Assembly (NCBI GenBank): GCA_035995165.1
Contig: DASYKU010000109.1
Span: forward strand, 1 to 50,934
Length of the DNA stretch: 50,934 nt
Direction of reading: 5' to 3'
DNA from: Mycobacteriales bacterium
GTDB taxonomy: Bacteria > Actinomycetota > Actinomycetes > Mycobacteriales > CADCTP01
The position numbers were made by a program, and so were the translations under genes. Each line of letters starts with the position of its first letter. Positions within the stretch are counted from its first letter, which is position 1. Below are positions 1 to 50,934 of the stretch, piece by piece. Under the pieces are notes generated by a model. It did not search any database, was not told the DNA's origin, and was given only the letters and a program-made list of their open reading frames with translations.

Positions 1-37
1 CCCGGGGGGGGGGCGGGGCCCGCTTCGGGGATCAGGG

Positions 38-65
38 GGCGGGGCCGGGTCCGAGCGGCCCCGCC
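38..65. terminator. Hairpin downstream of the TIGR03118 gene
   Basis: A perfect 10-bp inverted repeat (38-47 pairs with 56-65, 8-nt loop) lies just past the stop of the minus-strand gene that ends at 76. There is no T-tract, which is usual for G/C-rich actinomycete terminators. Confidence 0.55.
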
Positions 66-75
66 TCCGGACTAC

Positions 76-1167
76 TCAGTTGTGGTCGGGTGCTGCCTTG
101 AGGGTGCCGACGAGGCCGTGTGTCTCGTTGACGATGCCGGCGGAGAACCAGATCGCGTCGGTGCCGCCGGTGGTCGCGGTGCCGGGCAGGAGCGACCAGA
201 GCCGGTCGACCTGGAACGGCTGGCCGTCCGACTTCTCGAGCAGGCCGCGGAAGTGCCACTGGTTCGGCTCGTAGATGCCGATGTGGCCGTCGCCGAAGTT
301 GCCGACGAGCAGCTTGCCGGTCAGCGAGCCGAAGCCGGCCGGGACGATCGCCAGCCCCCACGGCGCGTTGAGCTCACCGCGAGCGGCGACCCGCTTGAAG
401 TGCAGGCCGTCCGGCGTGAACCGGGTGACGAAGCCGAGGCCCTTGCCGTCCACGCTGCGGCCGTCCGGGCCGACCTTCGCGTACGACACGTAGACGAAGT
501 TGCCGAGCGCCTGCACGTTGAACGGCGAGAACCCGCGCGGGATGTTGGTCCCGCGGAACGCCCGCGGCGTCGCGACCCGGTGGAAGTTCTGGTCGAAGAC
601 GTCGATCCGGCCCTGCGCGAAGTTCGAGGCGAGCAGCTCCGGCCCGCTCGCCGTCTGGATCATGGTCAGGCCGGTGTAGCTGGCGCCCGGGGTGGTCGCC
701 ACGACGACCGCGGTGGTCGCCTCGGCCGAGGGCGTCCAGGCCGTGATCGACCCGCCGAGGCCGGCGAAGATGAACCGGGCCGAGCCGGTGCCGAGCGAGC
801 CGGTCACCGGGAAGCTGGTCGTCGCGTTCGAGACCTGGCCGGACGGGGGTCCGCCGGGGATGGTCACGACCAGCGGGACGATCGCGTTCGGGGTCGCCGG
901 CGGGGCCCCCGAGATCAGCGTGGCGGTGCTGGTGCCGGCGTTGGAGATCCAGACCGGGCTCGTCGGCAGGAACGACAGGCCCCACGGGTTGACGAGGTGC
1001 GGATCGGTGAGCGTGGCCATGCCCGGGATGTCGGACACGACATTGGACTGGACGACCTGGGTGTCCCCGCCACCCGGGCCCGGGCCCGCCCAAGCAGCCT
1101 GAGCTGCTCCCACCAACCCGACTGTGGTGAGCGCGGCGAGTGCCGCGACGGTGCGTCGTGCGTGCAC
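76..1167 (-). CDS. Secreted TIGR03118 family beta-propeller-like protein
   Basis: A 363-residue protein with a Sec-type signal peptide (residues 1-28: Arg-Arg, a hydrophobic Ala/Leu/Val run, AWAG) followed by a repetitive beta-rich body. Segments such as PHLVNPWGLSF, SPFNVQALGN and LNAPWGLAIVP, together with a late FGDGHIGIY, match what I know of the TIGR03118 family (secreted, NHL/propeller-like, function unknown). The GTG start at 1167 has a GGGAGG ribosome site 5 nt upstream. It is divergent from the alcohol dehydrogenase gene. The family assignment is from memory of its motifs; no enzymatic role can be read from the sequence. Confidence 0.85.
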   Translation of the reverse strand: MHARRTVAALAALTTVGLVGAAQAAWAGPGPGGGDTQVVQSNVVSDIPGMATLTDPHLVNPWGLSFLPTSPVWISNAGTSTATLISGAPPATPNAIVPLVVTIPGGPPSGQVSNATTSFPVTGSLGTGSARFIFAGLGGSITAWTPSAEATTAVVVATTPGASYTGLTMIQTASGPELLASNFAQGRIDVFDQNFHRVATPRAFRGTNIPRGFSPFNVQALGNFVYVSYAKVGPDGRSVDGKGLGFVTRFTPDGLHFKRVAARGELNAPWGLAIVPAGFGSLTGKLLVGNFGDGHIGIYEPNQWHFRGLLEKSDGQPFQVDRLWSLLPGTATTGGTDAIWFSAGIVNETHGLVGTLKAAPDHN

Positions 1168-1282
1168 GGTGCCTCCCTAATGGTGAGGGACGTCTTTGGC
1201 CCCGCACCACTTCGCGTACACGGCCGGCGCACAGGGACCGTTCACCCGACCGCGTCTCGATCTGCGACAGCCGTGCCGGCGG

Positions 1283-1297
1283 GACGCTTCTAGCGTC
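1283..1297 (+). promoter_or_regulatory. Inverted repeat over the -10 box of the alcohol dehydrogenase promoter
   Basis: GACGCT-TCT-AGCGTC is a perfect 6-bp inverted repeat that overlaps a -10-like hexamer TAGCGT (1291-1296). It lies 27 nt upstream of the ATG at 1324. A repressor bound here would occlude RNA polymerase. The regulator is not identifiable. Confidence 0.4.
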
Positions 1298-1323
1298 GAG
1301 GGATCCGCCTACGAGGAGGCCCC

Positions 1324-2367
1324 ATGAAGGCGCTGGTCTACCACGGTCCCGGCCGCAAGAGCTGGGAGGACGTACCCGACGCCGCGGTGCAGGACCCGAC
1401 CGACGTGGTCGTGCGCGTCGACACGACCACGATCTGCGGCACCGACCTGCACATCCTCAAGGGGGACGTGGCCGCGGTGACCGACGGCCGGGTGCTGGGC
1501 CACGAAGCGGTCGGCACGGTCACCGCCGTCGGGGCCGCGGTCACCGGGTTCGCCGAGGGCGACCGGGTGCTGGTGCCCGCGATCACCCGCTGCGGCCGCT
1601 GCGCGTACTGCGTGCGCGGGATGCCGTCACACTGCCAGACCGTCGGCGGCATCGGCTGGATCTTCGGTCACCTCATCGACGGCACCCAGGCCGAGTCGGT
1701 CCGGGTCCCGTACGCGGACACCTCTCTCTACAAGGTCCCGGCGGACGTCACCGACGAGCAGGCGATCTTCCTGGCCGACGCGCTGCCGACCGGGTACGAG
1801 GTCGGCGTGCTGGCCGGCCGGGTCCGGCCCGGGCACACGGTCGCGGTCGTCGGTGCCGGCGCGGTCGGCCTGTCCGCGATCCTCACCACCGGGCTCTGGG
1901 GCGCGTCGAAGGTGATCGCGATCGACTCCAACAAGTTCCGCCTGGACAAGGCCCGCGACTTCGGCGCGACCGACACGGTCGAGGCCGGCGAGACCGCGAT
2001 CGCGGACGTCAAGGCGTTGACCGACGGGCTCGGCGTGGACGTCGCGATCGAGGCCGTCGGCTACCCGGAGACGCTGCGGACGGCGGCGGCGCTGGTCCGG
2101 CCGGGCGGCACGATCGCGAACATCGGCGTGCACGGCGTCCCGGTCGAGCTGCCCATGCACGAGCTCTGGATCCACAACGTCACGCTGACCATGGGCTTGG
2201 TCGACACGGTGTCGATCCCGACCCTGCTCACGATGGTCGCCTCGGGCAAGATCCCGTCCGAGAAGATGGGTACCCACCGGTTCACGTTCGACCGGATCGA
2301 CGAGGCCTACGAGGTCTTCTCCGACGCCGCCGCCAACTCGGCGTTGAAGGTCGTCATCACACCCTGA
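1324..2367 (+). CDS. Zinc-dependent alcohol dehydrogenase (MDR family)
   Basis: A 347-residue medium-chain dehydrogenase that should oxidise an alcohol with NAD(P)+. Catalytic zinc ligands are present (Cys38 in TICGTDLH and His60-Glu61 in LGHEAVG), as is the structural-zinc lobe Cys90/93/96/104 (CGRCAYC and a later C). A Rossmann motif VVGAGAVGLSA lies near residue 175. The ATG is preceded by GAGGAGG (1313-1319) at ideal spacing. It is monocistronic, with a palindrome over its -10 box and a strong hairpin after the stop. The substrate is unknown; the TDLHIL segment is common in bacterial secondary-alcohol and threonine-dehydrogenase-like members. Confidence 0.92.
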   Translation: MKALVYHGPGRKSWEDVPDAAVQDPTDVVVRVDTTTICGTDLHILKGDVAAVTDGRVLGHEAVGTVTAVGAAVTGFAEGDRVLVPAITRCGRCAYCVRGMPSHCQTVGGIGWIFGHLIDGTQAESVRVPYADTSLYKVPADVTDEQAIFLADALPTGYEVGVLAGRVRPGHTVAVVGAGAVGLSAILTTGLWGASKVIAIDSNKFRLDKARDFGATDTVEAGETAIADVKALTDGLGVDVAIEAVGYPETLRTAAALVRPGGTIANIGVHGVPVELPMHELWIHNVTLTMGLVDTVSIPTLLTMVASGKIPSEKMGTHRFTFDRIDEAYEVFSDAAANSALKVVITP

Positions 2368-2382
2368 CCCGGGGCGAGTCGG

Positions 2383-2414
2383 AGGGGCGGTGCCTCGAAC
2401 GAGGCACCGCCCCT
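2383..2414 (+). terminator. Strong hairpin terminator after the alcohol dehydrogenase
   Basis: A perfect 14-bp stem (2383-2396 with 2401-2414) closes a GAAC tetraloop 16 nt after the stop codon. Confidence 0.8.
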
Positions 2415-2415
2415 T

Positions 2416-2595
2416 CGCCGGACGGTCCTGTCGACCGCGGTCATCGCGCTCGCGCTGGCCGGGTGCAGCGGCGGCGACAAGAAGCCGGAGATGGCGGCCG
2501 GCTGCGCGCCGGCCAGGAGCGCCGCCGGGGGTGCACCCCGGCGGTCGCCCGCATGTCGGGACTGCGCCTGCCGGCCCCGCGGGCGACCCGCCTAG
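2416..2595 (+). pseudogene. Remnant of a lipoprotein leader
   Basis: This reads RRTVLSTAVIALALAGCSGG, a textbook lipoprotein signal: two Arg, a hydrophobic run, then a lipobox LAGC followed by SGGDKK. There is no start codon between the preceding in-frame TGA (2365-2367) and this segment. After about 20 more residues it degenerates into Arg/Pro/Cys-rich sequence and stops at TAG 2593. It directly abuts the terminator hairpin, so the original start has been lost. It is most likely a decayed lipoprotein gene; chance cannot be excluded in such G/C-rich DNA. Confidence 0.4.
2522..2544. terminator. Short hairpin in the remnant region
   Basis: A perfect 9-bp stem (2522-2530 with 2536-2544) and a 5-nt loop, inside the lipoprotein remnant and upstream of the NTF2-like gene. 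It could be a second terminator. Confidence 0.3.
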
Positions 2596-2604
2596 GCTGC
2601 GCGT

Positions 2605-3048
2605 ATGGGATTGCTCGAGGAGCTGGCGGAGCGGGTGGAGCGGGTCGAGGCGGAGCTCGCGCTGCACCGGTTGGTGAACGACTACTGCATCGGCGCCGAC
2701 CATCGTGACCTGAACCGCTGGCAGCGGGTGTGGACCGCGGACGCGGTCTGGCAGACCAGCGCGGACAAGGCGTACCGGGGGGTGGCGGAGATCAACGCCG
2801 CCGTCACCGGCCAGTGGCAGTCGTTCCCGATCATGCAGCACTCGACGGTCAACCATGTGGTCGAGGTCGCCGGCGACAAGGCCACCGGGCACTGCGACGT
2901 GATCGTGCAGATCCAGCTCGGCGACGGGCGCTGGATCGTCGGCGGCGGCGCGTACGAGGACGAGTACCGGCGCGAGGCCGACGGCTGGCGGATCGCCCGC
3001 CGCACGGTCGGCCGCCCCTTCGACCTCCCGCCGATCCCGGCCGCCTGA
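2605..3048 (+). CDS. SnoaL/NTF2-like family protein
   Basis: A 147-residue protein. It opens with an amphipathic helix (LLEELAERVERVEAELALHR) followed by the NTF2-fold pattern VNDYCIGADHRDLNRW and the W-x-S-x-D-A-x-W strand region typical of SnoaL_4 ring-hydroxylating-dioxygenase-beta or ketosteroid-isomerase-like proteins. No operon partner reveals a substrate. A TAGGCT hexamer 6 nt before the ATG and no Shine-Dalgarno suggest a leaderless transcript. Only 2 nt separate it from the next gene, so the two are probably co-transcribed. Confidence 0.8.
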   Translation: MGLLEELAERVERVEAELALHRLVNDYCIGADHRDLNRWQRVWTADAVWQTSADKAYRGVAEINAAVTGQWQSFPIMQHSTVNHVVEVAGDKATGHCDVIVQIQLGDGRWIVGGGAYEDEYRREADGWRIARRTVGRPFDLPPIPAA

Positions 3049-3050
3049 CC

Positions 3051-3983
3051 GTGCCCCGCTCCTTCGCGGGGGTCGCGGAGCTGGCGCCGGTGGTGCGGTC
3101 GGCGCTGGGGGGCGAGCTCGTCGCGGTGTCGCGGCTGGCCGGCGGGAGCAAGAAGGGCGTCTACCTGCTCGGCCTCGCCGGTGGTGGCAGCGCGGTCGCG
3201 TACATCTGGACCGCGGCCGAGGACTACTGGCCCGCCCGGGAGGGTCCGCAGGACGTGTTCACCGACGCGTCCGGGCCGGACCTGTTCCGGGCCTCCCACG
3301 ACGCGCTGGCCGCGGCCGGTGTCCGGACACCCCGGCTGCTCTGGGCGGACGGCGACGTCGCCCTGGTCGAGGAGGTCCGCGGCGGCACGCTGGAATCCCT
3401 GCTCGCGCGGGAGCCGGCCGCGCCGGCTCTCGCGGCCCTGGCCGAGCTGCTGGCCACCATGGCGGCCGCGACGTCGACGGCGATCGGGAAGGTGGCCCGG
3501 CCCGACCGCAGCGGCCGGTCCTGCGCCCGGATCGTGCTGGACATGGCACTGCGGGACCTGGCCGAGGCCGCCGCCCGGGTCCCGGCGATCGACGCCGCCC
3601 GGTCCGCGCTGACGGACCGGCTCCGGGCGTTCTCCGTGGTCGGGCCGCGGACCGGCCACGCGCTGGTGCACGGCGAGCTCGGTGGCGACCACGTGCTGCT
3701 CGACGACGCCGGCGCGCCGGTGCTCATCGACATCGAGGGACTGGCGTACTTCGACGTCGAGTGGGAGCACGCGTTCCTGGAGATGCGCTTCGGTGCCGAC
3801 GCGTACGAGCCGCTGCGGCCGCCGGGGCTGGACCCGGACCGGATGCGGTTCTACCGGCTGGCCCGGCACCTGTCGCTGGTGGCGGGGCCGCTGCGGCTGC
3901 TGGACGGGGACTTCCCGGACCGCGAGTTCATGCTGGAGATCTCCGCCCACCACACCGACCGGGTCCTGTCCTACCTCAGCTGA
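3051..3983 (+). CDS. Phosphotransferase (APH-like) family protein
   Basis: A 310-residue protein with an aminoglycoside-phosphotransferase-like fold: an N-terminal lobe with GGSKKGVY (nucleotide loop) and a C-terminal lobe with VHGELGGDHVLLDD...VLIDIEG. The Brenner catalytic motif HxDxxxxN is altered to HGELGGDH and the metal-binding DxE survives as DIEG. I recall this variant in an actinobacterial subfamily, so it need not be inactive. The GTG start at 3051 lies 2 nt after the previous stop. The 3' end overlaps the convergent SRPBCC gene by 13 bp. Substrate unknown. Confidence 0.75.
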   Translation: MPRSFAGVAELAPVVRSALGGELVAVSRLAGGSKKGVYLLGLAGGGSAVAYIWTAAEDYWPAREGPQDVFTDASGPDLFRASHDALAAAGVRTPRLLWADGDVALVEEVRGGTLESLLAREPAAPALAALAELLATMAAATSTAIGKVARPDRSGRSCARIVLDMALRDLAEAAARVPAIDAARSALTDRLRAFSVVGPRTGHALVHGELGGDHVLLDDAGAPVLIDIEGLAYFDVEWEHAFLEMRFGADAYEPLRPPGLDPDRMRFYRLARHLSLVAGPLRLLDGDFPDREFMLEISAHHTDRVLSYLS

Positions 3984-4462
3984 GCCGCGTAGTCGTCGTG
4001 CAGGGCCTGCCAGCCGTGCTCCAGCGCCTCCCGCCCGCGCACCGGCGGGACCGGGTCGCCGTCGAGCAGGTGCCCGGCCACGTCCAGGCAGAGGTGCCAG
4101 CCGGCCGCCGCGCGGGCCAGATCGTCCTGGCTGCCGACGCGGTGCCGCAGGGTGAGGCGGGTGCCGGCAGCGGCCGGGATCAGCTCCCAGCGCAGCAGAT
4201 CCTCGCCCCAGCGGTACTCCAGCAGCGTCGGCGGATCGGCCGTCGTCACCGTCGCCGGCAGGTCGACCGTGCTCGGTCCGTCGATCATGGTCAGCGTCAG
4301 GTCGCCGGGCTCGGCCAGGCTGCGCTCGGCCGTGAACGGCGCCCACCGCTCCAGCTGACCCGGCTCGGTGAGCGCGGCCCAGACCTTCGCCGGCTCGTGC
4401 TCGAGCTGCCGGGTCAGCACGAGGACCCAGCCTTCCGCAGTCGACTCCGCGTACGCGCTCAT
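3971..4462 (-). CDS. SRPBCC/AHSA1-like START-domain protein
   Basis: A 163-residue protein with the Aha1-like SRPBCC signature: RQLEHEPAKVWAALTEPGQLERW near the N-terminus, a central ...DPPTLLEYRWGED... strand pair and a C-terminal helix with HGWQALHDDYA. The ATG at 4462 overlaps the stop of the upstream arsR-type gene by 4 bp (ATGA, 4459-4462), so the pair is translationally coupled. ArsR plus SRPBCC is a common two-gene unit in actinomycetes; the ligand is unknown. Confidence 0.85.
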   Translation of the reverse strand: MSAYAESTAEGWVLVLTRQLEHEPAKVWAALTEPGQLERWAPFTAERSLAEPGDLTLTMIDGPSTVDLPATVTTADPPTLLEYRWGEDLLRWELIPAAAGTRLTLRHRVGSQDDLARAAAGWHLCLDVAGHLLDGDPVPPVRGREALEHGWQALHDDYAAQLR

Positions 4463-4776
4463 CGATCCTCCAGCCCGTCGAGGTGTGTTTCCAGGCGGTC
4501 GAGGTGCCGCTCCCACAGCTCCCGGTACGGCTCCAGCCAGGCGGCCAGCTCCCGGAACGGGGCGGCCTCCAGCCGGTAGATCCGCTGCTGGGCCGCGACC
4601 CGGGCCGACACGAAGCCGGCCTCGCGCAGGACCTTGAGGTGCTTGGACACCGTCGGCTGCGGTACGCCGAGCGCGCCCACCAGCTCGGTGACGCTCCGCT
4701 CGGTCCCGCGCAGCTCGGCGACGATCCGCCGCCGGGTCGGCTCCGCGAGCACCTCGAACGCCATGCGTCTGAGCAT
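4459..4776 (-). CDS. ArsR family winged-helix transcriptional regulator
   Basis: A 105-residue regulator with the ArsR core FEVLAEPTRRRIVAELRG, then VTELVGALGVPQPTVSKHLKVLREAG as the DNA-reading helix region. There are no Cys or His pairs for metal sensing, which fits the non-metal subgroup usually linked to SRPBCC genes. Start at ATG 4776; an in-frame ATG at 4764 is an alternative. An inverted repeat sits directly upstream and is a likely autoregulatory site. Confidence 0.88.
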   Translation of the reverse strand: MLRRMAFEVLAEPTRRRIVAELRGTERSVTELVGALGVPQPTVSKHLKVLREAGFVSARVAAQQRIYRLEAAPFRELAAWLEPYRELWERHLDRLETHLDGLEDR

Positions 4777-4783
4777 GCCTCTA

Positions 4784-4799
4784 GACGTATATACTCGTC
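4784..4799. promoter_or_regulatory. Putative ArsR operator
   Basis: Read on the minus strand this is GACG-AGTATATA-CGTC, a dyad around an A/T-rich core that can double as the -10 region of the arsR-SRPBCC promoter. It lies 7 bp upstream of the arsR start, a normal place for autorepression. Confidence 0.45.
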
Positions 4800-4806
4800 A
4801 AGGAAT

Positions 4807-5199
4807 TCAGGCGGTGGGTGGCTCGTCCCGGCCGGACTCCTCGGCCGCGTCGGCCTCCTCCTTGGTCTTGTGGACGGCGCCGTCGGCGTGCTCCGGCGGT
4901 CCGTAGACGGTGTAGAGGACCAGTGGGTTGGGTCCGGTGTTGACGAAGTTGTGCTTCGTCCCGGCCGGCACCGCGACCATGTCGCCGGCCTCGACCTTGC
5001 GCTTGCGGCCGCCGACGCGGGCCTCGCCGACCCCGCTGACGAAGCCGAGCACCTGGTCGGTGTCCTCGTGCACCTCCTCGCCGATCTCGCCGCCGGCCGG
5101 GATCGTCATGATCACCAGCTGCGAGTGCTCGCCGGTCCACAGGACCCGCCGGAAGTCCGCGCTCGTCTCGGCGACGGTCGCGATCGTGAAGTGATCCAT
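4807..5199 (-). CDS. Cupin domain protein
   Basis: A 130-residue single-domain cupin. Motif 1 is GEEVHEDTDQVLGFVSG and motif 2 is AGDMVAVPAGTKHNFVN, with the expected metal-binding His, Glu and His; the two are linked by a Lys/Arg-rich strand. The C-terminus (KTKEEADAAEESGRDE) is acidic and probably disordered. An ATG at 5199 is chosen because GAGGA lies about 7 nt upstream; the frame stays open to 5298. Ends 30 bp before the arsR promoter. Function unknown; small cupins of this type are often annotated as mannose-6-phosphate-isomerase-like. Confidence 0.8.
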   Translation of the reverse strand: MDHFTIATVAETSADFRRVLWTGEHSQLVIMTIPAGGEIGEEVHEDTDQVLGFVSGVGEARVGGRKRKVEAGDMVAVPAGTKHNFVNTGPNPLVLYTVYGPPEHADGAVHKTKEEADAAEESGRDEPPTA

Positions 5200-5449
5200 G
5201 CCGTCCTCGGTGCCCCGTACTGACGGCGTCCAATCACGAAACAGCAGGTCCGAGCCCAGTCGGGACCGGGCCGGACCTGCTCGCCGCGCTGGCGTCAACC
5301 GCCGTTGGAGCCATCGCCGCCTGTGGCTGAGGTGCTACGCTCGCGCATGACTGAGCCTCCTCCCGGCCTCTTCGCGGATGTCCAGGGTGAGATTTGGTCG
5401 AGTTCCGGGCGGGGGTCGATCTGACCATCGACCCCAGCTCTCTTCTTCG

Positions 5450-6349
5450 TCAGACGGCTGCTTGCATCGTCGCGTCGTCACTCCTCTCCGAATTCATCTC
5501 GGCAATGAGCTTGTCGAGGAAGACGACGCTGTCCTCCGGAGACATAGCGAGCCGCTCCAGGTCCTCGAAGCGGTCCAGATACCGGGCGATGAGCTCGGCA
5601 TCGTCCTTGATCGTGATGTCCTCCACCGTCTCGATGTGGACGACCTCGTCGAGGTCCGCCTCCGCGAACTCCAGCAGGATGAAGTTCCCCTGCATGCCGG
5701 GGTGGGCCCCCACCGCAAAAGGGAGCACCCGCAGCGTGACATGAGGCTGCGCCCCGTACTCCTTCAGGCGTTCCAGTTGCCGGATCATGGTCCGGTCGCG
5801 GTGCCCGACCCGGCGCCGGAGCACCGACTCGTCGACGATCACGTGCATCTCGGGCGGGTCGTCGCGGTCGTGGATCTCCTGCCGGTGTTCGCGGACGATC
5901 CAGGCCCGCTCGGCCTGCTCCTCGTCGAAGCCGGCGGCGAACTTGAGAATGGCGCGGGCGTATTCCTCCGTCTGGAGAAGGCCCGAGACGTAGACCGGGT
6001 CGTACTGCCGGATCACCGAAGCCGCGCCCTCGTACGCGAGGTACTCGCGGAAGCCCGGCTTCAGCACCGACAGATACTGATCGTAGAAAGAGGTACCGCG
6101 GCTGGATTTGGCCAGCTCGATCAGGCTCGTGGCCCGCCGGCTGTCCTTGACGTTGTAGTGGGTGAGCAACGCACGCAGATCGTTCGTCGAGATGCTGACC
6201 TGGCCGCCCTCGATCCGGATGAGCTTCGAGGGGGACCAGTCCATCGCCTTGGCAACTTCTCCCTGCTTCAACCCGGCCGTCTCACGCAGCTTGCGCAGCT
6301 CGCTGCGGAGCCTCCGCCGTTGGACGGAGGGATCCTGGATGGCGGCCAT
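5450..6349 (-). CDS. XRE-type helix-turn-helix regulator with DUF5753 domain
   Basis: A 299-residue protein with an N-terminal XRE HTH (LRKLRETAGLKQGEVAKAMD... SPSKLIRIEGG) and a C-terminal DUF5753 region with the landmarks YVSGLLQTEEYARA, VDESVLRR and LRVLPF. This is the large actinobacterial family related to WhiJ and Scr1. ATG 6349 is chosen because AGGAGAGG lies 11 nt upstream; a GTG at 6379 is possible. Members are nearly always next to a DUF397 gene, which lies across the gap at 6798. The upstream region holds dense repeats that may be its operators. Confidence 0.88.
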   Translation of the reverse strand: MAAIQDPSVQRRRLRSELRKLRETAGLKQGEVAKAMDWSPSKLIRIEGGQVSISTNDLRALLTHYNVKDSRRATSLIELAKSSRGTSFYDQYLSVLKPGFREYLAYEGAASVIRQYDPVYVSGLLQTEEYARAILKFAAGFDEEQAERAWIVREHRQEIHDRDDPPEMHVIVDESVLRRRVGHRDRTMIRQLERLKEYGAQPHVTLRVLPFAVGAHPGMQGNFILLEFAEADLDEVVHIETVEDITIKDDAELIARYLDRFEDLERLAMSPEDSVVFLDKLIAEMNSERSDDATMQAAV

Positions 6350-6373
6350 CGTGTCGTCGTCCTCTCCTGAACC

Positions 6374-6500
6374 TGGCACCTAGGTGTCTGGCTGTGTGCC
6401 ATCTACCGGGCCGGGATCTGTCGGTCTGCTAGGTAGCAGGAGACTACCACCGATCTGCTACATGGCACATCGCATAAGGCAGGACGTCGCATGGCACGGC
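6374..6500. promoter_or_regulatory. Repeat-rich upstream region of the XRE gene
   Basis: Part of a 448-bp gap (6350-6797) with no convincing gene. It contains the 10-bp palindrome CACCTAGGTG (6377-6386), the inverted pair TGTGCCAT (6395-6402)/ATGGCACA (6462-6469) with a further ATGGCAC at 6491, and the dyad CTGCTA-GG-TAGCAG (6426-6439) with another CTGCTA at 6455. This density is unusual for this DNA and points to multiple protein-binding sites. Confidence 0.45.
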
Positions 6501-6646
6501 GGGTACACCGCGCTGAACAGCAGGAACACGGAGGTGATCGGCACATCGCCGGACAGCGGTCTGCCACCTGGCGGACCGCAAGACGTCGGTTCGGCTGGTG
6601 TACGACGGGCAACCATCGCTACGATTGCTGGCGAGGCGCCAGGTGT

Positions 6647-6702
6647 CCATCACCGAAACCCCGCGGGCGGGGCGATGGACGGGTGAGGCGTGTCGGTTTT
6701 TT
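6647..6702 (+). other. Hairpin followed by a T6 run in the XRE/DUF397 gap
   Basis: CCCCGC-GG-GCGGGG (6659-6672) is nested within CCATC/GATGG (6647-6651 with 6674-6678). A run of six T follows at 6697-6702, rare in this genome. The 18-nt distance between stem and T-run is too long for a classic intrinsic terminator. A TACGAT hexamer near 6620 could start a short RNA ending here. Not resolved. Confidence 0.3.
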
Positions 6703-6731
6703 GCGTCCTGATGACGAACGCGAGTTAGACT
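6701..6731 (+). promoter_or_regulatory. Probable promoter of the DUF397 gene
   Basis: TTGCGT (6701-6706) and TAGACT (6726-6731) are separated by 19 bp (18 if TTAGAC is used), a reasonable housekeeping-type promoter in an otherwise G/C-rich stretch. Confidence 0.4.
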
Positions 6732-6769
6732 CCGGACATCGTGGTTGGTGTCCTCTGTCCGGTTCGGAC
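6732..6769 (+). promoter_or_regulatory. Two mutually exclusive hairpins in the DUF397 leader
   Basis: CCGGACA (6732-6738) pairs perfectly with TGTCCGG (6756-6762). The same right arm can instead pair as GTCCG-GTT-CGGAC (6757-6769). The leader therefore has two exclusive folds ahead of the ribosome site at 6786-6791. Confidence 0.3.
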
Positions 6770-6797
6770 GGACGGACCGAGGCCTGAGGAGTCACGC

Positions 6798-7010
6798 GTG
6801 ATCAGTGTGCCGCCGCCCATCGACGCTCCGTGGCGCAAGGCCCGCGCCAGCCAAGGCAGCGGCTGCGTGGAGATCGCCGACACCGCGCAGCACGTCTGGG
6901 TGCGGGACTCGAAGGACCGTGAGGGCCCGATCCTCACCTTCACCCGACACGAATGGACCGCCTTCCTCGCCGGTGCCAGAGCGGGCGAGTTCGACGGTCC
7001 ATTCCAGTGA
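6798..7010 (+). CDS. DUF397 domain protein
   Basis: A 70-residue small protein with the DUF397 pattern: APWRKARASQGSGCVEIA, then VWVRDSKDREGPILTF and a final WTAFLAGARAGEFDG. The GTG at 6798 has GAGGAG (6786-6791) 6 nt upstream; the frame is open from 6741 but that start lacks a ribosome site. DUF397 proteins pair with XRE/DUF5753 regulators, here the gene at 5450-6349 in divergent orientation. Such pairs have been studied in Streptomyces as regulator/partner units (Scr1-Scr2) and proposed as toxin-antitoxin-like. Which role applies here cannot be read from sequence. Confidence 0.85.
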   Translation: MISVPPPIDAPWRKARASQGSGCVEIADTAQHVWVRDSKDREGPILTFTRHEWTAFLAGARAGEFDGPFQ

Positions 7011-7033
7011 GCTGACTCAGTTCGTCGTGCCGC

Positions 7034-7366
7034 TCACCACTCGCTGGGTCGCAGGTGCACCCACGGCCGCTCGTCCGGCTCGGGCCGGAACAGGTCGTCC
7101 TCCTCGGGGTCCGGCGACCGCGACCGCAGCGCGCTGATCACCGGCGCCGGGTCGTCGCCGAGGTTGGTCGCGGTCCGGGCGTAGTCGAGCAGCGCGGCGT
7201 CGCGCGCCTGTCGAGCCCGGACGGCCATCACTTCACACGCCATCCACGCGGTGACCGCGCCCGCGAGCGTGGCTGCGCCGAGCCACGGATGGTGGGTGAC
7301 GATCATCAGCGTCGACGGCACGCCGGCGGTGATCATCAGGCCGCGGAAGCAGTTGTCTCGGGTCAT
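7034..7366 (-). CDS. Small hypothetical membrane protein
   Basis: A 110-residue protein with two adjacent hydrophobic segments (about residues 9-25 and 28-45, including LGAATLAGAVTAWMACEVM), then a charged cytoplasmic-type tail ending DERPWVHLRPSEW. The ATG at 7366 has GGGAGGGG 6 nt upstream. It is divergent from the LuxR-type gene at 7529. I do not recognise the family. Confidence 0.7.
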   Translation of the reverse strand: MTRDNCFRGLMITAGVPSTLMIVTHHPWLGAATLAGAVTAWMACEVMAVRARQARDAALLDYARTATNLGDDPAPVISALRSRSPDPEEDDLFRPEPDERPWVHLRPSEW

Positions 7367-7441
7367 CGCGTACCCCTCCCGGACATCGGCGCCCGTCCGT
7401 GATCTTCGGTGGACACCGTGTAAGTACCTACGTAAAAGGTA

Positions 7442-7458
7442 AGTGCCACCTAGGCGTT
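7442..7458. promoter_or_regulatory. CACCT-type motif upstream of the LuxR-type gene
   Basis: TGCCACCTAGGCG closely resembles the palindromic CACCTAGGTG at 6377 and the related sites at 6561-6576 and 6635-6650 in the XRE gap. It lies next to an A/T-rich stretch (7423-7441) between two divergent genes. Possibly a shared regulator site. Confidence 0.3.
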
Positions 7459-7528
7459 TGAGCAAGACTTCCCGGTGTTTCTCTGGTTCAGTAGGTGGTG
7501 TGACCCTGCTGCAAAGGAGCGGCACTCC

Positions 7529-8368
7529 ATGACCGACCTCACCGCTCGGGAGGACGAGGTCTTGCGCCTCGCCGTCCAGAGGCTGAGCAACGACGAGATC
7601 GCCGACCGGCTGAACATCTCCCGGCGCACTGTCGAGGCCCACATGCGCACGCTGTTCCGCAAGACCGGTGTGACCAGCCGGAGCCAGCTCGCGACGCCGC
7701 CCGGCCCGGTCGCCGCCGGCGCCGACCGGCTCGCGCAGTACGACGCGGTGCTGCGGAGCCTGGTCGACCGGCACCTCTCGCTGTTCGAGGAACGGGTCGA
7801 GATCACCTTCACCGTCGGCGCCCGGGGGGACGCCGACAGTGTCGTCGAACGGCGCTGGACGGTGCCGAAGCCGTTCGTGGTCTACCGGACCTCGCGGCCG
7901 CTGGTCGGGCCGGACTGGCTCGGGCGCGGTCCCGACAGCCTCGGCCTGACCACCTCGGTCGCGGCGGCCGACGTCGAGGCGAGCGTGTCCGCGGTGATCG
8001 AGCCGGACCGGCGGCCGCTGGCGGTGGTGCTGTTCCGGCCCGGGCTGACCAAGGAGACCGAGTGGACGCTGAGCTACGCGTCCGAGGGGCTCTGGGATCC
8101 GCTGCGGGACGGCGGGTCCGACCGGTTCGGCTGGTCCACGGTGACCAGTGGGAACACCGGCGGGCACCGGCCGACGGTGGTCGACATGGCGTTCCGGGTG
8201 GTGTTCCCGGCGGGGTGGACCGGGATCGGGCTGGCCGAGCAGAGCGGGGTCGGCGTGCCGAGCGAGGCGATGCGGCGCGAGTCAGGGCAGCAGGAGATCA
8301 CCTGGCACGACGGCGATCCCGCCGCCCCCAAGTACGAGTTCCGCGTCACCGGCACCCCGCCCCACTGA
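7529..8368 (+). CDS. LuxR-type HTH protein with an uncharacterised C-terminal domain
   Basis: A 279-residue protein with an N-terminal LuxR/FixJ HTH (about residues 4-55: LTAREDEVLRLAVQRLSNDEIADRL, then RTVEAHMRTLFRKTGV). Having the HTH first is unusual, as LuxR domains are normally C-terminal. Residues 90-275 form a separate domain with VVERRWTVP (105-113), LFRP (168-171), GLWDPLRDGGSDR (187-199) and a late FRVVFPAGW. The same motifs in the same order occur in the membrane protein at 36123-37157. ATG 7529 has AAAGGAG at 7513-7519. No receiver domain is present, so it probably senses through the C-terminal domain. Confidence 0.8.
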   Translation: MTDLTAREDEVLRLAVQRLSNDEIADRLNISRRTVEAHMRTLFRKTGVTSRSQLATPPGPVAAGADRLAQYDAVLRSLVDRHLSLFEERVEITFTVGARGDADSVVERRWTVPKPFVVYRTSRPLVGPDWLGRGPDSLGLTTSVAAADVEASVSAVIEPDRRPLAVVLFRPGLTKETEWTLSYASEGLWDPLRDGGSDRFGWSTVTSGNTGGHRPTVVDMAFRVVFPAGWTGIGLAEQSGVGVPSEAMRRESGQQEITWHDGDPAAPKYEFRVTGTPPH

Positions 8369-8400
8369 CCCCCGGCCGCAGCGGCGGGCGCGGTCCGGTC

Positions 8401-8430
8401 GCCGAGCCGGACCCGCAGGTCCGGCTCGGC
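8401..8430. terminator. Perfect bidirectional hairpin
   Basis: A 13-bp perfect stem (8401-8413 with 8418-8430) and a 4-nt loop between the convergent LuxR-type gene and the minus-strand gene at 8471. Confidence 0.75.
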
Positions 8431-8470
8431 CGTCAGACGTCGGCCGGCTGGGCCCCGGCCGCGCGGGGGG

Positions 8471-8836
8471 TCAGCCGTGTTTGCGGGCGGCGTAGTCGCG
8501 GCGGCGTACCGGGGGCGGGGGGAGGCGGGTGCCGGAGTGGCCGGCGATCTTCGCCGCCGGATCGGCTCCGCGGGCCGCCGCCCGCCGTTCCCGGCGGCTC
8601 ATCGCCACCGGCTCGCCGGACTCGCCCGCCGTCGGCTCCAGCCCCGGCATCTCGACCCGGCCGTCGGCCGACTCGCCCGGTCCCGGGGCAGGCATCTCGA
8701 TCCGAGCGTCGGCCGATCCGCCCGGTCCCGGGGCGAGCCCCGGCACCTCGATCGTGACCGGGCCTTCGGCGAGGCCGGATGGGTCGGTCGTCGGTGGGGT
8801 GGTGGCGGGGGTGGGTTCGGCTGGGTGCTGTGCCAT
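8471..8836 (-). CDS. Hypothetical low-complexity protein with internal repeats
   Basis: A 121-residue protein without membrane segments. The N-terminal two thirds carry about three imperfect copies of a roughly 16-residue unit, (I/V)E(M/V)PG-x-APGPG-x-SADGR, rich in Pro, Gly and Glu. The C-terminus is basic and looks conserved (MSRRERRAAAR... KIAGHSGTR... RDYAARKHG), resembling a short basic tail I have seen in other actinomycete hypotheticals. ATG 8836 has GAGGAGG 6 nt upstream. Probably intrinsically disordered; no function assigned. Confidence 0.6.
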   Translation of the reverse strand: MAQHPAEPTPATTPPTTDPSGLAEGPVTIEVPGLAPGPGGSADARIEMPAPGPGESADGRVEMPGLEPTAGESGEPVAMSRRERRAAARGADPAAKIAGHSGTRLPPPPVRRRDYAARKHG

Positions 8837-9109
8837 GAGGGCCTCCTCGGAGAGCAAGGGGGCGTGGTGCCGGAGGTGGGACAGCGGAAACCGGCGTACG
8901 CCCCTCGGGGCTGGGTTTCACTCGGTCGCACGCCGGTCGGAGAAGCCGGTCCCGGCGGCGGGCGCGGACGTCCGCGCCTGTCCTCAGTCGGTCACGCCAC
9001 GACCGTGCCACCGACCGGGCCCGCAGGCAAGACATTTAGCCGACCGGCACCCTGACCTCCGACTTTCGTCGGTGTCGGCGCCCGCGCACACCGACCTACT
9101 GTCCGTGCC

Positions 9110-10273
9110 ATGAGCACGATCTCGCTGCCGAACCCGGTCCGTCGCCGCGGCGCCACCGCCGCCGGAGTGGCGTTCTCCTTCCTGGTGGCGCTGGGGTTCT
9201 TCTCCTTGCAGGCCGAGCTGCCGGCCCTGGACGGCCGGTCGGGCATCCTGCTGGCGCTGGACATCGTGGTCGGCGTCCTCGGCACCGCGGCGCTGCCGCT
9301 GGTCCGCCGCGCTCCGGTCGGGCTCGCCCTGGTGCTCTCGGCCCTGCTCACCGTGTCGGCCGCCCTGACGCCCGCCGCCGGGACGGCCGTGCTCTGGGTC
9401 GCCCAGCGCCGCCGGCTGCCGGTCGCGATCGGGGTCGCGCTGGCCGGCGTGGCCGGCCACACCGTGCGCGAGCTCTGGCGACCCGTGCCGGACCGCCCAC
9501 TGGTTCTCTGGATCGCGATCATCGTGGCCTCGTACGCGGCGCTGGTCGGCTGGGGCGCGCAGAACCAGGCCCGGCGCGCTCTCGTCGACTCCCTGCGCGA
9601 CCGGGCCCGGCGGGCCGAGGCCGACCAGGCCAACCGGCTGGCCGAGGCCCGGCGGGGCGAGCGGACGAAGATCGCCCGGGAGATGCACGACGTGCTGGCC
9701 CACCGCCTGTCCCTGCTGGCCGCGTACGCCGGGGCGCTGGAGTTCCGGCCGGACGCGCCGCCGGAGGAGCTGGCCCGGGCGAGCGGCGTGATCCGGACCG
9801 GCGCGCACCAGGCCCTGGAGGAGCTGCGGGAGGTGATCGGGGTGCTGCGGGAGGACCGGGCCGAGACCGAGGGCGACCGGCCGCAGCCGACGTTCGCCGA
9901 CGTACCGCGGCTGCTGGAGGAGTCCCGCGCGGCCGGCACCCCGGTCCGCCTCGACAACCGCATCGAGGACCCCGGTACGGTCCCGGACGTGCTGGGTCGC
10001 ACCGTCTACCGGGTCGTGCAGGAAGCGCTGACCAACGCCCGCAAGCACGCGGCCGGGCAGTCGGCGACCGTGCTGTTGGCCGGCAAGCCCGGCCGGCACC
10101 TGCTGGTCGTGGTCACGAACCCGACCGCCGACCCGGCCGGGGACCGGGTGCCGGGCAGCGGTACCGGCCTGGTCGGTCTGCGCGAGCGGGTGCAGCTGGC
10201 CGGCGGCCGGCTGGACGCCAAGGCCGGACGGGGCCGGTTCCGGATCTGGGCGGTGCTGCCGTGGCCGGCGTGA
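9110..10273 (+). CDS. NarL-type sensor histidine kinase
   Basis: A 387-residue kinase: four or five N-terminal membrane helices (to about residue 145), a HisKA_3 dimerisation helix with phospho-acceptor His193 in REMHDVLAHRLSLL, then a HATPase_c domain with QEALTNARKHA (N-box) and GTGLVGLRERV (G-box). It pairs with the response regulator that overlaps its 3' end. A TACTGT hexamer 7 nt upstream of the ATG and no Shine-Dalgarno suggest a leaderless mRNA. The pair is convergent with an ABC exporter operon, which may be its target, as for antibiotic- or lipid-stress systems in actinomycetes; that link is inference. Confidence 0.92.
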   Translation: MSTISLPNPVRRRGATAAGVAFSFLVALGFFSLQAELPALDGRSGILLALDIVVGVLGTAALPLVRRAPVGLALVLSALLTVSAALTPAAGTAVLWVAQRRRLPVAIGVALAGVAGHTVRELWRPVPDRPLVLWIAIIVASYAALVGWGAQNQARRALVDSLRDRARRAEADQANRLAEARRGERTKIAREMHDVLAHRLSLLAAYAGALEFRPDAPPEELARASGVIRTGAHQALEELREVIGVLREDRAETEGDRPQPTFADVPRLLEESRAAGTPVRLDNRIEDPGTVPDVLGRTVYRVVQEALTNARKHAAGQSATVLLAGKPGRHLLVVVTNPTADPAGDRVPGSGTGLVGLRERVQLAGGRLDAKAGRGRFRIWAVLPWPA

Positions 10274-10911
10274 GGGTGCTCATCGTCGACGACGACGCGC
10301 TCGTCCGGGGCGCGCTGCGGATGATGCTGTCCGGCTCGGACGTGCTCGAGGTCGTCGGCGAGGCCGGCGACGGCGACGAGGTCGAGGCGGCGCTGGCCGA
10401 GCACCGGCCCGAGGTCGTGCTGATGGACATCCGGATGCCGCGGGTGGACGGGATCAGCGCGACCGTGGCGCTGCGCCGGCGGCCGGACCCGCCCGAGGTG
10501 ATCGTGCTGACCACGTTCGACGCGGACGAGAACGTGCTGCGGGCGCTGCGGGCCGGGGCCAGCGGGTTCCTGCTCAAGGACACCCCGCCGGCCCGGATCG
10601 TCGAGGCCGTCCTGCGGGTCGCGGCGGGCGAGTCGATCCTGTCGCCCGCGGTGACGCGGCGGCTGATCGCCCGGGTCACCGTCGACGGCGGTACGGCCGA
10701 CCGGTCCCGGGCCGACTTCGCCCGGCTGACCGAGCGCGAGGCCGACGTGGTCCTCGCGATCGCGAAGGGCCGGACCAACCAGGAGATCGCGACCGAGCTC
10801 TACCTCTCGGTGGCGACGGTGAAGACCCACATCTCGCACGCGATGACCAAGCTCGGGCTGGCCAACCGCACCCAGCTCGCCCTGCTGGCCCACGACGCGG
10901 GCCTGGTCTGA
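10261..10911 (+). CDS. NarL/LuxR family response regulator
   Basis: A 216-residue two-domain regulator. Its receiver domain has the acidic pair IVDDD, phospho-acceptor Asp56 in LMDIRMP, the switch Thr in VLTTF and Lys in LLKD; the C-terminal LuxR HTH includes LTEREADVVLAIAKGRTNQEIA and VATVKTHISHAMTKLG. It overlaps the kinase gene: start at GTG 10261, or GTG 10270, which gives a GTGA overlap with the kinase stop and begins MRVLIVDDD. Neither has a Shine-Dalgarno, fitting translational coupling. It ends 9 bp from the convergent ABC permease gene. Confidence 0.93.
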   Translation: MAGVRVLIVDDDALVRGALRMMLSGSDVLEVVGEAGDGDEVEAALAEHRPEVVLMDIRMPRVDGISATVALRRRPDPPEVIVLTTFDADENVLRALRAGASGFLLKDTPPARIVEAVLRVAAGESILSPAVTRRLIARVTVDGGTADRSRADFARLTEREADVVLAIAKGRTNQEIATELYLSVATVKTHISHAMTKLGLANRTQLALLAHDAGLV

Positions 10912-10920
10912 CCCGCGCGA

Positions 10921-12498
10921 TCAGCCGATGTCGCGCCGTCGCAGCCCGGCCGCCCCGGCGCCGGCCAACCCCAGCGCGACCGCGACCAGGACGGCGAGCG
11001 GGACGGGGCCCGGCGAGTGCAGCGGGGCCGGCCCGGTGTGCTGGAACGGCGAGGCGTCCAGCAGCCAGTCCGGCAGGCTGAGCAGCTGGCCGATCTGGCC
11101 GAGCAGCAGGCAGACCGCGAGCGCGGCCCAGGCCGCGGCGACCAGCCGCGGTACGGCCCCGGCCAGCGCGGCGGCCAGCGCGCCGAGCACCCAGACCGCC
11201 GGCAGCTGGGCCAGCGCCGCGCCGGTGAGCACGCCGACCTGGCCGGGATCCCCGGTCCGCAGCCCGTGCACGAGCCCGAGCGTGACCCCGGCCACCGCCA
11301 GCAGCCAGGCCGACCCGGCCGCCGCGACCAGCACGTGCGCGCCGGCCCAGCGCAGCCGCGGCGTCCCGGCCGCGAGCACCGGCTCGGCCCGCTGCGCCGT
11401 CTCCTCGGTCCGGGCCCGCAGCACCGCCTGGACCGCGTAGGCCGCCGCGACCAGCCCGAGCAGCCCCACGATCAGGGCCAGGTACGTCCGGACCACGTCG
11501 CTGCTGCCGCCGCCGAGCTTGTCGATCAGGTCGGTGGCCTGCTGCCCGTCGCCGAGCAGGTCGCCGACGTCGCTCGCGACCGCGCCGACCGCGACGCCGA
11601 CCAGCGCGTACCCGGCCGTCCAGCCGAGCAGGGTGCCGCGCTGCAGCCGCCAGGCCAGCGCCAGCGGTCCGGCCAGCCGCGGCGCCGCGACCGGCGGTCC
11701 CGGCCGCTGCGGGCGCAGCCCGGCGCCCACGTCCCGGCGCGGCAGCAGCACCCCGGTCAGCCCGACCAGGCCGGCCGTGAGCGCCAGCGGCAGCGCGAAG
11801 ACCCACCAGCGCTCGCCCGAGAACGCCCGCACCTGCTGGGTCCAGCCGATCGGCGACAGCCAGGACAGCCAGGGCGCGCCGGAGTCGCCGACCGCCCGGA
11901 GCAGGAACGCCAGCGCGAGCAGCGCGCCGGCCGTCCCCGACGCCGCCCGCGCGACCGAGGCGACCTGCGCGGTCACCAGCGCCACGGCCGCGAACACCAG
12001 CCCGGCCGCGGCGATCGCCAGCCCGAGCGCGATCGAACCCGCGACCGGCAGCCCGACCAGCACCAGCCCGGCCGCGGTGAGCACCGCGATCGAGCCGTTC
12101 GCGACGGCGGCGACGAGCAGCCCGGCCCCGGCCACCGCGTACCGCCCGGTGGCGGCGGCGCCGACCAGCTCGGTCCGGCCGGCGTCCTCCTCGGCCCGGG
12201 TGTGCCGGACCACCACCAGCAGGCTCATCAGCGCGGCCAGCACCGCACCGGACCCGGCGATCCGCCAGGCCGTCAGCCCGCCCACCGTGGTCAGGTCGAA
12301 CGCCGGCCCGGTGATCGCCCGCAGCGCGCCGGTGCTCGCCCCGGCCGCGACCTGGGCCCGCTCGGCCTCGGTCGGATAGAGCCGGTCGTACGAGGACGCG
12401 GTGGAGACGACCGTGAGCACGATGCCGTACACCCAGGCCGGCAGCATGATCCGGTCCCGCCGCAACGCCAGCCGCAGCAGCGGCGCCCAGCCGGTCAT
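10921..12498 (-). CDS. ABC exporter permease (two fused six-helix halves)
   Basis: A 525-residue, strongly hydrophobic protein with about 12 predicted membrane helices in two repeats. Each half has the short extracellular-loop pattern seen in actinomycete multidrug or polyketide exporters (PhtABC/TetAB-like). It partners with the ATPase encoded immediately upstream; the permease start overlaps the ATPase stop by ATGA (12495-12498). Substrate unknown. Expression is probably controlled from the promoter/operator at 13397-13433. Confidence 0.88.
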
Positions 12499-13388
12499 GC
12501 CGGCGCCAGCTCGTCGCCGTAGTGCCGCAGGAACAGCTCCTCCAGCGTCGGCGGCCGGCTGACGAGGCTCCGGACGCCGGCCGCGGTGAGCCGCTCCAGC
12601 ACCGGGTTCAGCTGCGCGGTGTCGACCTCGCAGCGGACCTGGTCGCCGTCGACGGTGAGGCTGTGCACGCCCGGCAGCCCGGCCAGCTCGGCCGGCGTCG
12701 CGGTGGTCGCGGTGACCGAGGTCCGGGTCAGGTGCCGCAGCTCGGTCAGCGTCCCGCTCTCGACCGTACGGCCGGCGCGCACGATGCTGACCCGGTCGCA
12801 GAGCGCCTCGACCTCGGCCAGCACGTGGCTGGACAGCAGCACGGTCCGGCCGGCGTCCCGGGCCTCGCGCACCGTCTCCTGGAACACCTCCTCCATCAGC
12901 GGGTCCAGCCCGGAGGTCGGCTCGTCCAGCAGCAGCAGCTCGACGTCCGCGGCCAACGCCGCGACCAGCGCGACCTTCTGCCGGTTGCCCATGGAGTAGG
13001 CCCGGCCCTTCTTGGTCGGGTCGAGCTCGAAGCGCTTCAGCAGCTGGTCCCGCCGGTCCCGGTCGAGCCCCCCGCGCAGCCGGCCGAGCAGGTCGATGGT
13101 CTCGCCGCCGGTCAGCGTCGGCCAGAGCACGACGTCGCCGGGGACGTACGCGAGCCGCTGGTGCAGGGCGACGGCGTCCTTCCAGGGGTCGCCGCCGAGC
13201 AGCGCCACCGTCCCGCGGTCGGCCCGGGCCAGGCCCAGCAGAACCCGGATCGTGGTGGACTTCCCGGCCCCGTTGGGTCCGAGGAAGCCGTGCACCTCAC
13301 CCGTACGGACGGTCAGGTCGAGCCCGTCGAGCGCCTGCGTGTGCCCGTACCGCTTGGAGAGGCCGGACACGGAGATCGGATCGGTCAC
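12495..13388 (-). CDS. ABC exporter ATP-binding protein
   Basis: A 297-residue ATPase: Walker [10 protein letters not shown], an unusual signature region YSMGNRQKV in place of the canonical LSGGQ, Walker [13 protein letters not shown] and switch His in [14 protein letters not shown]. The C-terminal 70 residues form the small DrrA-type extension ending [15 protein letters not shown] start at 13388 is used because a TAGCGT -10 box lies 8 bp upstream with no Shine-Dalgarno, implying a leaderless message. Divergent from the MarR/GbsR-type regulator, a usual arrangement for a self-regulated exporter. Confidence 0.93.
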
Positions 13389-13396
13389 GCGGTCAG

Positions 13397-13433
13397 ACGC
13401 TACGCTTGTTTCATAAGGTTGTGAATGTTCTAT
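13397..13433. promoter_or_regulatory. Divergent promoter with a 16-bp operator
   Basis: TTCATAAGGTTGTGAA (13410-13425) is an interrupted palindrome. On the minus strand its outer arm is a -35 box TTCACA (13420-13425), 17 bp from a -10 TAGCGT (13397-13402), driving the exporter. On the plus strand TTGTTT (13406-13411) and TTCTAT (13428-13433) flank it for the regulator gene. A protein bound to the palindrome would block both. Confidence 0.6.
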
Positions 13434-13453
13434 AGAGACGAAAGACTGATCGG

Positions 13454-13927
13454 GTGACCGAACGCGACGCCGAGCAGGTCAAGGCCGCCGTCGAACACAT
13501 GGCGTTGATCTTCACCGACTGGGGCTTCCCGCGGATGCCGTCCCGGGTGCTGGTGACGCTGATGGCCGCCGACGAGGAGGCGCTGACCGCGGCCGACCTG
13601 TCCGAGCGGCTCGGTGTGAGCGCGGCGGCCATCTCCGGCGCGGTGCGCTACCTGATCCACATCGGGATGCTGCAGCGCGTCCCGACCCCCAACTCCCGGC
13701 GTGATCGCTACCGGCTCCCCGCCGATCCCTGGTACGAGTCGGCCTCGCTCCGGGACGGCTTCATGAGCCAGATCGCCGCCGCCTCCGACGACGGGGTGAA
13801 GGCGCTCGGTCCAGGCAGCCCCGGCGGCGTCCGGGTCGAGCGGATGCGGGACTTCTTCGTCTTCATCCAGGCGGAACTCGGCGGCCTGCTGGAGAAGTGG
13901 CGCATCGAGCACCCCCCGGCCCAGTAG
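13454..13927 (+). CDS. MarR/GbsR-like transcriptional regulator
   Basis: A 157-residue winged-helix protein: an N-terminal helix with [21 protein letters not shown], an [27 protein letters not shown], then a basic wing [14 protein letters not shown] and a C-terminal dimerisation helix. This is the actinobacterial GbsR-type subgroup often divergent from ABC drug exporters. GTG start at 13454; the palindrome at 13410-13425 is the expected operator. Probably represses the exporter and itself until a ligand binds (inferred). Confidence 0.88.
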
Positions 13928-13938
13928 GTTCTCCGCTC

Positions 13939-14877
13939 GTGAAGGTGACGGTGCTGGACGACTACCAGGGGGTCGCGTTGGCCGCGGGGCCGTGGGGTCA
14001 GCTGGACGCGGAGGTGGTCGCCCGGCGGGAGCACCTGGTCGGCGCCGCGCTGGTCGAGGCGCTGGCCGGCAGCGAGGTCGTGGTCGCGATGCGGGAGCGG
14101 ACCGCGTTCGACGCCGACCTGCTGGCGCGGCTGCCCGAGCTGCGGCTGCTGGTCACCACCGGGATGGCGAACGCCTCGATCGACCTGGCCGCCGCCCGCG
14201 AGCGCGGGGTCACCGTCTGCGGCACCCGCAGCCGGCAGGACGCGCCGGCCGAGCTGACCTGGGCGCTGGTGCTCGCGGTGACCCGGCACCTCGCGTACGA
14301 GGACGCGGCGGTGCGGGCCGGCGGCTGGCAGACCACGATCGGGCCGGAGCTGTCCGGCCGGACCCTGGGCGTGCTCGGGCTCGGCCGGCTCGGCAGCCGG
14401 GTGGCCGGCTACGGCCGGGCGTTCGGGATGAGGGTGCTGGGCTGGAGTGCCAACCTCGACCCGAAGCACGCCCGCGAGCTCGGGGTCGAGCCGGTCGCGC
14501 TGGACGACCTGCTCAGCCGGGCCGACGTGGTGACCATCCACCTCAAGCTCTCGGACCGCACCCACGGTCTGCTCGGCGCCCGCGAGCTGGCCCTGATCGG
14601 CCCGGACGGCTACCTGGTGAACACCTCGCGCGGGCCGATCGTGGACGAGTCCGCGCTGGTCGACGCGCTGCGGTCCGGCGGCCTGGCCGGCGCCGGCCTG
14701 GACGTGTACGACGTGGAGCCGCTGCCGGCCGGCCACCCGCTGCGCTCGGCCCCGCGCACGGTGCTCTCGCCGCACCTCGGCTACGTCAGCACCGACACGT
14801 ACCGGACCTTCTTCGCCGACGCGGTCGAGGACGTGGCCGCCTGGCTGGGCGGGAACCCGGTGCGCGTGCTGTCCTGA
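13939..14877 (+). CDS. D-2-hydroxyacid dehydrogenase family protein
   Basis: A 312-residue NAD-dependent oxidoreductase that reduces 2-oxoacids or works on phosphoglycerate-like substrates. The Rossmann motif GVLGLGRLGSRVAGYG sits in the middle. The three catalytic residues are present: Arg in NTSRGPIVDE, Glu in DVYDVEPLP and His in LSPHLGY. GTG 13939 is chosen because the protein then opens with the family start VTVLDDYQG; TAGGTT 8 nt upstream suggests a leaderless transcript. Only 4 nt separate it from the next gene. The exact substrate is not identifiable. Confidence 0.9.
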   Translation: MKVTVLDDYQGVALAAGPWGQLDAEVVARREHLVGAALVEALAGSEVVVAMRERTAFDADLLARLPELRLLVTTGMANASIDLAAARERGVTVCGTRSRQDAPAELTWALVLAVTRHLAYEDAAVRAGGWQTTIGPELSGRTLGVLGLGRLGSRVAGYGRAFGMRVLGWSANLDPKHARELGVEPVALDDLLSRADVVTIHLKLSDRTHGLLGARELALIGPDGYLVNTSRGPIVDESALVDALRSGGLAGAGLDVYDVEPLPAGHPLRSAPRTVLSPHLGYVSTDTYRTFFADAVEDVAAWLGGNPVRVLS

Positions 14878-14881
14878 CCGG

Positions 14882-15850
14882 GTGCGGATCGTCTCGCTGC
14901 TCCCGGCGGCCACCGACCTGGTCGTCACGCTCGGCCTGGCCGGCGACCTGGTCGGCCGTACGCACGAGTGCGACTGGCCGCCGGGCGCGCTCGAGCACAT
15001 CCCGGTGGTGACGCGGACCTCGCTGCCGGACGGCCTGTCCAGCCGGGAGATCAGCGCCGCCGTCGGCGGCGCGCACGTCGGCTCGTCCCTCTACGCGCTG
15101 GACCCGGCCGCGCTGGCCGCCCTGGACGCCGACCTGATCCTGACCCAGGAGCTCTGCGACGCCTGCGCGGTCTCGTACGCCCAGGTCGCGGACGCCGTCC
15201 GGGTCGCCGACGGTGCTGCCCGGCTGGTGTCGCTGGAGCCGCGGACGCTGGGCGAGGTGCTCGGCACGCTGGCCACCCTGGGCGCGCTCACCGGCCGGCG
15301 GACCGAGGCGGCCGCGGCCCGGGTGGACGCCGAGCGCCGGCTGGCCGCGGTCGCCGCCGCGGTGAGCGGGCGACCGCGCCCGCGGGTGGTCGTGCTCGAG
15401 TGGCTGGACCCGATCTGGCCGGTCGGGCACTGGGTGCCGGAGCAGGTCGCGGCCGCCGGCGGTACGGAGGTGCTCGGCACCGCGGGCGCCCACACCGACC
15501 CGGTCGGGTGGGACCGGGTCGTCGCGGCCGGGCCGGAGGTGCTGGTGCTGGCGCCCTGCGGGTTCCCGCCGGAGCGCACGCTGGCCGAGCTGGACGTGCT
15601 CACCGCCCGGCCGGGCTGGGCGTCGTTGCCGGCGGTCCGGGACGGCCGGGTCTGGGTCGTGGACGGGCCGGCGTACGTCAACCGGCCGGGTCCGCGGGTG
15701 GTGCGCGGGGTCGAGGTGCTCGCGCACGTCCTGCACGGGATCGGCACCGTGACCGGCACGGAGGCCGTTCCTGTCGGACCCCCGGCCTACCGTCCGAGGC
15801 ATGGATCCGCTTCTTACAGATCAGGGAATGGTCCGGCGCGAGACGGGTAA
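14882..15850 (+). CDS. Cobalamin-binding-type (BtuF-like) periplasmic-fold protein without signal peptide
   Basis: A 322-residue COG0614 protein beginning directly with RIVSLLPAATDLVVTLG, as in BtuF-like substrate-binding proteins, and containing ADLILTQELCDACAVSY and a late AVRDGRVWVVDG. There is no signal peptide or lipobox and no ABC permease or ATPase nearby, so classic vitamin B12 import is doubtful; actinomycetes have many such orphan proteins of unknown role. The last 30 residues look unrelated and overlap the small ORF at 15801-15917. Follows the dehydrogenase by 4 nt, so probably co-transcribed. Confidence 0.75.
   Translation: MRIVSLLPAATDLVVTLGLAGDLVGRTHECDWPPGALEHIPVVTRTSLPDGLSSREISAAVGGAHVGSSLYALDPAALAALDADLILTQELCDACAVSYAQVADAVRVADGAARLVSLEPRTLGEVLGTLATLGALTGRRTEAAAARVDAERRLAAVAAAVSGRPRPRVVVLEWLDPIWPVGHWVPEQVAAAGGTEVLGTAGAHTDPVGWDRVVAAGPEVLVLAPCGFPPERTLAELDVLTARPGWASLPAVRDGRVWVVDGPAYVNRPGPRVVRGVEVLAHVLHGIGTVTGTEAVPVGPPAYRPRHGSASYRSGNGPARDG
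15788..15793 (+). promoter_or_regulatory. -10-like TACCGT ahead of the egt leader ORF
   Basis: TACCGT is followed after 7 nt by ATG 15801, the geometry of a leaderless actinomycete promoter, and would be the internal promoter of the egt operon. A second TACCGT overlaps 15872. Confidence 0.35.
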
Positions 15851-15917
15851 CGGTCATAGGCCGGGCGTACCGTGGCCGGGTCGCATCGGAGCGAGTGCGG
15901 AGGGTTGCCGACCGTGA
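15801..15917 (+). CDS. Possible 38-residue leader ORF coupled to egtA
   Basis: An ATG-initiated 38-codon frame (MDPLLTDQGMVRRET... ending EGCRP). It starts 7 nt after a TACCGT hexamer and stops at TGA 15915-15917, which overlaps the egtA GTG start as GTGA. Translation of this leader would deliver ribosomes to egtA. The peptide has one Cys three codons from its end, which is suggestive because EgtA consumes cysteine, but there is no run of Cys codons as in described cysteine attenuators. It overlaps the tail of the preceding gene. Not recognised in any family. Confidence 0.4.
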   Translation: MDPLLTDQGMVRRETGNGHRPGVPWPGRIGASAEGCRP

Positions 15918-17155
15918 TCGACGTGCTGACCGCGGAGCTCCGTGCTCCGATCACCGAGGAGACCGCCGAGCTCTACGTCGGCGGCACCGTCTTCAAGACC
16001 GGACCCCCGACCCGCGTCGGCGTCGAGCTCGAGTGGCTCGTCCACGACGCCGTCCGGCCGGACGATCCCGTCCACCCCCCGCGCCTCACCGAAGCGCTCT
16101 CCGCGAGATTCGACCCGCCGCTGGCGGGCTCGCTCACCACCGAGCCCGGCGGGCAGCTGGAGCTCAGCTCGCCGCCCGCCCCGCTCACCCAGTGTCTCGA
16201 CGGCACCGCCGCCGACCTGGCCCGGCTCCGCGACCGTCTCGCCACCGCCGGGCTGACCCTCACCGGCCTGGGCCTCGATTCCCGCCCGCCGGTCCTGTGT
16301 ACGACCTTGCCGCGCTATCTCGCGATGGAGCGGCACTTCGCCGCCCGCGGCCCCGAGGGCCGGGCGATGATGTGCTCGACCGCGTCCGTGCAGGTCTGCC
16401 TGGACGCGGGCACCGACGACGCCGAGGTGGCCGAGCGCTGGCACGCGCTGCACGCCTGGCTGCCGGTGCTCACCGGGCTGTTCGCGAACTCGCCGTCCGC
16501 CGGCTGGCGTTGCACCAGGACGGCGATCTGGTCGGCGATCGACCCGACCCGGACCGCCGCGCCGACCGGCCCGGACCCCCGCGCGGCGTACGCGCGGTGG
16601 GCGCTGGACGCGGAGCTGCTCGCGGTCCGCCGCGAGGGCGGGTCGTGGACCGCGCCGGACGGGGTGACGTTCCGGGGGTGGCTGCGCGGGGCGGCGCCGC
16701 AACTGCCCGCGCCGACCGGGGCCGACCTGGATTACCACCTGACCACGCTGTTCCCGCCCGTCCGGGGCCAGGGGCACCTGGAGCTGCGGGCGATCGACGC
16801 GCAGCCCGGGGACGGGTGGCGGGTGGTCGCAGCGCTGGTCGCCGCCCTGCTGGACGACCCGGTCGCCCGCGCGACGGCGACGGCGGCCGCGACCGACGCG
16901 CTCGACGCGCTCGCCGCGACGTCCGGAAGAGCCGGCGGAGAGGCGACCGCGCTGACCGTGGCGGCGCGGGACGCGATGACGGACCCGAGCCTGCGCCGGG
17001 CCGCCCTGTGCTTCATCGAGACGGCCGCCGGGGCGTTGACCCGCGCCGGCGCGGCGGAGCTCGCCCGAGAGGTCGAGGGGTTCGGCGAGCGGTACCCCGC
17101 TCGGTCCCGATGCCCCGCCGACGACCGCCCGATCGCACCCGAGGAGGGCGCATGA
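15914..17155 (+). CDS. egtA: Glutamate-cysteine ligase EgtA (ergothioneine biosynthesis)
   Basis: A 413-residue GCS2-type ligase that makes gamma-glutamylcysteine, the sulfur donor for ergothioneine. It shows VGVELEWLVHD near the N-terminus (ATP/Mg and glutamate site), TTEPGGQLELSS and the family's GHLELRAIDAQPGDGW late in the protein. GTG 15914 is used because GGAGGG lies upstream at 15898-15903 and the start overlaps the leader ORF stop; a GTG at 15872 would add 14 unsupported residues. Its stop overlaps egtB (ATGA). First gene of egtABCD. Confidence 0.92.
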   Translation: MIDVLTAELRAPITEETAELYVGGTVFKTGPPTRVGVELEWLVHDAVRPDDPVHPPRLTEALSARFDPPLAGSLTTEPGGQLELSSPPAPLTQCLDGTAADLARLRDRLATAGLTLTGLGLDSRPPVLCTTLPRYLAMERHFAARGPEGRAMMCSTASVQVCLDAGTDDAEVAERWHALHAWLPVLTGLFANSPSAGWRCTRTAIWSAIDPTRTAAPTGPDPRAAYARWALDAELLAVRREGGSWTAPDGVTFRGWLRGAAPQLPAPTGADLDYHLTTLFPPVRGQGHLELRAIDAQPGDGWRVVAALVAALLDDPVARATATAAATDALDALAATSGRAGGEATALTVAARDAMTDPSLRRAALCFIETAAGALTRAGAAELAREVEGFGERYPARSRCPADDRPIAPEEGA

Positions 17156-18456
17156 CCGACCTTCGGCAGCGCATCGCCGACGACCTGACCCGGGCCCGGC
17201 GCCGGTCCGAGTCGCTGACCGTCGACGTGCTGGACGAGGCCGAGCTGACCGCCCAGCACTCGCCGATCATGTCGCCGCTGGTCTGGGACTTCGCCCACAT
17301 CGGCAACCAGGAGGAGCTCTGGCTCGTCCGGGACGCCGGCGGCCGGGAGGCCGTCCGGGCCGACATCGACGAGATGTACGACGCGTTCAAGCACCCGCGC
17401 AAGGACCGCCCGGCACTGCCGTTGCTGGACCCGCGCCAGTCGCTGGCGTACACGCGGGAGGTCCGGCAGAAGGTGCTCGACGTGCTGGGCGAGGTGCCGC
17501 TGGAGGGCCGCCGGCTCACCGACAGCGGCTTCGTGTTCGGCATGGTCGTGCAGCACGAGCAGCAGCACGTGGAGACGATGCTGGCCACTCACCAGCTGCG
17601 GGCCGGCGCGGCCGTGCTGGACGCGCCGCCGCCGCCATCGTCCACTGTGGACCCGGCTCGGCTGCCGGCGGACGTGCTGGTGCCGGCCGGGCCGTTCGAG
17701 ATGGGCACCAGCATCGAGGCCTGGGCCCTGGACAACGAGCGGCCGGCCCACCGGGTCGACGTGCCCGCGTTCCGGATCGACACGTTCCCCGTGTCCAACG
17801 CGGCGTACGCGGCGTTCGTCGAGGCCGGCGGGTACGACGACCCGCGCTGGTGGACGGCCGAGGGCTTCGCCCACGTCCGGGCCGCCGCCCTGGTCGCCCC
17901 GGCCAACTGGAGCCGGGACGGCGACGGCTGGTCGCGGCGCCGCTTCGGGCACGAGGAGGCGCTGCCGGACAACGAGCCGGTCCAGCACGTCACCTGGTTC
18001 GAGGCCGACGCGTACGCACGCTGGTCCGGCGCCCGGCTGCCGACCGAGGCCGAGTGGGAGAAGGCCGCCCGCTGGGACCCGGTCGGCGGCCGGTCCCGGC
18101 GCTACCCCTGGGGCGACGAGGACCCGACCCCGGAGCGGGCCAACCTCGACGGCACCCACCTCGGCCCGGCCGAGCTCGGGGCGTACCCGGCCGGGGCGTC
18201 GGCGCTGGGCGTGCACCAGCTCGTCGGCGACGTCTGGGAGTGGTGCGGCAGCGACTTCCGCGGCTACCCGGGCTTCGAGCCGTTCCCGTACCGGGAGTAC
18301 TCGGAGGTGTTCTTCGGCGACGGCTACCGGATGCTGCGCGGCGGCTCCTGGGCGACCGACCGGGCCGCCTGCCGGTCCACGTTCCGCAACTGGGACCTGC
18401 CGGTCCGCCGGCAGATCTTCACCGGCTTCCGCTGCGCCCGGGACGCCGATGTGTAG
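17152..18456 (+). CDS. egtB: Sulfoxide synthase EgtB
   Basis: A 434-residue non-heme iron enzyme joining gamma-glutamylcysteine (or cysteine) to hercynine with O2. The N-terminal DinB-like domain supplies the three iron ligands His49 (FAHIGN) and His135/His139 (QHEQQHVE); the C-terminal formylglycine-generating-enzyme-like domain has RLPTEAEWEKAARW, GDVWEWCGSDF and MLRGGSWAT. GAGGAGG at 17141-17147 precedes the ATG, which overlaps the egtA stop by 4 nt. The egtA partner suggests the gamma-glutamylcysteine route of actinomycetes. Confidence 0.95.
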   Translation: MTDLRQRIADDLTRARRRSESLTVDVLDEAELTAQHSPIMSPLVWDFAHIGNQEELWLVRDAGGREAVRADIDEMYDAFKHPRKDRPALPLLDPRQSLAYTREVRQKVLDVLGEVPLEGRRLTDSGFVFGMVVQHEQQHVETMLATHQLRAGAAVLDAPPPPSSTVDPARLPADVLVPAGPFEMGTSIEAWALDNERPAHRVDVPAFRIDTFPVSNAAYAAFVEAGGYDDPRWWTAEGFAHVRAAALVAPANWSRDGDGWSRRRFGHEEALPDNEPVQHVTWFEADAYARWSGARLPTEAEWEKAARWDPVGGRSRRYPWGDEDPTPERANLDGTHLGPAELGAYPAGASALGVHQLVGDVWEWCGSDFRGYPGFEPFPYREYSEVFFGDGYRMLRGGSWATDRAACRSTFRNWDLPVRRQIFTGFRCARDADV

Positions 18457-19219
18457 GCATCTCGCCTATCTGGGCCGCCCGAAGGCGCTGCGCGACCTGG
18501 TCAGCGACCCACCGCACTCGCTGCTGCGGCAGTCCTGGGAGCCCCGCAACCAGGCCCACGGCGTCGTCAACGCCGACGGCTTCGGGGTGGGGTGGTACGC
18601 GGAGGGCGACCCGGTCCCGGCCCGCTACCGCCGCGACAGTCCGATGTGGACGGACCGGTCGTTCCTGGACCTGGCCCGGGTGGTGCGGTCCGGCTCGGTG
18701 CTGGCCGCGGTCCGCTCGGCCACCCCGGGGATGGCCCAGGGCGAGGCCGCGGTCGCGCCGTTCTCCAGCGGGCGCTACCTGTTCAGCCACAACGGCGCGG
18801 TCACCGGCTGGCCGACCTCGATCGCGCAGCTGACCGTGGACCTCGACCCGGTCGAGCTGATGGCGATGGAGGCGGTGTCGGACTCGGCGCTGCTCTGGCT
18901 GGTCGTGCACCAGCGGCTCAGCGACGGCGAGCGGATGCCGGAGGCGCTCGGCAACACCGTCCGGCTGGCCGCCTCGACCGCGGGCGGCCGGCTGAACCTG
19001 CTGCTCACCGACGGCCGCAGCATCGCGGCCACCACCTGGGGCGACTCGCTGTGCTGGCGGGCGGACGCGGACGGCGTGGTGGTCGCCTCGGAACCGTACG
19101 ACGACGAGCCCGGCTGGGTGGACGTGCCCGACCGCTCGCTGCTGGTCGCAACCCCGGACGGCGTGGACACCACGCCGCTCCCGTTGGACGTACCCCCGGA
19201 GGCACCGTGGATCCGCTGA
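18449..19219 (+). CDS. egtC: Gamma-glutamyl-hercynylcysteine sulfoxide amidohydrolase EgtC
   Basis: A 256-residue class II glutamine-amidotransferase-fold hydrolase. The nucleophile is Cys2 (MCRHLAYLG) after Met removal, with the expected [10 protein letters not shown] and [11 protein letters not shown] elements. It cleaves glutamate from the EgtB product. The ATG overlaps the egtB end by 8 nt, forcing the mature N-terminus to Cys. The 3' end overlaps egtD by 13 nt. Confidence 0.95.
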
Positions 19220-20190
19220 CCGAACGCCTCACGCTGCAGTCGCATCTGCCGCCCGACTTCCTGGAGGACGCGCTGCGGGCCGACGTCACCCGCGGGCTGA
19301 CCTCGACGCCGAAGACGCTGCCGCCGAAGTGGTTCTACGACGAGCGCGGCAGCGTGCTGTTCGAGCAGATCACCCGGCTGCCGGAGTACTACCCGACCCG
19401 GGCGGAGCGGGAGATCCTCGGCGCGCACGCGGCCGAGGTGGCCGCGACGACCAAGGCCTCGACGCTGGTGGAGCTCGGCTCCGGCTCGGGGGAGAAGACT
19501 CGGCTGCTGATCGAGGCGCTGCGGGAGATCGGCACGCTCGGGACGTACGTGCCGATGGACGTGAGCCCGTCGGCGCTGCTGGAGAGCGGCCGGGTGCTGG
19601 TCCGGGACTACCCGGGGCTGCGGGTGCACGCGCTGCTGGCCGACTTCGAGCACCAGCTCGGGGTGCTGCCCACCGGGGAGCGGCGGCTGACCGCGTTCCT
19701 CGGCGGCACGATCGGCAACCTGGAGCCGGGCCCGCGGGCGGCGTTCCTCACCGCGCTGCGCGGGTCCACCGACGCCGGCGACTGGCTGCTGCTCGGCACC
19801 GACCTGGTCAAGGATCCGGCCGTCCTCGTCCCCGCGTACGACGACCGGGACGGGGTGACCGGGCGGTTCAACAAGAACGTGCTGCAGGTGGTGAACCGGG
19901 AGCTGCGGGCCGACTTCGACCTCGACGCGTTCGAGCACGTCGCGCGCTGGAACCCGGCGGCGGAGTGGATCGAGATGCGGCTGCGCTCGACGGTCGAGCA
20001 GGATGTGAAGATCGGCGCGCTGGACCTGCTGGTGCCGTTCGCGGCCGGCGAGGAGATGCGGACGGAGGTGTCGGCGAAGTTCCGGCCGGACGGGATCCGG
20101 GCCGAGCTGGCCGTGGCCGGGCTCGCCGTCCGGGAGGCGTGGACCGACGCCGAGGGCCGGTTCCTCGTCACCCTGTCGGAGGCCGTCTGA
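19207..20190 (+). CDS. egtD: Histidine N-alpha-methyltransferase EgtD
   Basis: A 327-residue SAM-dependent enzyme that trimethylates L-histidine to hercynine, the first ergothioneine step. It shows the DUF2260 pattern [23 protein letters not shown], the SAM motif [16 protein letters not shown] and [14 protein letters not shown] 19207 has GGAGG (19198-19202) 4 nt upstream. It completes an egtABCD operon without an egtE gene; the final C-S lyase must come from elsewhere or from a general PLP enzyme. Confidence 0.95.
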
Positions 20191-20227
20191 GTGTGTCCGA
20201 CCGGTGCTGCCCGGGCACGATGACGAC

Positions 20228-20842
20228 GTGGCGTCCCTGGCTCAGCGGCTGACCGAGCGCGGCCTGCCGTCCGTCCGGGCCCAGCTGGCCCACCCGACGG
20301 TGGCCGGCATCGCCCGCGGCGACCTCGACCCGGCCGTGTTCCGGTCCTGGCTGGAACAGGACTACCTGTTCCTGCTCGACTACGTCCGGGTGTTCGCCCG
20401 GCTGGCCGGGCAGGCGCCGGACGGGCACCTCGGCGACCTGGTCGACCTCGCCCACTCGACCTGGCACGACGAGCTGACGCTGCACCGGTCGCTGGCGGCG
20501 GAGTTCGACGCCGACCTGTTCGGGGCGGTGAAGGGGCCGGCGACCTCGGCGTACACCGAGTTCCTGCTGGCGGCGGCCAACGACTACGGGCGGGGGCTGG
20601 CGGCGTTGCTGCCGTGCATGTGGGGCTACTCCACGCTCGGCGGCATGCTGCCGCCGCCGCCGGAGCCGCGGTACGCGCGCTGGGTCGCCACCTACGCCGA
20701 CCCCGGGTTCGCCGCGCTGGCCGCGCGGTGCGGGCAGCTGCTGGACGAGGCGTACGCGGAGGATCTGGTCGACGAGCCGACCGCGACCGCGGCCTTCGAC
20801 GCGGCCCTCGCCCACGAGCTCGCCTTCTGGGACGTCCCGTGA
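20228..20842 (+). CDS. tenA: TenA family protein with active-site cysteine
   Basis: A 204-residue TenA/thiaminase II-fold protein that should hydrolyse aminopyrimidine breakdown products of thiamine to HMP. Landmarks: FRSWLEQDYLFLLDYVRVF, the expected Cys130 in LLPCMWGYSTLG, and a C-terminal Glu in AHELAFWD. GTG 20228 is preferred because HPTV then falls at residue 22, as in the family, and CACGAT lies 6 nt upstream; GTG 20204 is an alternative closer to the egtD stop. It overlaps the next TenA-like gene by GTGA, so the two are coupled. Confidence 0.85.
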   Translation: MASLAQRLTERGLPSVRAQLAHPTVAGIARGDLDPAVFRSWLEQDYLFLLDYVRVFARLAGQAPDGHLGDLVDLAHSTWHDELTLHRSLAAEFDADLFGAVKGPATSAYTEFLLAAANDYGRGLAALLPCMWGYSTLGGMLPPPPEPRYARWVATYADPGFAALAARCGQLLDEAYAEDLVDEPTATAAFDAALAHELAFWDVP

Positions 20843-21477
20843 GCCAGGGGACCGTGGCCGCCGAGCTGCTGGCCGGGTGCAGTACGTCCTGGGCCCGGTT
20901 GGCGACGCATCCGTTCATCACACAGGCCGGCAACGGGAGCCTGCGCCGGGCCGTGTTCGACCGCTGGCTCGTCGCGGACCACTACTTCGTGGTCGGCTTC
21001 CGGCGCTTCCTGTCCGGACTGGTCACGCTGGCCCCGGACGAGCACGCGGCCGACACGCTGGCGGCCGGGTTCGGCGCACTGCAGGCCGAGCTGGACCTGT
21101 TCCGGCGGGAGGCGGCCGCGCGCGGGCTCGACCTCGCCGTCGACCCCGGGCCGACCACGCTCGGTTACACCGCGTTCCTGCGGTCCTCGCTGCAGGACGG
21201 CTACGCGGTCGCGCTCGCCGTCCTGTACGGCGCGGAGAAGGCGTACTTCGACGCCTGGTCGACGGTGCGGGGCGGGGCCGTCCGGGAGACGGACTACTGG
21301 CCGTTCGTGGACAACTGGTCCTCGGCGGCGTTCGCGGGGTGGGTCGCGGAGCTGGCCGGGCTGCTGGACGTGGTCGCGCCGGGCGGGCCCTCGCCGGCGA
21401 TGCGCTCGGCCTTCGACCGCGTCGTCCGGTACGAGCTGAGGTTCTGGAGCGCCGCGCACACCGGCGACCTGTGGTGA
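20839..21477 (+). CDS. Second TenA-like protein, lacking the active-site cysteine
   Basis: A 212-residue TenA-fold paralogue with FDRWLVADHYFVVGFRRFL matching the quinone-oxidoreductase-like helix pair of the upstream gene. Where the upstream protein has LLPCMW, this one reads ALAVLYGAEKAYF, with Val near residue 128 in place of Cys and a Glu shortly after. Cys-lacking TenA_E proteins are known in plants and some bacteria and act on amino- and formylamino-HMP; a Cys/non-Cys pair encoded together suggests a two-step salvage. It could also have diverged to a different role. The GTG start overlaps the upstream stop. Confidence 0.75.
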   Translation: MSQGTVAAELLAGCSTSWARLATHPFITQAGNGSLRRAVFDRWLVADHYFVVGFRRFLSGLVTLAPDEHAADTLAAGFGALQAELDLFRREAAARGLDLAVDPGPTTLGYTAFLRSSLQDGYAVALAVLYGAEKAYFDAWSTVRGGAVRETDYWPFVDNWSSAAFAGWVAELAGLLDVVAPGGPSPAMRSAFDRVVRYELRFWSAAHTGDLW

Positions 21478-21485
21478 GCGATAAA

Positions 21486-21540
21486 CGGTCCCGGGCCGTC
21501 AGGCGACCACGGGGTTAACCGCCTGACGACACCGGGACCG
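21486..21540 (+). terminator. Two-segment hairpin ending the egt-tenA operon
   Basis: The outer 9-bp stem 21486-21494/21532-21540 and the inner 9-bp stem 21497-21505/21520-21528 are both perfect, separated by a small internal loop. It starts 8 nt after the TenA stop. The longest terminator-like structure in the window. Confidence 0.8.
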
Positions 21541-21803
21541 TCCGGATCAGGACCACGGGGGCAGCCCCGACCACGTTCACTCACCTTGAGAAGACCACGA
21601 TCCGGCGGCCGAGGCGAGAAGCCCAACGCACAACTTCGAACACTTTCCGTAACCACCCCAGACGCCGAACTGTCCACACGGGACCGGATATCACCCCTGT
21701 TCACACCCCGTGTTCCCTGCGTCCGCACCGATGAGCACTCCAGCCCGCCCCATCTCGTTGACCCTCGGTGACCGTTCTTGCCCGATGGGCGCATACTGGG
21801 GGC
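21541..21803. other. Intergenic gap with no gene
   Basis: Comparatively A/T-rich and without a plausible coding frame. The only element I can support is CATACT (21792-21797), a -10-like hexamer 6 nt before the Fpg/Nei start, implying a leaderless transcript. Confidence 0.4.
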
Positions 21804-22688
21804 GTGCCTGAGTTGCCGGAGGTGGAGGCGCTCGCGGCGTTCCTGCGGGAGCGCGCGGTCGGCCATGTCGTCGCTCGGCTGGATCTGGTGGCGTTCAGCG
21901 CGTTGAAGACGTTCGACCCGCCGCCGACCGCGATCGCGGGGATGGAGGTCAGCGGCGCCGGGCGGTACGGGAAGTTTCTCGACGTCGAGATCGGCGGCTC
22001 GGCCCCGGGCGCCCCGGACGCGCTGCACCTGATCACGCACCTGTCCCGGGCCGGCTGGCTGCACTGGCGGGACAAGCTGCCGCCGGCCCCGCCCAAGCCC
22101 GGCCGCGGCCCGATCGCGGCCCGCCTGCACATGGACGACGGCAGCGGCTTCGACCTGACCGAGCAGGGCACCCAGAAGCGGCTCGCGCTCTACCTGGTCC
22201 GCGCGCCCACCGACGTGCCCGGCATCGCCCGGCTCGGCCCGGACGCGCTCGACCCGGCGCTGACCGCCGAGCGGCTGGGGGAGCTGCTGACCCAGCACGG
22301 CGGCCAGCTCAAGGGCGCGCTCACCGACCAGACGATGATCTCCGGCGTCGGCAACGCGTACTCGGACGAGATCCTGCACGTGGCCAAGCTGTCGCCGTTC
22401 AAGCCGGCCGGGAAGCTGACCGAGGCCGAGCTGTCCCGGGTGCACTCGGCGATGATCACGACGCTGCGCGATGCCGTGGACCGTTCGATCGGGCAGCAGG
22501 CGGCGACGCTGAAGGCGGAGAAGCGGTCCGGCCTGCGGGTGCACGCCCGGCCGGGCCTGCCCTGCCCGGTCTGCGGGGACACCGTGCGCGAGGTGTCGTT
22601 CGCGTCCCGGTCCATGCAGTACTGCCCGACCTGCCAGACCAACGGCCAGCAGCTGGCCGACCGGCGGATGTCGAAGCTGCTGAAGTAG
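21804..22688 (+). CDS. Fpg/Nei family DNA glycosylase/AP lyase
   Basis: A 294-residue base-excision-repair enzyme. GTG 21804 is fixed by mechanism: after Met removal the catalytic N-terminus is Pro2-Glu3 (PELPEVE). The H2TH region shows LKGALTDQTMISGVGNAYSDEI and the zinc finger is CPVC...CPTC with Gln following. It removes oxidised bases and nicks the abasic site. Fpg versus Nei cannot be settled by eye. It lies alone after the strong egt terminator and before the ECF sigma cassette. Confidence 0.93.
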   Translation: MPELPEVEALAAFLRERAVGHVVARLDLVAFSALKTFDPPPTAIAGMEVSGAGRYGKFLDVEIGGSAPGAPDALHLITHLSRAGWLHWRDKLPPAPPKPGRGPIAARLHMDDGSGFDLTEQGTQKRLALYLVRAPTDVPGIARLGPDALDPALTAERLGELLTQHGGQLKGALTDQTMISGVGNAYSDEILHVAKLSPFKPAGKLTEAELSRVHSAMITTLRDAVDRSIGQQAATLKAEKRSGLRVHARPGLPCPVCGDTVREVSFASRSMQYCPTCQTNGQQLADRRMSKLLK

Positions 22689-22693
22689 CCGCG

Positions 22694-22723
22694 CAACCTC
22701 GCCGCCGCGCCCGGAGTGTTGTC
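22694..22723 (+). promoter_or_regulatory. Putative ECF-type promoter of the first sigma cassette
   Basis: CAACCTC (22694-22700) resembles the AAC-type -35 box of ECF sigma factors and is followed by GTTGTC (22718-22723), just 4 nt before the ATG. The same CAACCTC occurs upstream of the second sigma gene (24580) and of the sigma remnant (26512), suggesting autoregulation. Confidence 0.5.
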
Positions 22724-22727
22724 GGGT

Positions 22728-23243
22728 ATGAGCGACGACGAGGACTTCCGCGAGTTCGTGGCGTCGCGGTCCCCGGCGTTGCTGCGGACCGCGTACCTGC
22801 TCCTCGGCGACCGCGGGCTGGCCGAGGACCTGCTGCAGAGCGCGCTGGCCAAGGCGTACCGGCACTGGGCCCGGGTCACCGCCGCCGGCAACCCCGAGGC
22901 GTACGTCCGGAAGATCATGGTCAACGAGCGGCGGTCCTGGTGGCGCCGCAACCCCGGCCGCGAGGTCGTCGGCGGGGTGCCGGACCGGCCCGGCCCGGAC
23001 GAGTCCGGCGCGGTGGCCGAGCGGGACGCGGTCTGGCGCGCGGTGCTCACGCTGCCGCCGCGGACCCGGGCCGTGCTGGTCCTGCGCTACTGGGAGGACT
23101 ACTCCGAGGCCGACACCGCGTCGGTCCTCGGCTGCTCGGTCGGCACCGTGAAGAGCCAGGCGTCGCGCGGTCTGCGCAAGCTCCAGGACGCCATCGACCC
23201 GGACCGGGCGGCTGCCGCCCGGACGGAAGGGGGACACCGATGA
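22728..23243 (+). CDS. SigE-family ECF RNA polymerase sigma factor (copy 1)
   Basis: A 171-residue ECF factor of the Streptomyces SigE-type family: region 2 with DEDFREFVASRSPALLRTAYLL, the GDRGLAEDLLQSALAKAYRHW core and a W-rich YVRKIMVNERRSWWRR; region 4 with RAVLVLRYWEDYSEADTASVLGCS and SQASRGLRKLQ. It overlaps the downstream membrane-protein gene (ATGA 23240-23243) and is closely similar to the factor at 24630. Probably recognises the CAACCTC boxes. Confidence 0.93.
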   Translation: MSDDEDFREFVASRSPALLRTAYLLLGDRGLAEDLLQSALAKAYRHWARVTAAGNPEAYVRKIMVNERRSWWRRNPGREVVGGVPDRPGPDESGAVAERDAVWRAVLTLPPRTRAVLVLRYWEDYSEADTASVLGCSVGTVKSQASRGLRKLQDAIDPDRAAAARTEGGHR

Positions 23244-24577
23244 GCCGCGATCCCGAGTCGATCCTCCGGGACGTCTTCGCCGACCGCGCCGGAGGGGTCG
23301 TCCCCCCGACCGGCGTCTACGCCGCGGTCCGCCGCCGGCACCGTCGCCGGCAGCAGGCCCTCGTCGGCGGCACGGTGGCGGTCACGGTGGCCGCGGTCGG
23401 CGTGCCGGCCGTGCTGCTGGACGGGCGGATCGGCGCGGCCCCGACGGCGACGCCGTCGAGCGCCGACGTCCAGGGTTGCGCCACGACGCCGACGGCGGTG
23501 CGCGGCCTGCCCGCGCAGCACGACGTGCGGGGTTCCCTCGGCGGCGACGCCAAGACGGTCGCGGCCGCCGGCCGGGCCGCCTGGTCCGCGCTCAGCTCGC
23601 CCGACTCGGGTGGGGACCACGGCCTCGACCCGGGCACGGTACGGGTGCACTCCGTCGAGCGGGCCGACGGTGGTCTGATCGTCGCCGTGGCCACCGGCAC
23701 CGCCGGGACGACGGAGCTCGAGACGGTGGTGGGCGGTCCGGACCGCGACCACCTCGGCCCGGGCGGCTTCACCAGCGGGGGAGCGGTCCTGGCCGGCGAG
23801 CCGTTCGCGTCGGGCCGTGAGTTCTTCGTCGGGCAGCTCCTGCAGGTCTGCGGCCGGTCGGTGAACCTGATCGCGGTGGTGGCGCCGCCCGGGTCGGCCG
23901 CGCAGCTCAGCCACGACACGGCGGTCGACGCCGACGGCCACCCGGTCCGGCACACCGTCCCGGTCCCGCTGCGGGCCGACGGGACGGCGGTCTTCGCCCG
24001 GCCGGCGCTGCCGCGGACGATCGTCCGGGTGCAGGACGCGGGCGGGACGTCGTACACGCACGCGGTCGACGGGCCGCCCATCCCGGCCCTCCTCTCGACC
24101 GCCGATCGGCTCCGGGCCGTGGCCGCCGCGCCCGGCGACGGCGTCCGTGCCGAGGTCACCACGCTCTCCGACAGTCAGCCCGACGCGGTGCCGTTCACAC
24201 AGACCGGCATCCGGGTGCTCTGGAGCGCCCGGCTCGGCGACGGCCGGACCCTCGCGGCCTTCGCCACCACGCTGCCCAGCGGCGCCCAGTACGTCTGGGG
24301 CGGCGCCTCGCCCCCCGGCCGCGGGGCCGACGAGTCCTTCGGCGGCTACCTGGCCGCCGGCGCGTTGCCGGGAACCGCGCTGACCTGGCAGGTTCCGGGC
24401 GGACCGCTGGTGGTGATCGTGCCGGGGACCAAGACGGTCACCGCGGGCGGCACGACGAGCACGGTGACCGCCGGCGTGCTGGCCCCGAGCGGGTCGTCCG
24501 CCGCGGGCGTCCGGGTCACCGACGCCGCCGGGAAGCCGGTGCCGGTCCGGGACGTCCGCACCCTGACGAAGGTCTGA
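23240..24577 (+). CDS. Single-pass membrane protein, candidate sigma-factor partner (copy 1)
   Basis: A 445-residue protein. The cytoplasmic N-terminus of about 40 residues (ESILRDVFADRAGG... YAAVRRRHRRRQQ) is followed by one membrane helix (about 42-62) and a large extracytoplasmic Thr/Ala/Gly-rich region ending TTLPSGAQYVWGGA... TKTVTAGGT. No HxxxCxxC anti-sigma zinc motif is present. Coupled by ATGA to the sigma gene and a clear paralogue of the protein at 25139. The arrangement suggests an anti-sigma or sensor role; this is inference, as I recognise no domain. Confidence 0.6.
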   Translation: MSRDPESILRDVFADRAGGVVPPTGVYAAVRRRHRRRQQALVGGTVAVTVAAVGVPAVLLDGRIGAAPTATPSSADVQGCATTPTAVRGLPAQHDVRGSLGGDAKTVAAAGRAAWSALSSPDSGGDHGLDPGTVRVHSVERADGGLIVAVATGTAGTTELETVVGGPDRDHLGPGGFTSGGAVLAGEPFASGREFFVGQLLQVCGRSVNLIAVVAPPGSAAQLSHDTAVDADGHPVRHTVPVPLRADGTAVFARPALPRTIVRVQDAGGTSYTHAVDGPPIPALLSTADRLRAVAAAPGDGVRAEVTTLSDSQPDAVPFTQTGIRVLWSARLGDGRTLAAFATTLPSGAQYVWGGASPPGRGADESFGGYLAAGALPGTALTWQVPGGPLVVIVPGTKTVTAGGTTSTVTAGVLAPSGSSAAGVRVTDAAGKPVPVRDVRTLTKV

Positions 24578-24579
24578 CT

Positions 24580-24610
24580 CAACCTCCATGTCCTCTTCCG
24601 GGTGATGAGC
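24580..24610 (+). promoter_or_regulatory. CAACCTC box upstream of the second sigma gene
   Basis: CAACCTC at 24580-24586 begins 3 bp after the stop of the preceding gene and about 44 bp before the second sigma start, mirroring the copy-1 promoter. A matching -10 is less clear. Confidence 0.4.
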
Positions 24611-24629
24611 GGGTGACGAGGGAGGGCGG

Positions 24630-25142
24630 ATGGGCCGGGAGAACGACGAGGACTTCCGCGAGTTCGTCGCGACGCGGTCACCGGCGCTGTTGCGTACGGC
24701 GTACCTGCTGACCGGCGACCGCGGGCTGGCCGAGGACCTGGTGCAGAGCGCGCTGACCCGCGCGTACCGGCACTGGGCGCGGGTCCGCACCGCCGGCAGC
24801 CCCGAGGCGTACGTCCGGACGATCCTGCTCAACGAGCAGCGGCGGTGGTGGCGCAAGCCGAGCAGCCGCGAGGTGTTGGCCGGCGAGCTGCCCGAGCGGC
24901 CCGGGCGGGACGAGCCGGCCGCGGTCGACGAGCGGGACCGGCTCTGGCGGCCGCTGCAGCAGATGCCGCCGCGGACGAAGGCGATCCTGATCCTGCGCTA
25001 CTGGGAGGACTTCTCCGAGATCGCGACCGCGGAGATCCTCGGCTGCTCGGTCGGCAGCGTGAAGAGCCAGGCCTCCCGCGGGCTCCGCCGCCTGCAGGCC
25101 CTCCTCGATCCGGCCAACGCGACCGAAGGAGGCGCACGGTGA
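24630..25142 (+). CDS. SigE-family ECF RNA polymerase sigma factor (copy 2)
   Basis: A 170-residue paralogue of the copy-1 factor, nearly collinear with it: NDEDFREFVATRSPALLRTAYLLTGDRGLAEDLVQ and ILRYWEDFSEIATAEILGCSVG, ending in a SQASRGLRRLQ helix. Differences cluster in the region 2-4 linker. A GGGAGGGCGG stretch precedes the ATG. The TGA overlaps the next GTG start (25139-25142). Confidence 0.93.
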   Translation: MGRENDEDFREFVATRSPALLRTAYLLTGDRGLAEDLVQSALTRAYRHWARVRTAGSPEAYVRTILLNEQRRWWRKPSSREVLAGELPERPGRDEPAAVDERDRLWRPLQQMPPRTKAILILRYWEDFSEIATAEILGCSVGSVKSQASRGLRRLQALLDPANATEGGAR

Positions 25143-26506
25143 CCGACGACCTGACCCGAGCCGAGAACGCGCTCCGCGACCTGCTGACCGACCGCGCCGA
25201 CGATGCGCCCAGCGTGCCCGGCCTCTACACCGCCGTCCGCCGCCGCAGCCGCCGCCGGACCACCGCCGGGGCTGTCGCGGCCGCGGCGGCCGTCGTGCTG
25301 GTCGCCGTGCCGGTCGTGGTCGCGGCCCGCCCCGACCGGGCCCCGGCCCCGGCGGCGACAGCGCCGACGCCGAGCGCGCGTCCGGGGGCAGCACCGTGCG
25401 TCCCGCCGTACGCGTCGATCAAGCCGGTGGCCGGACTGCGTGCGCCGGGCCCGGTGGCCGGGTCCCTCGGCCACGACCTGCCGATCGTGACCGCGGTCCT
25501 GCGGGCCGGCTGGAACGACCTGCTGGTTCGGACCGCGGTGCCCGGCGGCCGCCTGGACCCGGCCACCGCCCACGTACGGATGGTGCAGCGGACCGAGGAC
25601 GGCCTGATCGTCGGCGACGTCGGGGCGACCCGGCCCGACGGCAAGGTCGGCTGGGATGTGGCCGTCGTCGGCACCGACGTGAACCGCCTCAAGGTCGACC
25701 ACAACGCGTCGGTGTACGAGGGTTCCGGCGGCCGGGCCCTGCCCAACGGAGGGACCGCGTTCATCAACCAGATCACCGCCTGCGGCGTGACGTACGTCGT
25801 CGTCATGGCGCCGGCCGGCAGCACCGCCACGGCGACCTGGACCGCCGACGTCCGGGCGGACGGGACGCTGGTCGGCGGCTCAGCGCCGGTGCCGATGCGG
25901 GCCGACGGGTTCGCGGTGTTCCCGCCGCCGGTGCAGAACAGGGAGATCCGGGTGGCGGTGAGCAAGGACGGCCGGGAGATCTACAGCCTGAACGTGGGCA
26001 CCCGGACGACGCAGCCGCGGCGGCCGAGCCACGAGGAGCTGGCCACGTCGCTGGAGCGCGCTCCGGGTGACGGGGACTGGCCGATCGCGGTGGAGCTGAT
26101 CCAGCAGCAGTGGCACCTGGTGCCGGTCGACCAGTCCGACCCGCGGGTGCTCTGGAGCGGACGCACCGCCTCCGGCCACACGGTCGTGGTCGCGACCACC
26201 GCCCTGCCGTCGGGGGCCCGCTACGTCTGGGGCGCGGCCGAGTCCGCCACCCCGGGCCCGTTCTTCCCCTTCGACGGGCTGCTCGGGTCGGGGAAGCTGG
26301 ACGACACCGCGCTGGTGATCCGGATGCGGGTCGCCGGCAACGCGACCGCGGTCGTGTTCACCGGCACCCATCGGGTCCACGCCGGCAGCCGGACGACCAC
26401 CGCGACCGGGGGGCTGATCGTCGAGGGTGGCGGCCCGGTCGAGGTCGACGGTCTGCAGACCGTCGACGTGACCGACCTGCCGCACTTCCCGGGTCCCGCG
26501 CTCTGA
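25139..26506 (+). CDS. Single-pass membrane protein, candidate sigma-factor partner (copy 2)
   Basis: A 455-residue paralogue of the protein at 23240. It shares the cytoplasmic LRDLLTDRADD... YTAVRRRSRRR segment, one Ala/Val-rich membrane helix (about 41-62), a Pro/Ala linker, and an extracytoplasmic domain with DPRVLWSGRTASGHT, TTALPSGARYVWGAA and a C-terminal Thr/Gly strand region. Overlap with the sigma gene is GTGA. Two Cys in the outer domain could form a disulphide. No known anti-sigma domain is recognisable; function inferred from context only. Confidence 0.6.
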   Translation: MTDDLTRAENALRDLLTDRADDAPSVPGLYTAVRRRSRRRTTAGAVAAAAAVVLVAVPVVVAARPDRAPAPAATAPTPSARPGAAPCVPPYASIKPVAGLRAPGPVAGSLGHDLPIVTAVLRAGWNDLLVRTAVPGGRLDPATAHVRMVQRTEDGLIVGDVGATRPDGKVGWDVAVVGTDVNRLKVDHNASVYEGSGGRALPNGGTAFINQITACGVTYVVVMAPAGSTATATWTADVRADGTLVGGSAPVPMRADGFAVFPPPVQNREIRVAVSKDGREIYSLNVGTRTTQPRRPSHEELATSLERAPGDGDWPIAVELIQQQWHLVPVDQSDPRVLWSGRTASGHTVVVATTALPSGARYVWGAAESATPGPFFPFDGLLGSGKLDDTALVIRMRVAGNATAVVFTGTHRVHAGSRTTTATGGLIVEGGGPVEVDGLQTVDVTDLPHFPGPAL

Positions 26507-26511
26507 GGGCT

Positions 26512-26539
26512 CAACCTCTGCCGCCGGTGCGGGCGTGTC
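26512..26539 (+). promoter_or_regulatory. Orphan CAACCTC promoter box
   Basis: CAACCTC (26512-26518) and CGTGTC (26534-26539) repeat the copy-1 promoter layout, but what follows is only a sigma-gene remnant. It might now drive the D-amino-acid oxidase gene. Confidence 0.4.
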
Positions 26540-26569
26540 ACGGTGCACAGGACGGCGGAGGGGCTGGAC

Positions 26570-26660
26570 GTGGATCCGAGCGCGGAGGACGAGTTCCGGG
26601 AGTTCGTGGTGGCGGTGACCGCGGTCTCGCCGAGGACCTCGGCCGCGGCGCACGGGTGCG
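26570..26660 (+). pseudogene. Remnant of a third ECF sigma gene
   Basis: Reads SAEDEFREFV in the position and frame of the sigma N-terminus (DEDFREFV in both intact copies), then jumps after a deletion to DNA resembling the GDRGLAEDL segment (ACCGCGG...GCCGAGGACCT). Its upstream CAACCTC box matches the intact cassettes. The frame runs on into the D-amino-acid oxidase gene, so an automatic caller could fuse them. Best explained as a decayed third cassette. Confidence 0.5.
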
Positions 26661-26674
26661 GCAGGATCGGCGGG

Positions 26675-27601
26675 GTGCGGGTCGTGGTGGTGGGGGCGGG
26701 CGTGATCGGGCTGACCTGCGCGCACCGGCTGGTGCGCGCAGGTCACACGGTCGAGGTCTGGAGCCGGGACGCGATCCAGGACACGACCTCCGCCGTCGCG
26801 GCCGCGGTCTGGTACCCGTACCGGGCCTTTCCCGAGGACGCGGTGACCCGGTGGGCCGGCGCGACCTACGACATGCTCTCGATCCTGTCCGTACGGCCGG
26901 AGACCGGCGTCGCGCTGCTGCGCGGCCGGGAGCTGTTCCGCCAGCCGCAGCCGGACCCGTGGTGGATGGCCGCGGTGCCGCGGCTGGGCCGGGTCACCGA
27001 CCTGCCGCCCGGCTACGCCGACGGGTACGAGTTCGCCGCGCCGGTCGTGCGGATGCCGGCCTACCTGCCCTGGTTGCTGGACGAGCTGGCCGCCGCCGGG
27101 GTGAGCTTCCGGGTCACCACGGTCACCGACCTGGCCGCTGTCCCGGCCGACGCGGTGGTCAACGCGACCGGCCTGGGCGCGCGCGAGCTGGCCGGCGACC
27201 CGGCGCTGACCGGCGTACGGGGTCAGGTGGTGCGGGTGGCGGACCCCGGGCTGGCCGGCTGGACGATCGACGAGGACCACCCCGACGGGATGGTGTACGT
27301 GGTGCCGCGCGGCACCGACGTCGTCTGCGGCGGCACCGCGGACGAGGGCGACGAGAGCACCGGACCCGACCCGGCCGTGGCCGGGAAGATCCTGGCCCGC
27401 TGCCGGGAGGTCGTCCCGGAGCTGCGCGACGCGCCTGTGCTCGGCCACGCGGTCGGGGTCCGCCCGGCCCGCCCGGCCGTACGGCTCGAGCGCGAGGGCG
27501 ACGTCGTGCACTGCTACGGCCACGGCGGCGCCGGCGTCACCCTGTCCTGGGGCTGCGCGGACGAGGTCGTCCGGCTGGTCGGTCAGGGCGGTCACGTGTA
27601 G
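26675..27601 (+). CDS. FAD-dependent D-amino-acid oxidase
   Basis: A 308-residue flavoprotein of the DAAO family that deaminates D-amino acids to 2-oxoacids. FAD-binding GAGVIGLTCAHRL is at the N-terminus, SAVAAAVWYPYR follows, and the C-terminal signature GHGGAGVTLSWG is present. GTG 26675 starts right at the Rossmann strand (RVVVVGAG); CAGGAT 7 nt upstream suggests a leaderless start. The open frame extends to 26543, but those residues belong to the sigma remnant. Confidence 0.88.
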   Translation: MRVVVVGAGVIGLTCAHRLVRAGHTVEVWSRDAIQDTTSAVAAAVWYPYRAFPEDAVTRWAGATYDMLSILSVRPETGVALLRGRELFRQPQPDPWWMAAVPRLGRVTDLPPGYADGYEFAAPVVRMPAYLPWLLDELAAAGVSFRVTTVTDLAAVPADAVVNATGLGARELAGDPALTGVRGQVVRVADPGLAGWTIDEDHPDGMVYVVPRGTDVVCGGTADEGDESTGPDPAVAGKILARCREVVPELRDAPVLGHAVGVRPARPAVRLEREGDVVHCYGHGGAGVTLSWGCADEVVRLVGQGGHV

Positions 27602-27657
27602 GTGTCGAGTATTGCCGGTCCATTGCCCGAAAGGGCGACGACGGCGACCATGCGGGT

Positions 27658-28833
27658 GTGCGTACGGCGTGGCTCGGCCTCGGGCTGCTGCTGGTGGTCG
27701 TGCTGACCGTGTGGGCGGTGGGCCGGGTCCGGTCGCGGCGGCGGTTCGCCACGTCCGCGGAGCGGGTCACGTTCGAGACGCTGCACACCGCCTCGCTGGC
27801 GGCCCCGCCGCTGCGGCTCGGGCTGAACGCGACCTCGGCCGGCAAGTCGGCCCGGCACCTGCGCTCGCTGCTCGGCACCCCGGCCGTCGCGATCTCCGAC
27901 ACCGAGCGCGCGCTGGTCTGGGAGGGCCCGGGCGACCACCACGCCGACCGGATCTGGACCGCGGCGTCCGAAGGCCCGCTGGCAAACGGGCGGCCGGTCG
28001 TGGTGCGGCCGGAGGAGCTGCTCTGCAACGACCCGATGTGCCTGGCCCGGGGCGCGGTCGTGGTGCCGATCGCGGTCGACGACCGGGTCGTCGGGACGCT
28101 GGCCGCGATCACCTCGACCGAGCCCGGACCGGGGCTGGTGCAGGCCGCGCTGGAGACCGCCCGCTGGGTGTCGACGCAGCTGGAGCTGGCCGAGCTGGAC
28201 CGGTCCCGGGCCCGGCTGGTGCGGGCCGAGGTCCGCGCGCTGCGGGCCCAGATCAGCCCGCACTTCGTCTACAACGCGCTGACCACGATCGCGTCCTTCG
28301 TCCGTACGGACCCGGAGCGGGCGCGGGAGCTGCTGCTGGAGTTCGCCGACTTCACCCGCTACTCGTTCCGCTCGCACGGCGAGTTCACCACGCTGGCCGA
28401 GGAGCTGCGCTCGATCGACCGGTACCTGACCCTGGAGCGGGCCCGCTTCGGCGACCGGCTGCAGGTTCGGCTGCAGATCGCGCCGGAGGTGCTGCCGGTG
28501 GCGGTGCCGTTCCTCGGCGTGCAACCGCTGGTGGAGAACGCCGTCCGGCACGGGCTGGCCGCGAAGACCGGTGTCGGCACCGTCTCGATCGTGGCCGAGG
28601 ACGCCGGGACCGCCTGCCTCATCAGCGTCGAGGACGACGGCGTCGGGATGGACCCCGAGGTGCTGCAGCGGCAGGCCGACGAGGGCGGGCACGTCGGCCT
28701 CGGCAACATCGACGACCGGCTGCGGTCGGTCTTCGGGGACGAGTTCGGCCTGGTGGTGGAGACCGCGCCCGGCGCGGGGACGAAGGTGAGCATGCGGATC
28801 CCGAAGTTCCACGCCGACGTGCGGGCGTCATGA
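27658..28833 (+). CDS. LytS-type sensor histidine kinase
   Basis: A 391-residue kinase with one N-terminal membrane helix (about 3-22), a GAF-like middle domain with CNDPMCLARGAVVVPI, and a His_kinase domain with phospho-acceptor His202 in QISPHFVYNALTTIASFVR and ATP-site motifs PLVENAVRHGL and GLGNIDDRL. The family (LytS/YehU/YpdA) often senses carboxylates or cell-envelope state. GTG 27658 is the best start. It overlaps the bridging ORF at 28830 by ATGA; the LytTR partner follows and two symporters lie downstream. Confidence 0.9.
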   Translation: MRTAWLGLGLLLVVVLTVWAVGRVRSRRRFATSAERVTFETLHTASLAAPPLRLGLNATSAGKSARHLRSLLGTPAVAISDTERALVWEGPGDHHADRIWTAASEGPLANGRPVVVRPEELLCNDPMCLARGAVVVPIAVDDRVVGTLAAITSTEPGPGLVQAALETARWVSTQLELAELDRSRARLVRAEVRALRAQISPHFVYNALTTIASFVRTDPERARELLLEFADFTRYSFRSHGEFTTLAEELRSIDRYLTLERARFGDRLQVRLQIAPEVLPVAVPFLGVQPLVENAVRHGLAAKTGVGTVSIVAEDAGTACLISVEDDGVGMDPEVLQRQADEGGHVGLGNIDDRLRSVFGDEFGLVVETAPGAGTKVSMRIPKFHADVRAS

Positions 28834-28898
28834 GCGGGCGCGGCGCGCGGCGCGCGCGGACCGGGCTCGGCGCACAGCGCGCGGAGCGCAGGCGATGA
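28830..28898 (+). CDS. Tiny Arg-rich ORF bridging kinase and regulator
   Basis: A 22-codon frame MSGRGARRARTGLGAQRAER... whose ATG overlaps the kinase TGA (28830-28833) and whose TGA overlaps the regulator ATG (28895-28898). Both overlaps are ATGA, so ribosomes could pass through all three frames. The first ten nucleotides (ATGAGCGGGC) recur at the regulator start, hinting at a local duplication. It has no recognisable domain and may exist only to couple translation. Confidence 0.45.
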   Translation: MSGRGARRARTGLGAQRAERRR

Positions 28899-29647
28899 GC
28901 GGGCCCCGGCGCCGGTTGCGGGTGCTCGCGGTGGACGACGAGCCGCCGGCGCTGGACGAGCTCGGCTACCTGCTGGACGCCGACCCGCGGGTCGACTCCG
29001 TGGTCCGGGCCGGCGACGCCGGCAGCGCGCTGCGCCTGCTGCGCGACGTCGACGCCGTCTTCCTCGACATCCGGATGCCGGGCATGGACGGGCTGGAGCT
29101 GGCCCGGGCGCTGCACCGGCATCCTGCGGCGCCGTCGATCGTGTTCGTCACCGCGCACGACGACCGGGCCGTGGACGCGTTCGACCTCGGCGCGGTCGAC
29201 TACCTGCTCAAGCCGTTGCGGCCGGAGCGGCTGGCCGAGTCGCTGCGCCGGGTCGTCGCCGCCCGCTCGGCCGGGCCGGACCTGGACCGGGCCGAGTACG
29301 AGGAGGTGATCCCGGTCGAGCTGGCCGGGCGCACCACGATGCTGCCGCGGGCCGAGGTGCGCTGGGTCGAGGCGCAGGGCGACTACGCCCGGCTGCACAC
29401 CGACGGGGCCTCGCACCTGATCCGGGTGCCGCTCTCGGTGCTGGCCGAGCGCTGGGCCGACGCCGGCTTCGTCCGCATCCACCGCTCGTACCTGGTCTCG
29501 CTGCGCGACGTCCGGGAGCTGCGGCTGACCGGATCCGGGTACGTCGTGCTCACCGGCGACCGCGAGCTGCCCGTCTCCCGCCGCCACACCCGCGAGCTCA
29601 AGGACCGCCTCATCCGAGCCACCAAAGCCGACTGGGCCCGCTCCTGA
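28895..29647 (+). CDS. LytTR family response regulator
   Basis: A 250-residue regulator with a receiver domain (AVDDEPPALDELGYLL, phospho-acceptor Asp58 in FLDIRMPGMDGLEL, Lys in YLLKPL) and a C-terminal LytTR DNA-binding domain (VRWVEAQGDYARLHTDG and FVRIHRSYLVSL). Such regulators bind direct repeats about 21 bp apart; a matching pair lies at 33474-33504 upstream of the second symporter operon. Partner of the kinase at 27658. Confidence 0.93.
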   Translation: MSGPRRRLRVLAVDDEPPALDELGYLLDADPRVDSVVRAGDAGSALRLLRDVDAVFLDIRMPGMDGLELARALHRHPAAPSIVFVTAHDDRAVDAFDLGAVDYLLKPLRPERLAESLRRVVAARSAGPDLDRAEYEEVIPVELAGRTTMLPRAEVRWVEAQGDYARLHTDGASHLIRVPLSVLAERWADAGFVRIHRSYLVSLRDVRELRLTGSGYVVLTGDRELPVSRRHTRELKDRLIRATKADWARS

Positions 29648-29654
29648 TGGTCTG

Positions 29655-29685
29655 GGGCCGGACCGGCAGCACTTCGGATCGGCCC
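29655..29685. terminator. Weak hairpin after the LytTR gene
   Basis: GGGCCG (29655-29660) can pair with CGGCCC (29680-29685) over a 19-nt loop, 8 nt after the stop. Only a modest terminator candidate. Confidence 0.3.
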
Positions 29686-29695
29686 TTCCCGCACG

Positions 29696-30195
29696 TCAGC
29701 CGGCGGGAGGAGCGAGCAGGGTGGAGAGGAAGACGGCGAGGTGGTGTTCGCGGGCGGGGACCGGGAAGGCGTCGAGGGTGGCGTTGACGGGGGCCACCGT
29801 GTCGAGGGTGAGGCCGGTCTCGGTGAGCAGCCGGACCAGTCCGCCCTCGTCCACTGTGGACAGGTCCACTCCGGACAGATCGACGGCGGCGGCCGGGCCG
29901 GCCGCCCGGGCCGCGGCCACCGGATCGCAGCCCCGGGTGACCCGGCGACCGCGAGAAGTGTGGTGTCCGGGACGCCCCGCACCCGCAGGCCTTCCACAGT
30001 GGACACTCCCGCGGCCAGCGTCAGCGGCGCCGACCGGGCCGCCAGCTTGAGCGAGCGGTAGCCCTCGACGCCGACCTGACGCAGCACCGCCCAGGCCGCC
30101 GCCAGCGGACCGGCCGACGTCGCGCGCTGCAGGGTCGGGGTGAGCACCGGGTACCCGGGCCAGCCCGCGTACGCGAACCAGGCCGCCCGCCGCAT
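29696..30195 (-). pseudogene. PLP-dependent decarboxylase-like fragment
   Basis: The minus strand encodes FAYAGWPGYPVLTPTLQRA...AGPLAAAWAVLRQVG, then EGLRVRGVPDTTLLAVAG, resembling the C-terminal third of group II PLP decarboxylases and sphingosine-phosphate-lyase-like proteins. The frame breaks near 29930 and continues as DPVAAARAAG... to a stop at 29696. The N-terminal two thirds, including the PLP-lysine region, are missing and replaced by an unrelated transporter fragment. The family call rests on a short stretch. Confidence 0.5.
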
Positions 30196-30324
30196 CGCCG
30201 GGACGCCGACCGTGTCGGTCAGGAAGATCAGCAGCAGCAGCCCGGGCACCGCGCCGAAGATGCCGGTGCCGATCGAGCCGATCCGGTAGCCGAGCAGCCG
30301 GCCGCGCGTCGGCTCGTCGGCCAC
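30196..30324 (-). pseudogene. N-terminal fragment of a GPH/MFS transporter
   Basis: Starting at GTG 30324 the minus strand reads MADEPTRGRLLGYRIGSIG, then one membrane helix and FLTDTVGVPA, the first helix of a glycoside-pentoside-hexuronide-type transporter. After 43 residues it runs directly into the PLP-enzyme fragment, so only the first helix survives. Confidence 0.5.
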
Positions 30325-30361
30325 GAGCCGGACCTCAGCGGGCAGCGACCACCCGCGAACC

Positions 30362-30628
30362 GCAGAGAATAATCTGCAGGGCCTCCTGGAGCAGAACTTC
30401 GCCCGCGCCGCCGACTTCATCGAGCACGTCGAGCAGTGGTCGCCGGCCTGGCAGGACTCGGCCACGTTCTCCGACTTCACCGCCCGGCTCGACGCCGCCG
30501 GGCTCGAGCAGCCCAACGACGAGCTGATGGACGTCATCAACCGCTACCGGGACCGGCCCGCCGCCGAGGGTGCCGAGACCGTCGTGGTCCAGCTCCAGTC
30601 GTTCCCGAGAAAGGGAGGCCCGTCGTGA
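30362..30628 (+). pseudogene. C-terminal fragment of an ArsR-type regulator
   Basis: About 88 codons (LLEQNFARAADFIEHVEQWS... ending ETVVVQLQSFP) resemble the C-terminal half of the large actinomycete ArsR-like regulators usually encoded just before an MFS exporter. No winged helix or start codon remains upstream, where the minus-strand fragments begin. Its TGA overlaps the GTG of the exporter remnant, preserving the original operon junction. Confidence 0.5.
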
Positions 30629-31526
30629 CCCGCGACTTCCGGCTGCTGCTGGCCGGCCAGACCGTGAGCCGGCTCGGCACCTCGGCCAGCTCCGTGGCCG
30701 TACCGCTGGTCGCGGTGACCACGCTGCACGCGAGCGCCCTGCAGGTCAGCCCCCGGCGCTGGCGCCGGACCAGCTGCCGGCCGGCAACGCCCGGCTGCAG
30801 GGGGGCGCGTCCGCGGCCGGGGTGGCCGGCCCGGGCGTCGCCGCCCTGCTGGCCACCCTCGGGGGCGCCGTCACCGCGCTGGTCGCGGACGCCGCCAGCT
30901 ACGTCGTCTCGGCCGGCTGCCTGCTGCGGATGCGGACCCGGGACCGGGTCGCGCCGGACCCGGGCCGGGAGTCGATGCTGGCCGCCGCCCGGACCGGGCT
31001 GCGGTTCACCGCCCGCGACCCCTACCTGCGGGTGCTGGCGAGCTACGGCGCCATGTCCAACCTGGCGCTCACCTCGTACCAGGCGATCCTGGTGGTGTTC
31101 CTGGTCCGGGAGGTCGGGCTGGGCTCGGGCATGGTCGGGCTGGTGCTGTACGAGTTCGGGGCCGGGGCCTGCGCGCTGCTGATGCCGCTGACCTCGGCCG
31201 GCTGGGGCGCGGCCTGGCTCGTCGCCGGCGACCCCGGGGTCGCCGCGGGGGTCGTGGCCGGCAACGTGATCAACTGCAGCTTCCGCCAGCGCTACTGCCC
31301 GCCCGCCCTGCTGGGCCGGGCCACCGCGAGCATGCGGGTGCTCAACTACGGCACGATGCCGCTGGCCGCGGTCCTCGGCGGCGCGCTGGCGACCACGATC
31401 GGGCTGCGCGCGACGATGTGGGCCGGGACCGCGGGCGTGCTGCTCGCCGCGACCGTCCTGCTGGTGGGCCCGGTGAAGACGCGCCGCGACCTGCCGGAGC
31501 ACGAGCGGGTGCCGGAAACCGTCTGA
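30625..31526 (+). pseudogene. Decayed MFS drug-exporter gene
   Basis: Begins as an intact exporter (GTG 30625: TRDFRLLLAGQTVSRLGTS) but after about 41 residues jumps frame near 30750 to DQLPAGNARLQGG, which normally lies about 90 residues further on. A second, in-frame loss of roughly 35 residues falls around FGAGACALLMPL. The remaining C-terminal half (CSFRQRYCPPALLGRATASMR and on) is well preserved. At least two deletions plus a frameshift make a functional transporter very unlikely. Confidence 0.7.
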
Positions 31527-31545
31527 GGATGGCAGTCTCGGCGAC

Positions 31546-31938
31546 ATGGACGGCACCGACGGCCCCGCGGACGAGCGGCCGCCGCCCCGCGTCCGGGTGG
31601 TGCTGGCCGGCGGCGCCCGGGCCCCCCGCCCGGACGCGGCCGCGCGGGAGATCGAGGACCAGACCCCGGTCGGTGAGGTCCTGGTCAAGGGGCTGATCCG
31701 GACCCAGCTGGCGCTGGCCGTCCGGCTCTCGCTGCTGGTCGTCGCGGTGTTCGGGATCCAGCCGTTGCTGTTCGCGCTCGCGCCGGGGGTGGACCGGATC
31801 CGGTTCGCCGGGCTGCCGCTGCCCTGGCTGCTGCTGGGCGTGCTGGCGTACCCGGTCGTGTTCGGCATCGCCTGGGCCTACGTCCGCGCAGCCGAACGCA
31901 ACGAGAAGCACTTCGCGGAACTCGTCAGCCGCGAATGA
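31546..31938 (+). CDS. Small two-helix membrane protein paired with a symporter
   Basis: A 130-residue protein with a charged N-terminus (about 50 residues) and two membrane helices: LALAVRLSLLVVAVFGIQPLL and LPWLLLGVLAYPVVFGIAW, then YVRAAERNEKHF. It overlaps the symporter gene by ATGA, and its topology mirrors the DUF485 protein at 33596, which also precedes a symporter. Probably an accessory subunit. CAGTCT 7 nt upstream of the ATG suggests leaderless transcription despite the decayed genes upstream. Confidence 0.75.
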   Translation: MDGTDGPADERPPPRVRVVLAGGARAPRPDAAAREIEDQTPVGEVLVKGLIRTQLALAVRLSLLVVAVFGIQPLLFALAPGVDRIRFAGLPLPWLLLGVLAYPVVFGIAWAYVRAAERNEKHFAELVSRE

Positions 31939-33455
31939 GCCCGTATGCCGTGCCGGCGATCGTGGTGATCACGCTGGCGACGTTGGGGATCGGGGCCTTC
32001 GGCTACCGGATCTCCCGCAACACCAGCGACTTCCTCGTCGCGTCCCGGACGGTCAGCCCGCGGCTGAACGCCTCCGCGATCAGCGGCGAGTACCTGTCCG
32101 CGGCCAGCTTCCTCGGCGTCGCCGGGCTGATCATGGTCTACGGCGTCGACATGCTCTGGTATCCGGTCGGCTTCACCGCCGGCTACCTGGCCATGCTCCT
32201 GTACGTCGCGGCGCCGCTGCGCCGGTCCGGCGCGTACACGCTGCCGGACTTCGCCGAGGCCCGGCTGCGCTCGCCCGGGCTGCGGGTGCTGGCCACCGGC
32301 TTCGTGGTGCTCATCGGCTGGCTCTACCTGGTGCCGCAGCTGCAGGGCGCCGGGCTCACGCTGTCCACGGTCACCGGCGCCCCGGCCTGGGTCGGCGCGG
32401 TCGTGGTCGGCGTGGTGGTCACGGTCAACGTCGCGGTCGGCGGGATGCGCAGCATCACCTTCGTCCAGGCCTTCCAGTACTGGGTGAAGCTGACCGCGAT
32501 CGCGTTCCCGGCGATGGTGCTGCTGATCGTCTGGCTGCACCGCGACGGCGCGCCCTCGCCGGCCGGGCAGGCGGGCCTGGTCCCGGACGGCGCCCGCTGG
32601 GTGATCCCGCTGACCGGGCTGCCGGGCGGGCACCCGCTGTTCTCGACGTACTCGCTGATCCTGGCGACGTTCCTGGGCACGATGGGGCTGCCGCACGTGC
32701 TGGTCCGCTTCTACACCAACCCGGACGGGCGGGCGGCCCGGAAGACCACGCTGGTCGTGCTCGGCATGCTCGGCGTCTTCTACCTGTTCCCGACGATCTA
32801 CGGCGCGCTCGGCCGGGTGTACGCACCGCACCTGCTGCGGGACGGCAACGCGGACGCGGTCGTGCTGGTGCTGCCGGGCTCGGCGATCGGCGGCCTGCCC
32901 GGGCAGCTGCTCGGCGGGCTGGTCGCGGCCGGGGCGTTCGCCGCGTTCCTGTCCACCTCCAGCGGGCTGCTGGTCTCGGTGTCGGGGGTGCTGTCGACCG
33001 ACGTGCTCGGCCGCTGGTCCGGCGGGCACGGCTCGGTGCGCGACTTCCGTCGCTCGGCGATGGTGGCCGGGGTGGTGCCGCTGCTGCTGGCGCTGCAGGC
33101 GGGCTCGCTCGGACTGTCCACTGTGGTCGGTCTGGCCTTCGCGGTGGCGGCCTCGACGTTCTGCCCCCTGCTGGTGCTGGGGATCTGGTGGACGCGGCTG
33201 ACCGGGATCGGCGCCGGGGCCGGGCTGCTGGTCGGCGGCGGGCTCTCGCTCGGGGCGGTGCTGATGACCGTGCTCGGGCCGGATCTCGACGGCTGGCCTG
33301 GGGCGCTGCTGGCCCAGCCGGCGGCCTGGACGGTGCCGACGGCGTTCGGGGTGATGGTGCTGGTGTCGCTGGCGACGCAGAAGCGGGTGCCGGCCGACGT
33401 CGGCCGGACCATGGTCCAGCTGCACGCACCGGAGCGGCTGCGCCTCCAAGGGTGA
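31935..33455 (+). CDS. Sodium:solute symporter (SSS family), cation-acetate type
   Basis: A 506-residue, roughly 13-helix transporter. The SSS landmark SGEYLSAASFLGVAGLIM near residue 50, GGMRSITFVQAFQYWVKL, and MGLPHVLVRFYTNPDGRAARK point to the ActP/MctP monocarboxylate branch. The start overlaps the stop of the small membrane protein (31935-31938). It lies downstream of LytS/LytTR, a system type linked to carboxylate uptake. Confidence 0.9.
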   Translation: MSPYAVPAIVVITLATLGIGAFGYRISRNTSDFLVASRTVSPRLNASAISGEYLSAASFLGVAGLIMVYGVDMLWYPVGFTAGYLAMLLYVAAPLRRSGAYTLPDFAEARLRSPGLRVLATGFVVLIGWLYLVPQLQGAGLTLSTVTGAPAWVGAVVVGVVVTVNVAVGGMRSITFVQAFQYWVKLTAIAFPAMVLLIVWLHRDGAPSPAGQAGLVPDGARWVIPLTGLPGGHPLFSTYSLILATFLGTMGLPHVLVRFYTNPDGRAARKTTLVVLGMLGVFYLFPTIYGALGRVYAPHLLRDGNADAVVLVLPGSAIGGLPGQLLGGLVAAGAFAAFLSTSSGLLVSVSGVLSTDVLGRWSGGHGSVRDFRRSAMVAGVVPLLLALQAGSLGLSTVVGLAFAVAASTFCPLLVLGIWWTRLTGIGAGAGLLVGGGLSLGAVLMTVLGPDLDGWPGALLAQPAAWTVPTAFGVMVLVSLATQKRVPADVGRTMVQLHAPERLRLQG

Positions 33456-33460
33456 CCGGA

Positions 33461-33504
33461 GTGACAGCCGTCACTCGGCGCACGCCGTACGCCGCTCGGC
33501 GCAC
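33461..33504 (+). promoter_or_regulatory. Candidate LytTR binding region
   Basis: CTCGGCGCAC occurs at 33474-33483 and again at 33495-33504, a start-to-start distance of 21 bp, the spacing LytTR proteins require. GTGAC-AGCC-GTCAC (33461-33474) abuts it. A -10-like TACGGT lies at 33544-33549, placing the repeats at an activator-type distance from the DUF485 gene. Confidence 0.45.
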
Positions 33505-33595
33505 CCGCCGCGGCGCGGGCCCGCACCCGACCGGCCGCACTTCTACGGTCGCGCCAAGGAGAGCTGCCGTCGACGGCGACGCAGGAGGTGCCCTC

Positions 33596-33943
33596 ATGAC
33601 AAGCAGCGAGATTCAACGCACCGGAACCACCCCCACCACCGAGGCGTACACGCGGATGGACGCCGACCCGAGATTCGCCGAGCTGCGCCGTCGCTATCGG
33701 AGCTTCGTGTTCCCGATGACGATCGCGTTCCTGGCCTGGTATCTGCTCTACGTCCTGATGTCCGCGTTCGCCCGCGGCTTCATGGACAACAAGGTCGTGG
33801 GCAATCTCAACGTGGCCTTCTTCTTCGGGCTGCTGCAGTTCGTCTCGACGTTCGTCATCGCCTGGAGCTACTCGCGCTACGCGAACGCGAAGCTCGACCC
33901 GCTGTCCACCGAGCTGCACGACGAGCTGGGAGGCGCCCGGTGA
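33596..33943 (+). CDS. DUF485 family membrane protein
   Basis: A 115-residue protein with two membrane helices (FVFPMTIAFLAWYLLYVLM and LNVAFFFGLLQFVSTFVIAW) and the DUF485 pattern RYRSFVFPM and AFARGFMDNKV. AGGAGG at 33583-33588 precedes ATG 33596; the GTGA overlap with the symporter couples them. DUF485 (YjcH-like) proteins accompany ActP acetate permeases. Confidence 0.9.
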   Translation: MTSSEIQRTGTTPTTEAYTRMDADPRFAELRRRYRSFVFPMTIAFLAWYLLYVLMSAFARGFMDNKVVGNLNVAFFFGLLQFVSTFVIAWSYSRYANAKLDPLSTELHDELGGAR

Positions 33944-35583
33944 ACGACCCCGCGCTCGCGCTGAGCGAGGACGGCCAGCACACCCTGACCATCGGGCTGT
34001 TCGTGGTCTTCATCCTCATCACGCTCTACATCACGCTCTGGGCCAGCCGGCAGAACAAGACCGCCGCCGACTTCTACGCCGGCGGCCGCTCGTTCTCGGC
34101 CTTCCAGAACGGCCTGGCCATCGGCGGCGACTACATGTCGGCCGCCTCGTTCCTCGGCATCGCCGGGATCATCGCGCTGTTCGGCTACGACGGCTTCCTC
34201 TACTCCATCGGCTTCCTGGTCGCCTGGCTGGTCGCGCTGCTGCTGGTGGCCGAGCTGATGCGCAACTCCGGCCGCTACACGATGGGCGACGTGCTGGCGT
34301 TCCGGATGCGGCAGCGGCCGGTCCGGGTCGCGTCGGGCGTGTCCACGATCGTGGTCTCGATCTTCTACCTGATCGCGCAGATGGTCGGCGCGGGCGCGCT
34401 GGTCGCGCTGCTGCTGGGCATCGGCAAGGGCGAGACGTTCCTCGGCATGTCCGCCTCGACCGCGAAGAACGTCACCGTGGTCCTGGTCGGCGCGCTGATG
34501 ATCGTGTACGTCATCGTCGGCGGCATGCGCGGCACGACCTGGGTGCAGATCGTCAAGGCCGGGCTGCTGATGGCCGGCGCGCTGCTGATGACGATCTTCG
34601 TGCTGGCCAAGTTCAACTTCAACATCTCCTCGCTGCTCGGGGCCGCGGCCGACAAGAGCGGCAAGGGCCAGTCCTTCCTGGAGCCCGGCCTGCGGTACGG
34701 CACCGGCGACTGGAAGTCCAAGCTCGATCTGATCAGCCTCGGGCTGGCTCTGGTGCTCGGCACCGCCGGCCTGCCCCACGTGCTGATGCGCTTCTACACG
34801 GTCCCCTCGGCCAAGGAGGCGCGGAGGTCGGTCAACTGGGCGATCGGGCTGATCGGCGTCTTCTACCTGTTCACCCTCGCGCTCGGGTTCGGTGCGGCGG
34901 CGCTGGTCGGCAGTTCGGTGATCCGGACGTCGAGCCCCAGCGGCAACACCGCGGCACCACAGCTGGCCGAAGAGCTCGGCGGCGGTGCCGGCTCCACGGG
35001 GGGCGCGATCTTCCTCGCGTTCATCGCCTCGGTCGCGTTCGCGACGATCCTCGCCGTGGTCGCCGGGCTCACGCTCGCGTCCTCGTCGTCGGTGGCGCAC
35101 GACATCTACGCCAACGTCATCCGCAAGGGCGACGCCGACGAGGGTTCCGAGGTCCGGGTGGCCCGGATCTCCGCGGTGGTGATCGGCGCGGTGTCGATCG
35201 TGCTGTCGGTGTTCCTGCAGAACGTGAACGTCGCCGCGCTGGTCGCGCTGGCGTTCGCGCTGGCCGCGTCCGGGAACCTGCCGGCGATCCTCTACAGCCT
35301 GTTCTGGCGGAAGTTCAACACCCAGGGCGCGGCGTGGGCGATCTACGGCGGGCTCGGGGTGGCGCTGTTCCTGGTGATCTTCTCGCCGGTGGTCTCGGGG
35401 GCGCCGACCTCGATGATCAGCGACAAGGACTTCTCCTGGTTCCCGCTGGAGAACCCGGGTGTGATCTCGATCCCGCTCGGCTTCTTCTTCGGCTGGCTGG
35501 GCACGGTCCTGTCCAAGGAACGCGATGATGCGAAGTACGACGAGCTCGAGGTCCGGTCGCTGACCGGGGCCGGAGCGCACTAG
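33940..35583 (+). CDS. actP: Cation/acetate symporter (ActP-like)
   Basis: A 547-residue SSS transporter: FYAGGRSFSAFQNGLAIGGD, YMSAASFLGIAGIIALFGYDG, VGGMRGTTWVQIVKAGLLM and GLPHVLMRFYTVPSAKEARRS, all typical of acetate/cation symporters. The GTG start overlaps the DUF485 stop. It should take up acetate or related short acids with Na+ or H+. Second of two SSS transporters within 4 kb; this one has the canonical DUF485 partner. Confidence 0.92.
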   Translation: MNDPALALSEDGQHTLTIGLFVVFILITLYITLWASRQNKTAADFYAGGRSFSAFQNGLAIGGDYMSAASFLGIAGIIALFGYDGFLYSIGFLVAWLVALLLVAELMRNSGRYTMGDVLAFRMRQRPVRVASGVSTIVVSIFYLIAQMVGAGALVALLLGIGKGETFLGMSASTAKNVTVVLVGALMIVYVIVGGMRGTTWVQIVKAGLLMAGALLMTIFVLAKFNFNISSLLGAAADKSGKGQSFLEPGLRYGTGDWKSKLDLISLGLALVLGTAGLPHVLMRFYTVPSAKEARRSVNWAIGLIGVFYLFTLALGFGAAALVGSSVIRTSSPSGNTAAPQLAEELGGGAGSTGGAIFLAFIASVAFATILAVVAGLTLASSSSVAHDIYANVIRKGDADEGSEVRVARISAVVIGAVSIVLSVFLQNVNVAALVALAFALAASGNLPAILYSLFWRKFNTQGAAWAIYGGLGVALFLVIFSPVVSGAPTSMISDKDFSWFPLENPGVISIPLGFFFGWLGTVLSKERDDAKYDELEVRSLTGAGAH

Positions 35584-35677
35584 GGCTTGTCGCTCGGCCC
35601 GTCTCGGCGGGTCGTCCGGAACGCGGCGTCGGTGGGCGGTCGGTCCCCCCACCGGCGCCGCTCCGCGTCCCGGGCCC

Positions 35678-35702
35678 GTTTCCGGTGCCGTCGGGCGGGT
35701 AG
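35678..35702 (+). promoter_or_regulatory. Stress-sigma (SigB-like) promoter
   Basis: GTTT (35678-35681), a 15-bp spacer and GGGTAG (35697-35702) match the GNNT-N14-16-GGGTA consensus of actinomycete general-stress sigma factors. It ends 10 nt before the ATG of the small acidic protein. Confidence 0.45.
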
Positions 35703-35712
35703 CCCGCAGCAC

Positions 35713-35928
35713 ATGAGCGAACGGACCTACGACAAGGAAGACGACGTCGACAGCGACGACCAGGTGGCGAACTCGCGCGCCACCGGCGGCGGCCCGGACA
35801 CCGGCGGCGACGCCGAGTCGACCACCGGCACCGGCGACAGCGAGGAGTTCGTCGGCCGGACCGCCGGCCAGGACGAGGGGTACGCCGGCGAGACCGGCGC
35901 CGAGGCTCGCGCCGAAGCCGACCGCTGA
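35713..35928 (+). CDS. Small acidic hypothetical protein
   Basis: A 71-residue, very acidic and hydrophilic protein (MSERTYDKEDDVDSDDQ... ending EARAEADR), rich in Gly, Thr, Asp and Glu with no Cys, Trp or membrane segment; probably disordered. ATG 35713 follows a SigB-like promoter by 10 nt with no Shine-Dalgarno. The combination suggests a stress or desiccation-related protein, an inference from promoter and composition only. Confidence 0.6.
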   Translation: MSERTYDKEDDVDSDDQVANSRATGGGPDTGGDAESTTGTGDSEEFVGRTAGQDEGYAGETGAEARAEADR

Positions 35929-36086
35929 GCCGTTCCCGGCTCAGTAGCCTGAGGCCTCCGACGGAGAGCCGGCGGCGCCCCGCTTCCGAGGCGTGCGCCG
36001 CCTCCGGTGATCGGGAGGTGTCCGGATGAGGGTCGAGGGTGCTTGCGCGCGCGTCGCCGGCGGCGACGGCGGCGGCGGCTGACCGA

Positions 36087-36114
36087 CCGGGCCCGGCCGC
36101 AGCGCCGGGCCCGG
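36087..36114. terminator. Bidirectional hairpin
   Basis: A perfect 11-bp stem (36087-36097 with 36104-36114) and a 6-nt loop lie 8 bp after the stop of the minus-strand gene at 36123, between convergent genes. Confidence 0.7.
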
Positions 36115-36122
36115 ACCACCCC

Positions 36123-37157
36123 TCAGGGGGCCATCGCCCACCAGAGGTCCCAGCTGTACTGCTCGGGCAGCGGGTCCGCGCTCTCCCAGCGGTAGCGCAG
36201 CGACCCGTCCGGGCCGGTCAGCCGCTTGAGTTCCCGGTTGTCGCGGTCGCGGACGAACACGTCGTCCCCGGCCTCGGGCGGGAAGTCGAAGTTCACCACC
36301 AGCCGGCCCAGCGTCGAACGCTCCGGGTCGCCGGCCCGGGCGGACGGCGTCCAGGTGAGCCGGTCGTGGCCGCTGTCGCGCAGCACGTCCCACAGCCCGG
36401 GCATCCGGTAGCGCACGTACCAGCTGGTGGGCCTGGTGATGCTCGGCCGGAAGACGAACATGCAGCGCAGCAGCCCGGGCTTCTCGGTCAGCGCGATCTG
36501 CCCGATCGCCGTCCGGTCGTCCTCCGAGCGGGTCACCAGCTCGATGTCGGCCAGCGTGACGCCGTCCGCGTCGAGCTGGGTCGGCGTGGTCAGCCGGCCC
36601 TGCAGGAACGGCAGCGCCGCGCCCCGGTCCGGCACCGTACGGCGGTGCTCGACGACCCGGTCGGCCTCGGTGTCGGTGCCGACCAGGTAGGTCAGCTCGA
36701 CCTCGTCGGTGTACGGCGCCGGGTAGCCCAGCCACAGGTCGTGCAGCGCGGCCTGGGCCGCGGACCACCGCCCGCGCAGCGCCTGCAGCCCGGACAGCTC
36801 GGCCGCGGCGGCCGCGGCCCGCTCGGTCGCCCGGGCCACCTCCTCCCGGGCCTCGGACAGCTCCTGCTGGTGCCGGGTCTCGGCCAGCTGGGCCCACGCG
36901 CGCTGCCGGAGCCGGACCCAGGCGACCGCGAGCTGGCCGAGGAACAGCAGCACCGAGGCCGCGACCAGCCCGGCCAGCAGCCAGCGCCCGACGCCGTCGG
37001 TCCAGACCGCGAGGCCGGTCGAGATCGCGGCCAGCACGACGTTCGCGCCGACCGCGGTGGTCTTGAGGGTGGTCGCGAAGTCCTTCCAGCCGAGGCCGTC
37101 GACGGTCGGCTCGGCATCTGCCGGCTCGTCCGTCCGGCGTACGGCGGGTTCGGTCAC
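36123..37157 (-). CDS. Membrane protein with coiled coil and an uncharacterised cytoplasmic domain
   Basis: A 344-residue protein: two membrane helices (about 35-53 and 58-80), a coiled coil (about 86-130, many Glu/Ala/Arg heptads), then a domain from about 152 to 340. That domain has VVEHRRTVP (168-176), FRP (236-238), GLWDVLRDSGHDR (254-266) and VVNFDFPPEAG, the same order and nearly the same spacing as residues 90-275 of the LuxR-type protein at 7529-8368. GTG 37157 has GGAGG 4 nt upstream. I do not recognise the domain; it may bind a shared ligand or partner. Confidence 0.7.
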   Translation of the reverse strand: MTEPAVRRTDEPADAEPTVDGLGWKDFATTLKTTAVGANVVLAAISTGLAVWTDGVGRWLLAGLVAASVLLFLGQLAVAWVRLRQRAWAQLAETRHQQELSEAREEVARATERAAAAAAELSGLQALRGRWSAAQAALHDLWLGYPAPYTDEVELTYLVGTDTEADRVVEHRRTVPDRGAALPFLQGRLTTPTQLDADGVTLADIELVTRSEDDRTAIGQIALTEKPGLLRCMFVFRPSITRPTSWYVRYRMPGLWDVLRDSGHDRLTWTPSARAGDPERSTLGRLVVNFDFPPEAGDDVFVRDRDNRELKRLTGPDGSLRYRWESADPLPEQYSWDLWWAMAP

Positions 37158-37194
37158 CGATCCTCCGATCAGCGGTGTCTGACTACCAGAATAG

Positions 37195-39144
<1,950 letters not shown>

Positions 39145-39164
39145 CCGGTCCTACCGTGGGGGTG

Positions 39165-39515
39165 ATGAGGCACCATCACCGGGTGCATCCCGGACACCTC
39201 CCCACCGTCGGCGCGACCGAGGTCCCCGACGGCGTGACCATCCTCGACGTACGCGAGGACGACGAGTGGGAGGCCGGGCACGTGGCCGGCTCCGCCCACG
39301 TCCCGCTCAGCGCGCTGCCCGCCCGCGCCGGGGACATCCCCGACGACGGGCCGCTGCTCGTGGTCTGCAAGGTCGGCGGCCGCTCGGCCCAGGTGACGGC
39401 CTGGCTGCGCGGCCAGGGCCGGGAGGCGACCAACCTGGCCGGCGGCCTGCAGGCCTGGGAAGCCGCCGGCCGCCCCCTCGTCACCGACACCGGCACCCCC
39501 GGCACGGTCCTCTAG
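39165..39515 (+). CDS. Rhodanese-like sulfurtransferase
   Basis: A 116-residue single rhodanese domain: ILDVREDDEWEAGHVAGSAHVPLS, an active-site loop with catalytic Cys in LVVCKVGGRSAQ, and a final NLAGGLQAWEAAGRP. Probably a cytoplasmic sulfur carrier or thiosulfate:cyanide transferase. ATG 39165 is 7 nt after TACCGT, a leaderless arrangement. The 3' end overlaps the convergent recQ gene by 4 bp. Confidence 0.92.
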   Translation: MRHHHRVHPGHLPTVGATEVPDGVTILDVREDDEWEAGHVAGSAHVPLSALPARAGDIPDDGPLLVVCKVGGRSAQVTAWLRGQGREATNLAGGLQAWEAAGRPLVTDTGTPGTVL

Positions 39516-41233
39516 GCCTTGCGGAGCAGGTGCTGGTCCTCGACCAGGCCGAGGGAGAGGGTCTTGTAGCCGGCCGAGTCGAAGAGGACGACGATCCGGT
39601 CGCCCTCCTCGTACGTCTGGACCGTGCCGCGGCCCCATTCCGGGTGCCGCACGTGCGAGCCGACGTCGAACGGGCGGTTGCCGGAGTCGACGGCCGCGCC
39701 GCTGTCGCAGTTGTCGCAGTGGAAGCAGCGCTGCGGGTGGGACTCGCCCAGCAGCTCCAGCACGATCCGGCGCCGGCAGTCGGTCGAGTCCGCGAACGTG
39801 CGGACCATCTCGACGGCGGACTTGGCGTACTCGCGGCGGACCTCGCGGCGGTCCTTGGCCGCGGCGGCGATGTCGGCCGCGGCGCGTTCCCGGCCCGTCC
39901 TGGTCGTGGACACCTTCCGGTCCGTGCCGGCGCGGATCACGCCGGCCGACTCCAGCTCGTTGACGATCGCGGTGACCCGGGCCGTGGACAGCCCGGTCGC
40001 GGCGGCGAGGTCCTTGCGGGAGATCGGCCCGTCGTCCTTGATGACCTGCAGCAGGCCCGCCATCTCCGGCACCGTCGGGCCGCCGCCGGAGGCGAAGAAC
40101 TTCGGCAGCGACAGGTCGCCGGGCAGGTAGAACAACGCCGCCCGGGCGGGCAGCCCGTCCCGGCCGGCCCGCCCGATCTCCTGGTAGTACGCATCCAGCG
40201 TGTCCGGCGGCTCGGCGTGGAAGACGAACCGGACGTCCGGCTTGTCGACCCCCATCCCGAACGCGCTGGTCGCCACGATCACCTCGACGGCCCCGCTCAT
40301 GAACGCGTCCTGGGCCGACTCGCGATCCTGGCGGGACAGCCCGCCGTGGTAGTGCACCGCGTCGACCCCGTTGTCCCGCAGCACCGCGGCCAGCTCCTCG
40401 GCGCCGCGGTGGGTGGCGGTGTAGACGATGCCGGGACCGCCCGGCGACACCCGGCCGGAGCCGGTCGGCAGGGTCGAGTGGTCAGAGCGGGTCCGGCCGT
40501 CGATCTCCTCGTGGTCCGGCTCGCCGTGCAGCGACAGCAGCACCTGCCGGATCAGCTCGTCCCGCTTCGCCCCCTCGGAGCCGACCAGGTCGACGCCGAG
40601 CCAGATGTTGGGCCGGTCGGCGTCGCGGACCACGATCTCGGGGTCGCGCATCCGCAGCCGGCGCACGATCTCGGCCCGCACCCGGGGCGAGGCGGTCGCG
40701 GTCAGCGCGAGCAGCCGGGGTGAGCCGAGCGCGCGGGCGACCGAGCCGAGGCCGAGGTAGTCCGGGCGGAAGTCGTGGCCCCACTCGCTGATGCAGTGCG
40801 CCTCGTCCACCACGAACAACGAGACGTGGGCCTTGGTCAGCGCGGCCAGGACCTCGTCGTTGGCCAGCTGCTCCGGCGCCAGCAGCAGGAACTCGATCTT
40901 CCCGGCGGCGAAGTCGGCCAGCGCGGCCTTCCGCTGCGCGGCCGGCAGGGTGTTGTTCAGCAGCGCGGCCGTCTCGTGGGCGCCCTCCAGCGCGCGCAGC
41001 TGGTCGTGCTGCAGCGCGATCGTGGGGGAGACCACCAGCGTGCCGCCGTCGATGAGCTTGGCCGCGACCGTGTAGATCAGCGTCTTGCCGGTGCCGGAGG
41101 CGAGCACGGCCAGGGTGTCGCGCTCCAGCACGGCCTCGATCGCCTCGGACTGCCCGGGCCGGAACGTCGTGCGCCGGAACCGGGACGTGCCGAGGACCTC
41201 GCGGACGGCCTTGCGTACGGCTGCGCTGCTCAC
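39512..41233 (-). CDS. recQ: RecQ-family DNA helicase with atypical C-terminus
   Basis: A 573-residue superfamily 2 helicase: Walker A ASGTGKT (45-51; most RecQ have TGGGKS), DEAHCISEW, LTATASPRVR, VATSAFGMGVDKPDVR and QEIGRAGRDG. A winged-helix region (PISRKDLAAATGLSTARV) and a RecQ zinc cluster (CRRR...C..CDNC) follow. Instead of an HRDC domain the last 50 residues (GSHVRHPEWGRGTV... IVVLFDSAGYKTLSL) look like the CarD/DUF3553 tudor-like module seen at UvrD C-termini. GTG 41233 is used; the longer open frame upstream is low-complexity. Confidence 0.88.
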   Translation of the reverse strand: MSSAAVRKAVREVLGTSRFRRTTFRPGQSEAIEAVLERDTLAVLASGTGKTLIYTVAAKLIDGGTLVVSPTIALQHDQLRALEGAHETAALLNNTLPAAQRKAALADFAAGKIEFLLLAPEQLANDEVLAALTKAHVSLFVVDEAHCISEWGHDFRPDYLGLGSVARALGSPRLLALTATASPRVRAEIVRRLRMRDPEIVVRDADRPNIWLGVDLVGSEGAKRDELIRQVLLSLHGEPDHEEIDGRTRSDHSTLPTGSGRVSPGGPGIVYTATHRGAEELAAVLRDNGVDAVHYHGGLSRQDRESAQDAFMSGAVEVIVATSAFGMGVDKPDVRFVFHAEPPDTLDAYYQEIGRAGRDGLPARAALFYLPGDLSLPKFFASGGGPTVPEMAGLLQVIKDDGPISRKDLAAATGLSTARVTAIVNELESAGVIRAGTDRKVSTTRTGRERAAADIAAAAKDRREVRREYAKSAVEMVRTFADSTDCRRRIVLELLGESHPQRCFHCDNCDSGAAVDSGNRPFDVGSHVRHPEWGRGTVQTYEEGDRIVVLFDSAGYKTLSLGLVEDQHLLRKA

Positions 41234-41351
41234 GCCGCGGTCGCTACCCGGCGCCGCCCGGCCCGACACGCGCCCGGCTCCAGGCGGCGGCCGGGGGCGC
41301 GCATTCGGCGACCGGCGGCTCCCACGAGCGGGAGGGTACGGTGACCTCGCC

Positions 41352-41440
41352 ACACACGGGAGCCCGGCGTACCGGGCTGAGAGGGCGGCAGCGGGCCGCC
41401 GACCGTCGGAACCTGTCCGGGTCATGCCGGCGTAGGGAGC
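41352..41440 (+). promoter_or_regulatory. TPP riboswitch (THI element)
   Basis: Contains the two conserved pyrimidine-sensing and pyrophosphate-sensing cores: CTGAGAGGG at 41377-41385 and GAACCTG... with ATGCCGGCGTAGGGA at 41424-41438. The ribosome site GGGAG is part of the 3' end, so TPP binding would mask initiation of the downstream transporter. Confidence 0.93.
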
Positions 41441-41448
41441 GTGCTCAC

Positions 41449-42744
41449 TTGGCCACCACCGCGGAAGCCCCTGCCACCCTCACCGAGGACCAGCCCCGCT
41501 CGCTCGGCTTCACCGACCAGCTCGGGCTCTGGGCCAACCTCGGGATCAGCCTGCTCATCCCGGTCACGGCGACGTTCCTGGTCGCGCCCGGGCAGTCGTT
41601 CCTGGCCACCGTCGTCGCGATCGTGGCCGGCACCGCGCTCGGCTGCCTGCTGCTGGCCGCGGTCGCCCGGGCCGGCGCGGTCACCGGGGCGCCGACGATG
41701 GTGCTGCTGCGCGGCCTGCTCGGCCGCTCGGGGTCGTACGCGCCGACCGTGCTGAACCTGCTGCAGTGCGTCGGCTGGGCCACGTACGAGATCTGGGTGA
41801 TCTCGTTCGCCGCGCACGCCGTCTGGGCCGGCCTGCCCCGCTGGGTGTACGTGCTGATCGCCGGCGCGGTCGCCACCGGGATGGCGCTGCGGCCGCTGGG
41901 CTCGGTCCGGCTGCTCAAGCGGATCGCGGTCGTCGCGGTGCTGGCCTGCTCGGCGTACTTCCTGGTGGAGACGCTGCGGCGGCCGCTGGGCGGGTTCACC
42001 GAGGGCGGCTGGACCGGGTTCTGGACCTCGATGGACCTGGTCGTCGCGCTGCCGGTGTCCTGGATCCCGCTGGTCGCGGACTACTCGCGGTTCTCCAGGT
42101 CGCCACGGGCGGCCACGCTCGGCACCGGGATCGGGTACGCGGCCTCCAGCGCGGTCTTCTTCCTGCTCGGCGTGCTGGCCCTGCGGGCGTACTCCGACGC
42201 GTCGGCGGACGTGGTCGGCGCGCTGCTGGCCGTCCCGGCCGGGGCGATCGCGCTGGTCATCCTGGCGGTGGACGAGGTCGACGAGGCCTTCGCCAACATC
42301 TACTCGACCGCGACCTCCGCGCAGAACGTGCTGCCGCGGGCGGACCGGCGGCTGCTCGCGGTGCTGGTCGGCGGGCTCGCGACGGTGCTGGCGCTGGCGG
42401 TGGACGGCAGCGCGTACGAGCCGTTCCTGTTCCTCATCGGGGCCGTGTTCGTGCCGCTGGCCGCGACCGTGGTGATCGACTTCGCGCTCTCCCGCGGCCG
42501 GTACGACACCTCCGACGACGCGCCCGGGCGGTGGCTGATGCTGGTGCCGTGGGTGGCCGGCTTCGTCGCGTACCAGCTGACCGCGCCGACGGTGCTCTCG
42601 TCCTGGCCGGGCTGGGAGTCGTTCTGGCGGCACGGCCAGGACCTGCTGCACATCTCGCCGACCAACGGTTTCTCGGCCTCGATCGTCGCGCTCGCGGTCG
42701 CCGCGCTGCTCACCCCGGTGGCACGCCTAGGATCGCGCGGGTGA
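41449..42744 (+). CDS. cytX: CytX-type HMP/pyrimidine transporter (NCS1 family)
   Basis: A 431-residue NCS1 cytosine/purine-type permease with about 12 helices: LGFTDQLGLWANLGISLLI, TMVLLRGLLGRSGS, LQCVGWATYEIW and PLVADYSRF. Control by a TPP riboswitch assigns it to thiamine metabolism, most likely import of hydroxymethylpyrimidine or its precursors. The start is TTG 41449, the only in-frame start near the riboswitch ribosome site; there is no ATG or GTG nearby. Functionally linked to the TenA pair at 20.2-21.5 kb. Confidence 0.88.
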   Translation: MATTAEAPATLTEDQPRSLGFTDQLGLWANLGISLLIPVTATFLVAPGQSFLATVVAIVAGTALGCLLLAAVARAGAVTGAPTMVLLRGLLGRSGSYAPTVLNLLQCVGWATYEIWVISFAAHAVWAGLPRWVYVLIAGAVATGMALRPLGSVRLLKRIAVVAVLACSAYFLVETLRRPLGGFTEGGWTGFWTSMDLVVALPVSWIPLVADYSRFSRSPRAATLGTGIGYAASSAVFFLLGVLALRAYSDASADVVGALLAVPAGAIALVILAVDEVDEAFANIYSTATSAQNVLPRADRRLLAVLVGGLATVLALAVDGSAYEPFLFLIGAVFVPLAATVVIDFALSRGRYDTSDDAPGRWLMLVPWVAGFVAYQLTAPTVLSSWPGWESFWRHGQDLLHISPTNGFSASIVALAVAALLTPVARLGSRG

Positions 42745-42767
42745 GCGTCCTCCCCGGCACGACATGA
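42741..42767 (+). CDS. Eight-codon ORF linking cytX to the next gene
   Basis: GTG 42741 overlaps the cytX stop (GTGA) and reads MSVLPGTT to a TGA at 42765-42767 that overlaps the ATG of the next gene (ATGA). TAGGAT at 42728-42733 lies 7 nt upstream, so it could also start leaderlessly. Either a coupling device or coincidence in a short spacer. Confidence 0.3.
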   Translation: MSVLPGTT

Positions 42768-43279
42768 CCCGCTGGCGGCAGGCGCCGTGGCCGGTGATCC
42801 TCGCCGTCTGCACGGTGCTGTTCGCCGTCCTGGCCCTGGCCTGGGACGGGCTCGCGAGCGCCGACTCCAGCGGGTTGCCGTACGCGGCCCCGATCTTCGG
42901 CGCGGCGATGACCTGGTGGTTCGTACGGCAGCGCAACCAGGAGCGGGAGCAGGCCGGGTTCGACGCCGACCAGCACGCCGACGCCGAGCGGGCCGTGCTG
43001 CGCGGCGAGCTGCCGCCGGATCCGGCCGCCTGGCCCGGCGCCCGGACGCTGCTGGCCCGGCAGCGCGAGCAACTGCAGCGTTACCGCTGGATCCCGCTGC
43101 TGTTCGGTCTGCTCGGCCTCGCGTTCCTCGGCCTCGGCATCAGCGGCGGCGCGCGGGCCGACTACGCCATCGCCGTGGTGATGCTCGGCATCGCCATCGC
43201 CGGGGCACTGTCGAGCGCGCGGCTGCGGGGCCGGCTGGACGCCGCCGAGAGCGCCCTGGACGCGGCCGAGCGCCCGTGA
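42764..43279 (+). CDS. Hypothetical four-helix membrane protein
   Basis: A 171-residue protein with four membrane segments: WPVILAVCTVLFAVLALAW, AAPIFGAAMTWWFV, WIPLLFGLLGLAFLGLGI and YAIAVVMLGIAIAGALSS; a charged loop of about 55 residues lies between helices 2 and 3, and the C-terminus is a short helix with Asp/Ala. No family recognised. ATG 42764 overlaps the mini-ORF stop; its own stop overlaps the next gene (GTGA 43276-43279). Confidence 0.65.
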   Translation: MTRWRQAPWPVILAVCTVLFAVLALAWDGLASADSSGLPYAAPIFGAAMTWWFVRQRNQEREQAGFDADQHADAERAVLRGELPPDPAAWPGARTLLARQREQLQRYRWIPLLFGLLGLAFLGLGISGGARADYAIAVVMLGIAIAGALSSARLRGRLDAAESALDAAERP

Positions 43280-44403
43280 CCTGGGCGCAGGCCCGGGCCC
43301 GGCGGCTGGACCGGCACTTCCTCACCGCTCCCGGCCCGTCGCCCGCGGACGTGGTCGCCGGCATGGTCGGCGCGCACGCCCAGATCCTGTCCGCCGGCGA
43401 GCTCTCCATCGGGCTGCGGCTGGTTGGTACGACCCGGCCGGACGTGCAGGCCGCGCTCTGGGAGACCCGCGAGCTGGTCAAGACGTTCGGCCCGCGCGGC
43501 ACCGTGCACCTGCTGCCGACCCGGGACCTGGGCCGGTGGACCGGGGCGCTGAGCGCGGTGCCCCGGCCGTTGCCTTCCTTCGACCCGGCCGTCCGGCTGG
43601 CGCCCGAGCAGCTGGACGAGATCGTGGCCGGTATCCAGACCGTGCTCGCGGCCGCGGCGCTGACCATCGACGAGCTCACCGAGGCGCTGGCCGCCGAGGT
43701 CGGGCCCTGGGCGGTGGAGCGTTGCATGCCCGCGTTCCAGGAGCTCTGGCCGCGCTGGCGGCAGGCCGTCGACACGGCCGCGAACCGGGGCGCGCTCTGC
43801 TTCGGCCCGGACCGGGCCCGCAAGGTCACCTACACCTCGCCGCAGCGCTGGTCCCCGGGCCTGGTCCCGGTACCGGGACCCGACGCCCTGGCCTGGCTCG
43901 TCCGCTCCTACCTGCACTCGTACGGGCCGGCCCGGCCCGAGCACTTCGCCCGCTGGCTGAGCGCGCCGGCGGCGTGGGCGACGGGCCTGTTCCAGACGCT
44001 CGAGGGCGAGATCGAGCTGGCGGGCGAGCTCGGCTGGGTCGTCGCCGGCGACACCACGTTCCCTGACGCCCCACCGCGCGGCCTGCGCCTGCTGCCGTAC
44101 TTCGACGCGTACGCGGTGGGCTCCCACCCACGTGAGCTCGTCTACCCGGGCCGCGCGGCCGGCCGGGCGCTGGCCCGCAGCCAGGCCGGCAACTTCCCGG
44201 TCCTGCTGCTCGGTGGCGTCGTCGGTGGCGTCTGGCACCAGAAGCGCGCCGGCCGGTACGTCGACGTCACCGTCGAGCCGCTGGACGAGCTGTCCGCCGC
44301 GCACCGGAAGGCGCTGGACGCGGAGGTCGAGCGGATCGGCGCCTTCCTCGGCCTGACCCCGCGGCTCACGATCGGCCCGATCACCGTCGGCGCGCACGCC
44401 TGA
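43276..44403 (+). CDS. Winged-helix DNA-binding protein of the AlkZ/YcaQ-like (HTH_42) family
   Basis: A 375-residue protein with the DUF1006/HTH_42 layout: N-terminal LDRHFLTAPGP and VGAHAQILSAGELSIGLRL, FGPRGTVHLLPTRDLGRW, a tandem winged-helix centre, and the late LLPYFDAYAVGSHPRELVYP. Family members include interstrand-crosslink glycosylases, but many actinomycete paralogues are uncharacterised; I cannot confirm the catalytic QxQ/QxE motif here. GTG start overlaps the upstream stop. Confidence 0.8.
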   Translation: MTWAQARARRLDRHFLTAPGPSPADVVAGMVGAHAQILSAGELSIGLRLVGTTRPDVQAALWETRELVKTFGPRGTVHLLPTRDLGRWTGALSAVPRPLPSFDPAVRLAPEQLDEIVAGIQTVLAAAALTIDELTEALAAEVGPWAVERCMPAFQELWPRWRQAVDTAANRGALCFGPDRARKVTYTSPQRWSPGLVPVPGPDALAWLVRSYLHSYGPARPEHFARWLSAPAAWATGLFQTLEGEIELAGELGWVVAGDTTFPDAPPRGLRLLPYFDAYAVGSHPRELVYPGRAAGRALARSQAGNFPVLLLGGVVGGVWHQKRAGRYVDVTVEPLDELSAAHRKALDAEVERIGAFLGLTPRLTIGPITVGAHA

Positions 44404-44423
44404 GGCGTGTCTAGGCTCCGGGC

Positions 44424-45545
44424 ATGGATCCTGCCTACGGTGCCGGTGCGCTGTCGGACGTGACGCCGGGCGTGCTGACCGCCCTGGACGTCCCGGGCGG
44501 ATCGGAGGTGCTGGGCCTGCCCGAGGCCCGGCACATCGTGCTGCTGCTGATCGACGGCATGGGCTGGAACCTGCTCCACACGTACGCCGAGGAGGCGCCG
44601 TTCCTGGCCGGGCTGGCCGGCCGGTCGATCACGGCCGGCTTCCCCTCGACCACCGCGACCAGCCTGGCCAGCGTCGGCACCGGCATGGCCCCGGGCGCGC
44701 ACGGCGTGGTCGGGCTCGCCTTCGACGTCGGCGAGAACACCCCGATGAACGCGCTGGGCTGGACCGCCCAGGGCGACGGCCACGTCCGCGACCTCCGCGA
44801 CCGGTTCCCGCCGGAGGACGTGCAGCCGCTGCCGACGACGTTCGAGCGGATGGCCGCGCACGGGGTGGCGGTCCGGGTGGTGCTGCCGGGCCAGTTCGTC
44901 GGCGGCGGGCTGACCCGGGCGGTGCTGCGCGGCGGCCAGCACTGGGGCGTGCGCGCCCTCGGCGACCTGGTCGCCGCGCTGACCGGCGAGCCCGAGTCGG
45001 ACCGCACCTTCCGCTACGGCTACCACGGCGACCTCGACCTGATCGGGCACGTCTACGGCCCGGGCACCGACCCCTGGCGCTACCAGCTCGCCCAGGTCGA
45101 CCGGCTGGTCGAGACGGTCGCCCGGCGGCTGCCGGCCGGCGGCCTGCTGCTCGTCACCGCCGACCACGGCATGGTCCAGGTCGGCGAGGCGGACCGCATC
45201 GATGCCGCCGGCCTGCTCGACGGGGTCCGGCTGCTGGCCGGCGAGCCCCGGGCCCGGCACGTGTACGCCGAACCCGGTGCCGAGGCCGACGTCCTCGCCA
45301 CCTGGCGGGAGTCGCTCGGCACCCGAGCGACCGTGCTGACCCGGGACGAGGCGGTCGACGCGGGCTGGTTCGGCCATGTGCAGGACCGGATCGCGCCGCG
45401 GATCGGCGACATCGTCGCGGCCTGCACCGGCACCACCGCCATCACCCGGCCCGAGACCGAGCCGGTGCTGTCCGAGCTCACCGGCCAGCACGGCTCCCTG
45501 ACCGAGGACGAGCTGCTGATCCCGCTGCTGACGTACTCGGCCTGA
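44424..45545 (+). CDS. Alkaline-phosphatase-superfamily nucleotide pyrophosphatase/phosphodiesterase
   Basis: A 373-residue metalloenzyme: first metal Asp in LLLIDGMGWN, nucleophile region FPSTTATSLASVGTG, then YHGDLDLIGHVYGPGT and LVTADHGMVQVG supplying later metal ligands. No signal peptide, so cytoplasmic. It probably hydrolyses phosphodiester or pyrophosphate bonds of nucleotides. TAGGCT 6 nt before the ATG suggests a leaderless mRNA. Convergent with fadD, 6 bp apart. Confidence 0.88.
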   Translation: MDPAYGAGALSDVTPGVLTALDVPGGSEVLGLPEARHIVLLLIDGMGWNLLHTYAEEAPFLAGLAGRSITAGFPSTTATSLASVGTGMAPGAHGVVGLAFDVGENTPMNALGWTAQGDGHVRDLRDRFPPEDVQPLPTTFERMAAHGVAVRVVLPGQFVGGGLTRAVLRGGQHWGVRALGDLVAALTGEPESDRTFRYGYHGDLDLIGHVYGPGTDPWRYQLAQVDRLVETVARRLPAGGLLLVTADHGMVQVGEADRIDAAGLLDGVRLLAGEPRARHVYAEPGAEADVLATWRESLGTRATVLTRDEAVDAGWFGHVQDRIAPRIGDIVAACTGTTAITRPETEPVLSELTGQHGSLTEDELLIPLLTYSA

Positions 45546-45551
45546 GGCGGC

Positions 45552-47180
<1,629 letters not shown>

Positions 47181-47236
47181 GGCAGGCCTCCTCGCGAGCG
47201 TCCGGTCTGTCTTGTGAAGCCTGCCACAATCGGCTG

Positions 47237-47845
47237 ATGGCCGACGAGATCAGCGGGGGCGACCGGCCGCCGCGCCGGGGCCGTACGGTGCTGTTCGTCC
47301 TCATCGGGGTGATCGTCGCGGTCGCGGCGGTGACCTCGCTGCGGCGCGGGGTCGACCCGCCGGCGCTCCCGCGGGCCTCGAACGGGCCGTCGCAGCTGCC
47401 CGCGCCGCCGGGCGTCATCCTGCCGCCGACGCCGGTGCTCGCGCTCGGCGACGTGTGCCGGCCGGTGACGCCGTCGAGCCCGGTCTCGCTGGCCGTCTCG
47501 TTCACCCTGCGCAACAACAGCGCCAAGCCGGTCCGGCTCACCGCGGTGTCGCCGAACCGGCCCGAGGCCGGGCTGAAGGAGCGCGGGTACACGATCCGGT
47601 CCGGCTCGTGCCCGCCGACCGGGACGCTGCTGACCGACAACCGGCTCGGCCGGGCCCGGCCGGTCGTGGTCCGGCCGGCCTCGTTCGTCGTCGCCACGCT
47701 CTACTTCGAGCTGCCGGACGAGTGCCCCACGCCGTACCCGGTCCAGGCGGTGGTCAGCGAGCAGGCCGACGCGGCCGCCCCCACGATCGACACCGACTAC
47801 ACCCTGCTCTCGGACCTCGGCGGCGTCAGCTTCCCGAACTGCTGA
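47237..47845 (+). CDS. Hypothetical membrane-anchored protein
   Basis: A 202-residue protein with a single N-terminal membrane helix (VLFVLIGVIVAVAAVTSL, about 18-35) after a basic stretch, a Pro-rich linker, and an extracytoplasmic beta-rich domain with four Cys (VCRPV, GSCPP, DECPT, FPNC) that may form two disulphides. CACAAT 6 nt before the ATG suggests leaderless transcription. No family recognised. The 3' end overlaps the convergent aldo/keto reductase gene by 20 bp. Confidence 0.65.
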   Translation: MADEISGGDRPPRRGRTVLFVLIGVIVAVAAVTSLRRGVDPPALPRASNGPSQLPAPPGVILPPTPVLALGDVCRPVTPSSPVSLAVSFTLRNNSAKPVRLTAVSPNRPEAGLKERGYTIRSGSCPPTGTLLTDNRLGRARPVVVRPASFVVATLYFELPDECPTPYPVQAVVSEQADAAAPTIDTDYTLLSDLGGVSFPNC

Positions 47846-48692
47846 GCTCGGTCAGGTCCTCCTCGGCGAGGGTCAGCCCGGCGGCGGCGACGTTCTGCTC
47901 GACGTGGGCCGGGTCGCCGCTGCCCGGGATGACCAGGACGTTGGGCGAGCGCTGCAGCAGCCAGGCCAGGCCGACCTGGTGGGGGCCGACCTCGTGCCGC
48001 TTCGCCACCGCCGCCAGCCCCTCGGCCGCGAACGGCGAGAAGCCGCCGCCGAGCGGGAAGAACGGGACGTACGCGATGCCCTGCTCGGCGCAGCTGTCCA
48101 ACAGCGCGTCGTCGGCCCGGTTGCCCAGGCTGTACATGTTCTGCACGCAGACCACCGGTGCGATCGCCTGCGCCTCGGCCAGCTGGGCGGCGTCCACGTT
48201 GCTCACCCCGAGGTGCCGGATCAGTCCCTGCTCCCGCATCGCGGCCAGCACGGCGAACTTGTCGCCGATCGGTTCGCCGGTGGTCATCACGCGCAGGTTG
48301 ACCACGTCGAGGCGGTCCACGCCGAGGTGCTCCAGGTTCTCCAGCACGCCGGAGCGGATCTCCTCCGGGCTCAGCGCCGGCAGCCACTGCCCGGCGTCGT
48401 CGCGCCGGCCGCCGATCTTCGTCACCAGCACGAGGTCGTCCGGGTACGGCGCCAGCGTCTCCTTGATCAGCTCGTTGACCAGGTACGGCCCGTAGTAGTC
48501 GCTGGTGTCGACGTGCCGTACGCCGAGCTCGAGTGCGGTGCGCAGCGCCCGCTGCGACTTCTCCTTGTCCGCCGGCGGGCCGAACGCGTTCTTCCCGCCG
48601 AGCTGCATCGCGCCGAACCCCATCCGGGCCACCTCGAGGTCCCCGCCGAGTGCCCACGTTCCTGCTGCTGTCGCCGTCGTCATGGTTGCCAC
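47826..48692 (-). CDS. Aldo/keto reductase
   Basis: A 288-residue NADPH-dependent carbonyl reductase. Catalytic tetrad: Asp in HVDTSDYYGP with Tyr in the same stretch, Lys in VLVTKIGG, and the site usually held by His replaced by Asn in DVVNLRVM, as in several AKR subfamilies. Barrel landmarks IRHLGVSNVDAAQL and NVLVIPGSGDPAHVEQN (phosphate binding) are intact. Start at GTG 48692 or ATG 48683; neither has a clear ribosome site. Divergent from a LuxR-type regulator. Confidence 0.88.
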   Translation of the reverse strand: MATMTTATAAGTWALGGDLEVARMGFGAMQLGGKNAFGPPADKEKSQRALRTALELGVRHVDTSDYYGPYLVNELIKETLAPYPDDLVLVTKIGGRRDDAGQWLPALSPEEIRSGVLENLEHLGVDRLDVVNLRVMTTGEPIGDKFAVLAAMREQGLIRHLGVSNVDAAQLAEAQAIAPVVCVQNMYSLGNRADDALLDSCAEQGIAYVPFFPLGGGFSPFAAEGLAAVAKRHEVGPHQVGLAWLLQRSPNVLVIPGSGDPAHVEQNVAAAGLTLAEEDLTELSSSGS

Positions 48693-48742
48693 GGTGCCCG
48701 CCGGAGCCCGGCCGGGCGCGGGTCTGGCAGCAAGGTGCCACC

Positions 48743-49423
48743 ATGGAATGCGTGACGGCGGCGATGGACAACGCGATCGAGGTCCGCGGCGAGGCCGAGC
48801 TGCGGCTGCGGGCGGCGCCGATCTTCGCCGCGGCCCGGTTCGAGATGTCCTGCGCCGCGCCCGACCTGCGGACCTGGGCCGTGCTGCACGTCTCCGACGC
48901 GGCCGCGCCGGCTGTCCCGTCCTGGGTGCCGAAGGTCGCCGGCGGCTTCCGCTCCCGCAAGCTCTACCGGCCGCAGGTGCTGGTCGACCCGCGGGCGGCC
49001 GAGCACGTCCACCAGCTCGAGGCGTACGGCGCGACGATCCGGATCACCACCGCCGACCTGCACGAGACGATGATCGTGGACCGGCGGTTCGTGATCATGG
49101 CCGGCGACCCGGACGAGCGGCCGCGCCGCTACCGCGTGGTCAGCGCGCCGGAGGTCGTGCGGAGCGTCAGCGCGTTGTTCGACGCGGCCTGGCGGGCGGC
49201 CACCGACCGGGCCGTGTACGAGACGTCGCTGGGCGGGCTGCGCGACCTGGCCCCGAGCCTGCTCGACGCGCTCGCGTCCGGGTCGAAGGACGAGGCCGCG
49301 GCGCGGGCGCTGGGGATGTCGCTGCGGACCTACCGGCGGCGGGTGGCGGAGCTGATGGCGGCGGTCGGGGCGACGTCCCGCTTCCAGGCCGGCCTCCGCG
49401 CCCGCGAGCTCGGCCTGGTCTGA
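48743..49423 (+). CDS. TrmB/PLD-like regulator with C-terminal LuxR-type HTH
   Basis: A 226-residue protein. The N-terminal part (WAVLHVSDAAAP... YRPQVLVDPRAAEHVHQLEAYG... TTADLHETMIVDRRFVIMAG) resembles the phospholipase-D-like sensing domain of actinomycete TrmB-LuxR regulators; the C-terminus has an HTH (SKDEAAARALGMSLRTYRRRVAELMAAVGA). It may respond to a ligand and control the divergent aldo/keto reductase. ATG 48743 is preceded by AAGG at 8 nt; later starts at 48752 and 48764 are possible. Confidence 0.78.
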   Translation: MECVTAAMDNAIEVRGEAELRLRAAPIFAAARFEMSCAAPDLRTWAVLHVSDAAAPAVPSWVPKVAGGFRSRKLYRPQVLVDPRAAEHVHQLEAYGATIRITTADLHETMIVDRRFVIMAGDPDERPRRYRVVSAPEVVRSVSALFDAAWRAATDRAVYETSLGGLRDLAPSLLDALASGSKDEAAARALGMSLRTYRRRVAELMAAVGATSRFQAGLRARELGLV

Positions 49424-49432
49424 GCGGGTCGC

Positions 49433-50614
49433 CTAGATCGTCACCGGGAGTGTGGCGAAGCCGCGGTGGGTGAAGGTCGGGTGCCGGACCGGCTCGCCCG
49501 CGAGCGCCAGCCCGGGCAGGTCGGTGAGCATCGTGGCCAGCGAGGCCTGCAGCTCGACCCGGGCCAGCGGGGCGCCCAGGCAGAAGTGGATGCCGGCGCC
49601 GAAGCCCAGGTGCGGGTTGGGGGAGCGGGTCAGGTCCAGCCGGTCCGGGTCGGCGAACACGGCCGGGTCCCGGTTGGCCGCGCCCAGCAGCGCGGCGATC
49701 TTCTGCCCGGGCTCGACCGTCACCGCGCCGATCGGGACCGGCTGGGTCGCGGTGCGCTCGAAGAGCTGCAGCGGGGAGTCGTACCGGATCAGCTCCTCGA
49801 CCGCGGACGGGACCAGCTCCGGGGTCAGCCGGGCCCGCTCGGCCGGGTGGGTCAGCAGCGCGTACGCCCCGTTGCCGACGACGTTGACGCTGGCCTCGTG
49901 CCCGGCCATCTGGAGCAGGACCGCGGTCGCGACCAGCTCGTCCTCCGACAGCCGGGCGCCGTCGGCGTCCCGGGTCGCGATGAGGTCGGAGAGCAGGTCG
50001 TCGCCGGGGGTGCGGCGGCGGAAGGCGACCAGCTCCCGGACGTACGCGACGTACTCGGAGGCGGCGGTCTCGGCGGCCTGCCGGGTCGCCGCCGAGGGGG
50101 AGGCCTCGTAGAGCTTGACGATCGCGTTGGACCACGGCCGCAGCAGCCCGCGGTCGGAGTCCGGGACGCCGAGCAGCGTCGCGATGACCGCGACCGGGAG
50201 CGGCTCGGCGTACAGCGGGAGGAGGTCGACGGCGGAGCCGTCCGCGCCGGCGTCCCGGACGTCCCGGGCCAGGCCGCGGGCGATGTCGGTGACCCGGTCC
50301 CGCAGCCGCTCGACCTGGCGGCGGCCGAAGCCGGCCGCGACCAGCCGGCGCAGCCGGGTGTGCGTCGGCGGCTCGTTCTCCAGCAGCGAGTGCTCGTGCA
50401 GCAGCGTGTAGTCCGGCAGCGGCTCGTCCGGCCAGCGCAGGCTCCAGAGCCGGCCGAGCCCGCGATGCCGCAGCACGGTGTCGGCCTCGGCGTGCCCGTA
50501 CGTCACCCATTCGCCCAGCGCCGGACTCCAGGAGACGGGAGCGGCTGCGCGCCGCTCGGCGAAGAATGGGTACGGGTCGGCGATGATCGAGGGCACGGTC
50601 GGGTCGAACTCCAC
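49433..50614 (-). CDS. Cytochrome P450
   Basis: A 393-residue bacterial class I P450 with the heme-thiolate loop FGAGIHFCLGAPLARVE, the K-helix EELIRYDSP with the ExxR variant, and an I-helix reading LLQMAGHEASVNVV. The usual acid-alcohol pair (E/D)-T is altered to Glu-Ala-Ser, so proton delivery to dioxygen may differ. GTG 50614 follows a TACCGT hexamer by 6 bp (leaderless). No ferredoxin or reductase gene is adjacent; substrate unknown. Confidence 0.92.
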   Translation of the reverse strand: MEFDPTVPSIIADPYPFFAERRAAAPVSWSPALGEWVTYGHAEADTVLRHRGLGRLWSLRWPDEPLPDYTLLHEHSLLENEPPTHTRLRRLVAAGFGRRQVERLRDRVTDIARGLARDVRDAGADGSAVDLLPLYAEPLPVAVIATLLGVPDSDRGLLRPWSNAIVKLYEASPSAATRQAAETAASEYVAYVRELVAFRRRTPGDDLLSDLIATRDADGARLSEDELVATAVLLQMAGHEASVNVVGNGAYALLTHPAERARLTPELVPSAVEELIRYDSPLQLFERTATQPVPIGAVTVEPGQKIAALLGAANRDPAVFADPDRLDLTRSPNPHLGFGAGIHFCLGAPLARVELQASLATMLTDLPGLALAGEPVRHPTFTHRGFATLPVTI

Positions 50615-50631
50615 GACCGAACGGTAGGGGG

Positions 50632-50934
50632 ATGCGGGAGCAGCCGCTGGTCGTCGCGCACCGCGGGTCGTCGTCCGCGCTGGCCGAGCACACGCTCGGG
50701 GCCTACATACGGGCGCTCCACGAGGGTGCCGGGGCGCTGGAGTGCGACGTCCGGCTGACCCGCGACGGGCACCTCATCTGCGTCCACGACCGCAAGGTCG
50801 ACCGTACGTCGGACGGCCGCGGGGTCGTCAGTGATCTGGAACTGCACGCGCTGCAGGAACTGGACTTCGCGTCGCGGCATCGCGAACTTCCGAACTCGGC
50901 CGACGAGCTCATCGGCGACTCGCCCTACTTCGCG
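50632..50934 (+). CDS. Glycerophosphodiester phosphodiesterase (partial, runs off the window)
   Basis: The first 101 residues of a GDPD-family enzyme: VAHRGSSSALAEHTLGAY with the catalytic His-Arg, ALECDVRLTRDGHLICVHDRKVDRTSDGRG with the metal Glu/Asp and second His. It hydrolyses glycerophosphodiesters to glycerol-3-phosphate and an alcohol. ATG 50632 lies 17 bp from the divergent P450 start. The 3' end is beyond the window. Confidence 0.88.
   Translation, partial: MREQPLVVAHRGSSSALAEHTLGAYIRALHEGAGALECDVRLTRDGHLICVHDRKVDRTSDGRGVVSDLELHALQELDFASRHRELPNSADELIGDSPYFA

Follow-up and report, generated by a model that had tools for sequence, protein, structure and literature searches.

The window analysed here, a stretch of 50,934 nucleotides from a Mycobacteriales bacterium (contig DASYKU010000109.1), contains two genes lying 28 kb apart whose products, encoded at 7529-8368 (+) and 36123-37157 (-), end in a common domain of about 200 residues. 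The first, hereafter the LuxR form, begins with a LuxR-type helix-turn-helix (HTH); the second, hereafter the 2TM form, begins with two hydrophobic segments that are followed by a long predicted helix. An earlier note on this DNA had proposed a shared domain from a set of motifs, their spacing and the dissimilar N-termini of the two proteins, and all three observations are borne out. The motifs VVERRWTVP/VVEHRRTVP, FRP and GLWDPLRDGGSDR/GLWDVLRDSGHDR follow one another in the same order in both ORFs, the spacing between FRP and GLWD is identical (18 residues from F to G, 16 from P to G, 15 between the motifs), and the N-terminal modules are as described (Table 1). Homology between the C-terminal regions is clear (32% identity over 145 residues, BLASTP E 2e-14; shuffle Z about 22), the Smith-Waterman score of the pair being 164 as compared with a mean of 35 and a maximum of 69 for shuffled sequences. 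In a six-frame search of the whole genome, each copy recovers the other at E of about 1e-13.

Table 1. Features of the window that bear on the shared domain
Feature	Position	Strand	Description
Small membrane protein, 110 aa, divergent from LuxR form	7034..7366	-	Sister genome has an orthologue at the same position; unmatched in Pfam and NCBIfam
TACGTA candidate operator	7429..7434	.	Context ACCTACGTAAAAGGT; the sole TACGTA of the window; three in the orthologous intergenic region
LuxR-HTH fused form, 279 aa	7529..8368	+	GerE HTH 4-55, short linker, predicted all-beta domain at about 72-278; orthologue L011 has the same architecture
Shared domain of the LuxR form, including the conserved leading helix	7736..8365	+	Homology, family alignment
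2TM form, 344 aa	36123..37157	-	Hydrophobic segments 33-51 and 60-78; predicted helix/coiled coil to about 142; domain to the C-terminus; orthologue L012/L007
Shared domain of the 2TM form	36126..36785	-	Homology, family alignment

Both reading frames are confirmed by orthologues in the second genome of the genus, the metagenome-assembled 'uncultured Corynebacteriales bacterium AVDCRST_MAG41' (hereafter the sister genome, G001). There, the LuxR form is a single-frame protein of 322 residues made up of an HTH, a coiled coil and the domain, and the 2TM form is 71% identical to that of the window over its whole length and 80-81% identical over the domain. The HTH of the window protein matches PF00196 (GerE) with 60.8 bits, the family cut-off being 23.5 (E 9e-17), and the corresponding part of a low-confidence structural model matches the HTHs of ComA and NarL at Z 9, as well as that of VraR. 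Pfam recognizes nothing else in the LuxR form, and nothing at all in the 2TM form. It has the GerE HTH in common with the LuxR/GerE-type (NarL/FixJ HTH) regulators, but its architecture is reversed: in the usual LuxR regulators the HTH is C-terminal, behind a receiver or an autoinducer domain, whereas here it lies at the N-terminus, is not accompanied by a receiver, PAS or acyl-homoserine-lactone domain, and precedes a C-terminal domain that falls in no listed family. On the criterion that defines the family, the LuxR form counts as a GerE-HTH protein, one whose C-terminal domain is new.

The gene for the LuxR form is divergent from that of a small membrane protein. This arrangement is kept in the sister genome, where the orthologue of the small protein (L027 4835-5176, +) is 37% identical to that of the window (E 2e-20) and occupies the same divergent position, the two proteins having 110-113 residues. 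The outer flanks of the pair differ between the two genomes. In the window, the locus is adjoined at 5450-7010 by genes for a WhiJ-like DUF5753 HTH regulator and, divergently, for a small DUF397 protein, a pair that is common in actinobacteria; the proteins are of different families from those of the LuxR-form pair, and they are not conserved beside the LuxR form of the sister genome. Downstream of the LuxR form, a HisKA_3 histidine kinase and a receiver-GerE response regulator are encoded at 9110-10911. The LuxR form of the sister genome is flanked by TldD/TldE-like genes (read by eye).

The only TACGTA of the window falls in the 162-bp intergenic region that separates the two divergent genes (7367-7528). 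The 191-bp counterpart in the sister genome contains three (GGATGTACGTATCC, GCTACGTACATAGG and GGGTACGTAGGAGG) out of the 39 present in its 4.6 Mb; the window's genome has 88 in 5.4 Mb. The hexamer is over-represented in both regions, since the number expected from its genome frequency is about 0.002 in the sister genome and 0.003 in the window; when the lower G+C content of the intergenic regions is allowed for, the probability of chance occurrence becomes about 1.5e-4 and 0.06, respectively, which is weaker than the genome-wide figure. These TACGTA-centred palindromes suggest candidate operators through which the LuxR form might control its own transcription, although a different regulator might be the one that uses them. 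Two more TACGTA of the sister genome, 10 bp apart (L085, G001:C95, positions 2439 and 2449), lie in the intergenic region between the genes for an S8-type protease and an LAL-type LuxR regulator; this tandem may be a second target or may serve another regulator that uses TACGTA.

The domain extends beyond these two proteins. A third copy, absent from the earlier note, was found by six-frame search at the edge of contig C34 of the window's genome; read in frame, it displays a second, N-terminal hydrophobic stretch. Profile searches raised the total to 23 members in three actinobacterial families, namely the window's own and two others in its class (f15 and f32), where occurrence is patchy (8 of 35 f32 genomes and about 8 of the 131 f15 genomes sampled). 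A sample of 395 further genomes from across the phylum was negative for the domain, in surveys that score few candidates per genome and may let distant members escape. Plasmid and phage records gave no match, and for viral contigs the broad alignment offered no stretch conserved enough for a scan. Three sets of weak hits were set aside: the lone DruL4 match of one member (E 0.002), treated as chance; matches in the Streptomycetaceae-like family f33 (E 7e-4 to 0.05), which come from the opposite strand of an HrpA-like helicase gene; and a match in G157 that lies within a long unrelated frame.

The proposal that the domain lacks a named family holds, since no match to it was found in Pfam, NCBIfam, PADLOC, PHROGs or PDB sequences, while it recurs in three families behind two different N-terminal modules. 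A literature search turned up no paper on a motif of this kind or on the sister genome. The idea that the domain is mobile fares less well. The fusion to a LuxR HTH was seen only in the two genomes of the window's genus, and all the other members are membrane-anchored. In a tree of 22 domains the LuxR forms fall nearest the third copy of the window's genome, with a poorly resolved branching order that falls short of proving a single fusion event. Pairwise comparison likewise places the domain of the LuxR form closest to the third copy (38% identity) and not to the 2TM form of the window. I infer from this distribution that the membrane form is the widespread one and the LuxR form a local derivative.

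All the members other than the LuxR forms have the same plan, i.e. two hydrophobic stretches within the N-terminal 40-130 residues (the first sometimes under the hydropathy threshold used), a helical linker and the C-terminal domain. Eight positions (G, D, E, F, W, Y, W and R) are invariant in the alignment, which comprises 22 of the 23 members, the G705 copy having been left out as it is out of frame at its end; a further twelve (P, R, P, L, G, D, W, F, F, W, P and Y) are nearly so. This conservation across 22 members points to a single fold in which the site or core is shared. The leading helix (Y..AIERI.DRE.PLF.E) belongs to the domain, since it is kept in the LuxR forms. AlphaFold models of the two window proteins, built from a four-row alignment, show the same order of 12 strands, but their pLDDT is 51 and 59 and they brought no convincing structural match; the domain is predicted, at low confidence, to be all-beta. 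Foldseek/VIA-align comparison of the low-confidence model returned weak beta-sandwich matches exclusively, with Z of 4 or less. Ig/filamin sandwiches align weakly with the first half of the modelled domain (Z 3.1-3.9), and ribophorin I and the N-domain of M1 aminopeptidases (LTA4H/ERAP/PepN) with the whole of it (Z 3.1-4.0), values that are below the level separating relatives from common beta arrangements and that have no counterpart in sequence.

Outside the window's genus, the 2TM form has a recurrent neighbour. At 14 of the 16 loci that could be tested, a small ORF of 46-86 codons lies roughly 100-410 bp upstream of the 2TM gene, divergent in 12 cases and in the same direction in two (G451/L055, G466/L056, G502/L058, G678/L060, G712/L061, G705/L062, G1155/L075, G1213/L076, G1158/L077, G1136/L078, G1175/L079, G1202/L080, G236/L024 and G343/L025). 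Its product has a membrane helix at the C-terminus, preceded by a GGEGG-type motif that reads GGEGG, GGDGG or GEGG. The simple gene caller used often overlooked these ORFs, and their product, hereafter the GGEGG protein, falls in no Pfam or NCBIfam family. A single one of 125 control genes from these loci had such a neighbour, which was the very same GGEGG ORF approached from its opposite flank. All 13 aligned copies have Gly-Gly ahead of a hydrophobic segment, the pN/pS values of four closely related pairs (0.12, 0.15, 0.28 and 0.58) lie below 1, and the ORF appears to be under purifying selection. At G628, the small divergent TM ORF is devoid of the motif, and at G530 the upstream side is cut by the end of the contig. 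G236 also contains, at L023 8101-9896 (G236:C15), a tandem pair of highly diverged paralogues of the domain, both TM-anchored, beside which the GGEGG ORF is absent. In the window's genus, no such ORF occurs within 4 kb of the 2TM gene of the window or of its orthologue; the upstream side of the third copy is beyond the contig end.

The other neighbours of the 2TM genes vary among loci and genera, and the intergenic regions between GGEGG and 2TM genes have no convincing motif in common. The region around the G502 copy (L058 12297-14750), for instance, encodes a TIR/SEFIR-like protein ('MDRRGFFISHAGADELWAQW...', read by eye) together with transposase-like fragments, which suggests a variable region. 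That the adjacency persists in two families while the surroundings change makes a good case for a functional link, and the GGEGG protein is probably the partner of the 2TM form. The domain is a new family with a new conserved micro-protein as its probable partner. Since the small protein encoded opposite the LuxR form lacks the GGEGG motif, the two gene pairs may be separate systems.

Taken as a whole, the data are best read as those of a cytosolic sensing domain that is normally tethered to the membrane and has been recruited as the sensory part of a one-component regulator that controls its own gene, a reading in which I place confidence and doubt in equal measure. In its standard form, the domain would sit on a coiled-coil stalk fixed in the membrane by two helices, and, outside the window's genus, it would act together with the tail-anchored GGEGG protein encoded next to it. 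In the window's genus, the membrane segments of one copy would have given way to an N-terminal LuxR/GerE HTH. The resulting one-component regulator would sense a ligand or a membrane partner through the domain, its HTH would bind the TACGTA-centred palindromes of the promoter region shared with the divergent small membrane gene, and it would thereby control its own gene as well as that one. The function first proposed for the domain, ligand or partner sensing, is hypothetical; the GGEGG ORF favours a partner and the candidate operators favour a regulator, the binding being putative in both cases. A broader formulation, which I advance more tentatively, is that of an undescribed actinobacterial two-gene membrane system in which the GGEGG protein is read out by a 2TM/coiled-coil beta-domain protein, and from which a genus-specific transcription factor was derived by swapping the anchor for an HTH.

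Other readings of the same data can be weighed against this one. One possibility is that the domain self-associates, in which case the membrane-bound 2TM form would act as the upstream sensor by sequestering or releasing the LuxR form. Both genomes that encode a LuxR form do encode a 2TM form, and the conserved leading helix and the coiled-coil stalk would suit dimers. However, the 2TM form exists without any LuxR form in the other families, the two genes are on different contigs in the sister genome and far apart in the window, no TACGTA is found near the 2TM genes, and the closest relative of the LuxR-form domain is the third copy; homotypic pairing is therefore unlikely. It is distinctly unlikely that the GGEGG ORF, as a small membrane peptide or toxin-like product, carries the real function, with the 2TM protein as a processing, immunity or localization factor and the LuxR fusion as a lineage-specific derived regulator. 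Such a view would account for the tight adjacency, for the apparent purifying selection and for the Gly-Gly and hydrophobic segment present in every aligned copy, but the surroundings of the pair show no recurrent transporter, peptidase or modification enzyme, and in the window's genus the domain persists with no such ORF beside its gene.

The plan of the 2TM form also recalls the S-2TM-beta family (Cap15, OptE), in which two TM segments are fused to a soluble all-beta domain (PMC12657218). The likeness is restricted to the 2TM form, and the beta part is a low-confidence prediction. The 2TM form differs by its long coiled-coil stalk, its LuxR-fused homologue and its GGEGG partner, and no linkage to a CD-NTase or mCpol cyclase was recognized in the neighbourhood gene lists (by eye, not by profile). 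Failing both the sequence and the gene-linkage tests, it is not filed in that family. That the domain gates membrane damage in a defence module, triggered or inhibited by the small protein, is very unlikely in spite of the common gross plan and the patchy distribution, as 0 of 22 members match the S-2TM-beta family in Pfam or PADLOC, the gene lists contain no nucleotidyltransferase (by eye), phage and plasmid records lack the domain and a LuxR fusion is unlike the design of an effector.

The analysis provides a sequence profile for an unnamed domain of 23 members, along with a short list of invariant residues, and brings to light a conserved micro-protein gene pair that standard annotation has possibly missed. 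The swap of the anchor for an HTH would amount to a natural experiment in which a membrane domain was turned into a transcriptional sensor. Since the signal of the LuxR form would be readable with a promoter reporter, this derivative may offer a simple route to the ligand or partner of the whole family.
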